Assembly: GCA_030536575.1 (NCBI GenBank)
Contig: JAUNPS010000020.1
Span: 1-64,000 of the forward strand
Length of the DNA: 64,000 nt
DNA from: Eubacteriales bacterium
GTDB taxonomy: Bacteria > Bacillota > Clostridia > Lachnospirales > Lachnospiraceae
Direction: 5' to 3'
Shown: piece after piece, positions 1 through 64,000 of the stretch
Numbering within the stretch: position 1 is the stretch's first letter
Layout: each line of letters begins with the position of its first letter
Position numbers and translations under genes: made by a program
The notes under the pieces: generated by a model
What the model was told of the DNA's origin: nothing
The model's database searches: none
What the model saw: the letters and a program-made list of their open reading frames with translations, nothing else

Positions 1-202
1 TAATACTATATAATGCAACGATAAATTTGACAAAAAAATCTCAGGAATAATGCGGACTGAGAGCACTTTTTACTTTATATAGCTGTCAAACACCCGATAA
101 GAAAAGGAAAAAGCAATAAAAACATATTTCAAAAGAAAAAGATTGCATTTTTCTAAAAACAGTAGTATATTATCTGTAACCAATCAACCGAATACCCATA
201 CA

Positions 203-287
203 ATGAGGGAGTAGTTCCGTACCATACGGAGCGGCATCGTCAGCCCGGTCTAAACACCCGGTGCCGTTCAGAAAGAATGAGACTCAT
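203..287 (+). ncRNA. yybP-ykoY manganese riboswitch aptamer
   Basis: The segment has the family's landmarks in order. They are a P1 5' arm ATGAG (203-207) followed at once by GGAGTAG, a central GGCATCGTCAG block (232-242), a GC-rich hairpin (CCCGG/CCGGT), and GAGAC followed by the P1 3' arm CTCAT (283-287). The family binds Mn2+ and commonly precedes Mn exporters and P-type ATPases such as YoaB, which fits the ATPase that follows at 352. Seen: motifs and pairing. Known: the ligand. Inferred: that this copy senses Mn2+. Confidence 0.9.
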
Positions 288-331
288 ATCTGCCGAGAAA
301 AAACTGTGGACAGGTATGGGTTTTTCTTTTT
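283..331 (+). terminator. Riboswitch expression platform: intrinsic terminator overlapping P1
   Basis: CTCATATCTG (283-292) can pair over 10 bp, with G-T wobbles, with CAGGTATGGG (311-320), and a T-rich run (321-330) follows. The left arm contains the 3' arm of the aptamer's P1, so the two structures exclude each other. Ligand-bound aptamer should hold P1 and block the terminator, giving a manganese-ON switch. A second helix, ACCCATAC (194-201) with GTATGGGT (314-321), could also act against the terminator. Confidence 0.75.
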
Positions 332-351
332 CCCAAAGGAGAGGTGATCTC

Positions 352-3000
352 ATGAAAAACTATGAATTATCGGTTTCCGAAGTCCTTGAAAAGGAAAAAA
401 CCAGCCGGGAAGGCTTAACTTCCCAGGAAGCCGGACGACGCCTGGAAGAAGGCGGCCCAAACAGACTGAAAGAAGCCCCCAAACCCACCAATTTGCAGCG
501 CTTTTTGGCGCAGCTCAAAGATCCCATGCTGTTAATCCTGATCGTGGCAGCCGCCGTCTCAGCGGTGACGAACCTGCTTTCGGGAGAAAGCATGGTGGAA
601 GTGTTCATTATTATTCTGGTCGTTATCCTGAACGCAGTCTTAGGCGTCTTCCAGGAAAGCAAAGCGGAAGCGGCCATCGAGGCCCTGCGGACGATGACCG
701 CCGCCACCAGTAAAGTCCTGCGTGACGGCCGCCAGCAGACCATCGAAAGCGAATCCCTCGTCCCCGGCGACATTGTCCTCTTAGAAGCCGGAGACAGCGT
801 CCCCGCCGACGGCCGTATCCTGGAATCCGCCAGCCTGAAGATCGAGGAAGCGGCCCTCACCGGAGAGAGCGTCCCGGTGAATAAAATCGCCGAAGCCCTG
901 AAACTCACCCACGGCGCAGAAGAAATCCCCCTGGGCGACCGCAGCAACCTCTGCTACATGGGCTCCGTCGTCGTCTACGGCCGCGGCAGCATGATCGTAA
1001 CCGACACAGGCATGAACACCGAAATGGGAAAAATTGCAGGGGCCCTTGCCGCCACCGAAGACGAGCAGACCCCCTTGCAGAAAAAGCTGAACGAACTGGG
1101 CAAGACCCTCTCGAAGCTGGTGCTGGCCATCTGCATCTTCATCTTCGTGTTTAACCTGCTGATGGCAGATTCCTTTACGCTGAATACGGTGCTGTCCACC
1201 TTCATGGTGGCCGTTTCCCTGGCTGTGGCAGCCATCCCCGAAGGCCTTGCCACCGTCGTTACCGTCGTGCTCTCCATCGGCGTGACCAACATGAGCAAAC
1301 GAAACGCCGTGATCCGCCGCCTGACGGCCGTCGAAACCCTCGGCTGCGTCCAGGTCATCTGCTCCGACAAAACCGGAACCCTGACCCAGAACCGGATGAC
1401 CGTAGTCGAACACCGCGGCGAAGAAACCGCCATTGCCAGGGCGATGGCCCTTTGCAGCGACGCCGTGATGGGCCAGGACGGCCATGCCCAGGGCGAACCC
1501 ACCGAAGCCGCGCTGGTAAATTATGCGGCAAAGCTGGGCCTGGCGAAAGAAGCCATGGAAAACGAGACGCCCCGTATCGACGAAGCGCCCTTTGATTCCA
1601 AACGGAAAATGATGACCACTGTCCACCAGGCGCAGACAGGTTACTTACAATACACGAAAGGCGCGCCGGACGAAATCCTGAAGCGCTGTACTTCCTATCT
1701 GGAAAACGGAGCTGTCCGCCCGCTGACCGAAGCGTGCCGCAGCCAGATCCTGGCAGACAACAAAGCCATGGCAGACAAAGCCCTCCGCGTACTGGCCGCG
1801 TCCATGCGCACCTGGGAAGAACGTCCCAAAGAAAACACGCCGGAATACCTGGAACAGGATCTCTGTTTCGTGGGCCTTGTCGGCATGATCGACCCGGTCC
1901 GCCCGGAAGTGAAGGACGCGATCTTACAGTGCCGCAGCGCCGGAATCCGCCCGATCATGATTACCGGGGATCATAAAGACACCGCGGTGGCGATCGCGAA
2001 AGAACTGGGAATCGTCAAAAGCAGCGGCGAAGCCATCACCGGAACCGAATTAAACGCCATGAGCGACGAAGAACTGGAACAGAACATTGAACGCTACGGC
2101 GTCTACGCCCGCGTCCAGCCGGAACACAAAGTCCGCATCGTCCAGACCTGGAAGAAAAAAGGCTGCATCACCGCCATGACCGGCGACGGCGTAAACGACG
2201 CCCCCAGCATCAAAGGCGCGGATATCGGCATCGGCATGGGAATTACCGGAACGGACGTGACGAAAAATGTCGCGGACATGGTGCTGGCGGACGATAATTT
2301 TGCCACCATCGTCGGTGCTGTCGGCGAAGGCCGCCGCATCTACGACAATATCCGCAAAGCCATCCAGTTCCTCTTAGCCAGTAACCTGAGCGAAGTGCTG
2401 GGCGTCTTCTGCGCCACCCTGATGGGCTTTACCCTGTTAAAACCCCTGCACCTGCTGTTCATCAACCTGATCACCGACTGCTTCCCGGCCCTGGCCCTTG
2501 GCATGGAAGAAGCGGAAGACGACGTGATGAAGCGCCCGCCCCGGAAATCCTCGGACGGCATTTTCGCCGGGGGCCTGGGAGGCGACCTGCTGTATCAGGG
2601 AATTTTGATTACCGTGCTCACCCTTGTGAGCTACATCACAGGCCACAGCCTGGAAGCCGGCCATTTCGCCATACCGGAAGGCATATCGCCCGAAGGGATG
2701 ACCATGGCCTTCCTGACCATGAGCCTGTGCGAAGTGTTCCACAGCTTTAACATGCGCAGCCAGCGCAAGAGCGTCTTTTCCCTGCATAAGCAAAATCCGG
2801 TTCTGTGGGGTTCCATGCTCGGAAGCCTGCTGATGACCGTAATCGTTGTGGAAGTTCCGACCGTGGCAAAAGCCTTTGGCTTTACGCCGGTTAGCTGGAA
2901 AGAATACGGTATCGCCCTGCTGCTGGCTATCCTGATCATCCCGATCGTCGAGCTGGTAAAAGCGGTGCAGCGCGCCGTGGAGAAAAGGAGAATCGTATGA
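352..3000 (+). CDS. P2-type cation-transporting ATPase (Ca2+/Mn2+ exporter-like)
   Basis: Full-length P2-type ATPase of 882 residues. Visible parts in order are an N-terminal cation-ATPase domain, a membrane pair near residues 55-105, the actuator TGES near residue 170, M4 with PEGL, the phosphorylation site DKTGT at D339, the hinge TGDGVNDAP near 610-618, and C-terminal membrane helices with a SERCA-like NLITDxxPALALG segment in M6. It would use ATP to pump divalent cations out of the cytoplasm. ATG 352 follows a good AGGAGAGG site; the longer frame from 277 runs through the riboswitch terminator and is unlikely. The upstream manganese riboswitch argues for Mn2+ export, alone or with Ca2+. 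The downstream gene overlaps by four bases. Confidence 0.92.
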   Translation: MKNYELSVSEVLEKEKTSREGLTSQEAGRRLEEGGPNRLKEAPKPTNLQRFLAQLKDPMLLILIVAAAVSAVTNLLSGESMVEVFIIILVVILNAVLGVFQESKAEAAIEALRTMTAATSKVLRDGRQQTIESESLVPGDIVLLEAGDSVPADGRILESASLKIEEAALTGESVPVNKIAEALKLTHGAEEIPLGDRSNLCYMGSVVVYGRGSMIVTDTGMNTEMGKIAGALAATEDEQTPLQKKLNELGKTLSKLVLAICIFIFVFNLLMADSFTLNTVLSTFMVAVSLAVAAIPEGLATVVTVVLSIGVTNMSKRNAVIRRLTAVETLGCVQVICSDKTGTLTQNRMTVVEHRGEETAIARAMALCSDAVMGQDGHAQGEPTEAALVNYAAKLGLAKEAMENETPRIDEAPFDSKRKMMTTVHQAQTGYLQYTKGAPDEILKRCTSYLENGAVRPLTEACRSQILADNKAMADKALRVLAASMRTWEERPKENTPEYLEQDLCFVGLVGMIDPVRPEVKDAILQCRSAGIRPIMITGDHKDTAVAIAKELGIVKSSGEAITGTELNAMSDEELEQNIERYGVYARVQPEHKVRIVQTWKKKGCITAMTGDGVNDAPSIKGADIGIGMGITGTDVTKNVADMVLADDNFATIVGAVGEGRRIYDNIRKAIQFLLASNLSEVLGVFCATLMGFTLLKPLHLLFINLITDCFPALALGMEEAEDDVMKRPPRKSSDGIFAGGLGGDLLYQGILITVLTLVSYITGHSLEAGHFAIPEGISPEGMTMAFLTMSLCEVFHSFNMRSQRKSVFSLHKQNPVLWGSMLGSLLMTVIVVEVPTVAKAFGFTPVSWKEYGIALLLAILIIPIVELVKAVQRAVEKRRIV

Positions 3001-3569
3001 TCAAGCGGGAAGATATGCTGGAACTGACCAGGCGCATGACGCTGCAGCGTTCCAACCTTGTCCGGATCGCCGGAGCCTACCTGGATGAGGACGGCGAAAT
3101 CGACGGCACCTTTAACACCAACTGGCTGAACCTTCCGCCGAAGGAAAAGACAAAAAATCTGGCCATTGCCAAGGCAATCCCCTTTGCGAAGGCCAATGAG
3201 GAACTGAAAGAATACCGCTTCCCGAAAGAGGAGCGCGCCGCCGGAAGCATGTGGCAGCTTTTGACGGCCCTCCTGGAATGCGGCCTGAAAAACGACGCCC
3301 TCTGCGAGACTTTCTACGAACTGGCCGGAGCCAGATATCCGGCCGGGGAGCCTTTTGCCATCTTCCTGTTTTACGGGCGCTACGACGTCCCGCTAAAGGC
3401 TTCAGACAAGGAAAGCCTGTGGGAATCCGAAGAGGTTTACGAATACCTGATCGGCGCCTTCTGCCCGCTTACCGGCGAGTACGAACCCGGCCTGCCAAAG
3501 AGCGGCTTTTTATTCCCGCTCTTTTCCGACCGCAGCGCAGACATTTACGCGGCCGCAGTCAAAAAATGA
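2997..3569 (+). CDS. Short DUF4317-family protein
   Basis: 190-residue soluble protein starting in an ATGA overlap with the ATPase stop, so it is translationally coupled. It carries the conserved DUF4317 pattern: an N-terminal block with VRIAGAYLD, a middle block YDVP...EVYEYLIGAFCP, and SGFLFPLFSDRSADIY near the C terminus. As I remember the family, members are about twice this length and continue past that last motif; this copy stops there, so it lacks the C-terminal half. No catalytic function is known to me. Coupling to a riboswitch-controlled metal pump suggests co-expression under high manganese, but a role is not inferable. Confidence 0.7.
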   Translation: MIKREDMLELTRRMTLQRSNLVRIAGAYLDEDGEIDGTFNTNWLNLPPKEKTKNLAIAKAIPFAKANEELKEYRFPKEERAAGSMWQLLTALLECGLKNDALCETFYELAGARYPAGEPFAIFLFYGRYDVPLKASDKESLWESEEVYEYLIGAFCPLTGEYEPGLPKSGFLFPLFSDRSADIYAAAVKK

Positions 3570-3617
3570 CGAAAGGGTTCCGGCCCACGTTCACAGCAGC
3601 ACGAAAGGATCAAAACC

Positions 3618-4289
3618 ATGTACCGGATCTTAATCATTGAAGACGACCTCGGAATCGCCCAGGCCATCAAAGCACAGATGGAACAGTGGGGCTTAGAAGC
3701 CCGGTGCGTCCAAAATTTCCGCAATATCCTGAAAGAATTTGCCGACAGCGACCCGCATCTGGTGCTTCTGGACATTACCTTGCCCTTTTATAACGGCTAC
3801 CACTGGTGCAGCGAAATCCGGAAAGTTTCCAAGGTGCCGATCCTGTTTCTGTCCTCCGCTTCGGATAACATGAACATTGTAATGGCAATGAACATGGGCG
3901 CGGACGATTTCATTGCGAAGCCCTTTGACCTGAACGTCCTGACCGCAAAAGTCCAGGCAATGCTCCGCCGTACCTACGACTTCGCCGCTTCCGTCCCGGT
4001 GCTGGAGCATCGGGGCGCGCTGTTAAACACCGGAGACAGCACCCTGACCTACCAGGACGAAAAAGTCCTCCTGACCAAGAATGAATACCGCATCCTGCTG
4101 GCATTGATGGAAAACAAAGGCAGAGTAGTCAGCCGGGAGCGGCTCATCGAACGTCTGTGGGAGACGGACAGTTTCATCGACGACAATACTCTGACCGTAA
4201 ATGTGAACCGGCTGCGCAGGAAGCTGGAGGGTGCGGGGCTTACGGACTTTATCACCACAAAATTCGGCGTCGGCTATCTGATCGAATGA
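3618..4289 (+). CDS. OmpR/PhoB-family response regulator, BceR-type
   Basis: 223 residues: a receiver domain with acidic pocket EDD near residue 10, phospho-acceptor D52 in LLDITLP and conserved K near 102 (FIAKPF), then a winged-helix DNA-binding domain from about 130 to the end. It lies just upstream of an intramembrane-sensing kinase and a BceAB-type transporter, the standard Bce order. It is expected to be phosphorylated by the kinase at 4314 and to activate the transporter operon through the site at 5374-5387. ATG 3618 follows AAAGGA. No terminator is evident between the preceding gene and this one, so read-through is possible. Confidence 0.9.
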   Translation: MYRILIIEDDLGIAQAIKAQMEQWGLEARCVQNFRNILKEFADSDPHLVLLDITLPFYNGYHWCSEIRKVSKVPILFLSSASDNMNIVMAMNMGADDFIAKPFDLNVLTAKVQAMLRRTYDFAASVPVLEHRGALLNTGDSTLTYQDEKVLLTKNEYRILLALMENKGRVVSRERLIERLWETDSFIDDNTLTVNVNRLRRKLEGAGLTDFITTKFGVGYLIE

Positions 4290-4313
4290 GACAGGCAAAG
4301 GAGCGTATTGAAT

Positions 4314-5303
4314 ATGAATTTTTTTAAGAAATGGCTCTGGCAGCGCCGGTACGGAATTTATGCATTCGGGCTGTTCTGCGCGATTTTTTTCTGCGCCTTT
4401 GCCCTGTATCATCTGCCGCTGGCGGCGGTAGCGTATCCCGTGTTTGTCTGTGCCGTGCTGGGAGCGGTGTTCCTGGCGCTGGATTTCCGGAAAGCGAAGA
4501 GGAAGCACGAACGCCTTCTGGAGATCGAAAAACTTCCGGCGGCCGTGATGGATGATTTCCCCGAAGCGGAGACTTTGGAGGATACGGATTACCAGCAGAT
4601 CATCCAGGCGCTTCGGCGGGAGCAGACGGCCCTGGAAAATGAAATGAATGAGAAGTATACGGACATGGTGGACTATTACACCGTCTGGGCCCACCAGATC
4701 AAGACGCCCATTGCCTCTATGCAGCTTTCCATGCAGCGGGAGGATTCCGACTTTTCCAGAAGGCTGTCGGCGGATCTGTTCCGGATTGAGCAGTATGTGG
4801 AAATGGTTCTGATGTTTCTTAGGCTGGATTCGGATTCGACCGATTACGTTTTCGAGGAACTGGATTTGGACAGCCTGATCCGTCAGACGGTTAAAAAATT
4901 TTCCGGGGAGTTTTACCGCCGGAAGCTGTCGCTTATCTATGAGCCTGTCCAGGTGACTGTCCTGACCGATGAGAAATGGCTGGCCTTTGTGATCGAGCAG
5001 GTGCTTTCCAATGCGCTGAAATATACCCACGAAGGCGCGATTACCATCGAAGTGGAGGAGTCCAAAACGCTCTGTATCCGGGATACGGGCATTGGGATTG
5101 CGCCGGAGGATTTACCGCGCATTTTCGAAAAGGGCTATACGGGCTATAACGGCAGGACGGACAAACGGGCCAGCGGAATTGGCCTGTATCTGTGCAAGCG
5201 GATCTGTAAGAACCTGGGACACCGGATTTTTGTGGATTCGGCGGTGGACGAGGGAACCGTGGTGCGGATCTGTCTTCAGGAGGAAAAGCTGGATCCCCGG
5301 TGA
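4314..5303 (+). CDS. Intramembrane-sensing histidine kinase, BceS-type
   Basis: 329 residues. Two closely spaced N-terminal membrane helices (about residues 12-55) with almost no extracellular loop mark it as an intramembrane-sensing kinase, which in this family relies on its partner ABC transporter to perceive the drug. The phospho-acceptor motif WAHQIKTP places H127. The catalytic domain has an N box (NALKY), G1 DTGIGI and G2 ASGIGLYL. I prefer ATG 4314 over TTG 4308 because AAAGGAG (4297-4303) is ten bases upstream of the ATG and only four from the TTG. Confidence 0.9.
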   Translation: MNFFKKWLWQRRYGIYAFGLFCAIFFCAFALYHLPLAAVAYPVFVCAVLGAVFLALDFRKAKRKHERLLEIEKLPAAVMDDFPEAETLEDTDYQQIIQALRREQTALENEMNEKYTDMVDYYTVWAHQIKTPIASMQLSMQREDSDFSRRLSADLFRIEQYVEMVLMFLRLDSDSTDYVFEELDLDSLIRQTVKKFSGEFYRRKLSLIYEPVQVTVLTDEKWLAFVIEQVLSNALKYTHEGAITIEVEESKTLCIRDTGIGIAPEDLPRIFEKGYTGYNGRTDKRASGIGLYLCKRICKNLGHRIFVDSAVDEGTVVRICLQEEKLDPR

Positions 5304-5373
5304 ACCGCCATGCCTCTTATGCGCGGCGCGGTCTGTGAAAATGCCGTCTTTCCGGATTTTTCGGAGTAAAATG

Positions 5374-5387
5374 TGACAGGAGTGTAA
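5374..5387 (+). promoter_or_regulatory. BceR-type operator
   Basis: TGACA-GGAG-TGTAA matches the consensus TNACA-N4-TGTAA known for Bce-type response regulators. It lies about 60 bp upstream of a possible -10 element TAGAAT (5442-5447) that has no good -35, as expected for an activator-dependent promoter of the transporter genes at 5482. Confidence 0.7.
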
Positions 5388-5397
5388 GAAATAGAGA

Positions 5398-5439
5398 GGG
5401 AAATGTAAGCCGATTCGATGGAGGCGCATTTCCCTTTTT
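5398..5439 (+). terminator. Possible terminator of the regulator-kinase transcript
   Basis: GGGAAATG (5398-5405) pairs perfectly with CATTTCCC (5427-5434), followed by five T. The 21-base loop is long for an intrinsic terminator, so this is tentative. If real, it separates the regulatory genes from the inducible transporter operon. Confidence 0.4.
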
Positions 5440-5481
5440 GCTAGAATAAAGGCATCAAAGGAAAAGCAAGGAGGAATGACA

Positions 5482-6246
5482 ATGAGTATTCTGGAAGTGA
5501 ACGGACTTCGGAAGACCTATACCACCCGCCTGGGCGGAAATAAAGTCGAAGCTTTGAAAAAGGTGACCTTTTTCGTGGAAGAAGGGGAATATGTGGCCAT
5601 CATGGGCGAGTCCGGTTCCGGAAAAACCACCCTTTTAAACATTCTGGCAGCTCTTGACAAGCCCACGGGCGGCACAGTGAAACTGGACGGACGGGACCTT
5701 TCCAAGATCCGGGAGTCCGAGATCGCGGCCTTCCGGCGGGAAAATTTAGGGTTCGTCTTTCAGGATTTTAACCTGCTGGATACGTTTTCCCTGGAAGACA
5801 ATATTTATCTGCCGCTTGTGCTGGCCGGGAAATCCTATCAGGTCATGCACCAGAGCCTGGAACCCATTGCGGAGCAGCTTGGGATTACCGGGATTCTGAA
5901 AAAATATCCCTATGAGGTGTCCGGTGGGCAGAAACAGCGGGCGGCGGTAGCGCGGGCACTGATCACGGAGCCGAAGCTGATTTTGGCCGACGAACCCACA
6001 GGCGCCCTGGATTCGAAGTCTACGGACGAACTGCTCCGCCTTTTTAAAGCAATCAACCGCCAGGGGCAGACGATTTTGATGGTGACCCATTCCGTGAAAG
6101 CGGCAAGCCATGCGGGGCGGGTGCTGTTCATCAAGGACGGCGAGGTCTTCCACCAGCTTTACCGGGGAAATCAGACGGATGAGCAGCTCTATCAGAAGAT
6201 TTCGGATACGCTGACGCTTCTGGCGACGGGCGGTGACAGACGATGA
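5482..6246 (+). CDS. ABC transporter ATPase, BceA-type
   Basis: 254-residue nucleotide-binding subunit of the MacB/LolD-like peptide-resistance class. Walker A GESGSGKTT lies at about residues 42-50, the Q loop is VFQDFNLLD, the signature VSGGQKQR, Walker B LILADEPTGALD, and the switch histidine VTHS. ATG 5482 is chosen because AAGGAGG ends at 5474; the ATG at 5476 would be only one base away. It overlaps the permease by four bases (ATGA). It powers the BceB-type permease, which removes or frees lipid II-cycle targets from peptide antibiotics and signals to the kinase. Confidence 0.92.
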   Translation: MSILEVNGLRKTYTTRLGGNKVEALKKVTFFVEEGEYVAIMGESGSGKTTLLNILAALDKPTGGTVKLDGRDLSKIRESEIAAFRRENLGFVFQDFNLLDTFSLEDNIYLPLVLAGKSYQVMHQSLEPIAEQLGITGILKKYPYEVSGGQKQRAAVARALITEPKLILADEPTGALDSKSTDELLRLFKAINRQGQTILMVTHSVKAASHAGRVLFIKDGEVFHQLYRGNQTDEQLYQKISDTLTLLATGGDRR

Positions 6247-8264
6247 AGGGGAAATTTTATCCGCGGATTGCGTGGACGGGGATCAAAAAGAACAAGCAGA
6301 TGTACCTTCCGTATTTGCTGACCTGCATGGGAATGATTATGATGTATTACATTGTGGCGTTTTTAAATGCGAGCAGCCTGCTGGATAATATCCGGGGAGG
6401 GGCCACGGTGCAGACCATGCTGGGGCTTGGCGGCTGGGTAATCAGCATTTTCGCGCTGATTTTCCTGTTTTACACGAATTCGTTCCTGATTCGGAGGCGG
6501 AAAAAGGAATTCGGCCTGTACAATATCCTCGGTATGGGGAAATGGAACCTGGCCAGAGTCCTTCTGTGGGAGAGCCTGATGACCTTTGGGATTTCCATGG
6601 CGGGAGGGCTTTTAGGCGGCATCGTATTTTCGAAATTTGCCGAGCTTGGGATGATGAACCTGTTAAAACAGGAGGTCACCTTCAACCTGGAGGCGGAGCC
6701 GAAGGTGATCGGTCACACGGCGGCGCGGTTTGCGGTGATTTTCTTTTTACTGTTATTAAATACGCTGCGGCAGATCCAGCTTTCGAATCCGATTGAGCTT
6801 CTGCGGAGTGAAAACGCGGGAGAGAAGCCGCCAAAAGCAAACTGGGTTCTGGCGCTTGCAGGGGTGGTGATCCTGGCGGCCGCATATTACATTGCGGTTT
6901 CCATCGAGGATCCGGTAGCGGCGCTGCTCTGGTTTTTCATTGCGGTGATTCTGGTGATCATTGCCACCTATCTGCTGTTTATCGCCGGGTCTGTCGCGAT
7001 CTGCCGGATTCTGCAAAAGAACAAAACCTATTATTACAAGACGAACCATTTCGTGTCCGTGTCTTCTATGGTATACCGGATGAAGCGGAACGGGGCCGGG
7101 CTTGCGTCCATCTGTATCCTGTGTACCATGGTTCTGGTCATGATTTCGGCTACCGCCTGTATGTACATTGGATCGGAGGACAGTTTCCGGAAGAGGTATC
7201 CCAGGCATATTTCGCTGCAGGCTACGGTGGAAGGGCTGGAGATCCTGAATTCGGACAAAACCGCGGAAGTGAAGGAAATCTGTGAGACGGCCGCGCAGGA
7301 AAAAGGGCAGGAGCCAGTCAATGTACAGGATTACAGCATGGCCGGATTTACCGTATACCTGAATGGAGATCAGTTCTTTACGGATCTGACCATGTCGGAT
7401 TTTCAGTATGGAATGTTTACGGATGTGTGGCAGGTTTTTCTGGTGCCCCTTTCGGACTATAACCGGCTGGCAGAGGCAGACGAGACTCTGGAAACCGGGG
7501 AGGCATTGCTTTACACAACAAAATCGGATTACGATTATGAAACCGTGACGCTTCCGGTCGGGGAGACCTTGCAGATCAAGAAGACAGTGCCGGAGTTCTG
7601 GGATAACAGCATTGATACGATGCAGGTCATTCCCACCATGTACCTGGTGGTGCCTGATCTGGAGACGTGTGTGGAGCCAATGCTGCCGCTTCAGTATGAG
7701 AGCGGGAATTCGATGGTAAAGCTGTATTGGTTTTACGGATATGATCTGGACTGTACGGATGAGGTGCAGGAGCAGGTTTGGGAACAGATTGAGGAAGAAC
7801 TGCAGGACGTCGAGCTGAATGTTTCCTGCGAAAGCGCGGCCAGAAAGCGGGGAGAATACTATGGGCTGTTTGGCGGGCTGTTTTTCTTAGGGATCCTTCT
7901 GGGTATTGTCTTCGTCTTCGCGGCGGTGCTGATCATGTATTATAAGCAGGTTTCGGAAGGCTATGAGGATCAGGGACGGTTCGAGATTATGCAGAAGGTC
8001 GGGATGACGAAAAAGGAGATTAAGAAGAGCATTAATTCCCAGATCCTGACAGTGTTTTTCCTGCCGCTTTTGGCAGCGGGGGTGCATCTGGCTTTTGCGT
8101 TCCCGATGATCTCGAAAATGATGCCGCTTTTGGGTTTGACAGATATGAAGCTTCTGGCCATGGTGACTGTGGGATGCTATTTGACCTTTGCGGTGTGCTA
8201 TGTGTGGGTGTACCGGATCACGTCCAGGGCGTATTACCGGATCGTGAGCGGGCCGGCCAGGTGA
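6243..8264 (+). CDS. ABC transporter permease, BceB-type
   Basis: 673 residues. The layout is typical of the family: one N-terminal helix (about 20-40), a group of helices to about residue 300 (FtsX-type domains), a large extracellular region of roughly 200 residues (about 310-540), then three C-terminal helices including the FtsX-like segment around QVSEGYEDQGRFEIMQKVGM. The large loop is the usual site of drug recognition and of contact with the kinase. It is translationally coupled to the ATPase. The drug, bacitracin-like or lantibiotic, cannot be read from sequence. Confidence 0.92.
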   Translation: MKGKFYPRIAWTGIKKNKQMYLPYLLTCMGMIMMYYIVAFLNASSLLDNIRGGATVQTMLGLGGWVISIFALIFLFYTNSFLIRRRKKEFGLYNILGMGKWNLARVLLWESLMTFGISMAGGLLGGIVFSKFAELGMMNLLKQEVTFNLEAEPKVIGHTAARFAVIFFLLLLNTLRQIQLSNPIELLRSENAGEKPPKANWVLALAGVVILAAAYYIAVSIEDPVAALLWFFIAVILVIIATYLLFIAGSVAICRILQKNKTYYYKTNHFVSVSSMVYRMKRNGAGLASICILCTMVLVMISATACMYIGSEDSFRKRYPRHISLQATVEGLEILNSDKTAEVKEICETAAQEKGQEPVNVQDYSMAGFTVYLNGDQFFTDLTMSDFQYGMFTDVWQVFLVPLSDYNRLAEADETLETGEALLYTTKSDYDYETVTLPVGETLQIKKTVPEFWDNSIDTMQVIPTMYLVVPDLETCVEPMLPLQYESGNSMVKLYWFYGYDLDCTDEVQEQVWEQIEEELQDVELNVSCESAARKRGEYYGLFGGLFFLGILLGIVFVFAAVLIMYYKQVSEGYEDQGRFEIMQKVGMTKKEIKKSINSQILTVFFLPLLAAGVHLAFAFPMISKMMPLLGLTDMKLLAMVTVGCYLTFAVCYVWVYRITSRAYYRIVSGPAR

Positions 8265-8267
8265 GGG

Positions 8268-9041
8268 TCAGGCCGGCGGGTGCTCGTAGAGCCTTGCAAT
8301 GAATTCCTGGCGGTTGGTGACATGCATTTTCTTATACATGTTGGCAATGTGTTTGTAGGCGGTGGCCACGCTGATGCAGAGCCGCTCGCTGATGGAGGAA
8401 GGGGATGCGCCGGAGAGGAGGAGGCTGGCGATCTCCTTTTCCCGTTTGGTGAGGGAATATTCCCGGAACAGGAAATCGTCCTGGTTCAGGGCGGTGTTTT
8501 GGGCGGTAAAAAAGTTAATGAAAAGATTGTCTAAAAGCGGGCGCAGCCTGCGGATCAGCCGAAGCTCATCCTCGGAATAGGGGATGGGCTTTGTGCGGTC
8601 AAAGGAGAGGATGCAGCGGATGCAGTTGTGCTGGTCGGTCAGGCCCATGCCGAGGCAGTATTTGAGCTGCAGGGGGCGGACGTAGGTGGACTCGAAGAGG
8701 TCGTAGGCCTCGCAGGTGTCCTGGTCGGTCCAGTCGCAGACGTGGACTTTTTCGTTTTCGGACAGGTGGAGGGGTTCTTTTAAGGAGTAGCTGCTGACGG
8801 TGCAGCCGTCCAGGTAGTAGTCCAGAAAGGTCTGCCAGGTCTGCTTGTCGACGCCGTACAGGAGGGAGGAGCGGATCTTGCCGGAGGAGTCGAGGAAGAG
8901 GACGCGGGCCTGGTCGTAGGGGATTAAGTGGTGGAGTTCTTTGGCGATGGCGCCGCAGAAGTGGGTGGGGTCGTGTTCGTTTCCGCAGCGGAGAAGGAAT
9001 TGGTACACGCGTTCGAGCGTGGCGGAAGATTGATTTTGCAT
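8268..9041 (-). CDS. LuxR-type transcriptional regulator
   Basis: 257 residues. The C-terminal 65 residues are a LuxR/NarL helix-turn-helix (LTKREKEIASLLLSGAS, then VATAYKHIANMYKKMHV). The N-terminal 190 residues look like a GAF-type sensor, but no ligand motif is clear. The start at 9041 is preferred because GGAGGT lies seven bases upstream; a longer frame to 9092 lacks this. It lies downstream of the PucR-type gene on the same strand with a 70-base gap and is probably cotranscribed. The adjacent island is a plausible target. Confidence 0.8.
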   Translation of the reverse strand: MQNQSSATLERVYQFLLRCGNEHDPTHFCGAIAKELHHLIPYDQARVLFLDSSGKIRSSLLYGVDKQTWQTFLDYYLDGCTVSSYSLKEPLHLSENEKVHVCDWTDQDTCEAYDLFESTYVRPLQLKYCLGMGLTDQHNCIRCILSFDRTKPIPYSEDELRLIRRLRPLLDNLFINFFTAQNTALNQDDFLFREYSLTKREKEIASLLLSGASPSSISERLCISVATAYKHIANMYKKMHVTNRQEFIARLYEHPPA

Positions 9042-9111
9042 AGGCGTACCTCCATTTAGACCAACTGGTACATCAGGTTCCATTCGGGCCATATCGCGGA
9101 CCGTAGGAGTT

Positions 9112-10635
9112 TTACTGATCTGTGTCCAGTAAATGCATATAAATTCGAAGCAATAATCTGGTTTCTGCGGAATCGTAGTCTACGATCTCGCGGATTTTTT
9201 TTAATCTCGGAAGCAGAGAGCTGCGGTGGAGAAACATATCCTGGGCGGTTTCCGAGGCGTTGCATTCATGATCCAGATAAGACTTTAACGTATTCCAATA
9301 ATCCACGGAGCCTTTGTGCCGGCGGAGCTTTTCCAGCTCCGGGATCAGCAGATCCTCCGGATCGAAGGAACCGCAGCAGTTCTGCAGCATATAGTCCAGA
9401 AGATAATCCCGGAACGCATAAAACAGCCGTCCGGGATGCTTTGCTTTTCCGGTTTTGAGTGCACAGAGGGACTGCTGGTAGGCGGTGCGGAGCTTAAAAA
9501 TATCATGAAAGGGCAGGCTGCATCCTGCCTGAAAATTCATATCCTGCAGCATCGGCGTAAGCGTGGCAGAAAACGGTTCGGCGTCCCGGAAGTCGTCCGC
9601 CAGCGGAAGAATACAGACAAGATCCCCATCGTAAGAGAGGGCGGAGCATTCCGGCAGAAGCTGCTCCAGAGAGGAACAGAGGTATCCGGGCGGCAGCAGC
9701 TTATCGTGATTTGCGCTCTGAAGGGTGATACAGAGCCAATATTCGGGGAACGTCAAAGAATTCTGCGGGCCGGAAGCGATCTCCAGCGCCTGCATCAGCT
9801 CGCTCTTGCTTACCGGAAGGGATTCCAGAAGCTGCCGGAAAATCGACTTCAGCGTCACATAGTTTCTGCCGGGGCCTGCGGACTGCCGGACGAGGGCGGC
9901 GGTAATATATTCCGAAAACTTCTGAAACAGCAGGTAATCGCTTTTGCGGATGGGACGGCAGTCCTCCATGAGAGAACAGGTGCCGATGTATTCTTTATCC
10001 AGAAACAGGTTGACGCAGTAATTGTCCGTTCCGGCGTCCTTGTCTGTGAAGTGATAGGGCGCGTGGGAGGATGTCATTTTCCGGTAGTCGTTGTCAAACA
10101 AAACGCTTTTTCCGTGAGGAACATGGTCAAAGGAGCGGTTGATCTTACTCTCTTTTTTGCCGTTTACCGTGGTGGCTTCGCAGTAAGCCAGTATCCGGAG
10201 GCTGTAATCCGTAACGGCGATCCGGTTTTCAAAGATCGGAATGCTTACACGCAGCATTTCTTCGATATCGCAGCTGTGCTCTGCGATATCCTGCATTTTG
10301 GATTCCCACTGCAAAATGGTGTCATAAATCTTCTGCACTTCATTAAAAACATGAAGATAATCCGAAAAATTCCCGGCGAGGTAGAAAATTTCGGCGCAGC
10401 AGTTTCGGCGGATGCCGGAAGGGGCGGAGCCGAAGCAGATATAAAGGCAGGCAGTACGGAGGTCTTCAGGCAGCTCACTCCCGCGCAGGATATAAACGCC
10501 GCCCGGAACGGGAACGGTGCCTTTCATATAAAAAGCGGGGAGCAGAAGCGTCTGATCCTGGAGGGTTCTGCCGTATTCTGTGACCTGGAAGGATTCCGCC
10601 AGGATGTCTTTGATAATTTCCGAAGTAATATACAT
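9112..10635 (-). CDS. PucR/CdaR-type transcriptional regulator
   Basis: 507 residues. The C-terminal ~60 residues match the PucR helix-turn-helix (TLKSYLDHECNASETAQDMF, then a LHRSSLLPRLKKI recognition region). The upstream part resembles the GAF-like and GGDEF-derived sensory regions of the family. Relatives control purine, sugar-diacid or amino-acid catabolism and often lie beside their targets. It is transcribed away from the catabolic island at 10989 and has its own strong promoter (10691-10720). I infer that it regulates the island; the inducer is unknown. Confidence 0.85.
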   Translation of the reverse strand: MYITSEIIKDILAESFQVTEYGRTLQDQTLLLPAFYMKGTVPVPGGVYILRGSELPEDLRTACLYICFGSAPSGIRRNCCAEIFYLAGNFSDYLHVFNEVQKIYDTILQWESKMQDIAEHSCDIEEMLRVSIPIFENRIAVTDYSLRILAYCEATTVNGKKESKINRSFDHVPHGKSVLFDNDYRKMTSSHAPYHFTDKDAGTDNYCVNLFLDKEYIGTCSLMEDCRPIRKSDYLLFQKFSEYITAALVRQSAGPGRNYVTLKSIFRQLLESLPVSKSELMQALEIASGPQNSLTFPEYWLCITLQSANHDKLLPPGYLCSSLEQLLPECSALSYDGDLVCILPLADDFRDAEPFSATLTPMLQDMNFQAGCSLPFHDIFKLRTAYQQSLCALKTGKAKHPGRLFYAFRDYLLDYMLQNCCGSFDPEDLLIPELEKLRRHKGSVDYWNTLKSYLDHECNASETAQDMFLHRSSLLPRLKKIREIVDYDSAETRLLLRIYMHLLDTDQ

Positions 10636-10690
10636 AATGCCGTCTCTTTCTGCCCGCAGGCGGGAAATCTGGGATGTTTGTGCTGTCTTC

Positions 10691-10720
10691 AGTATAAATT
10701 TTATCGGATACGAATGTCAA
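10691..10720 (-). promoter_or_regulatory. Sigma-A promoter of the PucR-type regulator
   Basis: On the minus strand, TTGACA (10720-10715) is followed after 18 bases by TATACT (10696-10691). Both hexamers are near consensus and lie about 55 bases before the start codon at 10635. Confidence 0.7.
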
Positions 10721-10813
10721 TCTTTTTCTGATTTAAATAAAAAACAACGTTCTGAATAAAAACAAAAGAGAAAAATACGACAAATGACGAACAAAAAGAA
10801 AGAGTAAATATGG

Positions 10814-10893
10814 CATAATGCACAATTTAAATGTTTTTCGGATTTACCGGGGATTTTTTTCGGCAAAAGTCGAAAAAAACAGGGAAGATCCCT
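10814..10893 (+). promoter_or_regulatory. Divergent control region with two dyads upstream of the island
   Basis: The 353-base gap 10636-10988 contains no gene. Besides the minus-strand promoter it holds a possible plus-strand -10 CATAAT (10814-10819), a perfect 9-bp inverted repeat TTTTTTTCG (10854-10862) / CGAAAAAAA (10871-10879) with an 8-base spacer, and the small dyad AGGGA-AGA-TCCCT (10881-10893). Placed after the -10, the dyads could be operators for either neighbouring regulator or a leader hairpin. No clear -35 is seen for the plus strand, which suggests activator dependence. Confidence 0.45.
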
Positions 10894-10988
10894 ACAGGTT
10901 AGAGAATTTACGATTTGAGAAATGACTGATAAATTGAAGATACAGGATATTTTTGACAGGAAAAATAAAAAGCAGGAGGTATTTGTAT

Positions 10989-11981
10989 ATGGGAAACCTT
11001 TTTGAAGGAAGAGTGGCGGTCATCACCGGTTCCGGTCAGGGAATCGGCAAGGATCTTGCAAAGTATATGGCGTCAGAGGGCTGTAAGGTTGTCACGAACA
11101 ACCGCAAAAAAGGCTCCTCCATGCAGGCTCATGACGGCAAGATCGTGAAATTTACGCCGGAGGAGGAAGCAAACATTAAGAAGGTGATCGGCGACGCGGA
11201 TTCCGTAGCGGAGGAAATCATTGCGGCGGGCGGCGAGGCGATTCCCGTCTACGCGAATGTCTGTGTGAAAGAGGACTGTAAAAAGCTGATCGACGCGGCC
11301 GTGGAAAAATGGGGGCGCATTGATATCATCATCAACAATGCAGCGTCTACATGGACAGGAAACATCAAAGACATGACGCTGGAGGAGTGGGACGTCAACA
11401 TCCAGTCGAAACTGGACGCATCGTTTTATCTGATGCACTATGCGCTGCCTTATATGGTGAAGCAGCATTACGGAAGGATTTTGAACGTAGCGTCTTCCGC
11501 GTTTTACGGATTGGAAGGAATGGCGGCCTATTCGGCGGCATGCAGCGGCCTGTGGGCCTTTACCAAAGCGGCGGCGCAGGATCTGGCGAAGGACAACATC
11601 ACCGTAAACTGCTACACACCGCTCGCGGCAACCAGAAGCTGGTTTAATATGCTGGCGGAATACCGCATGGAGGGTATCCCAACGGAAGCGATCGAAGCCG
11701 GTTCCCCGGCGGGGATGAAGGTGACGCCCGAATACATGGTTCCGGCGATTGCCTACATGGCTTCGGAAGAATTTACAACGACCGGTATCATGATCAAGGT
11801 GGAGGCGGACGGTTCTCTGGCGATTTATTCAGAACCGCAGGAGCTGAACCCATGTCGGAAGGATTGTCTGAAGGAGGGGGCGTGGACGGTGGACGAGCTG
11901 CGCGACGTATTCCCGAATCAGCTTCTCAAGGACATTACCATCCGCAAGAGCACGCTGGCTGTCACGAAGTCGGAATATTAG
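10989..11981 (+). CDS. Short-chain dehydrogenase/reductase lacking the catalytic lysine
   Basis: 330 residues with a Rossmann fold. The cofactor motif TGSGQGIG is near residue 15 and NNAAS near 118. The catalytic Ser is in NVASS and the catalytic Tyr is Y181. The YxxxK lysine is missing: the sequence reads Y181-S-A-A-C185. A lysine (SKLDASF) appears where family members usually carry the Asn of the catalytic tetrad. There is an insertion of about 25 residues after beta-2. ATG 10989 follows AGGAGG; an upstream in-frame start at 10953 lacks a ribosome site. It is the first gene of the island operon. It may be a diverged oxidoreductase with altered proton relay or a non-redox SDR. Substrate unknown. 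Confidence 0.85.
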   Translation: MGNLFEGRVAVITGSGQGIGKDLAKYMASEGCKVVTNNRKKGSSMQAHDGKIVKFTPEEEANIKKVIGDADSVAEEIIAAGGEAIPVYANVCVKEDCKKLIDAAVEKWGRIDIIINNAASTWTGNIKDMTLEEWDVNIQSKLDASFYLMHYALPYMVKQHYGRILNVASSAFYGLEGMAAYSAACSGLWAFTKAAAQDLAKDNITVNCYTPLAATRSWFNMLAEYRMEGIPTEAIEAGSPAGMKVTPEYMVPAIAYMASEEFTTTGIMIKVEADGSLAIYSEPQELNPCRKDCLKEGAWTVDELRDVFPNQLLKDITIRKSTLAVTKSEY

Positions 11982-11990
11982 GAGGCAGCT

Positions 11991-12983
11991 ATGAGTAAAG
12001 TGATTCGGACTGTCCGGGGAGAGATTTCCCCGGAAAATATGGCGCTGCTGCGCTCCGGCACCGGGCTGTTTTCGGACGACTGTCACACGGCAGACGATGT
12101 CGAGTGGCTGACGAGAGAGTTATGTTATTTTAAGAACGCTGTCGGCGGCAATGCGGTTGTGGACGCGTCTCCCATCGGCATGCGCGGCAATGTGGAGCTG
12201 ATCCGTCAGGCATCCGAGGCGGCGGACGTCCATGTGGTGGTGGCGACCGGATTTTACTACGAGATGGGAAGGCAGGAGAACCTGCGCAGCCTCACCGAGC
12301 AGCAGGTCTATGACATCTGCAAAAGAGAAGTGGAAGAAGGGATTGACGATACCGGCATCTATCCGGGGTTCTTAAAATGCGGGATGAGCTCTGCAGGGCC
12401 CGGTTCTGAAATACCGGAATGTGAACAGGCAGCGCTGCGTGCACTGGCAAAGCTGGCGAAAGAGACGGGGCTTTCCCTGCATGTCCATACGGCTGTGCCG
12501 ATGACAGCCGAGCAGGTTCTTTATACGGCGGATGTCTGTCTGAAAGAAATCGGATTGTCTCCCGACCGGCTTTACATGATGCATCTGGATCAGTATCTGC
12601 GCGTGCCGCTGGACATTGACCAGTACATCAGAGACTTCAGCCAGACACGTACTGTGGATATCGAGCTTCCGTGCAGGCTGCTGGAGCGCGGCTGTACAAT
12701 TGGTTTTGATTCCTGGGATTCGCTGGTCTCTATACTTCCGGACAATTTTGACCGGCTGAAAGCACTCGTGGAGCTGCTCCGCAGGGGATACGCGGATCAG
12801 ATCGTACTGGGACACGACATCACAGATAAATCGCACAGTGCTTCCTGCGGCTACACCGGCTTTACCGGTTTTATGATGAATGGACTTTCGAAACTGTATG
12901 CGATGCCGGATCTGGTAAAGCCGGAGGACATTCACAAACTCGTATATGAAAACCCGGCAAGGCTGCTGGCGTTCGAAAAATGA
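11991..12983 (+). CDS. Phosphotriesterase-family protein with degenerate metal site
   Basis: 330-residue TIM-barrel protein of the phosphotriesterase/PTE-like lactonase family, which hydrolyses esters or lactones through a binuclear metal centre. The lysine that is carbamylated in the family (K129), the strand-5 histidine (H164 or H166), the strand-6 histidine (H198, MHLDQ) and the strand-8 Asp (D276) are all present. The strand-1 HxH motif, usually HEHL, is replaced by G23-T24-G25. At most a single metal ion could bind, or the chemistry differs. It starts ten bases after the dehydrogenase with AGGAGG and is clearly in the operon. Confidence 0.82.
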   Translation: MSKVIRTVRGEISPENMALLRSGTGLFSDDCHTADDVEWLTRELCYFKNAVGGNAVVDASPIGMRGNVELIRQASEAADVHVVVATGFYYEMGRQENLRSLTEQQVYDICKREVEEGIDDTGIYPGFLKCGMSSAGPGSEIPECEQAALRALAKLAKETGLSLHVHTAVPMTAEQVLYTADVCLKEIGLSPDRLYMMHLDQYLRVPLDIDQYIRDFSQTRTVDIELPCRLLERGCTIGFDSWDSLVSILPDNFDRLKALVELLRRGYADQIVLGHDITDKSHSASCGYTGFTGFMMNGLSKLYAMPDLVKPEDIHKLVYENPARLLAFEK

Positions 12984-13002
12984 AAAGAGGAGGAAATAGA
13001 AC

Positions 13003-14334
13003 ATGGCAAGGAAAGTAAAAGAAGCCACCAAATGCTATCCGTATAATGTATCGGATGTGAATCTGCGGGATGCGGACAGCAACATGCGGTTATACCGCGG
13101 CATGGGGACGCCCTGGGGAGCGATCAAAGGCTTTCAGGAGACTTACGACTTTACCAGCCGTCTCGGCGCGGCCTTCTGTGTGGCGACCATGCACACGATG
13201 CGGATCGTGATCCCCGACTATGACCGGCTGCAAACGCTGCTCTCGGACAACTGGGGACGCACGATGGATTATATCTGGAGCCCGGCTGCGGGACAGATCG
13301 AGCCGTTTGAAGACCGCTTCGATATCCCGCCGTTTCTGAAGAACGGGCAGATCCGCGCTGCGGTTTATGCGGATAAGGGCGACACGATGAACATGATCTC
13401 CGGAAAAATCTGGTATACGACAAACGACCGTTTTGAAAAGGAAATCCATCGCTGTGATTATGATATTGCCGGGCCGGAGGCCTGCGACCTTTCCCTGGGC
13501 GGCGGCTGCCATTTCTGCTACGGGCTGGCGGGCTGTCCCTTAAATGCCATGGACCCGGAGCGGATCGGAAACGGGGACGACTACTGCGTGGCGATCCAGG
13601 AGACAAAGCGGAAATACGGAAAGCATCCGAACACCAACGAGAACGATGAATTTGACGAAACGCACAGAGAATGGGCGGTTTACGGTCCGGCGGCAGCTGA
13701 GACGAGAAAAAAGCCATGGCCGAAGAAGCCGTATCCGGAATTTATTGACACCGGATATTTTGAGTCGCCGACAGGCGCCAGATGGACCGCCGGAGAGCTG
13801 TATCAGGACAACGTAAACGGCTTTGCGATCGCCTACGCTTACAATGCCATCGATCTGTACCGCAGCGTATTTTCAGCGGAAGAAAAGAAGCTGTGGGATC
13901 TGGTAACGCCGTCGCTGTTTGAGGCATGCGGAAAGTTTGAGTTCGTGGATTTTAACACCAGAAAAGCAACGAGAGACTGGATGAACGTTCCTGGAGACGT
14001 GGAGGACGGACGCGTGATGGGCGCATGGATTTCCCTGTGCTTCCAGTCAAGAAATGTAGATTGTACCTTTAAAAAGTTTGAAGAGGATGAAACCATCATT
14101 GAGGGCGACCTGATCCAGTGGGATATGCTCGGCATGTACCCGGAGCTGAACGGGCTGTATAAGCATATCTTTAACGGGAACGTAAAAACGCTGGTGGGCG
14201 CACAGTGGACCGTAGACATGGAAGAGGACTTTGAAAACAAGAAGATCCGTTACATCATCCACAAGGTTCCGATCGGCGCAAGAAAGCAGAAACCACATCT
14301 TGGCATCGACAATTTTGAGGACGCGCAGAACTAG
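13003..14334 (+). CDS. Uncharacterised ~440-residue protein X1, paired with GcvT-like protein
   Basis: 443 residues with no signal peptide or membrane segment; I do not recognise a named family. It is a paralogue of the protein at 15396: both share RGM..PW..IK.F.ETY.F near the N terminus, IWY.TND..EKEIH.C, the block DI.GPEACD.S.GG, a GD.YC segment before RKYGKHPN, and a C-terminal DW..VP..V.DGRV.G. The C..GPEAC...GD.YC arrangement recalls the cysteine-containing core of ATC-hydrolase and V4R ligand-binding domains, and the C-terminal half may be a second degenerate copy; this is inference. Extra cysteines (CHFCYGLAGC) could hold a metal. Each paralogue is followed by a GcvT-like gene, so the pairs probably act together. 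Confidence 0.75.
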   Translation: MARKVKEATKCYPYNVSDVNLRDADSNMRLYRGMGTPWGAIKGFQETYDFTSRLGAAFCVATMHTMRIVIPDYDRLQTLLSDNWGRTMDYIWSPAAGQIEPFEDRFDIPPFLKNGQIRAAVYADKGDTMNMISGKIWYTTNDRFEKEIHRCDYDIAGPEACDLSLGGGCHFCYGLAGCPLNAMDPERIGNGDDYCVAIQETKRKYGKHPNTNENDEFDETHREWAVYGPAAAETRKKPWPKKPYPEFIDTGYFESPTGARWTAGELYQDNVNGFAIAYAYNAIDLYRSVFSAEEKKLWDLVTPSLFEACGKFEFVDFNTRKATRDWMNVPGDVEDGRVMGAWISLCFQSRNVDCTFKKFEEDETIIEGDLIQWDMLGMYPELNGLYKHIFNGNVKTLVGAQWTVDMEEDFENKKIRYIIHKVPIGARKQKPHLGIDNFEDAQN

Positions 14335-14353
14335 GGAGAAGGGGGTACAGGAT

Positions 14354-15367
14354 ATGTTATTGATCAATACCGATGAGCGCTGCAGGGCGCAGCACGAAGC
14401 AGTCCGCAATACGGCAGGCTGGTATTATTTTACCCATCATCTGATCGAGGTCACGGGAACGGATGCATGCAGGCTCCTTGACCGGGTTTATGTTTCCAAC
14501 ATTGCAAAGCTGGCGCCAACCCGCGGACGTTACACTATGATGCTGACGGAGGACGGGATTCCGCAGGATGACTGCGTGATCTTCTGTCTGGAGGAAAACC
14601 GATACTGGATATCGAACCTTCATCCGCCAAGGACGCTGCGCGAGCTTGAAGAGCACAGTGAAGGGCTGGATGTGTCTTTCCGGAAGATCACAAAAGAAGT
14701 GGATATGTATGCGGTGCAGGGGCCGAACGCCTGCGCGATGGTGGAATCGCTGGCGGACAAAAACCCTTCCGCGCAAAAGCGTTTTCAGATCGTGGACAAC
14801 CGCATCGGGGATTTGGAGGTAAAGATCGCAAAGGGCGGCTATACAGGAGAAGCCGGGTATGAAATCTATATCAAACCGTCAGAGTGCGAAAAGCTGGAAA
14901 CAATCCTGGCGGAGGCAGCCCCGAAATTTGACGCTGTGAAGGTAGACGAGTTTGACGTTATGGCGTATACGCTGGCAACGGAAGCGGGACTGTACCTGGT
15001 GACGGACATCGACGAGGCCGATCCGTTTGTGAGCGGCCTGGAGTGGATGATCGACTGGTCGAAGGAAGATTTTCTCGGAAAAGCAGCCGTATCAAAGGCA
15101 AAAGAGGAGCCGCGCACGAAAGAGCTGATCGGATTTACCATCGACAAGCCGTTCGTAAAGGCGCACGGAGGGCCTTACGGCGCACAGATCGCGAAAAATG
15201 GAGAGGTGCTTGGTCACTGTACGAAATTTACGTATGGATTTACCGTGGGAAAATGGATCGGGTTCGCGCTGGTAAAAGCAGGGAAGGTAAAGACGGGCGA
15301 CCAGATTCTGGTGGACTATGAAGACGCAGTTGTGACAGAAAGACCGTTCTATAAAAAAACAAACTAA
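14354..15367 (+). CDS. GcvT-like tetrahydrofolate-binding protein 1
   Basis: 337 residues of the aminomethyltransferase fold. Hallmarks are RGRYTMMLTEDG near 60, QDDCVIF with the family's key Asp near 72, GYTGEAGYEIYI near 170, and a C-terminal beta barrel. Relatives include GcvT, DMSP demethylase DmdA and the aromatic O-demethylases LigM/DesA, all of which use tetrahydrofolate as methyl or methylene acceptor. No other glycine-cleavage genes are in the window, so a role in glycine cleavage is unlikely. ATG 14354 follows GAAGGGGG; upstream in-frame extension overlaps X1 and is not supported. Inferred role: folate-dependent methyl transfer with X1. Confidence 0.87.
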   Translation: MLLINTDERCRAQHEAVRNTAGWYYFTHHLIEVTGTDACRLLDRVYVSNIAKLAPTRGRYTMMLTEDGIPQDDCVIFCLEENRYWISNLHPPRTLRELEEHSEGLDVSFRKITKEVDMYAVQGPNACAMVESLADKNPSAQKRFQIVDNRIGDLEVKIAKGGYTGEAGYEIYIKPSECEKLETILAEAAPKFDAVKVDEFDVMAYTLATEAGLYLVTDIDEADPFVSGLEWMIDWSKEDFLGKAAVSKAKEEPRTKELIGFTIDKPFVKAHGGPYGAQIAKNGEVLGHCTKFTYGFTVGKWIGFALVKAGKVKTGDQILVDYEDAVVTERPFYKKTN

Positions 15368-15395
15368 AAGAGCTGTTCAAAGGAGGACACACAAA

Positions 15396-16697
15396 ATGAA
15401 AGAAGTAGAAAAAATGATACCGGAAAATATTTCGGATCTCGGAATGATCGATGAGGACAGTGGGCTTCGGCAGTTCAGAGGGATGATGAGTCCATGGGAT
15501 AAGATCAAATCTTTCAAGGAGACGTATCTTTTTCTGACGCGTCATGCAGGCCTGTATGGCGTGTGCTATATCAATGCACTGAAAATCATTGAGCCGGATT
15601 ACGAGAAAAGAACGAGCGCTATGTCAGAGTGCTGGGGACAGAGTATCAAGTACATGTGGAGCCCGGAGAGCGGACTGAATATGAAAGAGAATTTCAGGGA
15701 AAAACAGTCCATTCCGCCTTTTATTAAAGATGGAATATACTTTTCCGCCTGTTTTGCAGACCAGGGAGATGAGTTCATGGCGATGCCGGGCTATATCTGG
15801 TATGCGACAAATGATTATGTAGAGAAAGAAATCCATCACTGTCCGTTTGATATCATCGGACCGGAAGCCTGTGACGTATCGATTGGCGGCGCGCAGAATT
15901 TTACGCAGTGTGCCTGCGGAGTGCCAATGAAAAACTATGAATCCGAACGAATGGGCTGCGGCGATCCGTACTGTCATGTCATTTTTGATACGGAACGAAA
16001 ATACGGAAAGCATCCGAACGCAGACGGACATGACTGGGAAAAATGGGGGCCTGCACCCCAGGGAATGCGGGAAAAGGGCGCACCGAGAAAAGAGGAATGT
16101 GAATTCCTGACAACCGGCGAGTATATGTCGCCTTTGGGACAGCGCTGGACAGTGGGAGAAATGTATAAAGAGTGCGTAGGGTGGCCGCTGGCCTATTCTA
16201 CCAATGCGGTTCAGGCAATGCGTGTACTGGTAAAGCCGGAGGATATGGAGCGGGCATATCAGATCGTCGATGTGATTTTTGATACTGCCGGAAAATCGCT
16301 GTTCGGCGATACAAACCTCAGAAAAGAAGCAAGAGAGTGGATGGGAGTGCCGGAATCCGTAGATGACGGACGCGTGTTGGGCGGCTATATCAGTATGATC
16401 TATCAGGCACGCTGCCTGGACTGGCGTTTTGTGGAATTCTCAGAAGAGCGTACCGTGATCGAATGTGACCGTTTTGGCCTGGAAATGATGGGACAGCATC
16501 CGGAGTTTGTGAGAGCTTATGAGGCATATTTTAATGGGATGGCGAAGACGCTTGTAAATTGTCAGTGGGTCGTAAAAGAGGACAAAACCGCTCCGAAGGA
16601 TCGGGTACGATTTAACATTGAAAAAGGCTTGTACGGTTTCCGCCGCCAGAAACCGGGCTATCAGTTTGAGAAGGAGGGCGAAAAAAATGATCAGTAA
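15396..16697 (+). CDS. Uncharacterised ~430-residue protein X2, paralogue of X1
   Basis: 433 residues, the same architecture as the protein at 13003 and similar over nearly its full length. The conserved core HHCPFDIIGPEACDVSIGG and CGDPYCHVIFDTERKYG are present, but the CHFC cluster of X1 is replaced by QNFTQCACG, so the cysteine set partly differs. No membrane or export signal. It overlaps the following GcvT-like gene by 11 bases, which supports coupled translation and a physical partnership. The X-GcvT pair looks duplicated as a unit, with divergence suggesting two different substrates or two successive positions on one substrate. Confidence 0.75.
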   Translation: MKEVEKMIPENISDLGMIDEDSGLRQFRGMMSPWDKIKSFKETYLFLTRHAGLYGVCYINALKIIEPDYEKRTSAMSECWGQSIKYMWSPESGLNMKENFREKQSIPPFIKDGIYFSACFADQGDEFMAMPGYIWYATNDYVEKEIHHCPFDIIGPEACDVSIGGAQNFTQCACGVPMKNYESERMGCGDPYCHVIFDTERKYGKHPNADGHDWEKWGPAPQGMREKGAPRKEECEFLTTGEYMSPLGQRWTVGEMYKECVGWPLAYSTNAVQAMRVLVKPEDMERAYQIVDVIFDTAGKSLFGDTNLRKEAREWMGVPESVDDGRVLGGYISMIYQARCLDWRFVEFSEERTVIECDRFGLEMMGQHPEFVRAYEAYFNGMAKTLVNCQWVVKEDKTAPKDRVRFNIEKGLYGFRRQKPGYQFEKEGEKNDQ

Positions 16698-17685
16698 AGA
16701 CCAGAGCGTAAGAGAACAGCACCTTGCAGTCCGTAATTGTGGTGGATGGTATGATTTTACCCACCGCCTTTTGGAAATCGAAGGGGAGGATGTGACGGCA
16801 TTTCTTGATTGGATCTTTGCCGGTGCAGTTGCTCGTGTAAAGGTGGGCGGAGCGAAATATACCGTTATGTTAGATGCTTCTGCCAGGATTCGGGATGATG
16901 TGATCATCTTTCGTTTAGAGGAGCAGAAATACTGGATTTCTACGCTGTATATGCGGGATCTTATCAAATGGCTGGACGGGCATAAGGGAACTTATCGGGT
17001 TTCCTATCGAGATGTTACGAAGGACTGGCAGATGTATTCCGTTCAGGGGCCGAAAGCCAGAGAACTTGTCAATGCAGTGGCAGAGCAGCCGGTGGATGAG
17101 CTGAAATTTTTCCATATTGCGGACAATCAGATGGACGGAGCGCCGATAAAAGTAGCAAGAAGCGGTTATACAGGCGAAAAGGTCGGATACGAGATCTATG
17201 TATCTCCGGCAGACGAACAACGGCTGACCGAAAAACTGGAAGCAGAGGGAACAAAGCTGGGCCTGATCCATGTGACAGAAGTGGATGTGATGGCTATGAC
17301 GCTGGCCTGTGAAAAGGGCTTTGTGCTGATGATGGATCTCTGGAGGACGAATCCGCTGGAGGTTGGATTTGAAAAATCCATTGCCTGGGACACAGAGTTT
17401 ATCGGGAAGGCGGCCCTGGAGCGGATTCGCGAGGAAGGCCCGAAGAGGGAGCTGCTTGGAATTACCGTGGATGATCTCGATGCACGGATTTATGGAGGGC
17501 CTCATGGGGCAACGGTCATGCTGGACGGAAACGTAATCGGCAAAACGACGAAATATACGTTCAGTCCGATTTTGAATAAGAGCATTGGTTACGTTCTTGT
17601 GGACAAAGGACTTGTCAAAGTGGGAGATACGGTGGAGATTAACGGGGTGAAAGCCGTAATCTCGGAACGCAGATTCCTTCCGTAA
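16687..17685 (+). CDS. GcvT-like tetrahydrofolate-binding protein 2
   Basis: 332 residues, the same fold as the protein at 14354. The N-terminal segment REQHLAVRNCGGWYDFTHRL parallels that of copy 1. GGAKYTVMLDASARIRDDVIIF keeps the acidic residue region, and SGYTGEKVGYEIYV is the family motif with one extra residue. The C-terminal domain has YGGPHGATV and RFLP at the end. ATG 16687 lies inside the end of X2 and has GGAGGG upstream. A strong terminator follows at 17693. Folate-dependent methyl or one-carbon transfer is inferred from family membership; the substrate is unknown. Confidence 0.87.
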   Translation: MISKDQSVREQHLAVRNCGGWYDFTHRLLEIEGEDVTAFLDWIFAGAVARVKVGGAKYTVMLDASARIRDDVIIFRLEEQKYWISTLYMRDLIKWLDGHKGTYRVSYRDVTKDWQMYSVQGPKARELVNAVAEQPVDELKFFHIADNQMDGAPIKVARSGYTGEKVGYEIYVSPADEQRLTEKLEAEGTKLGLIHVTEVDVMAMTLACEKGFVLMMDLWRTNPLEVGFEKSIAWDTEFIGKAALERIREEGPKRELLGITVDDLDARIYGGPHGATVMLDGNVIGKTTKYTFSPILNKSIGYVLVDKGLVKVGDTVEINGVKAVISERRFLP

Positions 17686-17692
17686 GGATGTT

Positions 17693-17728
17693 ACGGCAGT
17701 TGGAGTAGACTTCAACTGCCGTTTTTTT
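17693..17728 (+). terminator. Intrinsic terminator of the island's first operon
   Basis: ACGGCAGTTG (17693-17702) pairs perfectly with CAACTGCCGT (17713-17722), with a ten-base loop and seven T. It separates the operon 10989-17685 from the two genes that follow. Confidence 0.92.
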
Positions 17729-17823
17729 GTGCAGCGCGAAAAATACATAAAATTGAGTATTTCGTTTTCCTGCGGAAAAAGATAAGATCATTTTACAAGA
17801 AACAATACCTGGAGGTGGTAAAA

Positions 17824-18768
17824 ATGGCGGAAAAGGATGTGCAGAGACGCATGGACCCGGAGGCGCTGGCGAAGCAGAGTGCGGAGCATGCGCCTTCGCT
17901 TGCGGAGCTGTTTTGCAGATGCTTGGAAGGGAAAGTGGCGCTGGTGACAGGCGGCGCTTCCGGCCTGGGCTATGCGGTCGTGAACCGGCTGTGCGAAGCA
18001 GGGGCGAAGGTGGTGATCGCCTCCCGCGGCGAGGAACGCGGAAAAAAGGCAGTAGCCGATTTCCGGGAAAAGGGTTATGAAGTGAGCTGGGTAAAGACGG
18101 ATGTGTCCGTGGTGGCGGACTGTTACCGGGCGGTGGATTTCGCAGTTTCGACTTATGGAAAGGTGGATATTCTGGTTTCCAACGCGGCGGGCTGGTCTTC
18201 CTGCTCTTATCTGGACGTGTCCGAGGAGCTGTATGACCGGATACTGGACGTGGATCTGAAAGGCTCCTATTTCATGGGACAGGCGGCCGCGCGGCACATG
18301 GTTGCGAACAAAATTAAGGGAAAGATCGTGTTCATTTCCTCCGCGGCGCACTTAGGAGAGGGCCAGTCGAATCTGGTGATGAACACCTATTATCAGGCCG
18401 CGAAAGCGGGCGTGACCGGACTGACCAGAGGGGCGGCCGAAGAGCTGAAGCAATACGGCATCAGCGTAAACTGCGTAGCGCCAGGCGGAATGCTCTCCGC
18501 AGGCGTCTTCACCCAGGGGACAGAGTATCCGGCCAAATATGGGGAAGCATATCAGGAAGCGCGCAAGAAACCCGCGCCGGAGACGCCCCTTGCAATGAAC
18601 CCGGATGAAGTGGGACGCGTGGTCTTCGCCCTGTGTACGCCCATGGCGGACTTTATGTGCGGCGAAGTGGTGAACGTAAACGGCGGCGCAATGCTGAAAT
18701 TCCAGACTATGCCGCTTAGCTATACGGTGGAGGGCTGCATCCCAGGCCCGCAGAAAGAATCCTGTTGA
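17824..18768 (+). CDS. Short-chain dehydrogenase/reductase, canonical active site
   Basis: 314 residues. The cofactor motif TGGASGLG is near residue 43, SNAAG near 120, the catalytic Ser in FISSAA, and an intact YYQAAK (YxxxK), followed by the N-x-x-x-PG segment (NCVAPGG). It has about 30 residues before the Rossmann core, longer than usual, and a C-terminal extension rich in Pro and Cys. ATG 17824 follows GGAGGT at a good distance; GTG 17815 would overlap that site. It begins a second transcription unit with the PanB-like gene, 22 bases downstream. Likely an NAD(P)-dependent alcohol/ketone oxidoreductase in the island's pathway. Confidence 0.87.
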   Translation: MAEKDVQRRMDPEALAKQSAEHAPSLAELFCRCLEGKVALVTGGASGLGYAVVNRLCEAGAKVVIASRGEERGKKAVADFREKGYEVSWVKTDVSVVADCYRAVDFAVSTYGKVDILVSNAAGWSSCSYLDVSEELYDRILDVDLKGSYFMGQAAARHMVANKIKGKIVFISSAAHLGEGQSNLVMNTYYQAAKAGVTGLTRGAAEELKQYGISVNCVAPGGMLSAGVFTQGTEYPAKYGEAYQEARKKPAPETPLAMNPDEVGRVVFALCTPMADFMCGEVVNVNGGAMLKFQTMPLSYTVEGCIPGPQKESC

Positions 18769-18790
18769 GAAAAGAAAGGAAGGTACGATT

Positions 18791-19678
18791 ATGGCAAAAG
18801 GAAAAGGTTCCGATATTGAAATGATGCCGCTGGCGCAGGGAAGAAAGACCATCTGGCATTTACAGAAAATGAAGGACGAGGGCAAATTGATTTCGATGGT
18901 GGGCGTTGCCTATCTGGATCCGCTTTTTACGATGCTGTGTGAAAAGGCAGGGGTGGATCTGGTGCGCTACACCTGTCCTGGAGAAAGCGTGGAAGACCGG
19001 GCAAGGCTGATGCCGATGTGGACGCGCCTGATCCGAAAAAGCGCCCCGAACATCTGTCTGAATGCGGTAATGCAGAGCCAGCAGTATGCGGATAAATATA
19101 CGGCCGTGAAGGAAGCGGCGATCCTGGTAGGCGACGGCGCGGATTCGGTGATGCCGATGGGCGTGACAAACGAAACCTGCCAGTACATGTCGGACAATCT
19201 GATTCCGGTGTTCGGCCATGTGGGATGCCTTTCCGGCTGGCAGACCGGCGCGTTTGGCGGTTACCGGCGGCAGGGCAAGACGGCGGAGGATGCCATGAAG
19301 GTTTTCCGCCAGGCCTATGAATATCAGGAGAGCGGGATGATCGGCATGACGACCGAGATGACCTCCAGACAGCTGACGGATCTGATCGCGAAGAAGCTGC
19401 GGATTCCGGTGATCCAGGTGGCGGCCGGAGGCGTGGCCGACGGTTCGGAGATGGTGATTTTCGACCTGCTGGGCTTTGTTCCGGGGGCTGCGCAGGCGAA
19501 GCATGGGAAATATTATGCGAATCTGTTTGACGATTCGATGAAAGCCTTCCTGGATTTCGACCGGGAAGTGAAGGAACAGGTTTATCCGGCTGAGGAGCAC
19601 GGATGGGGAATGGACGAGAACGAACTGGAAAAATTCCGCAACGAGCTGGATCAGAAGTACCCGGATATCAAAAAATAA
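18791..19678 (+). CDS. PanB-like protein lacking metal-binding aspartates
   Basis: 295 residues aligning along its whole length with ketopantoate hydroxymethyltransferase PanB, a TIM barrel that uses methylene-tetrahydrofolate. Retained are FGHVGCLS, FGGYRRQGKT, the catalytic-base Glu region (TTEMTSRQL), IPVIQVAAGG, VIFDLLGF and a PAEEHGW ending. Lost by my alignment are the Mg-binding Asp of VGDS (Cys62 here), the Asp of ADLPF (Val here), and the substrate-binding Lys and Glu of VKIEGG (Met and Met). It is therefore unlikely to be a working PanB. Its place beside two GcvT-like genes suggests a retro-aldol or one-carbon role in the same pathway (inference). Confidence 0.82.
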   Translation: MAKGKGSDIEMMPLAQGRKTIWHLQKMKDEGKLISMVGVAYLDPLFTMLCEKAGVDLVRYTCPGESVEDRARLMPMWTRLIRKSAPNICLNAVMQSQQYADKYTAVKEAAILVGDGADSVMPMGVTNETCQYMSDNLIPVFGHVGCLSGWQTGAFGGYRRQGKTAEDAMKVFRQAYEYQESGMIGMTTEMTSRQLTDLIAKKLRIPVIQVAAGGVADGSEMVIFDLLGFVPGAAQAKHGKYYANLFDDSMKAFLDFDREVKEQVYPAEEHGWGMDENELEKFRNELDQKYPDIKK

Positions 19679-19694
19679 AACAGCGTGAAAAATG

Positions 19695-19727
19695 ATGCCG
19701 TCGTGCCGTTTGGTGCGGCGGTATTTT
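19695..19727 (+). terminator. Intrinsic terminator after the PanB-like gene
   Basis: A 13-base arm at 19695-19707 can pair throughout, with several G-T wobbles, with 19712-19724 around a GTTT loop, followed by TTTT. Confidence 0.8.
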
Positions 19728-19737
19728 CGCGCGCCGG

Positions 19738-19809
19738 GTCTGGCCGAATCCGCGCCGAGACTAGCCGAATCCGCGCCAGAGGCCAGCCCACCGCGCCCGG
19801 CGGCCAGAC
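19738..19809. repeat. Short direct and inverted repeats in intergenic gap
   Basis: GCCGAATCCGCGCC occurs at 19743-19756 and 19764-19777 (21-base period). They lie inside an inverted repeat GTCTGGCCG (19738-19746) / CGGCCAGAC (19801-19809). The gap 19679-19956 has no convincing gene. The remaining A-rich part, 19810-19940, leads into the AGGAGG of the next gene. Confidence 0.6.
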
Positions 19810-19956
19810 GACGTATCCAAATCCGCTTTCAAGGATAAAATTTCGCCAATTCCCAAAGCCCAGACAAATCCAGATAGCAAAACGCCAATTTCGACCTCCC
19901 GCATTCCCCATCTCCCCGGTAAAATAAGAAAAAATCAAACAGCAAGGAGGAGATAC

Positions 19957-20205
19957 ATGAAACTGAACGAGCAGATCGACCTCATTGATTTCTTCCGCCA
20001 GGTAAAAGCATGCCAGGGCGAGGTGCTGTTCCAGACCAGCGAAGGGGATACCTTAAATCTGGCCTCCACCCTTTCCCAATACCTGTTTACCTCGATAAGC
20101 GGAAACCAAAGCTATATCCGAAAAGGCGAAGTGCGCTGCCAGAATCCGGAAGATTACCAGCGCTTAAAAGCCTTCGGAAAGGAGGAACCAGCCGATGAGC
20201 AATGA
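19957..20205 (+). CDS. Small conserved Lachnospiraceae-type protein
   Basis: 82 residues resembling small proteins common in Lachnospiraceae, recognised by an N-terminal FF..V..C.G.V segment, a central EGD.LNL...LSQYL motif and a short acidic tail. Such proteins sometimes carry the label 'polyA polymerase', with no evidence of that activity. AAGGAGGAG lies at the right distance from ATG 19957. The last 11 bases overlap the start of the hydrolase gene, so the two are coupled. Function unknown; possibly a small regulatory or structural partner. Confidence 0.7.
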   Translation: MKLNEQIDLIDFFRQVKACQGEVLFQTSEGDTLNLASTLSQYLFTSISGNQSYIRKGEVRCQNPEDYQRLKAFGKEEPADEQ

Positions 20206-22282
20206 AAAAATCATGTATGACCCCGCCCAGGATGCGGATTTCCAGGACCCCTATGTGGACGCCGAAGAATGGCGGGAAAGAAGCCTGCCGGACGGCAGAA
20301 CCGTTTCCTTTTGCTATATCCACGGCGGCTTTGCGAAAAAAGGCGTAAAATTCCTGTTCTGCATGCCGGAAAAAGCGGCCTTCCGGGGACGGTTTTACCA
20401 ATATTTATCCCCGTTCCCAGGCCCGGATGAGGAACTGGCATCCCTGTCCCGAAAAGGCGAAGACGACAAGATCGCATTCTGCCTGGAACACGGGGCCTAT
20501 TACGTGGAGAGCAATATGGGCTCCAAAGCAATGTTCGGCCCCAAGCCGGAACCCCAGCTTGTCTGGAAATCCAGCGCGGCCGTGGCCGAATATTCCAGAA
20601 TCAAGGCCATGGAACTGTACGGATGCGGACGGCCTTACGGCTACGTCTACGGCGGCAGCGGCGGCGGCTATAAAACCATGGCCTGTATTGAAAACACCAG
20701 AGCCTGGGACGGAGCCGTCCCCTTCGTGATCGGCTCCCCGGTCTCCCTGCCAAATACCATCACCATGCATGTCCAGGGCCAGCGCTGCCTGCGGAAAGCC
20801 TTCGGAAAGATCGTGGACGCCCTGGACGTGGGCGGAAGCGGGAATCCCTATGAAGACCTGACCGAAGACGAAGCGTTCATGCTGCGGGAACTTACAAATA
20901 TGGGCTACCCGCCCATCACCTGGTTTCTGGAAGCGGAAGGAAAGATTGACGACGGCTCCCTTCCGGTGCTGCTTCCGGATGTAAAGGCTGCCGATCCGGC
21001 GTATTTCCGGGATTTCTGGGAAGTGCCGGGGTATCTGGGAGCCGACGAGACGAGCAGCGCGGTGCGGGACCGCTTACAGTTTCACGGAATTGTTAAGAGC
21101 GTCCACCTTCCTGGGGAACCGCTTCCAAAAGAGGAAACTGACAGCCGAAACGGCGTAGACGATGCCTGGAAAAAACTGCTGGCGGACGGAAACGGCGCAT
21201 GGATCGAGCTGGAGGAGCTTCCGGCGGGTGAAGATCTGTACCTGAAAGGGACGACGATCACCTGCGAAACGGGCGCGGCAGCCGGAAAGCAGCTTTTGCT
21301 GGGTGAAATGAAGCGAAATCCGGGAACACCCGGCGGCTATCTGACCATCGGCATGTGCTACGGCCTGGACGACCTTCCGGGTGTTCTGGGAAAAATCCAA
21401 AAAGGGGATCAGGTGTTCCTGGACAACTCCGATTACATTGCAGTACAGTCCTATTACCGCCATCAGGTTCCGGCGGACCTGGCATTCCACGCATGGGATC
21501 AGTTCCGGGATGCGGACGGGAAACCGACGCTCCCCCAGCGGGAAAAGGTAATGGGATACGGCTATAACGGAACCGGAACCATCCAGGACGGGAACATCCA
21601 GGGAAAAGTCATCGTAATTCAGGCATTGATGGACGAATCCACCTGCCCATGGTGCGGCGACTGGTATCGCAGGAAGGTGAAAGCGGCAAAGGGCAGCGAG
21701 GAAGATTTTCGGATCTACTATATGGATCACTGCATCCACGGGGATGAATCCGGCATTGAAAGCACGATGCTGGTCAACTATCAGGGCGCGTTAAAGCAGG
21801 CGCTTCTCGACCTGGGCGACTGGGTGGAGCATGGGAAACTGCCTCTGGAAACCTCTCATTATCAGGTGAACGGCGGCCAGATTTCCATGACCGGTTCCGC
21901 CGGGGAGCGAAAGGGAATCCAGCCCGTCCCGGTATTGAAAGCGAACGGGGAAACCTGCGTGCGGGTGCGCGTGGGGGAGCCGGTGGTCTTTACCGCGGAA
22001 GCGGAAGTGCCGGACAATGCAGGAGAGATCACGTTGATGGACTTCGCGTTCGGAGACCAGGAACCCCTTTCCGGAACAGAAACATTCCGAATAAAAGGAA
22101 CTTTTGAAACTTTTCAGAAAAATGGCCGAAACGGAGCCGTTTCCACCGTTACCCATACGTATGAACAGCTGGGCGTCTATTTCGCGGCGGTGAAAGTCCA
22201 GTCCCAGCGGACGGGTTGCGCTTCGGATGTTTATACGCAGGTCAAGAACCTGGCAAGGGCGCGGGTGATCGCAGAACCGTAA
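20195..22282 (+). CDS. Tannase/feruloyl-esterase-like alpha/beta hydrolase with PKD-like domain
   Basis: 695 residues with no signal peptide. The nucleophile elbow GGSGGG puts Ser155 next to KTMACIENTRAWDGAVPFVIGSP, which parallels the tannase motif in which the nucleophile is followed by the DG..AG.P strand. A likely acid is in VIQALMDEST and the catalytic His is H512 or H515 (MDHCIHGD). Residues about 585-690 form a PKD-like beta domain (TLMDFAFGDQ ... THTYEQLGVYFAAV), odd for a protein without an export signal. Family members cleave esters of phenolic acids. It may supply a methoxylated aromatic to the folate-linked island upstream, but that link is inference. Confidence 0.75.
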   Translation: MSNEKIMYDPAQDADFQDPYVDAEEWRERSLPDGRTVSFCYIHGGFAKKGVKFLFCMPEKAAFRGRFYQYLSPFPGPDEELASLSRKGEDDKIAFCLEHGAYYVESNMGSKAMFGPKPEPQLVWKSSAAVAEYSRIKAMELYGCGRPYGYVYGGSGGGYKTMACIENTRAWDGAVPFVIGSPVSLPNTITMHVQGQRCLRKAFGKIVDALDVGGSGNPYEDLTEDEAFMLRELTNMGYPPITWFLEAEGKIDDGSLPVLLPDVKAADPAYFRDFWEVPGYLGADETSSAVRDRLQFHGIVKSVHLPGEPLPKEETDSRNGVDDAWKKLLADGNGAWIELEELPAGEDLYLKGTTITCETGAAAGKQLLLGEMKRNPGTPGGYLTIGMCYGLDDLPGVLGKIQKGDQVFLDNSDYIAVQSYYRHQVPADLAFHAWDQFRDADGKPTLPQREKVMGYGYNGTGTIQDGNIQGKVIVIQALMDESTCPWCGDWYRRKVKAAKGSEEDFRIYYMDHCIHGDESGIESTMLVNYQGALKQALLDLGDWVEHGKLPLETSHYQVNGGQISMTGSAGERKGIQPVPVLKANGETCVRVRVGEPVVFTAEAEVPDNAGEITLMDFAFGDQEPLSGTETFRIKGTFETFQKNGRNGAVSTVTHTYEQLGVYFAAVKVQSQRTGCASDVYTQVKNLARARVIAEP

Positions 22283-22382
22283 AAACTGGCGAACAGGGAT
22301 AGAAATTCGTGTTCTGCGAAAGGCAGGACAAGAACAGACCCCTAAAAGCGAATTTGTGAATAGGCGTTTTTCAGGAAATCTT

Positions 22383-22388
22383 TATAAT
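22383..22388 (+). promoter_or_regulatory. Possible -10 element of the 22444 operon
   Basis: TATAAT in the 161-base gap 22283-22443, 55 bases before the start codon at 22444. No good -35 is at the right spacing, so the promoter may need an activator. Confidence 0.45.
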
Positions 22389-22443
22389 GAAACTATCAAG
22401 AGGGCGGGCGGAAAGCTTTGCCAGAACAGGGAGGAAAACAAAA

Positions 22444-23505
22444 ATGAGAAAAAAATTAGCAGTTGCAGCCGTTATGATGAGCCTTTCGGCAGTAGGAGCC
22501 ATTCCTGCATTTGCGGAGGAAGCGCTTACCGAGGGAATCTATGAACTCCAGGGCGACCCGGAAATCAGCATGCAGTGCTTCATCCGCTTCAATGAGGACG
22601 GCACCTACTATGGCTCCTTCTTCGACAAAGGCGTGGTAGAAGCGGGCACTTATGAAGTGCTGGAGGAAGAGCTGGAATATTACAGCGCCCCTGGGGAAGA
22701 CGGAAATTACGAGGAAACCGCGGACAATGAGACGGCGACGGCCAGCCAGGTCATTGCGCTGACCTCCTACAAGGATGGTTCCGTACAGAAATGCGCCTTC
22801 GTGGACGATCAGCTCGTGGATATCACCCTGGGCGGCATGTCTACCCACAAGACCCTGACCCATAATCCGGACTATGCCTACGATCCGGAAAACGACGAGC
22901 TTCCGATTGTCGTACAGGTCTACTATGCAAACGAAGAAGAAGGCTCCAGCCTGACCCTCTACCATGACAAGACCTTTGTGGATTACACCGGGGACGTGGG
23001 ACTGGAAGGAACCTGGGAAGAAACGGAAGAAGGCAGCTACACGCTGACCGACGAGGACGAAAAGGAATACACCTTAGTCGTAAACGAAGACGGAACCGCT
23101 GCATACACCCAGGACGAAACCACCACAACGCTGAAGGATTCCGTCGGCGAAGCCGAACTGCTCACTTTCGCAGCAGAGGATATCGAGGTCGGGCTTCCGA
23201 TGGGCGTGGATATGCAGATTGTCTGCGCAGAGGACGGCACCTGCCAGGCGATTGTACTCGTCGAGGAAGTCGGCGCGGAAATGGTGGTAGACGAGGGAAC
23301 CTATACCGTGACTGAGATTTTCAATTATACGTTTAACTTTGAAACGGCCGGGGAAATTGCAGGCGAAGCCGATTTCGCTTCCGCGACGGCGACCAGCATC
23401 GAAGTAAACGTGCCCTACAAAGCAGACGTAACGGGCGATTTCCAGGGAAATGAGACGCCGATGACGATTGACACCGTATTAAACGGAACCATTACGATGG
23501 GATAA
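22444..23505 (+). CDS. Secreted beta-rich protein of unknown function
   Basis: 353 residues after choosing ATG 22444 (GGAGG 13 bases upstream; the start at 22387 precedes this and has no site). Residues 1-24 are a signal peptide with an AFAEE cleavage site and no lipobox. The mature part is acidic and beta-rich. It repeats a pattern of 'EDGT' turns followed by strands (NEDGTYYGSF, NEDGTAAYTQ, AEDGTCQAIV), reminiscent of lipocalin-like or DUF-type secreted domains. Only five bases separate it from the ABC permease gene, so it is the first gene of a transporter operon. It may help capture the sugar outside the cell; no family is recognised. Confidence 0.7.
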   Translation: MRKKLAVAAVMMSLSAVGAIPAFAEEALTEGIYELQGDPEISMQCFIRFNEDGTYYGSFFDKGVVEAGTYEVLEEELEYYSAPGEDGNYEETADNETATASQVIALTSYKDGSVQKCAFVDDQLVDITLGGMSTHKTLTHNPDYAYDPENDELPIVVQVYYANEEEGSSLTLYHDKTFVDYTGDVGLEGTWEETEEGSYTLTDEDEKEYTLVVNEDGTAAYTQDETTTTLKDSVGEAELLTFAAEDIEVGLPMGVDMQIVCAEDGTCQAIVLVEEVGAEMVVDEGTYTVTEIFNYTFNFETAGEIAGEADFASATATSIEVNVPYKADVTGDFQGNETPMTIDTVLNGTITMG

Positions 23506-23510
23506 AAATT

Positions 23511-24452
23511 ATGAAAGCAAAAACGAAAAAGAACCCCTATGCGGTTTCCTGGAAAAAAGACTGGCAGAAAAACAAGACCGTCTACCTGATCTTTTTACCG
23601 GTATTCCTTTATTTCCTCATTTTTCACTATCTCCCGATGTTCGGGCTGGTCATGGCTTTCCAGGACTTCAGCCTGGCAAAGGGGGTATTCCGAAGCCCCT
23701 TTAACGGCCTGGACAACTTTATCGAACTGTTCAGCGGGGAAGCCTTCCCGAACGCGCTGAAAAATACGCTGATCATGGCGGCTTTTTCCCTGACCATCGG
23801 ATTCGCGGCTCCCATCGTCTTCGCGCTTCTGATCACCTCCGTGAAAAACAAGAAGCTGCGGCGGACTTGCCAGACGATCTCCTATCTGCCAAACTTCGTG
23901 GCAGCCGTGGTCGTGACCAGCCTGGTAAAAATGTTCCTGACTTACGACGGCCCGCTGACGGCCCTGCTGACCTCCTTAGGGTTTGAACAGCAGAACTGGC
24001 TGGCCAATGACAAGCCGCCGGTCTTCTGGGTCATCAACTGCCTGATGGGCGTCTGGCAGAGCTTTGGCTACGGTTCCATCCTGTTTGTGGCCTCCATCAT
24101 GAACATCAACGGGGATCTTCACGAGGCGGCGGCCATCGACGGCGCCACCCGCTGGCAGCGGATTTGGAAAATCACGATTCCGTCCATCATGCCAATGATC
24201 GTTATGATGTTTGTTTTGCAGATCGGCCTGATCTTCAAGACAGGAAGCGACAAGATCCTGCTGCTGTACATGCCGCAGACCTATTCGGTGGCGGACTGCC
24301 TGTACACCTACACCTACCGTCTGGGCTTCGGCTCCAGTCCGGATTTCGGGCTTGCGGCCGCTTCCGGCCTGTTCCAGTCCGTTGCCGGGACCGTCCTGCT
24401 CCTGCTCTCCAACAAACTGAGCCGGAAATGGTCGGACGCATCACTGTATTGA
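23511..24452 (+). CDS. Carbohydrate ABC permease, LplB-type
   Basis: 313 residues, six predicted membrane helices. The cytoplasmic coupling motif is EAAAIDGATRWQRIWKITIPSIMP, the EAA loop that docks the ATPase. The N-terminal part matches the LplB/YtePfamily (YLIFLPVFLYFLIFHYLPMFG). It works with the permease at 24469 and lipoprotein at 25409. No ATPase gene is present in this set, so a shared MsmX-type ATPase is expected. Likely substrate: an oligosaccharide, judged by the GH genes downstream. Confidence 0.9.
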   Translation: MKAKTKKNPYAVSWKKDWQKNKTVYLIFLPVFLYFLIFHYLPMFGLVMAFQDFSLAKGVFRSPFNGLDNFIELFSGEAFPNALKNTLIMAAFSLTIGFAAPIVFALLITSVKNKKLRRTCQTISYLPNFVAAVVVTSLVKMFLTYDGPLTALLTSLGFEQQNWLANDKPPVFWVINCLMGVWQSFGYGSILFVASIMNINGDLHEAAAIDGATRWQRIWKITIPSIMPMIVMMFVLQIGLIFKTGSDKILLLYMPQTYSVADCLYTYTYRLGFGSSPDFGLAAASGLFQSVAGTVLLLLSNKLSRKWSDASLY

Positions 24453-24468
24453 TCGGGAGGAAACTGCG

Positions 24469-25380
24469 ATGAGAAAAAAGAAAAAGCTTAAGGGCCGCTA
24501 TGACGGCGGCATGGTGGACAATCCCACCCTGGGCGGAAAAATTGCAAACGTCATCATTACGCTGGTGGTCATTTTCCTGGCAGCCATCTGTCTCCTTCCG
24601 ATGTGGCATGTGCTGATGTCCTCCATTTCGGACGGCTTTTCGCTCCTGTCTTACAAAGGGCTGGTGTGGAAGCCGGTGGGGAAGGTAAACCTGGAAGGGT
24701 ATAAGCTGGTGCTTCAGGACTCCGGAATCCTGACCGGCTATCTGAACACGATCATCTATGTGGTGGGAACCACAGGCCTTGGATTTATCCTGAATGTGAT
24801 GGGCGGCTACGCCCTGAGCAGGCCTACGAAGCTTTCCGGGGCCATGACGGTCTTCATCATGTTCACGCTGATGTTCAGCGGCGGCATGATCCCGACCTAT
24901 ATGGTCATGAAAACCATTGGCCTGGTGGGAACCCGCTGGGCGGTGATCTTCTCCGAAGCGACGATGGCAATGTACGTAGTAATTGCCTGCAATGCCTTCA
25001 AAAGCGTTCCGGAAGCCACTGTGGAAGCCGCCAGGATCGACGGGGCGGGCCATTTCCGGATCATGTTCCAGATCATGTTCCCCCAGTGTAAGAGTTTATT
25101 TACCGTGACCCTGTTAAATACCTTTATCGGTTCCTGGAACTCCTGGCTGACCGCCTCGATCTATGTGCCGGGCGACCGTTCCAAATGGCCTTTGCAGCTT
25201 GTCATCAACGAACTGACGTCCAACAATGTGAATTTCCTGGAATCGGCGAACCCGAATTATTCCCGGTATCTGGTGCAGTTCGCGGTGATCATTGTGGCCA
25301 CGCTGCCGATTCTGATCGCCATCCCCTTCTTCCAGGATAAGATCGAGGCGGGCGTGATCCAGGGCGGCGTAAAAGGCTGA
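24469..25380 (+). CDS. Carbohydrate ABC permease, LplC/YtcP-type
   Basis: 303 residues, six membrane helices. The coupling EAA motif reads EAARIDGAGHFRIMFQIMFPQ, and the C-terminal ending GVIQGGVKG is typical of this permease group. ATG 24469 is spaced 17 bases from the partner permease stop, with GGGAGG upstream. It forms a heterodimeric channel with the 23511 product. Confidence 0.9.
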   Translation: MRKKKKLKGRYDGGMVDNPTLGGKIANVIITLVVIFLAAICLLPMWHVLMSSISDGFSLLSYKGLVWKPVGKVNLEGYKLVLQDSGILTGYLNTIIYVVGTTGLGFILNVMGGYALSRPTKLSGAMTVFIMFTLMFSGGMIPTYMVMKTIGLVGTRWAVIFSEATMAMYVVIACNAFKSVPEATVEAARIDGAGHFRIMFQIMFPQCKSLFTVTLLNTFIGSWNSWLTASIYVPGDRSKWPLQLVINELTSNNVNFLESANPNYSRYLVQFAVIIVATLPILIAIPFFQDKIEAGVIQGGVKG

Positions 25381-25408
25381 CCATGTGCGATAAGAAAGGA
25401 GAACCGTT

Positions 25409-27289
25409 ATGAAACATCAAAAACAGGCGCTGGCGCTGTCCCTTGGACTCGTCTGCGCAGGAAGCCTTTGCCTGACCGGATGCGGGAAAAGCGAAAGCGG
25501 CAACAGCAGTTCCTCCGGGGAGGACGTACATTTTTCCTGGTGGATGACCGCGGCGGAGAGCACGGATTATTATACAGACTATACGGAAAATCCGGTGCTG
25601 AAGTACATTACAGATACGATGACTTTTGAAAATGCCGAAGGCGGCCAGAGCACCATTTCCTTTGAGGTGCAGGCCCCGCCCTCCGGAAAAGAGGAGGATA
25701 ACTTTAATACCCTGTTAAGCACGGATTCCTACACGGACATCATGGATCTGACCTTTTACAGCGGTTCCGCGGCGGAACTGTACGAAGAGGGAAAGATTCT
25801 GGATCTGACGGAATACATCGACAAGTACATGCCGAACTATAAAGGGTATCTGGAAGCGCATCCGGAAGTGGCGAAATATGCCACCATCAAGGTCGGCGAC
25901 GAGGAAAAATATCTGACGCTGACCTCCGCCAGCGACAGCATTGACGCCTATTCCCAGGATTTCGGTTTCTGCTACCGCCGGGACTGGATTCTGAAATACG
26001 GGAAACAGCCGGATACCCTGTACGACCCGATGAAGGACGACGCGCCGACGGAAAACCCGAACGCCGGAGAAGCTTTTACCGGCTATTTTACCCTGGATAA
26101 CGAGGGCAATGAAATCCATGAGGAAACCTACAGCGATACGGTCAACGGCGACAGCTGGGTGGACGACATCGTATTCCCAAGCGGCAATCCGGACCCGACC
26201 TACATCAGCGACTGGGAATGGATGTTCGAAATCTTTGAGACTGCCCTGGAAGAAGAAGGAATTACGGACGGCTATGCGCTGAGTATTTATTATCCGGGCT
26301 ACAACGCAAACGGCGACCTGGTCTGCGCCTTTGGCGGCGGCGGCCCCACCTGGTACAATGCCGGGGATGAGATCAAATTCGGCGCTGTCACCGACGACTT
26401 TAAGGCCTATCTGGAATGCATGAACCAGTGGTATGAAAACGGCTGGCTGGACAAGCAGTTCGCCGAACGGAGCGCGGACATGTTCTACCGGATCGACGAA
26501 GTTTCCTACCGTTCCGGAAAAGTAGGGCTCTGGATGGGCGCGCCTTCGACCCTGGGTACGCGGCTTTACGCTGCGGAACAGACCTATACGGATGGTATCA
26601 TGGTGTTCGCGGCCCCGCAGCCGATCAATGATATTTACGGCGGCGAGGAACAGCAGCTTCAGATTCCGTATACCATGTACCAGGCAGAGCTTTCCGGCGG
26701 CGCGGTTGTGGTTTCGGACAAGGCGAAAGATAAGGATCTGCAGGTGCTTTTCGAATTCCTGGATTATCTGTACTCCGAAGAAGGCTCCATTCTGCGGACA
26801 ATGGGCCTGAGCAAGGAACAGATGGAAGCATGCCAGAATGAAACCTACAAAAAGCTGGGGCTGGACGAAGGCGGCTATACCGTGGAAACCATCGACGGGG
26901 AAACGTATTACCGCTATGCGGCCCTCCTGGAAGAGGACGATGGCAATGTAAAGAGCGCCATGACCGGAAACCGCCTGCCCGGCCTGCGATGCAGCAGTAA
27001 AATTGTCTATTCGGATACGGAAACCATGCAGCACAACCGGGAATTGTGGGTCTGCTACGAGGCCACCGGATTTTTGGGCGGCCAGATCAACGGCCGGCGT
27101 ACCGCCGAACGCATGAAGGAGCACGGAAAGATCCGTTCCCGGATTGAAAACGAATACATGTACATCAATGTGCCGAAATTTATCAAAGGGGAAAAGAACC
27201 TCGAAGAGGACTGGGAAACCTTCTGCAAAGACCTGGCGAAACGGGATTATCAGAGCGTGTGCGACGGTTATAACGAAGCCCTCGAATAG
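25409..27289 (+). CDS. Extracellular solute-binding lipoprotein
   Basis: 626 residues. A lipoprotein signal ends in LTGC with Cys25 as the lipidated residue, followed by a Ser/Gly linker. The mature protein is a large type of the family-1 solute-binding fold, about 100-150 residues longer than many sugar-binding proteins. The C-terminal part (LPGLRCSSKIVYSDTETMQ and following) is typical of the LplA/YtcQ group paired with LplB/LplC permeases. It should capture oligosaccharide outside the membrane for the 23511/24469 channel. Confidence 0.9.
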   Translation: MKHQKQALALSLGLVCAGSLCLTGCGKSESGNSSSSGEDVHFSWWMTAAESTDYYTDYTENPVLKYITDTMTFENAEGGQSTISFEVQAPPSGKEEDNFNTLLSTDSYTDIMDLTFYSGSAAELYEEGKILDLTEYIDKYMPNYKGYLEAHPEVAKYATIKVGDEEKYLTLTSASDSIDAYSQDFGFCYRRDWILKYGKQPDTLYDPMKDDAPTENPNAGEAFTGYFTLDNEGNEIHEETYSDTVNGDSWVDDIVFPSGNPDPTYISDWEWMFEIFETALEEEGITDGYALSIYYPGYNANGDLVCAFGGGGPTWYNAGDEIKFGAVTDDFKAYLECMNQWYENGWLDKQFAERSADMFYRIDEVSYRSGKVGLWMGAPSTLGTRLYAAEQTYTDGIMVFAAPQPINDIYGGEEQQLQIPYTMYQAELSGGAVVVSDKAKDKDLQVLFEFLDYLYSEEGSILRTMGLSKEQMEACQNETYKKLGLDEGGYTVETIDGETYYRYAALLEEDDGNVKSAMTGNRLPGLRCSSKIVYSDTETMQHNRELWVCYEATGFLGGQINGRRTAERMKEHGKIRSRIENEYMYINVPKFIKGEKNLEEDWETFCKDLAKRDYQSVCDGYNEALE

Positions 27290-27361
27290 CGCGGTTTCTC
27301 ATTGAAAAAGCGGTCTCCAAATGTTATCATAAAAGAAAACTTAAAAATAACAGGAGGAGAC

Positions 27362-28630
27362 ATGCAGGATTATTTTGACGTGAAACAGCCAAAGCTGCGC
27401 CTGCTTGCCGGTATGCTGTACCATGCCTGCGAGCTGGGCGCCTGGTGTTTCGGAGAAAACGGGGATCTCTACTATACGACCTGCGTTTATGAAAAAGAAC
27501 TGAAAGGGTTCTTCGCGATCAGCGGATGCCTGGACTATGCCCTGCACGAGCGGACGGAATGCGACCGGCCGTTTTTGATGGAAGATTCCATCGGACTTGT
27601 CTGGGTGGGGGAGCATACCGTCGTGGATACGGCCACCGGATGGAAGGCGCTGATCGTGATCGGACCCTTCTTTTACAGCAGCGTTTCCCTGAAAAACGTG
27701 GAAAACCGCCTGCGCACGATGAACATCCCGCTTCCGATGCGCAGCAGCTGTCTGAAAATCCTGGACAAGGTTCCAGTGCTTAGTCATGGGCTGATGTTCC
27801 AATATGTAAAAATGCTGCACTACACGGTCACCGGGGAGCCCCTGAAGCAGGAGGAGATCCTTTTACAGGCCCCAAAGGAAAAACCGGAAGAAACGCCCAG
27901 AACAGACCGCGGGAGACTGGGTGAATATGAGCGGGCCTACAGCACTGAGCAGACGCTTTTGCAGTTTATCCGGGACGGCGGGACGGATTTCCAGCATTTC
28001 CGGGCCGGAGGCGCCCGCCATGAGATGATCGAGATCGAAGACTTTCAGACGGGTGCGCCTTTGCGCGAGTCGAAAGATCTCCTGCTGATCTTTACGGCCC
28101 TGTGCGCCCGGACGGCCATCGAAAGCGGCGTGGCCATCCCCACCGCAAAGGAAGAAGAGGTTTCCTGGATTCAGAAGATCGAGCGGGCGAAAACCGATTC
28201 CGAACTGATGGAATTGAACATTGCCATGGTGGAGCGGTTCGCCGCTCTGGTGCGCAAGACAAAGCAGAATCCCGATATTTCCGTGCCGATCATGCGGTGC
28301 TGCGACTATGTGCGCACGCATTTTGACGAGCCGATCGATTTAAAAAGCATTGCGTCGGAAGTCGGTTATACGGAATATTACCTGGCGCGGAAATTTCAGA
28401 AGGAGGTGGGCGTGCGCCTGCTGGATTACATCAAGGACGTCCGGCTGGAGTACGCCAAGGTCTGGCTGATCTCCACGGAGAAGAGCATTCAGGAGATCAG
28501 CGAGCAGCTTCAGTTCGGCACCCGGAATTATTTCAGCCGGATTTTCCGGGAAAAGACCGGGATGACCCCGGCCCAGTACCGGGAGCGGGTGCAGGCCCGG
28601 CCGGAGGAGCAGACGCAGAAAGGGGAGTAA
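27362..28630 (+). CDS. AraC-family transcriptional regulator
   Basis: 422 residues from ATG 27362, which follows AGGAGGAG; the longer frame from 27302 is not supported. The N-terminal ~170 residues form a sensory domain (possibly PocR/GAF-like, with ACELGAWCFGENGDLYY), a middle helical linker follows, and the C-terminal 100 residues are two helix-turn-helix units with the AraC pattern (LKSIASEVGYTEYYLARKF, then IQEISEQLQFGTRNYFSRIF). Placed between a transporter operon and a GH2 gene that starts two bases after its stop, it probably activates this carbohydrate locus. Confidence 0.88.
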   Translation: MQDYFDVKQPKLRLLAGMLYHACELGAWCFGENGDLYYTTCVYEKELKGFFAISGCLDYALHERTECDRPFLMEDSIGLVWVGEHTVVDTATGWKALIVIGPFFYSSVSLKNVENRLRTMNIPLPMRSSCLKILDKVPVLSHGLMFQYVKMLHYTVTGEPLKQEEILLQAPKEKPEETPRTDRGRLGEYERAYSTEQTLLQFIRDGGTDFQHFRAGGARHEMIEIEDFQTGAPLRESKDLLLIFTALCARTAIESGVAIPTAKEEEVSWIQKIERAKTDSELMELNIAMVERFAALVRKTKQNPDISVPIMRCCDYVRTHFDEPIDLKSIASEVGYTEYYLARKFQKEVGVRLLDYIKDVRLEYAKVWLISTEKSIQEISEQLQFGTRNYFSRIFREKTGMTPAQYRERVQARPEEQTQKGE

Positions 28631-28632
28631 CG

Positions 28633-30852
28633 ATGCGATATCTTGAGAATTGGAACGAAGGATGGAACTTTGCGAAAGCCGCGAACCTGGAAGAGGCGCG
28701 GACAGCGAAGTGGGAGGCCGTTTCCCTGCCCCACACCTGGAACAATGTGGACGGCCAGGACGGCGGAAACGACTATTACCGGGGCAGGTGCCTCTATGAG
28801 AAGACCTTTGAAAAGCCAAAGGCTTTTGGAGAAGGAAAGCAGGTTTATCTGGAATTTCAGGCGGCGGCCATGATCGCGGATGTCCTGGTAAATGGGAAGA
28901 AGCTCGCGCACCACGAAGGCGGGTATTCCACGTTCCGGGTGAATCTCACGGATGTTTTGGAAGAGACGAACCGCATCCAGGTCTTCGTCGATAATGCGGC
29001 CAATGATTTTGTCTATCCGCAGATGGCGGATTTTACGTTTTACGGAGGACTGTACCGGGATGTGACGCTGATCGTGGTTCCGGAGGATCATTTTGAGCTG
29101 GAAAAAGACGGGACGCCGGGGATGAAGGTGACGCCGCAGGTGGAAGAGGGACGCGCCGAAATCGCGCTGGAAGCCTGGGTTCCCGGCGGCAGAGGGCAGG
29201 TGCGTTTTACCGTCGATGGCATGTCGAAGACCGCTGAAGTGAAAGACGGAAGCGCAAAAGTATCGCTTACAATCGAAAATGTCCATCTCTGGGACGGCGT
29301 GAACGACCCGTTTTTGTATACGGCGAAGGCTGAACTGCTGATCGGGGAGGACATTGCAGATGAAATCGTCCTTCCATTTGGATGCCGTACTTTTGCGATT
29401 GATAAAGAAAAAGGATTTTTCCTGAATGGGAAGCCTTATCCCCTGCGGGGCGTCAGCCGTCACCAGGACCGGGTGGACGTGGGGAATGCCCTGACGGAAG
29501 CCATGCACCGGGAGGATATGGCGATCATAAAAGAAATTGGAGCAAATACTATCCGGCTGGCCCATTACCAGCACGCCCAATATTTTTATGATCTCTGCGA
29601 CCGGGAGGGCATGATCGTCTGGGCGGAAATCCCCTATATTACGAAACATATGGAAAAGGGGCGGCAGAATACCCTGGATCAGATGCGGGAACTGATCGTC
29701 CAGAATTACCATCATCCTTCCATCGTGTGCTGGGGCCTTTCCAATGAGATCACAGCCTCTGGAACCGTCACCGAAGACCTGATCGAGAACCACCGCCTGT
29801 TAAACGACCTGTGCCACCGGATGGATTCCACAAGGCTTACGACGATGGCCCATGTATTCATGCTGGAGACGGAAAGCCCGCTGATCGACCTGCCGGACAT
29901 TGGCAGTTACAATCTGTACTTTGGCTGGTACTTAGGCGAGCTTTCCCAGAACGACGAATTTTTCGACGAATTTCATGAAACCTATCCGGAGCGGGTCATC
30001 GGCCTTTCGGAATACGGGGCGGACGCGAACCCGCAGTTCCAGGCTTCCGAGCCGGAGCGGGGCGATTACACGGAGTCTTACCAGTGTCTTTACCATGAGC
30101 ATTTGCTCGCATGCATCGAAGCGCGGCCCTACCTGTGGGCGACCCATGTCTGGAACATGTTTGATTTTGCCGCGGACGGCCGGGACGAAGGGGGAGCCCA
30201 TGGCCGGAACCAGAAGGGCCTTGTGACCATGGATCGGAAGCTTAAAAAGGACGCCTTTTATCTGTATAAGGCGGCCTGGAGCCGGGAACCTTTCGTGCAT
30301 CTGTGCGGCAGGCGGTATGCAGAGCGGGCGGAAGCGCAGACGGAGATCAAGGTCTATTCGAACCAGCCAAAGGTATCCCTGTATGTGGACGGGAAGCTGA
30401 CAGAGACGCAGGAAGGGAGGACGGTTTTCCGGTTTCAGACGGTGCTTTCCGGAGAACATCTCATCGAAGCAAAGGCGGGCGCGTGCACCGATTCCATGCG
30501 TATCCGCAGAGTTCCGGAGCCGAACAAAGCCTATCAGTTTTTAAAGGAAGGCGACGTGGTGAACTGGTTTGACCGGGATACCTATAAAAAAGATTTTTAC
30601 GGCATCAAAGACCGCTTAAAGGACTTGCAGGCGAATCCGGACGCCGCCAAACTGACGGATGAGATCATGGCAAAAGCCCGCGCTTCCAGAGGGGATGTGG
30701 CGAAAAGTACCCAGGGAAATGAAAATCTCCGGAAGATGATGGGCGGGATGAGCCTGGAAAGCGTATTAAAGCAGGTGAAAGGCGCGGTGCCCGCAGAGGA
30801 AATCCAGGAACTGAACCGGAAGCTGCAAAGTATCCGCAAGCCGGAAGCGTAA
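28633..30852 (+). CDS. Glycoside hydrolase family 2 enzyme
   Basis: 739 residues, no signal peptide. N-terminal sugar-binding domain (VSLPHTWNNVDGQDGGNDYYRG), immunoglobulin-like domain, then the TIM barrel. The acid/base is E372 in GLSNEIT and the nucleophile E460 in IGLSEYGAD, both intact. A DUF4982-like beta domain follows. The last ~110 residues (from about PNKAYQFLKEGDVVNWF) form a helical tail that is rare in GH2 enzymes. It is a retaining exo-glycosidase, beta-galactosidase-like by closest appearance, but beta-glucuronidase or another beta-glycosidase cannot be excluded. It acts in the cytoplasm on imported oligosaccharide. Confidence 0.9.
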   Translation: MRYLENWNEGWNFAKAANLEEARTAKWEAVSLPHTWNNVDGQDGGNDYYRGRCLYEKTFEKPKAFGEGKQVYLEFQAAAMIADVLVNGKKLAHHEGGYSTFRVNLTDVLEETNRIQVFVDNAANDFVYPQMADFTFYGGLYRDVTLIVVPEDHFELEKDGTPGMKVTPQVEEGRAEIALEAWVPGGRGQVRFTVDGMSKTAEVKDGSAKVSLTIENVHLWDGVNDPFLYTAKAELLIGEDIADEIVLPFGCRTFAIDKEKGFFLNGKPYPLRGVSRHQDRVDVGNALTEAMHREDMAIIKEIGANTIRLAHYQHAQYFYDLCDREGMIVWAEIPYITKHMEKGRQNTLDQMRELIVQNYHHPSIVCWGLSNEITASGTVTEDLIENHRLLNDLCHRMDSTRLTTMAHVFMLETESPLIDLPDIGSYNLYFGWYLGELSQNDEFFDEFHETYPERVIGLSEYGADANPQFQASEPERGDYTESYQCLYHEHLLACIEARPYLWATHVWNMFDFAADGRDEGGAHGRNQKGLVTMDRKLKKDAFYLYKAAWSREPFVHLCGRRYAERAEAQTEIKVYSNQPKVSLYVDGKLTETQEGRTVFRFQTVLSGEHLIEAKAGACTDSMRIRRVPEPNKAYQFLKEGDVVNWFDRDTYKKDFYGIKDRLKDLQANPDAAKLTDEIMAKARASRGDVAKSTQGNENLRKMMGGMSLESVLKQVKGAVPAEEIQELNRKLQSIRKPEA

Positions 30853-30853
30853 G

Positions 30854-32581
30854 ATGGGGCGCGGGAAGAACCGTAGGAACCTGTTCAGCCTGAAAAAGCA
30901 GATTTCCAGATTTTTGCTTCTGGGAATTCTGCTTCTTCTGCTGCTGTTTGGCATTTTGCTGGCCGTGCTGGTGGGTTCCTATCAGAAAAACCAAAATGAA
31001 CAGCGTCTGAGCGATCTGGAATCTTACGCGGAAACGCTGGATAACAGCATCGTACAGTTAAACGGCGTGGTCGGTTCGATTTATTCCACGAACAGCGCGT
31101 TTGAGGGCATTGACCAGTACCGTGTCGTGACGGAGGAAGTCGATTACACCTTTACGCTTCGGAACCTGTTAAAAATCCAGGTACAGGCGAACAAAAACCT
31201 GAGCGGCCTGTTCCTCTATTATGACAATCTGGAGAAAGAACTGTACTATGTGAGTGAAAAAATGTCCTATGAGGTGAAGGAAATCCTGAAGCAGGGCGGA
31301 CGCACCTTCGGCCAGGCTCTCAGCAGCCAGATCTATACCCATGAGCGGTATGTGCTGGAAGCCGGGGAGGAGATTTTCTACAATGTCTTTCTGAAAAAGA
31401 CCGCGGCATCCATCAGCGGATGTGTCAGCTTAAGCCTGGGCCTGCCGGATACGCTGGAACATAAGGCGGCTTACGGGGTTCTCTGTGACGGGGTGTTCTA
31501 CCAGACGGCCGGAGCGCAAACAACACTGGATTCAGAAATTTGTAAGATATTGGTTTCCGGGAAAAACCGGATACCAGGCGCGGTGGTATATTTGAGGGAG
31601 CTTGGCACGACGGATTTGGCCGTTGTCGAAATCCTTCCGATGAGCCTGTGGCTGTATGTGAATTGGATGCACCTTGCACTGGCGGCTCTTGGAGTTGCGT
31701 TTGTGCTGCTGTCCGTCCGCATTTACCGTCTTGTCACGCGGGAGCTGATCCGGCCGCTGGAAGATATGACCAGCGCCTTGCGGCAGATCCAGGAAGGCGT
31801 ATGGGAAGTGAACTTCCAGGCGCCGAACCGGGTGGAAGAGATCGAGAATGTCCGGCAGACCGTAAACGTAATGCTGAAAGAAATCGAGCAGTATAAAATC
31901 CGCACTTACGAAGAACAGTTGGAGAAACAGAAAACCCAGCTTCAGTACCTGCAATTGCAGCTCGCCCCGCATTTCTATACGAACTGCCTGAAAAATGCCT
32001 ACTATATGCTGATGCTGAAAGAATATGACAATGTGGAGCAATTTTTGCTGTGCCTGTCCACCCATCTGCGCTACCTGCTGCAAAAAGATACGACGATGGT
32101 TACTGTCGGGACAGAGCGAGACTTTGTGCAGAATTATCTTCAGCTTCAGAGACAGATGACCACGAAGGCATTGCTCTGCGAGATGCAGATCGACGAGGAG
32201 GCGCTGGAAGAGGAAATCCCGATTCTGGCCTTACAGACTTTCGTGGAAAATGCGGTGAAATATGCCCGCGGGCAGGAAACGGCGGAGCTTCGCATCCGTA
32301 TTCAGGTGCGCCTGCGAAAGACCGCGGAAGGGGATTACCTGGACATCAGTATCCGCGACAACGGGCCGGGCTATCCGGAGGAGGTGCTTCATATGCTGAA
32401 CCAGGAAGAGCCTTCCGAAGAACAAAGCCTGGGCGTTGGCATCCTGAATTTACAGAGCCGTATCCGGCTTTCCTACGGGGCGGATGCGAGCTGGTATTTT
32501 GAAAATTCCGGCGGTGCGTGCAGCGAATTGATTTTGCCGGTAGGAAGGGGGAAGGAAGATGAACGTCCTGTTGGTGGATGA
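30854..32581 (+). CDS. YesM-type sensor histidine kinase
   Basis: 575 residues. Membrane helices at about 17-40 and 258-282 flank an extracellular sensor domain of roughly 215 residues. A HAMP domain follows, then a His_kinase (LytS/YesM-type) domain with phospho-acceptor H373 in APHFYTNCLKN and an HATPase domain with IRDNGPGYP and GVGILNLQSRI. The start lies two bases after the GH2 stop and the end overlaps the response regulator by 23 bases. It is expected to sense an extracellular saccharide or a loaded binding protein and to control the neighbouring sugar genes. Confidence 0.9.
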   Translation: MGRGKNRRNLFSLKKQISRFLLLGILLLLLLFGILLAVLVGSYQKNQNEQRLSDLESYAETLDNSIVQLNGVVGSIYSTNSAFEGIDQYRVVTEEVDYTFTLRNLLKIQVQANKNLSGLFLYYDNLEKELYYVSEKMSYEVKEILKQGGRTFGQALSSQIYTHERYVLEAGEEIFYNVFLKKTAASISGCVSLSLGLPDTLEHKAAYGVLCDGVFYQTAGAQTTLDSEICKILVSGKNRIPGAVVYLRELGTTDLAVVEILPMSLWLYVNWMHLALAALGVAFVLLSVRIYRLVTRELIRPLEDMTSALRQIQEGVWEVNFQAPNRVEEIENVRQTVNVMLKEIEQYKIRTYEEQLEKQKTQLQYLQLQLAPHFYTNCLKNAYYMLMLKEYDNVEQFLLCLSTHLRYLLQKDTTMVTVGTERDFVQNYLQLQRQMTTKALLCEMQIDEEALEEEIPILALQTFVENAVKYARGQETAELRIRIQVRLRKTAEGDYLDISIRDNGPGYPEEVLHMLNQEEPSEEQSLGVGILNLQSRIRLSYGADASWYFENSGGACSELILPVGRGKEDERPVGG

Positions 32582-33695
32582 CCAGGAGAAGATCCTGGAG
32601 GCGACGAAGAAGCTGGTGGACTGGGAGAGCCTGGGCGTGGCGGAAGTGTTTACCGCGGATAACGCGGCGGCGGCCAGACGGATTCTGGCCAGTCAGGCGG
32701 TGGAGATCGTCCTGGTGGACATTGAAATGCCGGGAGAGAACGGCATCGAGCTGCAAAAGTGGATTGCAGAAGAATATCCGCAGACAGCCTGCATTTTCCT
32801 GACTTCCCATGCGGATTTTGGCTATGCGCAGGAGGCGATCCGGGGCGGCGCCTTTGACTACATCCTCCAGCCGGCCAGTTTTGCGGAGATCGAGAAAGTG
32901 GTGGGGCGCTGCATCCGGCGGATGGAGGAGAAAAAGCAGATTCTCACAAAGGCGCGCCAGTATGACGACAGCCTGTCCGGGGATTATCTGGCCAATGAGC
33001 CGAACCTGGCGAAGATCCGGCGGCCGGACGGGGCGCTGTGGGGGCGGTGGCTGATCCGGCAGGACACGGCGCTGGTGAAAAACCAGATCGAAAATCTCTG
33101 CCGTCTGGCAGAGGAGGAAGGGTATCTGACGGTTGGATATTTGCAGAAAGTTGTGCATGCGTTTTTGGAGGCCTGCTCCATTGCCTGTTATGAGCAGAAG
33201 AAAAACCTGTCCGACCTGTTTGACGAGCGGTTTACTTATGAGGAGATGCTGCATGCCTGTTCCAGCGCGGAAAAGTTGTGCGAGGGCGTGGAGTTCTGCC
33301 TGAACCGGTATCAGAACCTGATTTCGGAAAATGGAGGGGATACGACGTATTCTGTCCAGGAACGGATTGCGGAAATTCTGCGTTATCTGGAGGAAAATAT
33401 GGATCGGATGATTTCGCGCAGAGAGGCGGCCAAGTATGTGTTCCTGAATGAGGACTATTTTTCACGGATGTTCCGGAAGGAAACCGGGATGGGGTATAAG
33501 GAATATGTGCTGAAGCAGAAGATGGATTATGCCGGGAAGCTTCTGCGGGAGACGAAGATGCCTGTGGCACTGGTGGCTTCGAAGGTGGGGTATGAGAATT
33601 ATACGAATTTTACGCAGATGTTCCGGAAGAGTACCGGGATGACGCCCACGGATTACCGGAAAGAGACTTTGGAGGGCGGGAAGTCAGAAAACTGA
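32559..33695 (+). CDS. YesN-type response regulator with AraC output domain
   Basis: 378 residues. Receiver domain with DD near residue 7-8 and D54 as phospho-acceptor (LVDIEMPG). A central linker of about 150 residues has no recognisable fold. The C-terminal AraC helix-turn-helix pair (ISRREAAKYVFLNEDYFSRMF, MPVALVASKVGYENYTNFTQMF) ends in TGMTPTDYRK. It is partner of the kinase at 30854 and likely activates the binding-protein/permease genes starting at 33795. Confidence 0.92.
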   Translation: MNVLLVDDQEKILEATKKLVDWESLGVAEVFTADNAAAARRILASQAVEIVLVDIEMPGENGIELQKWIAEEYPQTACIFLTSHADFGYAQEAIRGGAFDYILQPASFAEIEKVVGRCIRRMEEKKQILTKARQYDDSLSGDYLANEPNLAKIRRPDGALWGRWLIRQDTALVKNQIENLCRLAEEEGYLTVGYLQKVVHAFLEACSIACYEQKKNLSDLFDERFTYEEMLHACSSAEKLCEGVEFCLNRYQNLISENGGDTTYSVQERIAEILRYLEENMDRMISRREAAKYVFLNEDYFSRMFRKETGMGYKEYVLKQKMDYAGKLLRETKMPVALVASKVGYENYTNFTQMFRKSTGMTPTDYRKETLEGGKSEN

Positions 33696-33726
33696 TAGTC
33701 CAAGTCGGAAAAAAGCTATTTTGCAA

Positions 33727-33734
33727 GGAGCTCC
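33727..33734. promoter_or_regulatory. Small palindrome upstream of the second binding-protein gene
   Basis: GGAGCTCC in the 99-base gap 33696-33794, just before a possible -10 TAGAAT (33740-33745). Low-complexity dyad that could be part of a YesN operator. Tentative. Confidence 0.25.
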
Positions 33735-33794
33735 CTGTGTAGAATCATAAGTGTAAAGAAAAACCACCGGTTTTCAAACAGAAGGGAGAAAAAA

Positions 33795-35252
33795 ATGAAG
33801 AAAAAACTTGCAGCAGCTTTCTTAGCAACAGCCATGATGGCAGGGGTAATCGCAGCACCGGCGGCAGCGGAAGAAATGGTAACGGTATCCTTGTATATTC
33901 CGACCCTGGCGAACTATTCCGAGGATGCGATTACGGAGGTCGAAGCCGCATTAAATGAAATGCTGGCGGAGAAGTATGGCATTCAGGTAGATCTCCACTA
34001 TATCGAATTTGGAAATTTCGAGACGTCGATCAACCTGGCTATGACCACCGACGAACTGGACGTGACCTGCTTTTTCGACCAGGACGGCGGCCTTTCCAAA
34101 TATGTGAATAATGGACAGCTTCTGGACATCACCGATTATTTTAACAATGCGTCAGAGGAATTCCGTTCCACCTTTACCGAAGCGGAATGCTTGAAATCCA
34201 GTATTAATGGACGGATGTACAGCGTAGCGCGGAAATTCCAGTACGGCGGAAAAGGCGTTGTGCTGATGAATGCGGCGATTGTCGAAGAACTGGGAATCGA
34301 TCCGCTTTCCGTAACAGATATGGACAGTCTTGGCGAAGTGCTCTATCAGGTTCACGAGGCGCATCCGGAGATTTATGCGCTTGCACCCCAGTCTTCCGCG
34401 GATATTTCCTGGGTAGAACCCTGGGATAAGGGTGTTGGCGGCACGATCTTCCTGTTTACGGACAGCGTGGAGTCCACAGAGCTTGGAAGCCTGTTCGAAC
34501 TGGATTCTTTCGCAGAGTTCTGTTCTTACACGCATCAGTGGTATGAGGACGGCCTGATTATGTCCGATATTTTGAGCAATACGATGGAGGGCGCGCCTCT
34601 GGTGAATTCCGGCGCGGCGTTTGCCTGCTTTGTGAATGCGGATATTGACCCGGCCAATGCGGCTTACCCGAATACGGTGGTTTCCGGCGACCTGATAGCT
34701 CCCCGTGCGACAGCATCCGATATCGGAAATCTTCAGTACGGCATCAGCGCCAACAGCGCGCATCCGGACGAGGCCTTTAAGCTTCTGGAAGCAATCTACA
34801 CGGACGAAGAAATCGTGACGACCCTCTGCTACGGAATCGAAGGCGAACATTATATCCTCAATGAAGACGGACGTGCGGATTTCCCGGAAGGAATTTCGTC
34901 CGAAAATGAGCCTTACGGCGGTTTTGTGGCGACGGCGGTTTACCCGAACTACATGCTCGCCCCGGTAAAAGCCTCCGCGACGGTAGACAATTACCAGGAA
35001 GCGGTGGACGAATGGAACAACAGCTTAACCGTTTCCGCAAATGTTGGCTTTTTATTCGACATTTCGGAATACACCGATTTTGTAACCGCTTATACGAATC
35101 TGAAAGACAAATATTATTATGCGGTGAAGGGAGGAACCGTTGCACTGGAAGACGTTCTTCCGAGTATCCAAAGCGAGCTGGAAGCCATTGGATTCTACGA
35201 CGTCCTGGCGGAAGCCCAGAGCGAACTGGATGCCTACTTAGAAACAAAATAA
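33795..35252 (+). CDS. Secreted ABC solute-binding protein without lipobox
   Basis: 485 residues. Signal peptide of about 25 residues ending APAAAEE, which suits signal peptidase I. There is no cysteine near the cleavage site, so no lipid anchor is possible. The mature part is a family-1-like solute-binding fold with a C-terminal LplA-type region (DFVTAYTNLKDKYYYAVKGG and following). It precedes an LplB/LplC pair. How a non-lipidated binding protein stays near a Gram-positive membrane is unclear: it may be held by the transporter or the wall, or be released. RBS GGGAGAAA before ATG 33795. Confidence 0.87.
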   Translation: MKKKLAAAFLATAMMAGVIAAPAAAEEMVTVSLYIPTLANYSEDAITEVEAALNEMLAEKYGIQVDLHYIEFGNFETSINLAMTTDELDVTCFFDQDGGLSKYVNNGQLLDITDYFNNASEEFRSTFTEAECLKSSINGRMYSVARKFQYGGKGVVLMNAAIVEELGIDPLSVTDMDSLGEVLYQVHEAHPEIYALAPQSSADISWVEPWDKGVGGTIFLFTDSVESTELGSLFELDSFAEFCSYTHQWYEDGLIMSDILSNTMEGAPLVNSGAAFACFVNADIDPANAAYPNTVVSGDLIAPRATASDIGNLQYGISANSAHPDEAFKLLEAIYTDEEIVTTLCYGIEGEHYILNEDGRADFPEGISSENEPYGGFVATAVYPNYMLAPVKASATVDNYQEAVDEWNNSLTVSANVGFLFDISEYTDFVTAYTNLKDKYYYAVKGGTVALEDVLPSIQSELEAIGFYDVLAEAQSELDAYLETK

Positions 35253-35325
35253 CAGATGCGCGGCAACATGGGCGGCCGGTTTTCCTTGCCGACCGCCCTT
35301 TTTCTACCCTTTTGGAGGTGCAGCT

Positions 35326-36243
35326 ATGCGAAAAAAAGCCAAAATCGGAAAAAAGAGCCTCTGGAAATACCGCGATCTGTATCTGATGCTTCTTCCGGGC
35401 GCGCTTTATCTTCTGATCAACAATTATCTGCCAATCGGCGGCCTGATCCTGGCCTTTAAGAAATACGACTACACGAAAGGCATCTGGGGAAGCCCCTGGA
35501 ACGGCCTGAAAAATTTCAAATTCCTGTTCAGCACCAGGGACGCGGCCCTGATTATCCGCAATACCCTTGGTTATAACTTCATCTTCATCGTCCTCGGAAC
35601 GGCTTTCGCTGTCCTCGTGGCTATTATTTTAAATGAAATCCGGGCGCAGCTCCCGAAAAAGATTTATCAGGTGTTCATTCTGGTTCCCTATCTGATTTCG
35701 ATGGTCGTTGTCAGCTACATTGTCTTCGCTTTCCTGAGCACAGACAACGGCTACATCAACAACGTGATCCTTGGCAAGAAAATAAACTGGTACATGCAGC
35801 CAAAATACTGGCCGTATATTCTGGTTTTTGTAAACTTATGGAAAAGTTTCGGGTACAACAGCATCATTTACTATGCGACCGTAATCGGCATCGACACGTC
35901 CCTTTATGAGGCGGCCGTGGTGGACGGCGCTACGCGCTGGCAGCGCATTTGGCACGTGACCCTGCCGGGGCTCCGCCCGACGATCATCACCATGACCCTG
36001 CTGGCCATCGGCCGGGTGTTCTACTCGGATTTCGGCCTGTTCTATCAGGTGCCGATGAATTCCGGGCTGCTCTATGATGTGACGACCACCATTGACGTGT
36101 ATGTTTATAAGGGGCTGATTCTGTTAAACGATATCGGAAGATCGGCTGCGGCGGGCTTTTTCCAGTCCATCTGCGGATTTCTTCTGGTGCTGACGGCAAA
36201 CTTTATCGTTTCGAAAATCGATAAAGAGAACGCCCTGTTCTGA
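35326..36243 (+). CDS. Carbohydrate ABC permease, LplB-type (second set)
   Basis: 305 residues, six membrane helices. The EAA coupling loop is EAAVVDGATRWQRIWHVTLPGLRP. N terminus KYRDLYLMLLPGALYLLINNYLPIGG matches the LplB group. ATG 35326 follows GGAGGTGCAGCT. Works with 36257 and the binding protein 33795. As with the first set, no ATPase gene accompanies it. Confidence 0.9.
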   Translation: MRKKAKIGKKSLWKYRDLYLMLLPGALYLLINNYLPIGGLILAFKKYDYTKGIWGSPWNGLKNFKFLFSTRDAALIIRNTLGYNFIFIVLGTAFAVLVAIILNEIRAQLPKKIYQVFILVPYLISMVVVSYIVFAFLSTDNGYINNVILGKKINWYMQPKYWPYILVFVNLWKSFGYNSIIYYATVIGIDTSLYEAAVVDGATRWQRIWHVTLPGLRPTIITMTLLAIGRVFYSDFGLFYQVPMNSGLLYDVTTTIDVYVYKGLILLNDIGRSAAAGFFQSICGFLLVLTANFIVSKIDKENALF

Positions 36244-36256
36244 GGAGGGAAAGAGA

Positions 36257-37144
36257 ATGGTACAACATGATCGGTTACAGCAGACTTTGATGCATCTTTT
36301 CATGATTTTGCTGGTTTTATGCTGCGTGCTTCCGTTTTTGCTGATGGTTTCCGCTTCTTTTACCGAGGAGGCCACGCTGGTGCGGGACGGCTACCGCTTT
36401 ATTCCGAAGAAATTCAGCCTGGAAACGTATACCTATCTTTTTAAAAGCGCGAAGACGATTTTCCGGGGCTATGGAATGACGATCCTGGTCACGGTGCTGG
36501 GAACGATCCTGAATTTAACGCTGACAATCCTGTTCGCGTACCCCTTATCCCGGAAGGACCTGCCGTACCGCAGCGTGATTTCCTTTTTCCTGTTCTTCAC
36601 AATGCTGTTTAACGGCGGGCTGGTGCCGACGTATATGATGTATTCGAACGTGTTTCACATCAAGAATACGATCTGGGCGCTGATCGTTCCGGGGCTGATG
36701 ATGAATGCGTTTTATGTGATTATGATGCGCTCGTTTTTTACGGCGAGCATTCCGGACGCGCTGGTGGAGGCAGCCAGGCTGGACGGGGCCAGCGAATGGA
36801 AGGTGCTGCTGAAAGTGGTTCTGCCACTGTCGAAGCCGATGATCGTGACCCTGGTGCTGATGGTGGGCTTAACCTATTGGAACGACTGGATGAACGGCCT
36901 GTACTATGTAAATGACCAGAGCCTCTACACCGTCCAGATGATCCTCAACAATATGATTAACAACATTCAGTTTCTGTCCAAGAATGCCAGCCTGTTCGGG
37001 GCAGAAGCGGCCAATCTTTCCATGCCGACCGTGGGAATCCGTATGGGAATCGCCGTCATTGCGGTGCTTCCGGTTCTGGTGGCCTACCCATTCTTACAGA
37101 AATACTTTGTGAAGGGGATTGTCATCGGCGGCGTAAAAGGATAA
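36257..37144 (+). CDS. Carbohydrate ABC permease, LplC-type (second set)
   Basis: 295 residues, six membrane helices. The coupling loop reads EAARLDGASEWKVLLKVVLPLSKP and the C terminus GIVIGGVKG is the usual ending of this group. It starts 13 bases after its partner with AGGAGG. Completes the second importer. Confidence 0.9.
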   Translation: MVQHDRLQQTLMHLFMILLVLCCVLPFLLMVSASFTEEATLVRDGYRFIPKKFSLETYTYLFKSAKTIFRGYGMTILVTVLGTILNLTLTILFAYPLSRKDLPYRSVISFFLFFTMLFNGGLVPTYMMYSNVFHIKNTIWALIVPGLMMNAFYVIMMRSFFTASIPDALVEAARLDGASEWKVLLKVVLPLSKPMIVTLVLMVGLTYWNDWMNGLYYVNDQSLYTVQMILNNMINNIQFLSKNASLFGAEAANLSMPTVGIRMGIAVIAVLPVLVAYPFLQKYFVKGIVIGGVKG

Positions 37145-37165
37145 TACAAGCAGGAGGAGTTTTTT

Positions 37166-38707
37166 ATGATTCAATATCAGACATTTTCCCTGGAATTCCA
37201 GGGAGTGGAGCCTGCGGGCTCCCAGTCGGTAATTGACCTGAAGGCGGTGTTCACCTGCCAGGGAACTGCGAAAGAGGTTTCCGGTTTTTATGCGGGAAAC
37301 GGGCGGTATCTTGTCCGTTTCCTGCCCCAGCAGACGGGGCTTGTGCGGTGGCAGGTGCGCGGGCTGTTTATGGCGGAAGGGGAAGAAGAGTGTCTTCCCT
37401 GTACGGACAATGTGCACCATGGGCTGGTGAAACCGGACGGAACCGCCCTGCGGTATGAGGACGGAACGGCCTGCCGTCCTTTTGGGACAACGGTGTATGC
37501 CATGATGCATCAGCCAGAAGCGCGGATTGCGCAGACGATCCGGGCAATTCTGGATTCACCTTTTGACAAAGTCCGCACCTGTGTGTTCCCGAAGCATTAT
37601 ATCTACAATGAGGAGGAGCCGGAGCGGTTTGCTTTTGAACGGAAGGCGGAGGGCGGCTTTGATTTTCACAGGCCCTGTTTTGCGTTCTGGGACGCGTTTG
37701 AAACGATGCTGGAAACGCTGGGCAATCATGGGGTGGAGGCGGATCTGATTTTATTCCATCCCTATGACTGCTGGGGCTTTTCGAAGATGACGAAAGAAGA
37801 ATACCTTCCCTATTTGACGTATCTGCTTGCGCGGTTTGCGGCTTATCCGAATGTGTGGTGGAGCCTGGCCAACGAATACGACTGTATGGCGGCCTTTCAG
37901 AAGGAGGATTGGGACTGCATCGACCAGTTTATCAGCCAGACGGATGTGTATGGCCATATGTTAAGCTGTCACTATATGCTTCTGCCGTATGATTATGCAA
38001 AGGAGCAGGTGACGCACTGTTCCGTGCAGGGGGATGTGACCAGCGTGGACAGTCTGATGGCGCGTTACCATAAGCCGGTTTTGATGGATGAATTCGGTTA
38101 TGAAGGAAATATTCCCTGCCATTGGGGGCATTTGTCCGGGTTCGAGTTGGTGAACCGGTTCTGGATTTGCTGTACGCTGGGCGGTTATGGAACTCATGGG
38201 GAGACGTTTTTGAATGATACGGATACGCTGTGGTGGGGGAAAGGCGGCGAGCTGACGGGAAAATCCCCGGCCAGAATCGGGTTCTTGAAGAAAATTATCT
38301 GGGAGCTGCCAGGAGCCTTGGAGCCGGTGTATACGAAAACGCTGACCGCATCGGAAATTGAAGCAATGCGCCAGAGTATAAAAATGGAGGAACAGGATGA
38401 TTTCGTCCGCGCGCTGCTGAACCTGCCTTCGGATCAGGTGGAGCAGGTGCTGCAGAATATTAAGCGGGATACGCAGATTTATACCGGGCATTGCGGGGAG
38501 GAGGCGTATTTGGCGTATTACGGCAGACATTGCACGGCGGAAGGAACGATGGAGCTGCCCGCTCAAGGGACATACCGCGTCGAGGTTATCGACGTGTGGG
38601 AGATGACGCGAAAGACTATTTTGACCGGGGTAAACGGGACAATAAAGCTGACGCTTCCTGGGAAGGAAGGGATTGCGGTGCTGGCGGTTCGGGAGAAAAG
38701 GGATTGA
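37166..38707 (+). CDS. DUF5060/DUF4038 glycoside hydrolase (GH140-like)
   Basis: 513 residues, no signal peptide. An N-terminal DUF5060 beta domain (to about 90) is followed by a TIM barrel of the DUF4038 type and a small C-terminal DUF5605-like domain. Candidate catalytic acids are E237 (SLANEYD) and E309 (MDEFGYEG), in the clan-A positions. The DUF4038 group includes GH140 apiosidases acting on rhamnogalacturonan-II, so this enzyme may remove side-chain sugars from pectin-derived oligosaccharides. Specificity is inference. The 3' end lies within the first copy of a 53-base tandem repeat. Confidence 0.82.
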   Translation: MIQYQTFSLEFQGVEPAGSQSVIDLKAVFTCQGTAKEVSGFYAGNGRYLVRFLPQQTGLVRWQVRGLFMAEGEEECLPCTDNVHHGLVKPDGTALRYEDGTACRPFGTTVYAMMHQPEARIAQTIRAILDSPFDKVRTCVFPKHYIYNEEEPERFAFERKAEGGFDFHRPCFAFWDAFETMLETLGNHGVEADLILFHPYDCWGFSKMTKEEYLPYLTYLLARFAAYPNVWWSLANEYDCMAAFQKEDWDCIDQFISQTDVYGHMLSCHYMLLPYDYAKEQVTHCSVQGDVTSVDSLMARYHKPVLMDEFGYEGNIPCHWGHLSGFELVNRFWICCTLGGYGTHGETFLNDTDTLWWGKGGELTGKSPARIGFLKKIIWELPGALEPVYTKTLTASEIEAMRQSIKMEEQDDFVRALLNLPSDQVEQVLQNIKRDTQIYTGHCGEEAYLAYYGRHCTAEGTMELPAQGTYRVEVIDVWEMTRKTILTGVNGTIKLTLPGKEGIAVLAVREKRD

Positions 38708-38844
38708 ATTATGGTGAATCAGTAGTTGCGGCGTCTGCGGTTCGGGAGAAAGAGGACTGAGTTACAGTGAATCAGCGGCTGCGGCGTTGGTGGTTTTGGA
38801 GAAAGGGGATTGCGTTACGGTGAATCAGCGATTGTGGGAGGTGC
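38686..38844. repeat. 53-bp tandem repeat, three degenerate copies
   Basis: Three units of about 53 bases start near 38686, 38739 and 38792. Each begins (C)GGTT..GGAGAAA.GG.TTG and contains GTGAATCAG followed by TGCGG or TGTGG. They run from the last codons of the DUF5060 gene, through the gap, across the start of the GH106-like gene. Since 53 is not a multiple of three, each copy is read in a different frame. Confidence 0.85.
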
Positions 38845-41468
38845 TCCATGGAAAAGAGGAGAATTATATTCTGCCGTTTTTTTGGCAGCATGGCGCATCG
38901 GAGGAAACACTTCGGGAATATATGGGAAAGATTGCAGAATGCGGGATTCGGGCTGTGTGCGTGGAGGCGCGGCCGCATCCGGATTTTGCGGGGCCTGGCT
39001 GGTGGCGCGACCTGGATGTGATTCTGGAAGAGGCGAAGAGGCTCGGCATGAAGGTGTGGATTCTGGACGATTCACATTTTCCGACCGGGTTTGCGAACGG
39101 GGCTGTCCGGTCTGCACCGGAGCATCTGAAACGGTGGTCTTTGGTGGAGCGGATGCTTTCGGAGGTCGGGCCTGTTTCGGGGTGCAAGTATGAGGCGGCA
39201 AGCCACTTAGGGCGTTCCTTTACAGATCAGGCGCAGTACCAGTTCGGGGAACCTTTCCGGGAGGAACTGGTGGCTGTCCTTATCGGGAAAAGGAACGAGA
39301 CGGAAAACGGCGAAGTCTGGTACAGTAATCTTGCGGACGTAACCGAAAAAGTGGATGAAAAGGGCTGGCTGTATCTGGATTTCCCGGAGGGAATCTGGAA
39401 TATTTTTGTCTATACAAAACGGTTAGGCGCGGCGGCCGGGCAGAATGACTACATTTCATTCTTAGAACGGGATTCGGTAAAACTGCTTCTGGATGCCGTC
39501 TATGAGCCGCATTTTCAGCACTATCAGTCCTATTTTGGCTCGGTGCTGGCCGGGTTTTTCTCGGATGAGCCTGGATTTTATAACCGGGCGGACAGCCTGT
39601 ATGGGGCAGGGAGGATCGGGGATCCGATGCCGCTGCCCTGGAGCGCGGACGTAGAAAAACGGTTTGCGGAAAAGATGGGAGGAGGTCTGACAGCATTGCC
39701 GGGCCTGTTTCATGCGTTGGACGGAACCGAGCGGAAAGCGCGCTGCTGCTATATGGATCTCATTACGCAAAAGTATCAGGAAAATTTTTCGGATCAGATC
39801 GGGGAATGGTGCCGGGCGCACGGGGTGGCCTACATCGGCCACGTGCTGGAGGACGGCATATTGAACCGCCATCTGGGGCCTGGAATCGGCCATTATTTCC
39901 GGGCAATGCACGGGCAGGACATGAGCGGCATCGATGTGGTGTTAAATGGGCTATTGCCGGATCGGGATTACGGGGACGGGAGTTTTTATCACTATGAGCT
40001 TCCGGTGCTGGCCGCTTCTGCCGCGCATCAGAATCCGCGGATGCAGGGGCGGGCTATGTGCGAGATTTTCGGGGCCTATGGGTGGTCGGAGGGCGTTTCG
40101 CTGATGAAATGGATGGCTGACCACATGCTGGCAAACGGTGTCAACTGGTTTGTGCCCCACGCGTTTTCGGAAAAGGAATTTCCGGATCCGGACTGCCCGC
40201 CGCATTTTTACGCCCATGGGAAGAATCCGCAGTTCCGGTATCTGGGAGTGCTGTTTTCGTATATGAACCGGGTCTGCCATCTTTTGAACGGGGGCTGTGC
40301 GGGGGTGGAGACGGCGGTGTTTTTCCCGGCGGAAGGGGAGTGGGCCGGGAAGGCGGAGACTTTTGGACGTCTTGGAAAGCGGTTCCTGCAAAATCAGGTG
40401 CCTTATGAGACGCTTTGTGCGGATGGCCTGAAGCAGGCCAGGGTGGAGCAAGGGCGGATATGCCTGGGGAAGGCAGCCTATAAAAATCTGTTTGTGGATG
40501 GGATCGAATTTCTTCCGGAGGAAGTCTTGGCGGTTTTGGAGGACTGTTATCGGAGAGGGGCGAACATCTGGTATGTGGGGAATGCGCCGCGGAATCTGGA
40601 CGGGGAAATCCGGATGGAGATTCCGGTTCTGGGAGACGAGGCCCGTCCGGAAATTCCGGCACTGGGAGACGAAGCCCGGTCGGAGATTCCAGTTTTGCGA
40701 GACGAAGCGGTTCTTCTGCTTGTGGAGGACAGCCGCACTTGCAAGGTTTCCGTGCCTGCGAAATGGCTGCGGTGCTACCGGTATGAGCTGGAAAGGCTGA
40801 CGGTCTTTTTCATAACGAATGCTTCGATACGGGAGCGACTGGAAGCGGATGTGACGCTTCGTATGGAGGATGGGCGGAAGCCGGAGGCTTTGACGGGATA
40901 TGATGCACTGAACGGTGAACTGTTTGTGCCGGAGGGCAATCCAGATGGGAGCATTCACCTTTCGCTGGAACGGGGCGAATCAGTTCTGTTTTTAGCGGGC
41001 TTGGACGGGGAAGTTCCAAGGGGAGCGGAACCGGCGTTGACTGTGCGCGCTGGAAAGACACATTGGCGGACATTTGACGGGCCGTTTCGGATTTCCACGG
41101 CGGACTATACGGATTTGGAGCAATTTACCTGGCTGGAGACAACGGACGCCCTCCAGGACATTGCCCGGAAAAAGGACGGGTTTGCCGGTATCATCCGGTA
41201 TGAGGCAGGTTTTGAGGGGCGGTTTTCCTATTTGTCGCTGGGGCGCTGTTATGAGGCGGTTCAGGTTTGGGTAAACGGCCAGTCAGCGGGCGTGCGGATT
41301 GCGGAACCTTATCTGTATGATATCCGCCGCCTGACGCGGGACGGGGAAAATACGCTTCGAATTGAGGTCGCAACGACTTTGACGAATGCGGTTCCGGACG
41401 GGCTTTCCATGGAACGGGGTGTGGAGCCCCAGGGGATGTTCGGGCCGGTAAAATTTTCGATGGAATAA
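38820..41468 (+). CDS. GH106-like glycoside hydrolase
   Basis: 882 residues from GTG 38820 (AAAGGGG ten bases upstream); TTG 38787 would add 11 residues encoded by the repeat. No signal peptide. The N-terminal half carries motifs I associate with GH106 alpha-L-rhamnosidases and related unnamed hydrolases: GIRAVCVEARPHPDF, MKVWILDDSHFPTGFANG, LAGFFSDEPGFYNR, and GHVLEDGILNRHLGPG. The C-terminal ~150 residues form a GH2-like sugar-binding beta sandwich. At about residue 600 an 11-residue repeat is inserted. Likely substrates are rhamnose-containing pectin fragments; exact family and specificity uncertain. Confidence 0.75.
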   Translation: MNQRLWEVLHGKEENYILPFFWQHGASEETLREYMGKIAECGIRAVCVEARPHPDFAGPGWWRDLDVILEEAKRLGMKVWILDDSHFPTGFANGAVRSAPEHLKRWSLVERMLSEVGPVSGCKYEAASHLGRSFTDQAQYQFGEPFREELVAVLIGKRNETENGEVWYSNLADVTEKVDEKGWLYLDFPEGIWNIFVYTKRLGAAAGQNDYISFLERDSVKLLLDAVYEPHFQHYQSYFGSVLAGFFSDEPGFYNRADSLYGAGRIGDPMPLPWSADVEKRFAEKMGGGLTALPGLFHALDGTERKARCCYMDLITQKYQENFSDQIGEWCRAHGVAYIGHVLEDGILNRHLGPGIGHYFRAMHGQDMSGIDVVLNGLLPDRDYGDGSFYHYELPVLAASAAHQNPRMQGRAMCEIFGAYGWSEGVSLMKWMADHMLANGVNWFVPHAFSEKEFPDPDCPPHFYAHGKNPQFRYLGVLFSYMNRVCHLLNGGCAGVETAVFFPAEGEWAGKAETFGRLGKRFLQNQVPYETLCADGLKQARVEQGRICLGKAAYKNLFVDGIEFLPEEVLAVLEDCYRRGANIWYVGNAPRNLDGEIRMEIPVLGDEARPEIPALGDEARSEIPVLRDEAVLLLVEDSRTCKVSVPAKWLRCYRYELERLTVFFITNASIRERLEADVTLRMEDGRKPEALTGYDALNGELFVPEGNPDGSIHLSLERGESVLFLAGLDGEVPRGAEPALTVRAGKTHWRTFDGPFRISTADYTDLEQFTWLETTDALQDIARKKDGFAGIIRYEAGFEGRFSYLSLGRCYEAVQVWVNGQSAGVRIAEPYLYDIRRLTRDGENTLRIEVATTLTNAVPDGLSMERGVEPQGMFGPVKFSME
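40617..40715 (+). repeat. 33-bp in-frame tandem repeat inside the GH106-like gene
   Basis: Three 33-base units starting at 40617, 40650 and 40683 encode EIPVLGDEARP, EIPALGDEARS and EIPVLRDEAVL. Being a multiple of three, they extend the protein without a frameshift, probably as a surface loop between the barrel and the beta domains. Confidence 0.9.
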
Positions 41469-41480
41469 GAGGAGGATGAC

Positions 41481-43880
41481 ATGGAAGCATATAAAAATAC
41501 GGCATTGACACCAAAGGAACGGGCAGCGGATTTGTTGTCCAGGCTTTCGCTGGAAGAAAAAATGGGGCAGGTAAACTGTCTCTTTTTCCTTCGAAAAGGG
41601 GAGTATGAAGGGCTTGCACAGTTTCCCTATGGCGTGGGGCAGGTGAGTTCGCTTCAGATGAGGAATCAGGAGACGCTGGAAGATTGTGTGCAGATTCAGC
41701 GGACGCTTCAGGAGAAGATCATGGTGGCCAGCCCGCACCGGATTCCGGCGATCTTTCATATGGAAGGGCTGTGCGGCGCGTATTTACAGGGAGCGGCGAG
41801 TTTTCCAAGCGGAATTGGCCGGGGGTCTTCCTGGGATCCGAAGCTGGAAGAGGAAGTCGGGAAGATTGTCGGGGAACAGGAACGGGCTGCGGGCATTACC
41901 CACACGCTGGCTCCGGTGCTGGATATCAGCCGGGATTCCCGGATGGGACGCCAGGGAGAGACGTATGGGGAAGATCCGGCGCTGGCGGCGGCTATGGGGA
42001 GCGCGTTTGTGAGAGGATTGCAGGGCGGTGAGACGGACGGCCGCAGAAGCGAGGGCGTGGCGAAGCATTTCCTGGGCTTTCATGCGAGAGAAGCGGGGAT
42101 TCACGGGGCGCACTGTGAGATTTCGCCGAAGCTTCTGCGGGAGGTTTATGCGAAGCCGTTTCAGGCGGCGATTACGGAGTCCGGGCTGCGGGGAATTATG
42201 CCCTGTTACTGTTCGCTGAACGGGGAGCCGGTTTCTGCGTCGAAGGCGGTTATGACCGAACTTCTGCGGGAGGAAATGGGCTTTGACGGGGTGACGGTGT
42301 CGGATTACTGCGCGGTGAACAATATCCGGACGGTGCAGCATGTCTGCGAGAGCCAGGCGGAGGCCGGACTGCGGGCGATGGAAGCCGGAATGGATATGGA
42401 GCTGCATTTTCAGCAATGCTTTAATGAGGAATTGATGGAGTGGTTCCAAAGCGGAAAGGCGGATGTGGAAATCCTGAATCGGGCGGTTCTGCGGGTGCTG
42501 GAGGCGAAGTTCCGGATGGGGCTGTTTGAGCATCCCTTTGCGATGGAGACGGAGGCGGTTCAGGAGATTTTTGACAGGCCGTCGAATGAGGAGGTCATGA
42601 TGCGGTCTGCGCTGGAATCGCTGGTGCTTTTGAAGAATGACGGGGTGCTGCCGCTTCGGAAGAATGTGAAAAAGATTGCGGTGATCGGGGATCATGGGAG
42701 GACCGGGCGGAGCTTTTTCGGCGGATATACGCATTTCAGCATGGCGGAAGGCGACCTGGCGGCAAGGACGAGTATGGCGGGGCTTGCCGGGGCGGAGGAA
42801 AACGATGTGGAGATGGAGACGATACCGGGGACGCAGATTCAGAAGGATGCGCCGAAGTTTGAAGAGGTGTTGAAAAGGCAGAAGCCGCAGGTGCGAAGTC
42901 TGTATGAGGAGCTGCGGAGGGTGCTTCCGGAGGCGGAGGTGACGTATTCCTTTGGATATCCGTTTGCCGGGGATGACGAGTCCGGGCATGCAGAGGCGCT
43001 GAAAGCGGCTAGTGAGGCGGATGTGGTGATTGTGACGCTGGGCGGGAAGCATGGAACCAGTTCGATTGCGTCGATGGGAGAAGGGATCGATGCGGTGGAC
43101 ATTAACCTGCCGCCCTGCCAGGAGCGGTTTTTGGAGAAGCTTGCGGCGCTTGGAAAGCCGGTGGTTGGGGTGCATTTTAATGGACGGCCGATTTCTTCGG
43201 ATTGGGCTGAGCGCTGCTGTGGGGCGATTCTGGAGGTGTGGAATCCGGCGGAGATGGGCGCGAAGGCTATTGTGGCGGCATTGCTTGGGGAATACAATCC
43301 GGGCGGGAAGCTGCCGGTGAGTGTAGCCTGGACGGCGGGGCAGATTCCGGTGTATTATAATCATCCGTATGGGTCTTCGACGCATCAGGGAGAGAGTATT
43401 GGATTCCCAAGTTATGTGGATCTGCCGCATGCGCCGCGGTATTGCTTTGGGTATGGGCTTTCTTATACGACGTTTGAGTATGAGAAGCTGGTGCTGAGCG
43501 GGAATAAGATGGCGCCGGACGGGGTGCTGACGGTTTCGGCGGATGTGCGAAATACCGGGGATGTGGCCGGGGATGAGGTTGTGCAGCTTTATGTGCGGGA
43601 CCGGTATGCGTCGATGACGAGACCGAATCAGGAGCTTGCGGGATTTTGCCGGGTGAGGCTGGAGCCTGGGGAGAAGCGGACGGTGGAATTCCGGGTAAAG
43701 ATGAGCCAGTTGGCGTTTTTGGATCGGGAGATGAAGTGGAAGGTAGAAGAAGGGGATATGGATGTATTGGTAGGGAGTTCGTCGGAGGATATCAGGCTGA
43801 GGGAGAGCTTCCGGATTATGGGGGATGCGTATGTGGAAGGGAAGAGCAGGGGATTTTATGCGGAGGTAGTGGTGAGGTAG
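41481..43880 (+). CDS. Glycoside hydrolase family 3 enzyme
   Basis: 799 residues, no signal peptide. The (beta/alpha)8 domain has the nucleophile D275 in VTVSDYCAV and the substrate-binding motif GVAKHFLGFHAREAG. The alpha/beta sandwich domain (LVLLKNDGVLPL and following) and the fibronectin-III-like C-terminal domain (DVAGDEVVQLYVRD) complete the usual three-part layout. Retaining beta-glucosidase or beta-xylosidase by family; it starts 13 bases after the GH106-like gene with AGAGGAGG and closes the operon, followed by a terminator at 43884. Confidence 0.92.
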   Translation: MEAYKNTALTPKERAADLLSRLSLEEKMGQVNCLFFLRKGEYEGLAQFPYGVGQVSSLQMRNQETLEDCVQIQRTLQEKIMVASPHRIPAIFHMEGLCGAYLQGAASFPSGIGRGSSWDPKLEEEVGKIVGEQERAAGITHTLAPVLDISRDSRMGRQGETYGEDPALAAAMGSAFVRGLQGGETDGRRSEGVAKHFLGFHAREAGIHGAHCEISPKLLREVYAKPFQAAITESGLRGIMPCYCSLNGEPVSASKAVMTELLREEMGFDGVTVSDYCAVNNIRTVQHVCESQAEAGLRAMEAGMDMELHFQQCFNEELMEWFQSGKADVEILNRAVLRVLEAKFRMGLFEHPFAMETEAVQEIFDRPSNEEVMMRSALESLVLLKNDGVLPLRKNVKKIAVIGDHGRTGRSFFGGYTHFSMAEGDLAARTSMAGLAGAEENDVEMETIPGTQIQKDAPKFEEVLKRQKPQVRSLYEELRRVLPEAEVTYSFGYPFAGDDESGHAEALKAASEADVVIVTLGGKHGTSSIASMGEGIDAVDINLPPCQERFLEKLAALGKPVVGVHFNGRPISSDWAERCCGAILEVWNPAEMGAKAIVAALLGEYNPGGKLPVSVAWTAGQIPVYYNHPYGSSTHQGESIGFPSYVDLPHAPRYCFGYGLSYTTFEYEKLVLSGNKMAPDGVLTVSADVRNTGDVAGDEVVQLYVRDRYASMTRPNQELAGFCRVRLEPGEKRTVEFRVKMSQLAFLDREMKWKVEEGDMDVLVGSSSEDIRLRESFRIMGDAYVEGKSRGFYAEVVVR

Positions 43881-43883
43881 GGG

Positions 43884-43906
43884 GCGGCCCGGAGAGGGCC
43901 GCTTTT
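43884..43906 (+). terminator. Intrinsic terminator after the GH3 gene
   Basis: GCGGCCC (43884-43890), loop GGAGA, GGGCCGC (43896-43902), then TTTT. Confidence 0.85.
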
Positions 43907-43908
43907 GA

Positions 43909-44034
43909 GGACGCGTGGTTCACTTGTGTGTTTGGGCGTGCGTTGCGTTCAGGTGCATGGAATTTTGCCGCGGTGCGCTCAGGTGCGTGAACTTGGGCGG
44001 CCGGGCGTGGAATTTGAGCCGCGCGTCCTTTTTT
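43909..44034. repeat. Dyad-bounded 30-bp imperfect repeats between convergent genes
   Basis: GGACGCG (43909-43915) and CGCGTCC (44022-44028, followed by six T) bound a segment with related ~30-base units starting at 43945 (GCGTTCAGGTGCATGGA) and 43975 (GCGCTCAGGTGCGTGAA), with a weaker third near 44003. No gene is seen. It may be a degenerate intergenic repeat element or a second, long-looped terminator. Confidence 0.55.
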
Positions 44035-45250
44035 ACTGGATCGAAAAGCCGCGGTAGGAATCTGCGAGCAGCTCTGCCAGAGAAGTGCCATCAAGCGCCG
44101 TCCACTCAGAACTGTCCTCCGGTGACAGCCAGGTGAACGATGCGGTCTTTTTCTCAAGGTCTGCGAAAACGGTATCCGCGATGGCTTCATAGGCCTCTTC
44201 GCTGATTTCCTCCCCGTCTGCATTCTGGTAGGTGATAGTGGGCGTCTCGTCCTGATAGATGGTACTGCAAAAGGCCAGGGTAGTTTCCTGAAGCTGTCCG
44301 TCTGAAAGGGTGAGCGCCCATTTATTCTCATAATTTTCGGCATAGCCATTCCGAATCAAATCTTCATAAACATAAGAATACAACCCAGTAGCGGCGTCGT
44401 AATAAACCGGAACCGTCTGTACGAGAATGTCCGCTTCGGATTCACCCTCCGCTAAGGAACGCTCGACAGCTTTTAAACCGTCGAAGGTTTCATTTACTTC
44501 AAAGTAGGTACTGTAAGTAAAAAGGCCGGTTCCCTGCATGGAGGAAGCGATTACTTCCAGCCGCTCATTCTGATCCAGGTCAGTCACGGCGTACTGCCAG
44601 GCGGCGCTGTAGGTTTCCTGATCGATCCAGAGATCGATATTCTCAGCAATGAGCTGGAGCTGCTGCATTTCCTCTTCCGTCAATTCTCTCTCGGCAGACG
44701 CGGCTAATTCCGTTTCACTATAGGTCTGACGATATTCGGCAATACCATTCATAACATTCGCAATGTAATCATTGTACCCATTCTCCGTCAGATATTCGGA
44801 AAGGCCGCTGTCCAAGGCAAACTCCTGGCTGCCAGAAGGCTGCGTATAAAGGCGCACTTCCGTAAATCGCTCGTCAGGAGTGTCCTGGGAAGCATATTCG
44901 ATCAGAAGGAGAATGTCGGTTCTGGCATCCGCATTATAATCCTGGAAGGAAACGGCGGAAACCTGTACAAATTCCTGACCGGGCCGGGTATTCTCTTCGG
45001 TAACGCCCGGAAATTCATAGACAACGCTGCCGTCCTTTTGCAGTTTAAAAGAGACGTCGGCGTTGTCTTCGTCTTCCGGCAGAAAAGAAGCAAACGTGAC
45101 CGCACCCCACTCGTCCAGCTCCACGTCGAAGGACTGGTCAGTGATCTGGGCTGTTTCGGCGAAGGCGGTGAGGCAGGGGAGGGCGGCGGTGTAGCAGGAG
45201 GAGGCGCTGAGTAAGAAGGCAAAAAAGGCGGTATTTTGTTTTTTCTTCAT
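44033..45250 (-). CDS. Secreted protein of unknown function
   Basis: 405 residues. A Lys-rich start, hydrophobic core and TAFAETA site make a signal peptide of about 32 residues. The mature part alternates beta-rich segments with a helical middle (ENGYNDYIANVMNGIAEYRQTY). Calculated appearance is acidic. I do not recognise a family. It stands alone on the minus strand between the carbohydrate locus and the toxin-like module and has AAGGGTT-type weak ribosome-site bases before ATG 45250. Confidence 0.75.
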   Translation of the reverse strand: MKKKQNTAFFAFLLSASSCYTAALPCLTAFAETAQITDQSFDVELDEWGAVTFASFLPEDEDNADVSFKLQKDGSVVYEFPGVTEENTRPGQEFVQVSAVSFQDYNADARTDILLLIEYASQDTPDERFTEVRLYTQPSGSQEFALDSGLSEYLTENGYNDYIANVMNGIAEYRQTYSETELAASAERELTEEEMQQLQLIAENIDLWIDQETYSAAWQYAVTDLDQNERLEVIASSMQGTGLFTYSTYFEVNETFDGLKAVERSLAEGESEADILVQTVPVYYDAATGLYSYVYEDLIRNGYAENYENKWALTLSDGQLQETTLAFCSTIYQDETPTITYQNADGEEISEEAYEAIADTVFADLEKKTASFTWLSPEDSSEWTALDGTSLAELLADSYRGFSIQ

Positions 45251-45308
45251 AAGGGTTCTCCGTTTTCTTTTTATCGTAACACAGGAGGGGTGGGTTTCAA
45301 ATGGGAAA

Positions 45309-45328
45309 ATTCTTAAAGATTCTTAAGA
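45309..45328 (-). promoter_or_regulatory. Tandem 10-bp direct repeats, possible response-regulator box
   Basis: ATTCTTAAAG and ATTCTTAAGA are adjacent and in phase with one helical turn, the usual geometry for an OmpR-type dimer site. They sit in the 169-base gap between divergent genes and could control the secreted protein at 45250 or the DUF3791 operon. Confidence 0.45.
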
Positions 45329-45355
45329 GGGGAGAAAGTTTTGGGTTTTGGAGGT

Positions 45356-45384
45356 TGCCGTTGCTTCCCAAAAGCGCTATACTA
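45356..45384 (+). promoter_or_regulatory. Sigma-A promoter of the DUF3791 operon
   Basis: TTGCCG (45356-45361), 17-base spacer, TATACT (45379-45384), 36 bases before the first start codon. Confidence 0.75.
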
Positions 45385-45419
45385 AAATCGGAATTGAGGT
45401 TTAAAGGAGGTACTGCTTT

Positions 45420-45641
45420 ATGAGTTCAAGACAACTGGATGTTGCTGATATGCAGTGCTGGGTTTTTCGTATGGCACAAACCAAATGGAAGATTTCCGCC
45501 AAAGAATGTACGAAACTTTTCCGCACATATGATATTTTAGGATTTCTGTCTGACTGTTATGAGACTCTGCATGTCAGCAGTTATGCATATGCGTTGGAAG
45601 AAGTTGAGACTCTTTTGAAGAATCGCGGTGTGAGTGTATGA
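45420..45641 (+). CDS. DUF3791 family protein
   Basis: 73 residues, compact and helical, matching DUF3791 (W.F.MAQ.KWKIS..E...LF..YDI..FL..CYE.LHV). In many Firmicutes this small protein directly precedes a DUF3990 gene, as here with an ATGA overlap. The arrangement resembles a toxin-antitoxin unit, with this as a candidate antitoxin or chaperone-like partner; this role is inference. Confidence 0.82.
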   Translation: MSSRQLDVADMQCWVFRMAQTKWKISAKECTKLFRTYDILGFLSDCYETLHVSSYAYALEEVETLLKNRGVSV

Positions 45642-46216
45642 TCGAAATCAAAGACGGTATTCTGCTATATCACGGAAGCTATACAAAAATTTCAGATATT
45701 CATCTTTCTATGTGTGCCAAAGGGCTTGATTTTGGCCAGGGGTTCTACTTGACGTCTTCCTATGAACAGGCATATCAATATGTACGTCTGTCGGTGAAAA
45801 AGGCGATTCGCATTGGTACATTGGCAGAAGATTTTAATCCGGATGACGGTCAGGTTTCCGTATATAAATTTCACTATGATCCGAATTTACTGATCCATTG
45901 CTTTCCAAAAGCAAATGCGGAATGGCTGCATTTTGTTTCTGCAAACCGGGACAAGAAACTATTTCCGGAGCTGCTCAGAAAATATCGCACAACGGATATC
46001 ATTATCGGTAAAATTGCAGATGATCAGACAGCGCGTACCTTACAGCAATATATTGGTGAATACTTTGGAATACCAGGCACGCCGCAAGCCGACGCAGATG
46101 CAGTCAGCAGGCTTATGCCGGAACGCCTTCAGGATCAGTTTTGCTTCAGGACAGAGGATGCTGTGAAAAGCCTTGAATATATAAGGAGCGACCGTTATGG
46201 AGAGATCAAACTATGA
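45638..46216 (+). CDS. DUF3990 family protein (ADP-ribosyltransferase-like)
   Basis: 192 residues matching DUF3990. The N-terminal ILLYHGSY and GLDFGQGFYLTSSYEQAYQY segments resemble the R-S-E-type ADP-ribosyltransferase fold, where YHG forms the NAD pocket and the FG.GFYLT strand is the second signature. No export signal. Coupled to DUF3791 upstream and overlapping the next gene by 20 bases. A candidate intracellular toxin that modifies a host or phage target; the target is unknown. Confidence 0.82.
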   Translation: MIEIKDGILLYHGSYTKISDIHLSMCAKGLDFGQGFYLTSSYEQAYQYVRLSVKKAIRIGTLAEDFNPDDGQVSVYKFHYDPNLLIHCFPKANAEWLHFVSANRDKKLFPELLRKYRTTDIIIGKIADDQTARTLQQYIGEYFGIPGTPQADADAVSRLMPERLQDQFCFRTEDAVKSLEYIRSDRYGEIKL

Positions 46217-46442
46217 AGCCACGGATAAACAGAAAGAAACCTGTGCCGTCATCACCATGCGTGATATGGTTGCAAAGCTTGCTGTCCGCGAGAAAATCCC
46301 CTATGAAGAAGCCATGCTTCGATTTACGGAATCGCGGATTTATGAAGCACTCTTTGATTTTGAGACCGGTATCTGGAAGGAAAGTTCCGATTATCTTCTC
46401 GATCTGTACGATCGTTATGGTACAAACGTTTCTTTGTTGTGA
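46197..46442 (+). CDS. Small helical protein, third gene of the DUF3791/DUF3990 module
   Basis: 81 residues, helical and acidic, overlapping the DUF3990 gene by 20 bases. It has RDMVAKLAVREKIPYEEAMLRFTESRIYEALFDFETGIW, a pattern found in small proteins that accompany DUF3990 genes. It may be the antitoxin or a second accessory protein. No catalytic motif. A strong terminator follows at 46451. Confidence 0.75.
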   Translation: MERSNYEATDKQKETCAVITMRDMVAKLAVREKIPYEEAMLRFTESRIYEALFDFETGIWKESSDYLLDLYDRYGTNVSLL

Positions 46443-46450
46443 TGTTCTAA

Positions 46451-46492
46451 AAAATACCTGTCCAGCATTAAGAAGCCGGGCGGGTATTTTTT
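46451..46492 (+). terminator. Intrinsic terminator of the DUF3791/DUF3990 operon
   Basis: AAAATACCTGTCC (46451-46463) can pair over 13 bases, with two G-T wobbles, with GGGCGGGTATTTT (46478-46490), then TT. The right arm lies inside the left copy of the 77-bp repeat. Confidence 0.82.
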
Positions 46493-46550
46493 GTCTGGAA
46501 CAGAACAGGGGCTTGCCATCCCGCCGGATTCCCGGCTATAATAAAACAAG
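46474..46550 (+). repeat. 77-bp direct repeat, left copy
   Basis: Identical over 77 bases to 49054-49130. It carries inverted ends (AGCCGGG ... CCCGGCT) and a promoter TTGCCA (46513-46518), 18-base spacer, TATAAT (46537-46542). In this copy the promoter points into the IS and has no gene in its sense direction. The IS starts at the very next base. Confidence 0.95.
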
Positions 46551-48052
46551 ATAGGCTCTCGGAATCTTGAGCCTGCCGACCAAAACTCAGTGGTTGGCTG
46601 AACATTGAAAAGTAAATATTGTCCAGAATAGAATTGCTGAAACAAATTTTGAGAAAAGGGCGCATTTTACCAGACCGTGCGCCAGACATGGTTTATAATG
46701 GTATTGCTTATTCAGTTAAGCGAGTTGCCGGGAGGACATCTTTTAAGAGGGACGTCTTTGGCAACTCCCACGCATCAAGATGCTGACACATCATGATGGC
46801 GAACAGGCGGCAGTACCACATCTTAGAGGAGCGGTATCTGCCGTCTTCCAACTTATAATCTATTTTCTCGCGTTTATTACAACGTTCAGCAGAAGTCCTT
46901 GCATTGTATTCCAGTTTCCACTCCTTGCTGCTGCGGGGAGGGTCATTAAAAAGCCTTGGGTTGTCTTTTAAAACGAGATGCACAGTCCTGCCATATTTTG
47001 CGGATTCCGTACCGTCCCTGCGCATGATATGGCCTTGCCGGCATATGGGTACGCCGTCCCTATTGATGGTAAAGTCATGTTTATAGGTAGGCGGCCGTCC
47101 TCTGTCAGCATTCAGGTCAATAAAAGGAAGGATGCCATGGCCGCGGCAGTATTCGTAGTAAGGCATTGCGTCATAAGCGGAATCCAGCAGGAGCTTTGTA
47201 ACAACGGCTTCCGAGAGAAACTGTTTCATGGAATACCAGTTATAAAGGAAACCAATGGAATCATGCCTGGAGGCAGGGCTGAGGAAGGGAAAAACGGTCG
47301 GGTCGTTTTCCGAGTCGGAAGCGGTCAGCATGGATTCCATTCTCATGGCAGTTACAGGTACGTTTTTTGCGTTCCTGCGCACCAGTGCAGACCGGAGTTC
47401 CGTCTCCGGCAAGGGAAAGATTCATGAGATCGATCAATCCGGTTTGTACCGAGTGTCCGAGAAACAGAACTTTAAAGATCTCATAAAGCCGTCTGCAGGA
47501 TGCCATATCGTCAGGCGGACAGAGCTCAAACTGCTTAAAGAGGTCTTTTACGGTAACTTTTTCGACAGGAGGGGCTTTTTCCCCTTTTTTATCTGGCTTT
47601 TGGGGTTTTTCCTTTGGCGTATGGATGGGGTTGGAAAGATTCTTTTGATCAGAGAGCCAGAGGCGGCTCTGGAAATCGTAAAAAGTGCCAACACCGGGTG
47701 TATCGCCAACGTTAAAGCCGGAGAGGATGGCGTGAAGATGGTTTTCCTTGAGATCAGCCGCCCATTTCGTATAGGAAGTGATCCCGAATTCTGCGGAAAG
47801 CAGGATGGAGCGGAGCATGTCAGAAGGAAGCCTTGGGGCATGGCCGCCGGAATTATAAGGTTTCAATAAATCGCCCCCAATCAAAAAGTCTGTACCGGCA
47901 GTGCCGGAACGAATTACTTTATTAATCAAGGGCGCGAAGCGCCGCATTTTTGAGACGATTTGTCAATAGTTTTTTGAAAAAAGTGGGGGAATTTATAAAA
48001 AACATCTCTTGGAAGCCGCATAAAATAAGACTTAGAGATTCCGAGAGGCTAT
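46551..48052. mobile_element. Decayed IS element, IS1182-like, with terminal inverted repeats
   Basis: Ends ATAGGCTCTCGGAATCT (46551-46567) and its complement (48036-48052) match at 16 of 17 positions. The 1502-base span holds one broken transposase on the minus strand. No clear short target duplication is visible directly outside the ends. Confidence 0.82.
46708..47947 (-). pseudogene. Transposase (IS1182/DDE type), internally deleted and frameshifted
   Basis: The 5' part, 47947-47261, encodes the N-terminal domain (SDMLRSILLSAEFGITSYTKWAADL) and the first catalytic strand LAGDGTPV, then runs out of frame after CNCHENG. The 3' part, readable from 47412 to 46708, holds MLTASDSEND, LSPASRHDS, LLLDSAYDA (second Asp) and a C-terminal AERCNKREKIDYKLEDGRY...R (Glu region). 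The expected YSxPD..GWDSYR..YFYGY block between them is missing, so a deletion of perhaps 30-40 codons near 47330-47345 caused the frameshift. Non-functional by this reading. Confidence 0.8.
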
Positions 48053-48128
48053 GTAAAGAAAAGGGAGAGACAGCAGCGTTAAGCATACAAAACCGCCGCA
48101 TAGAAATCTTTTCCATACGACGGGTATG

Positions 48129-48410
48129 TTATTTACCGAATAGGTCGCTGTGCGTCCCGGTGCGGGCTAACGTCAGCACCAGCACATCGTCCTCAATCCG
48201 GTAGAGCAACAGCCAGTCGGGCTGGATATGGCATTCCCTGTGCCCTGCCCAGCTGCCGGACAGCGGATGATCTTTGTTCTTCTCCGGCAGCGTCTCGCCA
48301 CGGGATAATGCGCGGATAATATCATCCAGCAGGTCAATGTCCAGATGGCGCTTGAGAGCCAGCTTGTAGTCTTTTTTGAACTGTGTAGTCCAGACAATGT
48401 CGCGGTTCAT
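48129..48410 (-). CDS. yafQ: YafQ-type mRNA interferase toxin
   Basis: 93 residues of the RelE/ParE superfamily, YafQ group. N-terminal TTQFKKDYKLALKR, central HPLSGSWAGHRECHIQPDWLLLYRI, and C-terminal LTLARTGTHSDLFGK include the His and Arg/Tyr-region residues typical of YafQ catalysis. It overlaps the antitoxin stop by four bases (ATGA). YafQ cleaves mRNA on the ribosome. Confidence 0.88.
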   Translation of the reverse strand: MNRDIVWTTQFKKDYKLALKRHLDIDLLDDIIRALSRGETLPEKNKDHPLSGSWAGHRECHIQPDWLLLYRIEDDVLVLTLARTGTHSDLFGK

Positions 48411-48683
48411 CTTTTCAGCTCCCGAAGCGCTTCTTCCACGTCAGAGTAGTGCTTTACGCTGGGATCACGCGCAATCCGCTCTGCTTCCAGCATGGCGGCA
48501 ACCGTCTCTTTGTTGGGCTGTTCAAGCCGGACTTCAAAGGGAAAGCCGCCGACGCGGAGGGACTGGCGGAGGAACACATTGATCGCGGTAGTCAGGTTCA
48601 TGCCCAGCTCGCCGTAAAGTGCTTCGCACTGTTTTTTGATGTCACTGTCCATGCGGACGCTGAAATTTGTTGTGCTTGCCATA
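48407..48683 (-). CDS. dinJ: RelB/DinJ-type antitoxin
   Basis: 91 residues from the start at 48683, which has GGAGTTG upstream; the longer frame to 48700 lacks a site. N-terminal ribbon-helix-helix (NFSVRMDSDIKKQCEALYGELGMNLTTAINVFLRQS) for DNA binding and dimerisation, C-terminal acidic tail for toxin binding. First gene of the pair, as usual for DinJ-YafQ. Confidence 0.9.
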
Positions 48684-48790
48684 GTATCAACTCCTTTCAT
48701 ATTTTAATGCACTTATATTATATGCCATTTGCAATGCAAATACAACTCGATAGACGTAATTTTACAAAATTTTAAGGAGACAGCATCCTT

Positions 48791-49003
48791 ATGCTGAATG
48801 ACCGGCTGCTCCACACGCCGCAGACCATCGCCACCTTTACCCGCCACCAGATCGGGACTGTGGAGCGGGCACTCAAGATGTTTATCGGATTTGGGCTTGT
48901 GGAAGTCCTCACGGACGGAGCCTACTATATGGTTGATATACAGCTCCTGATCGGGCAGCCCTCTACCGAGGAGAACGGAAAAAGAAAGAGCGTATGCGGC
49001 TGA
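48791..49003 (+). pseudogene. Fragment of a phage/plasmid replisome-organiser gene
   Basis: About 70 residues resembling the middle of phage replisome-organiser N-terminal domains (TIATFTRHQIGTVERALKMFIGFGLVEVLTDGAYYMVDIQLLIG, then acidic STEENGKRK). Such proteins normally have more residues before and a long C-terminal region; here the frame ends after KSVCG. Best read as a remnant of a mobile element lying between the 77-bp repeats. Confidence 0.55.
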
Positions 49004-49053
49004 AACGACAGAACCCTCTCCCGTCCGGGCAGGCAAACAAATGTCCGCCATAT

Positions 49054-49130
49054 AGCCGGGCGGGTATTTTTTGTCTGGAACAGAACAGGGGCTTGCCATC
49101 CCGCCGGATTCCCGGCTATAATAAAACAAG
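49054..49130 (+). repeat. 77-bp direct repeat, right copy, carrying the GH28 promoter
   Basis: Identical to 46474-46550. TTGCCA (49093-49098), 18-base spacer and TATAAT (49117-49122) lie 27 bases before the GH28 start codon, so this copy is the working promoter. The partner arm of the terminator found at the left copy is absent here. Confidence 0.9.
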
Positions 49131-49149
49131 CAAAAAGGGAGGAACCATC

Positions 49150-50418
49150 ATGGAAGGATTAAACATCAACCAATTTGAAAAATTCGTAACCACAAAAACC
49201 GGCTGGACAGAAAGCTTCCGCCGCGCTATCGCCGAACTGGAAAAACAGGGCGGCGGCACCCTGTGCGTGCCGCCCGGCACCTACGCCACCTGTTCCATCC
49301 GTCTGAAATCCCACATCTGCCTGCACCTGGAACAGGGCGCGCAGCTTCGTTTCCTGGACGACCGGGAAGCTTACGAAATCGTAGACACGGAATTCGAAGG
49401 GATTCCGGGAAAAATGTATATGCCGTGTATTTATGCATTTGAGGAAGAAGATGTGGCGGTGACCGGAACCGGAACCATCGACGGCCAGGGAGCACGCTGG
49501 TGGAAAGATCGGCAGGAACTGCCCTTTGCCAGGCCCTACCTGATCTGCTTCGAGCGGTGCAGCCACGTGCTTCTGGAAGGCGTGCGCCTGAAAAACTCGC
49601 CCTCCTGGACGGTTCATCCGCTCTACTGCGACGACGTGCGGATCTGCGGGGTCACGATCCAAAATCCGGCGGATTCCCCGAACACGGATGGGATTGACCC
49701 GGACGGCTCCCGGAATATCCGGATTTCCGACTGCCTGATCGATGTGGGAGACGACTGCATTGCCATCAAAGCCGGGACGGAAGACACTACAAATCCGCTG
49801 CCATGCGAAAATATCAGCATTACCAATTGTACGATGGTGCATGGCCACGGCGGAATCGTCATCGGCAGCGAAATGAGCGGCGGCGTCCGCAACGTGACTG
49901 TCTCCAACTGCGTTTTCCAGGACACTGACCGGGGCATCCGCCTGAAAACCCGCAGACGCCGCGGGGGAGTTGTGGAACGCCTGCTCTTCCAAAATATCAT
50001 TATGGATCGCGTCATGTGCCCCTTTATTTTTAACATGTATTATAATTGCGGAAAGAATGGCGACGAGCCTTACGTCTGGGCGAAATGTCCGTACCCGGCG
50101 GACGAAACCACGCCCCGGATTCGGGATATCCGGATTCAAAATGTGCTGGTTCACGACGCGCAGGCGGCCGCTGGATTTTTCTTTGGGCTGCCGGAAGCGT
50201 CCATTGAGCGCGTTACCATCAGCAATGCAACGATTTCCATGGATCCGGCCGGGAAGGCCGGAACGCCTGCGATGATGAAAGATGCGAAAACCATGGAAGG
50301 CGCGGGATTTTACCTGCGGAACGTGAACGGGCTGCGGCTGAACCAGGTTTTTGTGAAAGTGGGAAAAGGCGCGGTCGTGGATGCGGACGAGACGGTTTCC
50401 ATGGAGTGGAAAGAATGA
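49150..50418 (+). CDS. Glycoside hydrolase family 28 (polygalacturonase-like)
   Basis: 422 residues, right-handed beta-helix enzyme without signal peptide. All four family motifs are intact: NTDG at 178-181, GDDC near 200 with both catalytic Asp, GHGG near 234 and RLK near 264. GGGAGG is eight bases before ATG 49150; the upstream in-frame extension to 48994 runs through the 77-bp repeat and is not coding. It would hydrolyse galacturonide linkages of imported pectin fragments and so complements the GH2/GH106-like/GH3 set at 28-44 kb, though it lies outside that operon. Confidence 0.92.
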   Translation: MEGLNINQFEKFVTTKTGWTESFRRAIAELEKQGGGTLCVPPGTYATCSIRLKSHICLHLEQGAQLRFLDDREAYEIVDTEFEGIPGKMYMPCIYAFEEEDVAVTGTGTIDGQGARWWKDRQELPFARPYLICFERCSHVLLEGVRLKNSPSWTVHPLYCDDVRICGVTIQNPADSPNTDGIDPDGSRNIRISDCLIDVGDDCIAIKAGTEDTTNPLPCENISITNCTMVHGHGGIVIGSEMSGGVRNVTVSNCVFQDTDRGIRLKTRRRRGGVVERLLFQNIIMDRVMCPFIFNMYYNCGKNGDEPYVWAKCPYPADETTPRIRDIRIQNVLVHDAQAAAGFFFGLPEASIERVTISNATISMDPAGKAGTPAMMKDAKTMEGAGFYLRNVNGLRLNQVFVKVGKGAVVDADETVSMEWKE

Positions 50419-50472
50419 TCCGGCCTTGAGGAATGGTTAAGAAAACATTCCTTTCGCTTAAAAACGCCTCCA

Positions 50473-50501
50473 TTGTCCCTGCGGCCGTGCCGGTTTATAC
50501 T
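50473..50501 (+). promoter_or_regulatory. Sigma-A promoter of the XRE regulator gene
   Basis: TTGTCC (50473-50478), 17-base spacer, TATACT (50496-50501), 32 bases before the start codon at 50534. Confidence 0.65.
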
Positions 50502-50533
50502 GAATATATCAAAAGAACAGACGGAGGAAGAAC

Positions 50534-51556
50534 ATGGAACAAAAACTCGGAAGCCGCATTGCCCGGCTTCGAAAAGCGAAAGGTCTGACCCAGGAACAAT
50601 TAGGCGCAGCCCTTGGCATTTCCGCGCCCGCGGTGAGCAAGTGGGAGACAAACGCATCCTGCCCGGACATTGCCCTGCTCTGCCCCCTGGCCAGGGCGCT
50701 TGGGACAAATGTCGACACTCTTTTACAATTCGAAGAAACCTTGTCCGAAGAACAGTGCACCGCGTACATGAACGAAATTCTGGAAACCGCGCGCACGGGG
50801 CACCAGGCTCAGGCAGAGGAACGCCTTTGGAAGCTTCTGCGCACCTACCCATCCAGCCCGGCCCTGAAGTATCAGGCCGCCATGGTGCTGACGGTTTTCG
50901 AACTTTGGTTTCCGACAGAGGACGAAGCAAAGAAAGAGACGCGAAAGGCACGGCGGATTCAGCTTTTCCAGCAAATTTATGACGGCGGGGATTCCGGATA
51001 TAAGCAGCGTGCGGCGGCAGAGCTTGCGGCCTGTGCGATTGCAGAAGGAAAGCTGGAAAAGGCGGAGCAGTTTTTGAAAGAACTGCCGAAAGAGCATGCC
51101 GACCAGACCTTTTTAAAAACATCGTATTATTTGAAACGGGAGGAGCCCCAAAAGGCCAAGGAAGTGCTCCAAAACCGCCTGTATTATCTGGCGAGCCAGA
51201 CGCAGATGTGCCTGATCCAGCTCACAAGAGAAGAGCTGGAGCCTGACCCGGAACAGGCCCTGGAAATCTGCAAAATTTCGGAAAAACTGGAAGAAATGTT
51301 CGGGACAGGAAGCCAGAGCAGCGGAATGGCGGCCATCCTTTACGAGCGGGCCGGGAAAAAAGAACAGGCCCTGGAAAGCCTGCTGGCCATGGCGGAGCGC
51401 GCCTGCGGTACGGTTCAAATGCCGAATCCCGTTCTGTTTTCGGAAATGCTTCTGAAAGGAATGCTGACGGACGACACTTTTGCCGGATTTCGGGAAGAGA
51501 CGCGTTTTCAGGAGGCCGTGCAGAAGCTGCGCGATTCGATTGGGGAAAAAGCCTGA
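50534..51556 (+). CDS. XRE-family regulator with TPR-like C-terminal region
   Basis: 340 residues. Residues 1-65 are a Cro/CI helix-turn-helix (LRKAKGLTQEQLGAALGISAPAVSKWE). The remaining ~270 residues are all-helical with repeats resembling tetratricopeptide units (KAEQFLKELPKEHADQTFLK and following), a layout seen in peptide-responsive or stress regulators. Monocistronic by its flanking spacing, with its own promoter. Target unknown. Confidence 0.85.
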   Translation: MEQKLGSRIARLRKAKGLTQEQLGAALGISAPAVSKWETNASCPDIALLCPLARALGTNVDTLLQFEETLSEEQCTAYMNEILETARTGHQAQAEERLWKLLRTYPSSPALKYQAAMVLTVFELWFPTEDEAKKETRKARRIQLFQQIYDGGDSGYKQRAAAELAACAIAEGKLEKAEQFLKELPKEHADQTFLKTSYYLKREEPQKAKEVLQNRLYYLASQTQMCLIQLTREELEPDPEQALEICKISEKLEEMFGTGSQSSGMAAILYERAGKKEQALESLLAMAERACGTVQMPNPVLFSEMLLKGMLTDDTFAGFREETRFQEAVQKLRDSIGEKA

Positions 51557-51564
51557 AAAAAGTC

Positions 51565-51595
51565 TTGACTCTGACACAGTGTCATACCCTAAACT
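51565..51595 (+). promoter_or_regulatory. MerR-type promoter with 19-bp spacer and operator dyad
   Basis: TTGACT (51565-51570) and TAAACT (51590-51595) are separated by 19 bases, longer than the optimum. The spacer holds a perfect dyad TGACAC-A-GTGTCA (51572-51584). This is the classic target layout for MerR activators, which untwist an over-long spacer. The MerR gene follows at 51668, so autoregulation is likely. Confidence 0.82.
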
Positions 51596-51667
51596 GATCT
51601 TGAGCTCGAAAAGCAGACCTCCCAAGAGGAGGAAAGCGAAAAAATCCACATATGTGAGGTAGAACCA

Positions 51668-52504
51668 ATGTTAAAAATCGGAGATTTTTCAAAGCTGTCA
51701 AGAATCAGTATCCGCATGCTGCGGCATTACGAAAAGCTGGGGATTCTGTACCCGGAGGAGGTGGATGCCTTCACCGGATACCGCTATTACAGCGAGGCGC
51801 AGCTTCCGGTGGCCGCTAAGATCCAGATGCTCAAAAGCCTGGGATTCGGGCTTGCGGTGATCCGGGAAATTCTGGAAAAATATGAGAATCCGGAAGAGAT
51901 GGAGCGGTTTCTGCTGATCCGCCAAAAGGAACTGGAAGAAGAATTCCGGGAAAACCAGCAGAAGCGGCAGCTTCTTGACAGTGCTTTGAAGTGGCTGAGA
52001 AAGGATGGAAATCTGATGGATTACAATGTTACTTTAAAGACGCTGCCGGAACGCTACGTTGCAAGCGTTCGCCAGGTGATCCCCACTTACAATGATGAGG
52101 GAAAATTGTGGGATCTTTTGTGCAGGGAAACTGCCTCGCAGAACCTGCAGCCAGGGAACCCCTGCTACAGCATGGCCATTTTCCACGATGAAGAGTTTAA
52201 AGAAAGCGACCCGGATGTGGAGATTCAGATGGTGGCTGCCGGGCACTATGAAGATACGGAACATGTGCGTTTTCTGACTGTGCCGCCGATTCCGTATGCG
52301 TCTGCGACGTTTCAGGGCGGATATGAGCAGGTTTCACGGGTGAACGAGGCGGTTGCGAACTGGGTGGTGGAAAACGGATATGCGTTTGCCGGAAAATCGT
52401 TCTGTATTTACCATGTGAACCCAAGTCAGGCAAAAGGGCCGGAGGATCTGGTGACGGAAGTGTGCTTCCCGGTGAAGAAGAAAGAATGTGATTGTGAATC
52501 ATAA
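51668..52504 (+). CDS. MerR-family regulator with GyrI-like effector domain
   Basis: 278 residues. N-terminal MerR winged helix (IGDFSKLSRISIRMLRHYEKLGIL, then TGYRYYSEAQL), a dimerisation coiled coil about 75-115, and a C-terminal GyrI/BmrR-type effector-binding domain (from YNVTLKTLPERYVASVRQVIP). The class binds lipophilic cations or drugs. It is probably autoregulated from the dyad promoter at 51565. No drug pump is adjacent; the next operon (DUF2975/HTH) or the LanFEG-like genes are possible targets. Confidence 0.9.
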   Translation: MLKIGDFSKLSRISIRMLRHYEKLGILYPEEVDAFTGYRYYSEAQLPVAAKIQMLKSLGFGLAVIREILEKYENPEEMERFLLIRQKELEEEFRENQQKRQLLDSALKWLRKDGNLMDYNVTLKTLPERYVASVRQVIPTYNDEGKLWDLLCRETASQNLQPGNPCYSMAIFHDEEFKESDPDVEIQMVAAGHYEDTEHVRFLTVPPIPYASATFQGGYEQVSRVNEAVANWVVENGYAFAGKSFCIYHVNPSQAKGPEDLVTEVCFPVKKKECDCES

Positions 52505-52505
52505 A

Positions 52506-52559
52506 TTTAATGTTTATCATTAAAAATATATTGACAATCATTTAAAATCTTGCTATAAC
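52506..52559 (+). promoter_or_regulatory. Strong promoter with upstream dyad before the DUF2975 operon
   Basis: TTGACA (52531-52536), 17-base spacer, TATAAC (52554-52559). Just upstream is the perfect dyad TTTAATG (52506-52512) / CATTAAA (52518-52524), a plausible operator for the YozG-like repressor of the same operon. Confidence 0.75.
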
Positions 52560-52591
52560 AGGGGTATCAAAGGAATAAGGAGGAACCTTTT

Positions 52592-53086
52592 ATGGCAGGA
52601 AATGATTTTCAGACGGATACCCGGAAACCCGGGAAAAAAGAATTTTTACACCGTATGGGCGGCGTCTTCACGGCCGCCCTGTTTCTGACAGGCCTTTATT
52701 CCGCAACGGGCCTGTATTTTTTTGTGCGGTCGTTTTCCACGCATCCGTGGGAGGAGATTGGGGCAGCCGGGTTTGCATGGAAGTGCCTGACGTATCTGAC
52801 GGCGATCTGTGTGCTGGTATCGCTGGTGAAAATTGCACTGGATGAAAAGCCGTTTTCGAGGACGCTGGCGGTCTGCGTGCGGCTGATTGGCGGGATGTTT
52901 CTGGCGGCATCCGTGGTGATTCCGCATCTGTCCGGGTATACGTTTTCCGGATTTGCGATTGGGAAAGCGGGAAGCTTTGTGCTGGCGGATGGGATGATCC
53001 TGCTGCCGGGCCTGTTGCTGCTGCTTCTTGGAAGTCTGATTCAGGCCGGGTTTGACACCCAGAAAGAGATGGATGAGATTTTATAG
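52592..53086 (+). CDS. DUF2975 membrane protein
   Basis: 164 residues with four predicted membrane helices (about 25-47, 62-85, 100-122, 130-152), matching DUF2975. In Firmicutes this protein is regularly followed by a small YozG-type helix-turn-helix gene, as here 12 bases downstream. Function unknown; the pairing suggests a membrane sensor or anti-regulator that tethers the small DNA-binding protein (inference). Confidence 0.82.
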   Translation: MAGNDFQTDTRKPGKKEFLHRMGGVFTAALFLTGLYSATGLYFFVRSFSTHPWEEIGAAGFAWKCLTYLTAICVLVSLVKIALDEKPFSRTLAVCVRLIGGMFLAASVVIPHLSGYTFSGFAIGKAGSFVLADGMILLPGLLLLLLGSLIQAGFDTQKEMDEIL

Positions 53087-53098
53087 GAGGGCTGGGAC

Positions 53099-53320
53099 AT
53101 GGCGATTATCTTACGGCTGGATCGGGTGATGGCAGATCGGAAAATGTCTCTGAATGAGCTGTCCGAACGGGTGGGGATTTCGAATGTAAATTTGTCGAAT
53201 CTGAAGACCGGGAAGGTGAAGGCGGTGCGGTTTTCCACGCTGGATGCGATCTGTGAGGTGCTGGACTGCCAGCCCGGTGACATTTTGGAATATCAAAGAG
53301 AAGAGAAAAAAACTCCATAG
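53099..53320 (+). CDS. YozG-like small XRE regulator
   Basis: 73 residues, almost entirely a Cro/CI helix-turn-helix (DRVMADRKMSLNELSERVGI, then SNVNLSNLKTGKVKAVRFST). Partner of the DUF2975 protein; probable autorepressor through the dyad at 52506-52524. Confidence 0.88.
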   Translation: MAIILRLDRVMADRKMSLNELSERVGISNVNLSNLKTGKVKAVRFSTLDAICEVLDCQPGDILEYQREEKKTP

Positions 53321-53361
53321 AAATCACACACAACCGCCAAACGGATTTCAAACGCCTGAAC

Positions 53362-53367
53362 TATAAT
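53362..53367 (+). promoter_or_regulatory. Possible -10 of the 53508 gene
   Basis: TATAAT in the 187-base gap, with a leader of about 135 bases before the start codon. No good -35 seen. Confidence 0.4.
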
Positions 53368-53507
53368 AAAGACACCGCGGCAGGCAGCGAGTGATCTGGC
53401 ACTCACGGCAATGGCGCTGTGTTCCAGTCCGGATAAAATGGCATGCAGCGCAGTCAAAGGTGTTTCGTTCCCTGCCCCGCGGAAATAGTGAAAAGGAGTT
53501 GATTTCT

Positions 53508-54248
53508 ATGAGGAAAAAGGAAATTGCGGTTTTGGCGGCCTGCGGGCTTTGCCTGGCAGGGGTGCCGCTTCATTCTTACGCGCTGACGGTCGCGAACGGA
53601 ACCGACGTCCAGGCTTTTGAAGAAACGGGCAGCACACGCTGCTTTGCAGCGGAAAAGGACATTTTCGAGCGTCAGCTTGAAAAAGAAAGCCTGGCTTACC
53701 TGGAAGCATATGGCGTGACCTTTGATGTGGAAGAGAACAAGATCCTTTACGAGGATGAAACGGTGCGCTGGCTGATCGATGAAAGGCCAGGGTATGGCGG
53801 CGAAATTTCCTATTATTGTGACGGCGGAAAACTGGATCTGTATACGGTGCGGGATGAAAATGGCGCGGTGACGGGCGTCCGGCAGGCGACGGCGGAAGAG
53901 TCTGCAAAATTGGGGGAAATGGAAGAAAGGGATACCTATGTGGTGCAGGAGGAGTCCGTGACTTTTGGCAGCAGGAGTGTGCCGGATGAGGAAGAGCAGA
54001 AGCGGATCGCAGAATACGCAGAGATCGGGATCAAACAGGATGAAAATGGTGCCTGGACTTGGGAAGGACAGAGGATTTACATGCTTTTGGATGACGATGG
54101 GGGAATCTATCAGTGCGGAGATGTAGAGGAGCGGATATATGTTTCCGTTGAGCGGGATGAAAAGGGAAATGCGGTCAAGGCGGAAGTGATTTCTGCAAAA
54201 GAATTATTGGAAAAGAAAGCGCTGCAGGACATAAAAGGGGCTGAGTAG
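53508..54248 (+). CDS. Secreted protein of unknown function
   Basis: 246 residues from ATG 53508, which has GGAGTTG at the right distance; the frame from 53391 has no site. Signal peptide of about 23 residues (LAACGLCLAGVPLHSYA). There are cysteines in the hydrophobic core but no lipobox at the cleavage point. The mature part contains two related segments (KILYEDETVRWLIDERPGYG and IKQDENGAWTWEGQRIYMLL), acidic and beta-rich. No family recognised. Confidence 0.7.
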   Translation: MRKKEIAVLAACGLCLAGVPLHSYALTVANGTDVQAFEETGSTRCFAAEKDIFERQLEKESLAYLEAYGVTFDVEENKILYEDETVRWLIDERPGYGGEISYYCDGGKLDLYTVRDENGAVTGVRQATAEESAKLGEMEERDTYVVQEESVTFGSRSVPDEEEQKRIAEYAEIGIKQDENGAWTWEGQRIYMLLDDDGGIYQCGDVEERIYVSVERDEKGNAVKAEVISAKELLEKKALQDIKGAE

Positions 54249-54287
54249 CGAAAAGCCGGGCCGGCGAGGGGCCGGCCAGCCCCTCGC

Positions 54288-55052
54288 TCAGCGCATTTCT
54301 TTCTTCCCAAAACGCTGTGTTGCAGCCCAAAGCGCCAAAAGAAAAAGCAAGCCAGCGCAGGGCAAGAAAGGAAAGAGCGGAAACGCAGACAGGGCCGCAT
54401 TCGCCGTAAAAGCGTGCAGGGAACAGGAAACCAGATATCCGCTGTAACAATAAGGATACAAGTACCAGTAGGGCGTACTCGCCGCCAGAATCCCCGGAAT
54501 TACAAGCAGCAGGTTCAGTCCCACGGAAAACAGCGGCTTTTCAAACAGCACCGTGATCGCCCACATCACAGCCAGGCAGGGAAGCATTGTCAAAAACAGA
54601 CCCAGGCACCAGCGGAGCAGATCGGCGAAAGGGAGCGTTTCCGTAATCCCCGCCGTTTGGGCCGCAATGGCCCCGGCGACCAGAAACACAAGGAGAAACA
54701 GCGCGATTTCCAGCAGCAGATATGCCGCAAGGACGCAGAATTTTGCCAACGAAAGCTGCCTCCGGCTGACGGGAAGCGCCAGCATTTTTAAGATGCCGTT
54801 ATTCTGGGTTTCGCGCCCGCCCATCATTACGCATACGACAATCATGCTGAAGGGCAGCAGATAGTAAGCGTAGAGAAGGGCACTCTGGATGAACATGGCG
54901 GCCCAGGCATTCGTATATTCCGGCGTGAAATACGAGCGCAGGGCGGCAACGCCGGAAAGTACCACCAGCAAAGGCGCGGGAAACAGCAGGGGAACGATTT
55001 TCGAGCGTTTCCCTTTTTGAAATTCGATTTTTAATAAGTCAATAAAACGCAT
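54288..55052 (-). CDS. Lantibiotic-immunity-type ABC permease (LanG/EpiG-like)
   Basis: 254 residues, six membrane helices. N-terminal IEFQKGKRSKIVPLLF and the cytoplasmic METQNN/GRETQNNGILKMLALPVSRR segment are typical of ABC-2 permeases in the LanFEG self-protection class. Last gene of a three-gene minus-strand operon after ATPase and first permease. Function: extrusion of a peptide from the membrane. Confidence 0.82.
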   Translation of the reverse strand: MRFIDLLKIEFQKGKRSKIVPLLFPAPLLVVLSGVAALRSYFTPEYTNAWAAMFIQSALLYAYYLLPFSMIVVCVMMGGRETQNNGILKMLALPVSRRQLSLAKFCVLAAYLLLEIALFLLVFLVAGAIAAQTAGITETLPFADLLRWCLGLFLTMLPCLAVMWAITVLFEKPLFSVGLNLLLVIPGILAASTPYWYLYPYCYSGYLVSCSLHAFTANAALSAFPLFPFLPCAGLLFLLALWAATQRFGKKEMR

Positions 55053-55063
55053 TGTCAGACCTC

Positions 55064-55792
55064 CTATTCATGCGGCAGGCATTTCGCGGCCCACAGGCCA
55101 GCGGCCAGAAAAAGAGCAGTTTCGAACGCCGAAACGGCGATGACGGTCAGATCAGGCCGGGCGCTCATTGCAATGGCCGGGCTTAACGGAACCACAAAAG
55201 GATGCAGCAAAATCAGCGGCGTCTTCGTGTTCGCCAGCGCCATTGCACTTAGGAAGCCGATCACGCCAATCCCCAGTGTTACCCACATATTTTCCATCCG
55301 GGAAGAAACAAACAGCATAAAGGACAGCACCGGCATGGATGTAAGGAAAGAATACGCGGCAAAGGCGAGCAGAGTTCCGGCCTTAAAGGTTCCCTGGGGC
55401 AATGTCGTCGTTCCGATCCAGGCCAGAGCCAGGTTCTGGAGGATTGCCGCCAGCAGAAATCCAAGACTCAGCAGGAGAAATTTGCTGAAATACAGGGATG
55501 CGGCGCTTATGGGGAGCAGGTATATTTTTCGGATGGCATTGCCGGAATATTCCATATGGTAAAGGATACAGGCGGCCGTGATGATGCCGAACAGGTTCAG
55601 AATCAGCAGCATGCCGTAAAGCTGGGTGAGCAGAATATCCATCGGCGCAAGGGGCAGGCTAAGGAGCGCTTTTCCGCGAATCTGAAAATTCGCAAAGGCA
55701 TAGAGCGCGCCCAGGACGCCTGTGGCTAGCAGGACAGGAAAGATTCCTGTCCGTTTTTCTTTTTGCAGTTCAATGAGCAGGGGATTCATCAC
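55064..55792 (-). CDS. Lantibiotic-immunity-type ABC permease (LanE/MutE-like)
   Basis: 242 residues, six membrane helices, starting IELQKEKRTGIFPVLLATG. A cytoplasmic segment HMEYSGNAIRKIYLLPIS matches the equivalent in the sister permease. It overlaps the ATPase gene by four bases and is 11 bases before the second permease. Confidence 0.82.
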   Translation of the reverse strand: MMNPLLIELQKEKRTGIFPVLLATGVLGALYAFANFQIRGKALLSLPLAPMDILLTQLYGMLLILNLFGIITAACILYHMEYSGNAIRKIYLLPISAASLYFSKFLLLSLGFLLAAILQNLALAWIGTTTLPQGTFKAGTLLAFAAYSFLTSMPVLSFMLFVSSRMENMWVTLGIGVIGFLSAMALANTKTPLILLHPFVVPLSPAIAMSARPDLTVIAVSAFETALFLAAGLWAAKCLPHE

Positions 55793-56550
55793 ACGGCCCT
55801 CCGATTTCCGGACGCATTGTCCTTTTCGATCATGGAGAGGAACATTTCCTCCAGATTTTCGGCGGCAAAGCCGGAGCGCAGGGCCAATTGGCGCAGGTCG
55901 TATAAGCTTCCCTCGAATAAAAGGCGGCCATGGTTCAGAATGCCGATCTCGTCGGCGATCAGCTCGATTTCCGAAAGCAGGTGGGAGGAAAGCAGGATCG
56001 TGCAGTCATAACGTTCGGGCAGGGAGCGGATCAGGTTTCGGATTTCGTGGATTCCGGCCGGATCCAGGCCGTTGGTGGGCTCGTCCAGGATCAGGATGGG
56101 CGGGCGGCCGATCAGGGCGGAAGCCAGGCCAAGGCGCTGTTTCATGCCAAGGGAATAGGTTTTTGCCAGGCGGTTTCCGGATTCGGTCAGCCCTGCGAGG
56201 GAGAGGGCGTCGTCCACGGCGTCTTTTGGGAGTTTTAAAATGCGGCGGATGATGTCCAGATTTTCGCGCCCGGTCAGGTTGGCGTAGAAAGAGGGGGACT
56301 CGATAAAGGAGCCGGTTTCGCCAAGGATGGCCAGGCGGTCCTGGGGAAATTGTTTTCCGTCGATGGTGAAGGTCCCGGAGGTAGGCGGGGTCAGGCCAAG
56401 GAGCATTTTCATGGTGGTGGATTTTCCGGCGCCGTTGGGGCCAAGGAAGCCGTAGATGCTGCCTTTTGGGATGTGGAGGGATACCTGGTTGACACAGGTA
56501 AGGGTTTTGTAGCGTTTGGTCAGATGGTTGGTTGTAATGATATGGTTCAT
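55789..56550 (-). CDS. ABC ATPase, LanF/BcrA-like
   Basis: 253 residues starting at 56550, where GGAGATG lies upstream; the longer frame to 56832 is not coding. Walker A GPNGAGKST near residue 40, Q loop GETGSFIESPSFY, signature YSLGMKQRLGLA, Walker B ILILDEPTNGLDP, switch His LLSSH. The signature variant and Q-loop context are those of bacitracin/lantibiotic resistance ATPases. No lantibiotic precursor or modification genes are in the window, so this is a stand-alone immunity system. Confidence 0.92.
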   Translation of the reverse strand: MNHIITTNHLTKRYKTLTCVNQVSLHIPKGSIYGFLGPNGAGKSTTMKMLLGLTPPTSGTFTIDGKQFPQDRLAILGETGSFIESPSFYANLTGRENLDIIRRILKLPKDAVDDALSLAGLTESGNRLAKTYSLGMKQRLGLASALIGRPPILILDEPTNGLDPAGIHEIRNLIRSLPERYDCTILLSSHLLSEIELIADEIGILNHGRLLFEGSLYDLRQLALRSGFAAENLEEMFLSMIEKDNASGNRRAV

Positions 56551-56707
56551 AAATTTGCATCTCCTTTCGATAAGACATTGTACGGGGGCGTCCTGACTTT
56601 TCCATTTCCGAAACCTTACGTTTTCCTTACTTTTTCGCCAGACGGTTTCGAAAAGAGGAAGGATGTGGTAAAATGGTTTCAGAATAAAGGAACGTAAGGA
56701 GGAGCAT

Positions 56708-57625
56708 ATGAGCAGAAAAGGGATGGCAGTTTTGGCGGCGGTTTTGGTGATTCCGATGATTGGAGGGATGGGAAGGCCGGCGTGGGCGCAGGAGACGGAA
56801 GCAGCTGGGGCCGAGACGGAAGCGGTTCCCATGCCGGAAATGTCCTATGAGGAATACCCGCGCATCGACGGTTCCCTGGCGTGTGTTCCGCTGTGCGAGG
56901 CGCTGGCGGTGCGCTTGACGGGCTGTACAGACGCCCAGGCGGAGGAGACGATGGCGGATTTCACGAATACGAATCCCAGCTATTTGCAGCTGGCGGAAGG
57001 AAAGACGGATATTCTGCTGGTTTATGAAGCAGCGCAGAGCACAAAGGAGGCTTTGGAGGAGTACGAGCCCCTGGACATGGAGCCGGTGGGAAAGGATGCG
57101 CTGGTCTTTCTGGTCAATGAGGACAATCCGGTGGAAAGCCTGACGAAGGAGCAGCTCTTTGACATTTACACGGGAAAGATTACGAACTGGAAAGAGGTTG
57201 GCGGAGAGGACGCGCAGATCCTGGCGTTCCAGAGGCCGGAGACCAGCGGGAGCCAGACGATGATGCGAAGCCTGCTGATCGGGGATGCCCGGATGGCGGA
57301 GGCGAAGACGGAGCTGATCGCTTCCGGGATGGATGATATCATTGAAGCGCTGACGGAGTATGACAATTCGGCGAATGCGCTGGGGTATTCGGTGTATTAT
57401 TATGCTTCGGAAATGTTCCGGCAGCCGGGGCTGAAGTTTTTGCGGGTGGAGAATGTGGAGCCGTCCAATGAGACGATCCGCGAGGGAGAATATCCGCTGG
57501 TGAATGCGTTTTACTGCGTGACGAATGAACAGTCCTCGGAGCGGGCGAAAGAGATTCAGGCGTGGCTTTTGTCGGAAGAGGGGCAGGCGTTTGTGGAGGA
57601 GTGCGGTTATGTGGCGGCGAGATAG
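56708..57625 (+). CDS. PstS-like secreted substrate-binding protein
   Basis: 305 residues. Signal peptide ending WAQE with no lipobox. The mature part follows the phosphate-binding PstS fold: YPRIDGSLACVPLCEALA at the start, FLVNEDNPVESLTKEQLFDIYTGKITNWKEVGG in the hinge region, PETSGSQTMM as the anion-binding loop, and ALGYSVYYY. No pstC, pstA or pstB follows. Instead it overlaps a secreted propeller-like gene and precedes a two-component system, suggesting a sensory rather than transport role. Confidence 0.85.
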   Translation: MSRKGMAVLAAVLVIPMIGGMGRPAWAQETEAAGAETEAVPMPEMSYEEYPRIDGSLACVPLCEALAVRLTGCTDAQAEETMADFTNTNPSYLQLAEGKTDILLVYEAAQSTKEALEEYEPLDMEPVGKDALVFLVNEDNPVESLTKEQLFDIYTGKITNWKEVGGEDAQILAFQRPETSGSQTMMRSLLIGDARMAEAKTELIASGMDDIIEALTEYDNSANALGYSVYYYASEMFRQPGLKFLRVENVEPSNETIREGEYPLVNAFYCVTNEQSSERAKEIQAWLLSEEGQAFVEECGYVAAR

Positions 57626-59063
57626 AAAAGAGAGACGGATCGCGGCGGTTCTGGGGGTGTGCCTGTGGGCAGCGGCCGGGGTGCCAGGGCTGGCTGCGGA
57701 AAATGCGGCCGTCGGCGGCATACAACTGGCTGAAGATACCTCAGAAAAACCCTGCATCTGCGGCGAAGACGAGTACGTCCTACTGTTAAATAAGAATAAT
57801 TATGCCGAAATCTACGACAGCCAGGGCAATGCCGTGGGAACCTGCCGCGCCATCCTGGACAGCTACTATTGGGCCGCCACCATCCCCAAAGACAGCCTCC
57901 TGTGCTATAACGACGGCGAAACCTGGAGTGTCTTCAGCATGCAGACACTCCAAACGATCCTGGAAGTTCCTGCCGAAACCCATAGCTGCGCCATATCCGG
58001 CGACGCCTGCCTGGTCGAGGATCCGAAATCCGGAACCATTTCTCTCTACAATGTTTCCGGAACCCTTCTGTACCAATTCGGCGAAGGAGACTGGCTGTCC
58101 AAGGAGGATGGCTACACCCGAATCCTAAACCTGGAAAACGGTTATCTGATCGGCCTGTGCCGCTATGACAGCACAGAACTTCCGCCTTTTGGCCCGGTGT
58201 GGGTCAGCAAAGACGGACAGGAGCACAGAGAAATTACGGATTCCTATTTAAAACAGGCATTTTGCGAAGGACGCGTGTCCGCCTTTGGCGACTATCTGAT
58301 GATTTATGAGTGGAATACCTCAATGAGCGCCATCTATGATCTGGAAGGAACCCTCCGTTTAGGCCAGGTGGATTCCAGCATCTACCCGCGCACCACCGAC
58401 AATTTTTCCTATATCTGGAATGCGGAACCTGCCCTGGTACTCAGCCAGATGCCGGAAGGAACGTTCCTCTATGACACGAAGCTTCAGGAATGCGGCCAGC
58501 TTTCCAATCCGGAAATCCTTTATCCGGCATATTGCGCCGGTTTCCTGGAAGGAATGACTTACGACGAACTGGGCGGCAGGACATGCGACGGCTTCGTGAC
58601 CTATAATGGAAGCGCCTTTCCCTATACCAGAACCGAGGACGGCTGCCTGATTTATGCAGCGGAGGGTCTCTTCCATGTGCCCCTGAACGAAGGAGAAGAA
58701 CCCGCCGAACTGAACGCATCGTACCTGATCCTATCCAGCCGCGACGAAGAAGAAAACTACAAAAGTCTTCTGGTCTGGCGGAAAAGCGGGGAAGTGCTGG
58801 CAGAATCCCGCTGGGAAAACGGCGAAAGCCTGTCCTTTGCTCTGTGCGGAGGCGGCTGCATGATTCTGGAAGAAAACAGCGAGGAAGGGAGCAGTATCCT
58901 CACTGTACGGGATTCCGGGAATGAAGTCTGCTATACTTCCGAAAATGTCCGTGCCCAGAGCTGGAAGAACGGCTATATGCTTTTGGAGAGAGGCATTTAC
59001 CGGGGGATCGCGGATCTGGACGGAAACTGGATCGTGCGGACAATTGCGGGATGGAGCGAATGA
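57609..59063 (+). CDS. Secreted beta-propeller-like protein of unknown function
   Basis: 484 residues from ATG 57609, which lies inside the end of the PstS-like gene (17-base overlap). An Arg-rich start and hydrophobic core ending GLAAEN form a signal peptide. The mature protein has six or seven beta-rich repeats with patterns such as YEIYDSQGNAVG, SLYNVSGTLLYQ, AIYDLEGTLRLG and IADLDGNWI, as in WD40/YVTN-like propellers. No enzyme motif. Codon use in its 5' half is noticeably different (C-ending, ACC/GAA rich) from the preceding gene. Confidence 0.7.
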   Translation: MWRRDRKERRIAAVLGVCLWAAAGVPGLAAENAAVGGIQLAEDTSEKPCICGEDEYVLLLNKNNYAEIYDSQGNAVGTCRAILDSYYWAATIPKDSLLCYNDGETWSVFSMQTLQTILEVPAETHSCAISGDACLVEDPKSGTISLYNVSGTLLYQFGEGDWLSKEDGYTRILNLENGYLIGLCRYDSTELPPFGPVWVSKDGQEHREITDSYLKQAFCEGRVSAFGDYLMIYEWNTSMSAIYDLEGTLRLGQVDSSIYPRTTDNFSYIWNAEPALVLSQMPEGTFLYDTKLQECGQLSNPEILYPAYCAGFLEGMTYDELGGRTCDGFVTYNGSAFPYTRTEDGCLIYAAEGLFHVPLNEGEEPAELNASYLILSSRDEEENYKSLLVWRKSGEVLAESRWENGESLSFALCGGGCMILEENSEEGSSILTVRDSGNEVCYTSENVRAQSWKNGYMLLERGIYRGIADLDGNWIVRTIAGWSE

Positions 59064-59770
59064 CCATGGACGGCCAAACCTTTTTGCACACGAAAAAAAT
59101 CCTGCTCGTAGACGATGAACCGGAATTACTGGCGCTTGTCGCCGCCATTTTGAAAGACGAAGGCTTTTCGAAAATCGTGACCGCGGGCACTGTCAAAGAA
59201 GCTGTCCGCGTGTGCCAAAGCGAAAAGCCGGATTTGGCGGTGCTGGATGTGATGCTTCCGGACGGCGACGGCTTTTTCCTGTTGGGACAGCTTCGGACGT
59301 TCACGGATATTCCGGTTATTTTCCTGACGGCAAAGGACGAGGCGGCAGATAAGCTGGCGGGCCTTGGCCTGGGAGCGGACGATTACATTGTAAAACCCTT
59401 TCTGCCACAGGAGCTTTCTCTTCGCATTTTTGCGGTTCTGCGCCGCAGTTATAAAGCGGAGGAGCCCGTTGTCCGGCTGGAAGGCTGTACCATTGATTTT
59501 AGCCGCGCAGAAGTCCGCAAAAACGGAGAAATTTTAAACCTGACCGCCAAAGAACATGCCCTGCTGGAAACGCTTGCACGGAACGAAGGGCGGATTGTCA
59601 CCGTGGACGGACTCTGCGAAGCATTGTGGGGAGAGAATCCTTTTGGTTACGAAAACAGCCTGAATGCCCATGTCCGGCGCATTCGGGAAAAAATCGAGAC
59701 AGACCCTTCCCACCCGGTTTCCCTTGTCACAATCAAAGGCCTGGGATACCGGCTGAATGTAAGGAAGTGA
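59060..59770 (+). CDS. OmpR/PhoB-family response regulator
   Basis: 236 residues. Receiver domain with DDEPE near 16, phospho-acceptor D63 (AVLDVMLPDGDG), TAKDE and the conserved K in YIVKPF, then a winged helix from about 140. I choose ATG 59060, which forms an ATGA overlap with the previous stop; ATG 59051 and 59066 are also possible. Cotranscribed with the kinase at 59775. Confidence 0.9.
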   Translation: MTMDGQTFLHTKKILLVDDEPELLALVAAILKDEGFSKIVTAGTVKEAVRVCQSEKPDLAVLDVMLPDGDGFFLLGQLRTFTDIPVIFLTAKDEAADKLAGLGLGADDYIVKPFLPQELSLRIFAVLRRSYKAEEPVVRLEGCTIDFSRAEVRKNGEILNLTAKEHALLETLARNEGRIVTVDGLCEALWGENPFGYENSLNAHVRRIREKIETDPSHPVSLVTIKGLGYRLNVRK

Positions 59771-59774
59771 CGAA

Positions 59775-61169
59775 ATGAAAGGATTTGGGCGATACGTTTC
59801 CAGACATTTGGCCCTGTTTCTCGCGTTTGTATGCGGACTGGCGCTCTGCAATGTCCTGATTTTCGGAGCCGTTTTCCGGAATGTCATTTTTCCGGGAGAG
59901 GATGCGGCATCGCCGGCGGGGCTGCTGGAGGAGACTGCGGCGGCCTGCTCGCGTGAGAAAATCACGGAGGAGATGGCCGAAAAGCTGCGGGAACAGGAAA
60001 TCTGGGCGATGTTTCTGGATGAAACGGGAACCTGTGTCTGGAATGTGGAGCTTCCGGAGGAAATTCCAATGCACTTTTCCATTCAGGAGGTGGCGGTGTT
60101 TTCAAAGGGGTATCTGGCGGATTACCCGGTGTTTGTCTGGGATGCCGGGGACGGCTTGCTGGTGCTGGGGTATCCGAAGGACAGTTATACGAAATTGCTG
60201 AGCAATTATTATCCGATTTCGGTGGTGCGGCGTTTTCCGGCATACTGCACGCTGATGCTGGCTGCGGATTTACTGGCGGTGTTTGCCGCGTATACGTTTT
60301 CGAAGAGAAGGATTTTGAAAAACACGGAGCCGGTGATCGGGGCCATTGAAGGGTTGGCCAAAGGAGAGCCGACGGCCCTTTCGATTCGGGGAGAACTTTC
60401 CGGCGTCGCTGACAGCATTAACCGGGCCGGGGAGCTGCTGCGAGGGCAGCAGGAGGCGCGGGCAAACTGGATTCGCGGCGTCTCCCACGATATCCGGACA
60501 CCCCTTTCGATGATTTTGGGCTATGCGGGGCGGATTGCGCAGAATGCGGATGCCGGGGAGGAAGTCCGGGAACAGGCCGTGCGGATTCAGAGGCAGAGCG
60601 TGCGCATCCGGGAACTGGTGGAAGATTTAAATCTGGTGTCGAAGCTGGAATATGACATGCAGCCCCTTCAGAAAGAGAACGTGCGGGCGGCGAAACTGCT
60701 GCGGTCTTATGCGGCCAGGCTGCTGAATCAGGGGATACCGGAAGGGTGCGCGGTGGAGCTGGAAGTGGCTCCCAAGATGGAAAGCCGGACATTGTCCTGC
60801 GACGCACGGCTGCTCACCAGAGCGATTTCGAACCTTGTCCAGAATAGTTTCCGGCATAATCCGCAGGGGTGTACGGTCACGCTGGGGCTGGAAGGGGACG
60901 AGCGGGAAACCGTCCTTTTCGTGGCGGATGACGGCGTGGGCATTTCGGAGGAAAAGCGGCGGGAGCTGGAAAAGAAACCGCATTATCTGGAAAGTATGGA
61001 TGAGGAACTGAACCTGCGGCACGGGATGGGGCTTCTGCTGGTGAGGAAGATTACAGAAGCCCATGGCGGAAGGATGGAGTTGGAAAGCGAGCAAGGAAAG
61101 GGCTGTAAGGTTCGATTAAAATTTATAAAAAATATACAGAATACGCAAAAAAGGATTGCAAATTTATAG
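59775..61169 (+). CDS. Sensor histidine kinase
   Basis: 464 residues. Membrane helices at about 12-35 and 155-175 flank an extracellular domain of about 120 residues. A short linker leads to the dimerisation domain with H238 (GVSHDIRTPLSMIL) and the HATPase domain (NLVQNSFRHN, DDGVGISEEKR, GMGLLLVRKI). It ends next to the cobalamin riboswitch promoter, whose -35 overlaps its last codons. Ligand unknown; the secreted PstS-like and propeller-like proteins in the same operon may bind it. Confidence 0.9.
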   Translation: MKGFGRYVSRHLALFLAFVCGLALCNVLIFGAVFRNVIFPGEDAASPAGLLEETAAACSREKITEEMAEKLREQEIWAMFLDETGTCVWNVELPEEIPMHFSIQEVAVFSKGYLADYPVFVWDAGDGLLVLGYPKDSYTKLLSNYYPISVVRRFPAYCTLMLAADLLAVFAAYTFSKRRILKNTEPVIGAIEGLAKGEPTALSIRGELSGVADSINRAGELLRGQQEARANWIRGVSHDIRTPLSMILGYAGRIAQNADAGEEVREQAVRIQRQSVRIRELVEDLNLVSKLEYDMQPLQKENVRAAKLLRSYAARLLNQGIPEGCAVELEVAPKMESRTLSCDARLLTRAISNLVQNSFRHNPQGCTVTLGLEGDERETVLFVADDGVGISEEKRRELEKKPHYLESMDEELNLRHGMGLLLVRKITEAHGGRMELESEQGKGCKVRLKFIKNIQNTQKRIANL

Positions 61170-61184
61170 GCAACATGCTAGAAT
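61156..61184 (+). promoter_or_regulatory. Sigma-A promoter of the cobalamin riboswitch transcript
   Basis: TTGCAA (61156-61161), 17-base spacer, TAGAAT (61179-61184). The expected start is about ten bases before the aptamer. Confidence 0.75.
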
Positions 61185-61199
61185 AATTCTGTTCCATAC

Positions 61200-61368
61200 G
61201 TGACAGGTGAATGCCCGGAAAAACGGAGCATGAGAGGGAATCAGGTGAAAATCCTGAGCGATGAGGTCACTGTAAGCAGGGAATCTGCCTTCAAAAATCC
61301 ATTGCAGCGGACGCTGTGAGAAGGAGAGGGCAGGTGAAGAGCTGCAAGCCAGGATACCTGCCTGTTAC
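61200..61368 (+). ncRNA. Cobalamin riboswitch
   Basis: P1 arms GTGACAGG (61200-61207) and CCTGTTAC (61361-61368) enclose the class landmarks. These are GGGAATCAGGTGAAAATCCTGAGC (given here as its two parts, GGGAATC and a GGTGAAAATCC core), the B12-box-like segment GGTCACTGTAAGCAGGGAA, and AGCCAGGATACCTGCC. The family binds adenosyl- or methylcobalamin and represses corrinoid uptake or synthesis genes. The importer genes follow directly. Confidence 0.92.
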
Positions 61369-61433
61369 GCGCGAAAAGAAGCTTCCATTCAAAGCACTCG
61401 TCGCAGGTTTGATCATTTGATCCCCTATGCCGC

Positions 61434-61464
61434 GCCTGCTCGAAAAAGCAGGCTGTTTTGTTTT
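61434..61464 (+). terminator. Terminator of the cobalamin riboswitch
   Basis: GCCTGCT (61434-61440), loop CGAAAA, AGCAGGC (61447-61453), then a T-rich tract. It lies between aptamer and first gene, so ligand binding probably causes premature termination. Confidence 0.88.
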
Positions 61465-61499
61465 GAAGGCTTCCAAAAAAATTCTTGGAGGTACGAAAA

Positions 61500-62477
61500 A
61501 TGAAAAGAAGAAAACAGTTACTCGCAATGTTCCTGGCAGGCGCTATGACGCTCGCCCCCGCTGCCGCTTTCGCAGAAGAGACCGAAACCGAAAGTTCCGG
61601 CTTTCCCTTTACTTTGGTGACAAGAGACGACCAGGAAGTGACCTTTGACCACGTACCGGAACGCGTTCTCAGCACGAACCCGAACACCGGTGAAGAACTG
61701 ATGGCGCTGGGGCTTGGGGACAAGATCATTGCCACCTGTTACAATAACGCCGTGCTCCCGGAAGAGTACCGCGAAGAGTACGAATCGAAACCTGTGATTG
61801 CAGAGAAATACCCCTCTCTGGAGGTTGTCCTGGATCTGAATCCGGATTTCATCTATGGAAGAAGCTCCGCATTCAGCGAGAAAGACAGCTCCATTGCCAC
61901 CCATGACAAACTGACCGAGTACGGAATCATGTCTCTTTCTTCCATTGAAGGTTATAAGCTGGGCTGCGACGTGGAAGACGTTTACCAGGATTTCTATAAC
62001 CTGGGCCGGATTTTCCAGGTGGAAGACAAGGCAGAGGAAATCGTGGAAGGCATGAAAGAAAAAATTTCGGGTATCGAAGAAAAAGTTGCCGACGCGGAAA
62101 CCGTGAAAGTCTTTAACTTTGACAGTGAGCGGGAAGGCGGCGCTTACACCCCCGGAAATAACTTTACTTCCAAGCTGATCCGTCACGCAGGCGGCGTCAA
62201 TGTTTTCGAAGAACTGGAAAGCACCTGGAACGTTGTCAGCTGGGAAGCCGTTGTAGAAGCGAATCCGGACGTCATCGTCATCAATGATTACGGCGATGTG
62301 ACCGCAGAAGAGAAAATTCAGTTCCTGAATGAAAACGAAGCGCTGGCAGGCGTAACCGCCGTCGAAAACCAGAATTACCTGGTCATCACCCTTCCGGAAG
62401 TTTTCGCAAGTACCAGAGTGGCGGATACCATCGAAAAATTTGCACAGGCTTTCCATCCGGAGTGCTTTGAAGAATGA
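61500..62477 (+). CDS. Corrinoid-type ABC binding protein, BtuF-like
   Basis: 325 residues starting at ATG 61500 after GGAGGT. Signal peptide ending AAAFAEE without a lipobox Cys. The mature part is a two-lobed helical-backbone binding protein of the BtuF/FhuD class (RVLSTNPNTGEELMALGLGDKI; EVVLDLNPDFIYG; WEAVVEANPDVIVI). The riboswitch points to corrinoid as ligand; a siderophore or haem is possible from the fold alone. Overlaps the permease gene by four bases. Confidence 0.88.
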   Translation: MKRRKQLLAMFLAGAMTLAPAAAFAEETETESSGFPFTLVTRDDQEVTFDHVPERVLSTNPNTGEELMALGLGDKIIATCYNNAVLPEEYREEYESKPVIAEKYPSLEVVLDLNPDFIYGRSSAFSEKDSSIATHDKLTEYGIMSLSSIEGYKLGCDVEDVYQDFYNLGRIFQVEDKAEEIVEGMKEKISGIEEKVADAETVKVFNFDSEREGGAYTPGNNFTSKLIRHAGGVNVFEELESTWNVVSWEAVVEANPDVIVINDYGDVTAEEKIQFLNENEALAGVTAVENQNYLVITLPEVFASTRVADTIEKFAQAFHPECFEE

Positions 62478-63535
62478 AAAAGATCTGTAAACTCATGAAA
62501 GACCATGTGGGGATTACCTGCATGGTCTTAGCTGGATTATTAATTCTTTCGATTATTCTGGGAATTGGCATCGGCCCGGTCAGCATTCCGTTCGGAACGG
62601 TTTGGAAGGTGGTGTTAAACCGCCTGTTTGGGATCGGGGATGTGACGGAGATCCCGGTCAATACGCAGAACATTGTCTGGCATCTGCGGGTTCCGCGGGT
62701 TTTGCTGGGCGGGATGGTCGGCGTATGCCTGACGATCTCCGGCGTTGCCATGCAGTCCTTTACGAAAAATCCGCTGGCAAGCCCGTATGTGCTGGGAATT
62801 TCTTCCGGGGCGTCTTTTGGGGCGACGCTGGCGATGGCCACAGGGGTTCTGTCCTTTTTGGGTTCCTGGGCGGTTCAGGTGGGCGCGTTTGGCGGGGCCA
62901 TGGCGGCGATCCTGATCGTCTATTATCTGGCGAAGAGCGGGAAGGAAGTCGCGCCGATTAAGCTGGTGCTGGTCGGAACGGCTGTTTCTGCAATGTTTAC
63001 GGCGTTTTCGAATTTTATTGTTTACAAGGCGCCGGATGAAACCAAGGTGAAGCAGGTCACGTTCTGGATGCTGGGAAGCATTGCAAGCGCGGAATGGACG
63101 GATCTCATTCCGCTGGCGGTTGTCTTTTTGCCGGGAACGATCTGTTTGTATGCATTTTCTTCTTCCCTGAATGCAATGCTGATGGGAGAGAGCAGCGCCG
63201 TGACGCTGGGCGTTAATGTCAATCTGGTGCGGAAAATTACGGTGTTCCTTTCGGCGGTTATGACCGGAATTGCGGTTTCGGTGGCGGGAAGCATCGGGTT
63301 TGTCGGGCTTGTGATCCCGCATATTGTGCGCTCGATGGTTGGGGCGGATCATCATAAAGTGATTCCGATCTCGGCTTTTCTGGGGGCAATCTTCCTGATC
63401 TGGGTGGATGTGGGGGCGCGAATGCTGGATGCGCCCAGCGAGATCCCGATCGGGATCATTACGTCGATGATCGGCGCGCCGGTGTTCCTGTGGATGATCC
63501 GGGTGCGGAAATATTCCTTCGGGAATAAGTCCTAG
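62474..63535 (+). CDS. Corrinoid-type ABC permease, BtuC/FecCD family
   Basis: 353 residues, nine or ten membrane helices. Family motifs include HLRVPRVLLGGMVGVCLTISGVAMQ (given as RVPR and GVAMQ), NPLASPYVLGISSGAS, and GFVGLVIPHIVR near the ATPase contact. Translationally coupled to the binding protein. Confidence 0.92.
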   Translation: MKKICKLMKDHVGITCMVLAGLLILSIILGIGIGPVSIPFGTVWKVVLNRLFGIGDVTEIPVNTQNIVWHLRVPRVLLGGMVGVCLTISGVAMQSFTKNPLASPYVLGISSGASFGATLAMATGVLSFLGSWAVQVGAFGGAMAAILIVYYLAKSGKEVAPIKLVLVGTAVSAMFTAFSNFIVYKAPDETKVKQVTFWMLGSIASAEWTDLIPLAVVFLPGTICLYAFSSSLNAMLMGESSAVTLGVNVNLVRKITVFLSAVMTGIAVSVAGSIGFVGLVIPHIVRSMVGADHHKVIPISAFLGAIFLIWVDVGARMLDAPSEIPIGIITSMIGAPVFLWMIRVRKYSFGNKS

Positions 63536-63545
63536 GAGGTGCCAG

Positions 63546-64000
63546 ATGCTGAAAGTAGAGAATGTAAGTTACCGGACGAAAAGCGTTTCTATCATCGAAG
63601 GGATTTCGCTGGAAGTCCATAAGGGTGAATTCGTGGGCGTGATCGGACCCAACGGAAGCGGAAAGTCGACCCTGCTGAAAAACATTTACAAGATGCTGGT
63701 TCCCACCTCCGGGGAGATCTGGCTGGAGGGAAAGAGCCTGCTGAAAATGTCGAACCGGCAGATGGCGGAGAAGCTGGCGGTGGTGGCCCAGGAGAGCGAG
63801 GCGAATTTCGATTTTACGGTGCAGGAGGTTGTGCAGATGGGGCGGTATCCCCGGAAGCGGATGCTGGAGTCGGCAAACCAGGATGACCGGAAGATGGTGG
63901 AAAAGTCGCTGGCGATGGTGGAGATGGAGGAATTCATTGACCGGAGTTTCTTAAGCCTGTCGGGCGGGGAGAAGCAGCGGGTGCTGATCGCCAGGGCGCT
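63546..64000 (+). CDS. Corrinoid-type ABC ATPase, BtuD/FepC family, partial
   Basis: The gene starts at ATG 63546 after AGGAGGTGCCAG and is cut by the window end after about 151 codons. Walker A GPNGSGKST is near residue 38, the Q loop is VAQESEANFDF, and the signature LSGGEKQRV lies at the very end. Walker B and switch His lie outside the window. Third component of the riboswitch-controlled importer. Confidence 0.92.
   Translation, partial: MLKVENVSYRTKSVSIIEGISLEVHKGEFVGVIGPNGSGKSTLLKNIYKMLVPTSGEIWLEGKSLLKMSNRQMAEKLAVVAQESEANFDFTVQEVVQMGRYPRKRMLESANQDDRKMVEKSLAMVEMEEFIDRSFLSLSGGEKQRVLIARA

Follow-up and report, generated by a model that had tools for sequence, protein, structure and literature searches.

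Linkage of an undescribed protein family to GcvT-like proteins, and its probable role in folate-dependent one-carbon catabolism in gut bacteria

We identified a gene set in which members of an undescribed protein family, here called X, are paired with GcvT-like proteins and which probably strips one-carbon units from a compound to give formate and energy in gut bacteria. The window (i.e., the whole 64,000-nucleotide stretch analyzed, from a Eubacteriales bacterium) carries two such pairs. X-GcvT is very probably a folate-dependent one-carbon enzyme. The one-carbon unit is somewhat more likely to be handled at the methylene (formaldehyde) level than at the methyl level.

The island consists of eight packed plus-strand ORFs in two units, at the positions that an earlier note on this DNA had given. 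The upstream unit contains SDR1, a short-chain dehydrogenase (10989..11981; Pfam adh_short, E = 8.5e-40); a PTE-fold hydrolase (11991..12983; Pfam PTE, E = 1.3e-28); X1 (13003..14334) with its partner GcvT1 (14354..15367; Pfam GCV_T, E = 1e-38 with a query carrying one extra start codon); and X2, a paralogue of X1 (15396..16697), with its partner GcvT2 (16687..17685; GCV_T, E = 4.7e-44), the start of which overlaps the end of X2. An intrinsic terminator-like hairpin (17693..17722, + strand; 13 pairs, then a T run) lies between GcvT2 and SDR2 and separates the units. It has the most stem pairs among the 14 terminator-like sites found, a count to be read against the average of 9.8 sites given by the shuffled region. 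The downstream unit contains SDR2, also a short-chain dehydrogenase (17824..18768; adh_short, E = 3.6e-46; best solved relative, 7pcs BbsD, E = 2.4e-32), and a PanB-like (PanB-fold) protein, P0008 (18791..19678; Pfam Pantoate_transf, E = 5.5e-42). Divergent from the island, on the minus strand, is the gene for a PucR-type regulator (9112..10635; PucR C-terminal HTH_30, E = 1.9e-14), which belongs with the island gene set. Both the two short-chain dehydrogenases and the two X-GcvT pairs described in the earlier note were recovered: neither Pfam nor NCBIfam gave a match to X1 or X2 at E <= 1, and both GcvTs match Pfam GCV_T and GCV_T_C. As that note had also proposed, none of the genes of the island itself matched a corrinoid methyltransferase in Pfam or NCBIfam, and no described operon of such composition was found in the literature searched.

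A single scan of a one-genome-per-species collection yielded 143 X relatives. A same-strand GcvT gene adjoins X in 79 of the 81 X ORFs called in loci L005 to L086 (the fusion in L010 and the X ORF of L017 are not included in this count, and L005 and L012 represent one contig). The two exceptions are L058, where the contig ends ~100 bases past X, and L067, which has only a GcvT fragment. X and GcvT distances are correlated (r = 0.942, 77 pairs), with 2000 permutations reaching at most 0.287, and shared ancestry adds to this correlation. In L010, a Chloroflexi metagenome-assembled genome (MAG), X and GcvT are fused in one 781-residue ORF, the junction of which is read through cleanly; the closest relatives of X2 and GcvT2 are the X half (65%) and the GcvT half (60%) of this fusion, respectively. 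A search for further fusions among 301 genomes drawn for this phylum found X only in the L010 genome. Within the island, X1 and X2 share 41% identity over 429 columns and GcvT1 and GcvT2 share 40% over 331 columns, and both X-GcvT pairs have diverged relatives elsewhere. These data show that X and GcvT are linked and have diverged in parallel, in agreement with the idea that they form a unit, and we infer that the two proteins assemble into a complex.

The island as a whole was less conserved than the pairs within it. The earlier note had made its proposal depend on conservation of the gene set as a unit; the complete set of eight was not found elsewhere, and the widely recurring part is a smaller core of SDR, X, GcvT, and PucR, present in anaerobes of several phyla. 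Cultured carriers of X loci include Blautia parvula NBRC 113351 (L014) and Sporosalibacterium faouarense (L013). A same-strand SDR occurs within 1.6 kb of X, and a PucR-type gene within 3.5 kb, each in 62 of 80 related loci. Relatives of SDR1 are present in L007, L008, L010, and L009 (in the last, cut by the contig end).

In an alignment of 61 X members, hand-picked from 83 available (fragments and near duplicates were left out), C151, C161, and C195 are invariant. Residues ~140 to 200 of X gave a weak match to V4R, which in PDB searches was not significant (E = 0.42 and 0.16); this region includes a GCG..HC-type pattern common to X and the V4R sensor domains of PoxR and MopR. The zinc ligands of MopR are presumably only partly shared with X. 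Pfam V4R matched none of the 61 X members, and by hhalign, V4R ranked second of 45 profiles against the X profile (score, 23.4). Because one decoy profile scored higher (23.9), we regard V4R as a lead only to the fold of X. An internal duplication of X was considered and rejected, the score of its halves (17.8) ranking third behind those of two decoys (19.1 and 18.5). DUF1989, the partner domain of the trimethylamine N-oxide (TMAO) demethylase Tdm, found no support as an identity for X, with no Pfam match in X and an hhalign alignment of 12 columns (score, 17.4; two DUF1989 sequences only). Tdm is described in PMC12560246 as a DUF1989-GcvT protein with a three-Cys metal site in the partner domain and formaldehyde as the product. 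It resembles X-GcvT in that a GcvT is joined to a partner, but X has its own conserved pattern and no similarity to the two DUF1989 sequences compared. A plasmid search gave no match.

The folate linkage proposed in the earlier note is supported by THF one-carbon genes adjoining related loci. Using tblastn, we detected formate-THF ligase (FTHFS) within ~9 kb in 12 of 80 related loci, FchA in 10, and FolD in 9; the complete trio is present in 9 loci. Three loci (L021, L025, and L041) also encode a FolC-like ligase and a component of an ECF transporter.

The X-linked GcvTs are like the glycine cleavage T-protein in fold, in their DD motif (D72-D73 in GcvT1), and in the expected transfer of a one-carbon unit to THF. 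They differ from it in adjoining X and in their folate site (see below), and GcvT1 and GcvT2 scored 138.9 and 140.9 bits against the TIGR00528 equivalog, under its cut-off of 235.85. (The NCBIfam and Pfam scores of GcvT1 are from P0004, which is one codon too long at the start; P0010 is the correct sequence.) The host genome (90.7% complete) has two GcvT-family genes, both within the island, and no other GcvT was found. Because of these sub-equivalog scores and the absence of another detected GcvT, glycine cleavage was rejected as the function. Other specialized models were also under their cut-offs, i.e., DmdA (79.9 bits for GcvT1 and 121.7 for GcvT2; cut-off, 410), LigM and DesA (38.5 to 66.5 bits; cut-offs, 580 and 800), and soxA, one of the better-scoring NCBIfam models for GcvT1 and GcvT2 (138.2 and 136.3 bits; cut-off, 1164).

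We aligned 57 X-linked GcvTs, hand-picked from >80 available, again leaving out fragments and near duplicates. All 57 have Asp-Asp where Thermotoga maritima GcvT has DD and the one DmdA aligned has ND. This motif is only weakly diagnostic, because the human dimethylglycine dehydrogenase aligned alongside, a producer of methylene-THF, has AE at this position and the Pyrococcus horikoshii-type 1v5v has DE. Glu 166, 170, and 210 are also invariant. The GcvT fold is reused outside one-carbon transfer in YgfZ-type relatives, and X-GcvT might similarly employ it for binding or for some other reaction. The conserved DD and Glu residues argue against such a role, as do the clustering of FTHFS, FchA, and FolD and the FolC-like and ECF genes; 68 of the 80 related loci, however, have no FTHFS nearby, and the position aligned with R223 of Escherichia coli GcvT, identified in PMC12560246 as the Arg contacting THF, is Pro, Ala, or Ser in 57/57. 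The folate site is therefore altered in the X-linked GcvTs. On balance, we consider a noncatalytic X-GcvT highly improbable and favor one-carbon transfer to THF.

The main idea of the earlier note was a corrinoid-free demethylase. In such an enzyme, X would bind a substrate carrying a methoxy, N-methyl, or S-methyl group, perhaps by means of a metal on the three Cys residues, and GcvT would form 5-methyl-THF, as in DmdA and LigM. The inclusion of these two enzymes in the GcvT family, the score of GcvT2 against the DmdA model, and the invariant Cys residues are all consistent with a demethylase. DmdA also uses the GcvT fold outside glycine cleavage, as in the island, but works alone and has ND instead of DD, the latter difference being a weak sign. 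To our knowledge, neither DmdA nor LigM needs a separate partner protein. The product of DmdA is given as 5-methyl-THF in PMC5395565. Like the X-GcvT loci, the aromatic O-demethylases LigM and DesA are GcvT-type, catabolic, and linked to formate-THF ligase; they differ in being metF-linked single proteins, and the window proteins are far under their NCBIfam cut-offs. For the methyl-transferring LigM of SYK-6, PMC12997858 places the metF and formate-THF ligase genes at consecutive locus tags. In contrast to FTHFS, FchA, and FolD, which recur there, MetF was detected in none of the 82 X loci (tblastn, E <= 0.01), and the same three MetF queries found 6/6 control loci. MetF (PF02219) is present in 47 of the 57 X genomes searched (the host and 46 others), and methyl-level input is therefore possible in most of them. 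In the other 10, MetF was not found (completeness is not given for genomes reached through loci), and all 10 have FTHFS matches. Because MetF was missing from the related loci and from several X genomes, we consider methyl transfer less likely than a methylene-level route, and a demethylase as such rather unlikely.

A methylene-THF product, which would fit the linked THF genes, is also expected from N-dealkylation of the sarcosine-oxidase or dimethylglycine-dehydrogenase kind, in which an imine or iminium made elsewhere would be captured on THF by GcvT, with X merely holding the substrate. The soxA scores point in this direction; the lack of a flavoprotein both among the eight island genes and in the recurring SDR, X, GcvT, and PucR core makes it distinctly unlikely.

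For the preferred methylene-level route, we propose that an SDR would first oxidize an alcohol of an imported compound, after which X would free a one-carbon unit at the formaldehyde oxidation level (e.g., a hydroxymethyl next to the new ketone, by retro-aldol cleavage). GcvT would capture this unit as 5,10-methylene-THF, from which FolD, FchA, and formate-THF ligase would yield formate and ATP. In the window, the two X-GcvT pairs would act in one pathway under the PucR-type regulator. That X-GcvT, with SDR and the THF-to-formate genes, is a two-part THF-dependent catabolic enzyme working at the methylene level is a finely balanced proposal. The role of SDR is what we infer from the gene context, retro-aldol chemistry by X itself is possible but doubtful, and it is a guess that the group lost is hydroxymethyl and that the substrate is aromatic or hydrophobic. 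The lignin-dimer gamma-formaldehyde lyases LdpA and PcfL, for which PMC12997858 describes SDR steps and loss of one carbon as formaldehyde, resemble the proposed route; the portion of that paper describing them assigns LdpA to the NTF2 superfamily, with PcfL as its homologue, and mentions a THF partner for neither.

These observations connect a family without Pfam or NCBIfam matches with folate-linked one-carbon catabolism in anaerobes of the gut and rumen. Should the unit indeed be handled at the methylene level, a compound from the diet or the environment would be converted anaerobically to formate and ATP, by a pathway whose GcvT component is readily taken for part of glycine cleavage. The linked THF cassette, which has FTHFS, FchA, and FolD but no MetF, also suggests a general test for distinguishing methyl-level from methylene-level folate enzymes. 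A more speculative and rather improbable extension is that X is a new enzyme family that, with its dedicated GcvT, carries out folate-coupled C-C cleavage, removing hydroxymethyl groups from plant-derived aromatics or terpenoids in anaerobic guts, with formate and ATP as the gain and no need for oxygen, corrinoid, or SAM, and that PanB-fold proteins whose metal sites are altered, found in some loci, perform a further aldol-type step.

The PanB-like and PTE-fold labels of the earlier note hold at the level of Pfam families, but characteristic residues are missing from both proteins. The PTE-fold protein of the window passes the Pfam PTE cut-off and lacks the N-terminal HxH segment, which is H[ED]H in 4/4 aligned relatives; this hydrolase is probably impaired. 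The metal ligands of ketopantoate hydroxymethyltransferase (KPHMT; PanB) are D45, D84, and E114 (E. coli numbering). In an alignment to 1m3u with 10 relatives, two or more of these three ligands are missing from P0008: the residues at the D84 and E114 positions are V/Y/F and M in P0008 and all 10 relatives; the D45 position is alignment dependent, because most PanB-like members have PG[DE] close by. P0008 scored 98.8 bits against the panB equivalog, under the cut-off of 207.55. We therefore rejected it, on account of the altered metal ligands, as the canonical methylene-THF enzyme that the earlier note had supposed. All 11 PanB-like proteins retain Glu at the E181 position.

The eight genes of the island (window 10989-19678) make up the gene set described in an earlier note and all lie on the plus strand in the order SDR1 (a short-chain dehydrogenase), a phosphotriesterase (PTE)-fold gene, X1, GcvT1, X2, GcvT2, SDR2, and a PanB-like gene, and within the literature searched we likewise found no described operon of such composition. 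A terminator-like hairpin (17693-17722; 13 pairs and a T run), which has the most stem pairs among 14 terminator-like sites (shuffles average 9.8 sites), divides SDR1-GcvT2 from SDR2-PanB-like. A PucR-type regulator gene (9112-10635) is located upstream in the opposite direction. It is adjoined by a LuxR-type regulator gene (8268-9092); 5/80 X loci also have genes (cluster 17) named LuxR-type by eye. Downstream of the island, a 695-residue protein (20195-22282) had nothing in Pfam except a borderline PKD match.

X1 and X2 are the sole X genes detected in the host genome (4.81 Mb, 90.7% complete; window on contig 23), and searches of Pfam and NCBIfam returned no match to either (E ≤ 1). X was found in 3 of 145 genomes in a search of relatives and in 3 of 391 genomes of the class (the host and two more in each case), and one scan of a species-level genome collection yielded 143 relatives. 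Judged by record title, the best 80 of these 143 (L007 to L086) come from Lachnospiraceae, Erysipelotrichaceae, Oscillospiraceae, Coriobacteria, Spirochaetales, Chloroflexi, and other taxa. Such sparse, scattered occurrence fits an accessory pathway that may have spread horizontally. Genomes G537 and G541 contain three X copies apiece.

A same-strand GcvT gene adjoins X in 79 of the 81 X ORFs called (L005 to L086), the exceptions being L058, whose contig stops ~100 bases past X, and L067, which has a GcvT fragment. PucR-type genes lie within 3.5 kb of X in at least 62/80 loci and same-strand SDR genes within 1.6 kb in at least 62/80, many loci being cut by contig ends. PanB-like genes are present in 6/80 loci and PTE genes in 2/80; therefore, the eight-gene set is not the conserved unit that had been proposed, and in our view the unit is better limited to SDR, X, and GcvT, with control by a PucR-type regulator. 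The nearest relative, L007 (X1 91% identical), holds PucR, SDR1, X1, and GcvT1. Downstream of X1-GcvT1, L007 encodes (8716-12725) two VOC proteins, ETF subunits, and an acyl-CoA dehydrogenase whose best model, acryloyl-CoA reductase, scored below its cut-off.

Across 77 pairs, pairwise X distances correlated with those of GcvT (r = 0.942, with shared ancestry left in; 2,000 permutations gave ≤0.287). L007 and L008 are the nearest relatives of both X1 and GcvT1 (for GcvT1, L039 equals L008 at 0.49), and L010 and L009 are those of both X2 and GcvT2. L010 encodes the sole X-GcvT fusion observed, a 781-residue ORF whose junction is open in one frame and has stops in the other two; among 301 genomes drawn for its phylum, X was found in none besides L010's own. 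Residues invariant in 61 aligned X proteins are R53, G126, D127, G134, E145, K146, E147, C151, C161, G189, G191, C195, G310, K311, P330, D335, and R337. Because many of these are charged or Cys residues, the alignment suggests that X is a putative enzyme with a metal site. Residues 140 to 200 repeatedly resembled the V4R domains found in phenol sensors, but weakly, and a decoy profile scored higher.

The folate linkage proposed earlier was supported by tblastn searches of 82 loci (the 80 scan loci, L005, and L006), which identified formate-tetrahydrofolate (THF) ligase (FTHFS) in 12 (L011, L017, L021, L025, L040, L041, L052, L053, L070, L071, L081, and L085), as well as FchA (10 loci), FolD (9), a FolC-like ligase (7), and a formate transporter (4). 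FTHFS, FchA, and FolD are all present in nine loci; in L011, L017, and L053, the stretch of sequence examined contains only one or two of the three. Pfam and NCBIfam confirmed representatives of FolD, FchA, FTHFS, and the formate transporter, and wider families only (Mur ligase and ECF S component) support FolC and an ECF component. At a roughly estimated chance rate of 1.2% per locus, binomial probabilities of FTHFS linkage were 6e-6 for 8/80 loci (an undercount relative to the 12 found by tblastn) and 0.0016 for 5/70 lineages. Both GcvT-family genes found in the host genome are within the island; its FTHFS (split across two contigs) and MetF genes are outside.

If 5-methyl-THF were the product, MetF would be needed for its oxidation. 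MetF was found in none of the 82 loci (tblastn, E ≤ 0.01), and the same three queries recovered 6/6 control loci. In SYK-6, ligM, metF, and a formate-THF ligase gene have consecutive tags, according to PMC12997858. X loci differ from the SYK-6 locus in carrying the remaining THF-to-formate route without MetF. Of the 57 X genomes searched (sets of 15 and 49, 7 common to both), ten gave no MetF (G534, G537, G544, G545, G553, G557, G558, G571, G572, and G589), and all ten have FTHFS matches (only fragments in G534); FTHFS is present in 46/49 genomes of the larger set. Genome completeness is not given, and chance gaps are a less likely cause since the absence recurs in two similarly named pairs, L021/L025 (Erysipelotrichaceae) and L020/L031 with L029 (Mogibacterium).

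The DD motif, whose Asp we take to be catalytic in GcvT, is kept in all 57 aligned X-linked GcvTs and in Thermotoga maritima and Bacillus subtilis GcvT; DmdA has ND. The motif is a weak sign: in the same alignment output, AE occupies this position in human dimethylglycine dehydrogenase, which makes methylene-THF. The position of Escherichia coli GcvT R223 (located via B. subtilis), which contacts THF according to PMC12560246, is P in 49, A in 7, and S in 1 of the 57. It is never Arg, and thus the folate site of X-linked GcvTs is unlike that of GcvT; this replacement weighs on the opposite side from the DD motif. Of the earlier proposal, we would keep the putative stripping of a one-carbon unit, with a methylene-level unit more likely than the methyl group then favored.

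Among the accessory genes, SDR1 and SDR2 have as best solved relatives (3R)-hydroxyacyl-CoA dehydrogenase and BbsD (an enzyme of benzylsuccinate beta-oxidation), respectively, both being generic SDR-level matches that name no substrate. The PTE-fold gene seems to be decaying in the window/L007 lineage, since the window protein (11991-12983) has lost the segment holding HxH in relatives and L007 retains a remnant (5960-6049) matching the last 30 residues only (83% identical). In the PanB-like protein P0008 (18791-19678, plus strand) and 10 relatives, the positions of E. coli ketopantoate hydroxymethyltransferase D84 and E114 are occupied by V, Y, or F and by M, respectively, and the Glu at E181 is kept (the D45 position is alignment dependent); these proteins constitute a family of their own. 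A GroEL-type chaperonin gene occurs in three of the six PanB-like-bearing loci (L039, L058, and L076), the L058 copy being supported by NCBIfam.
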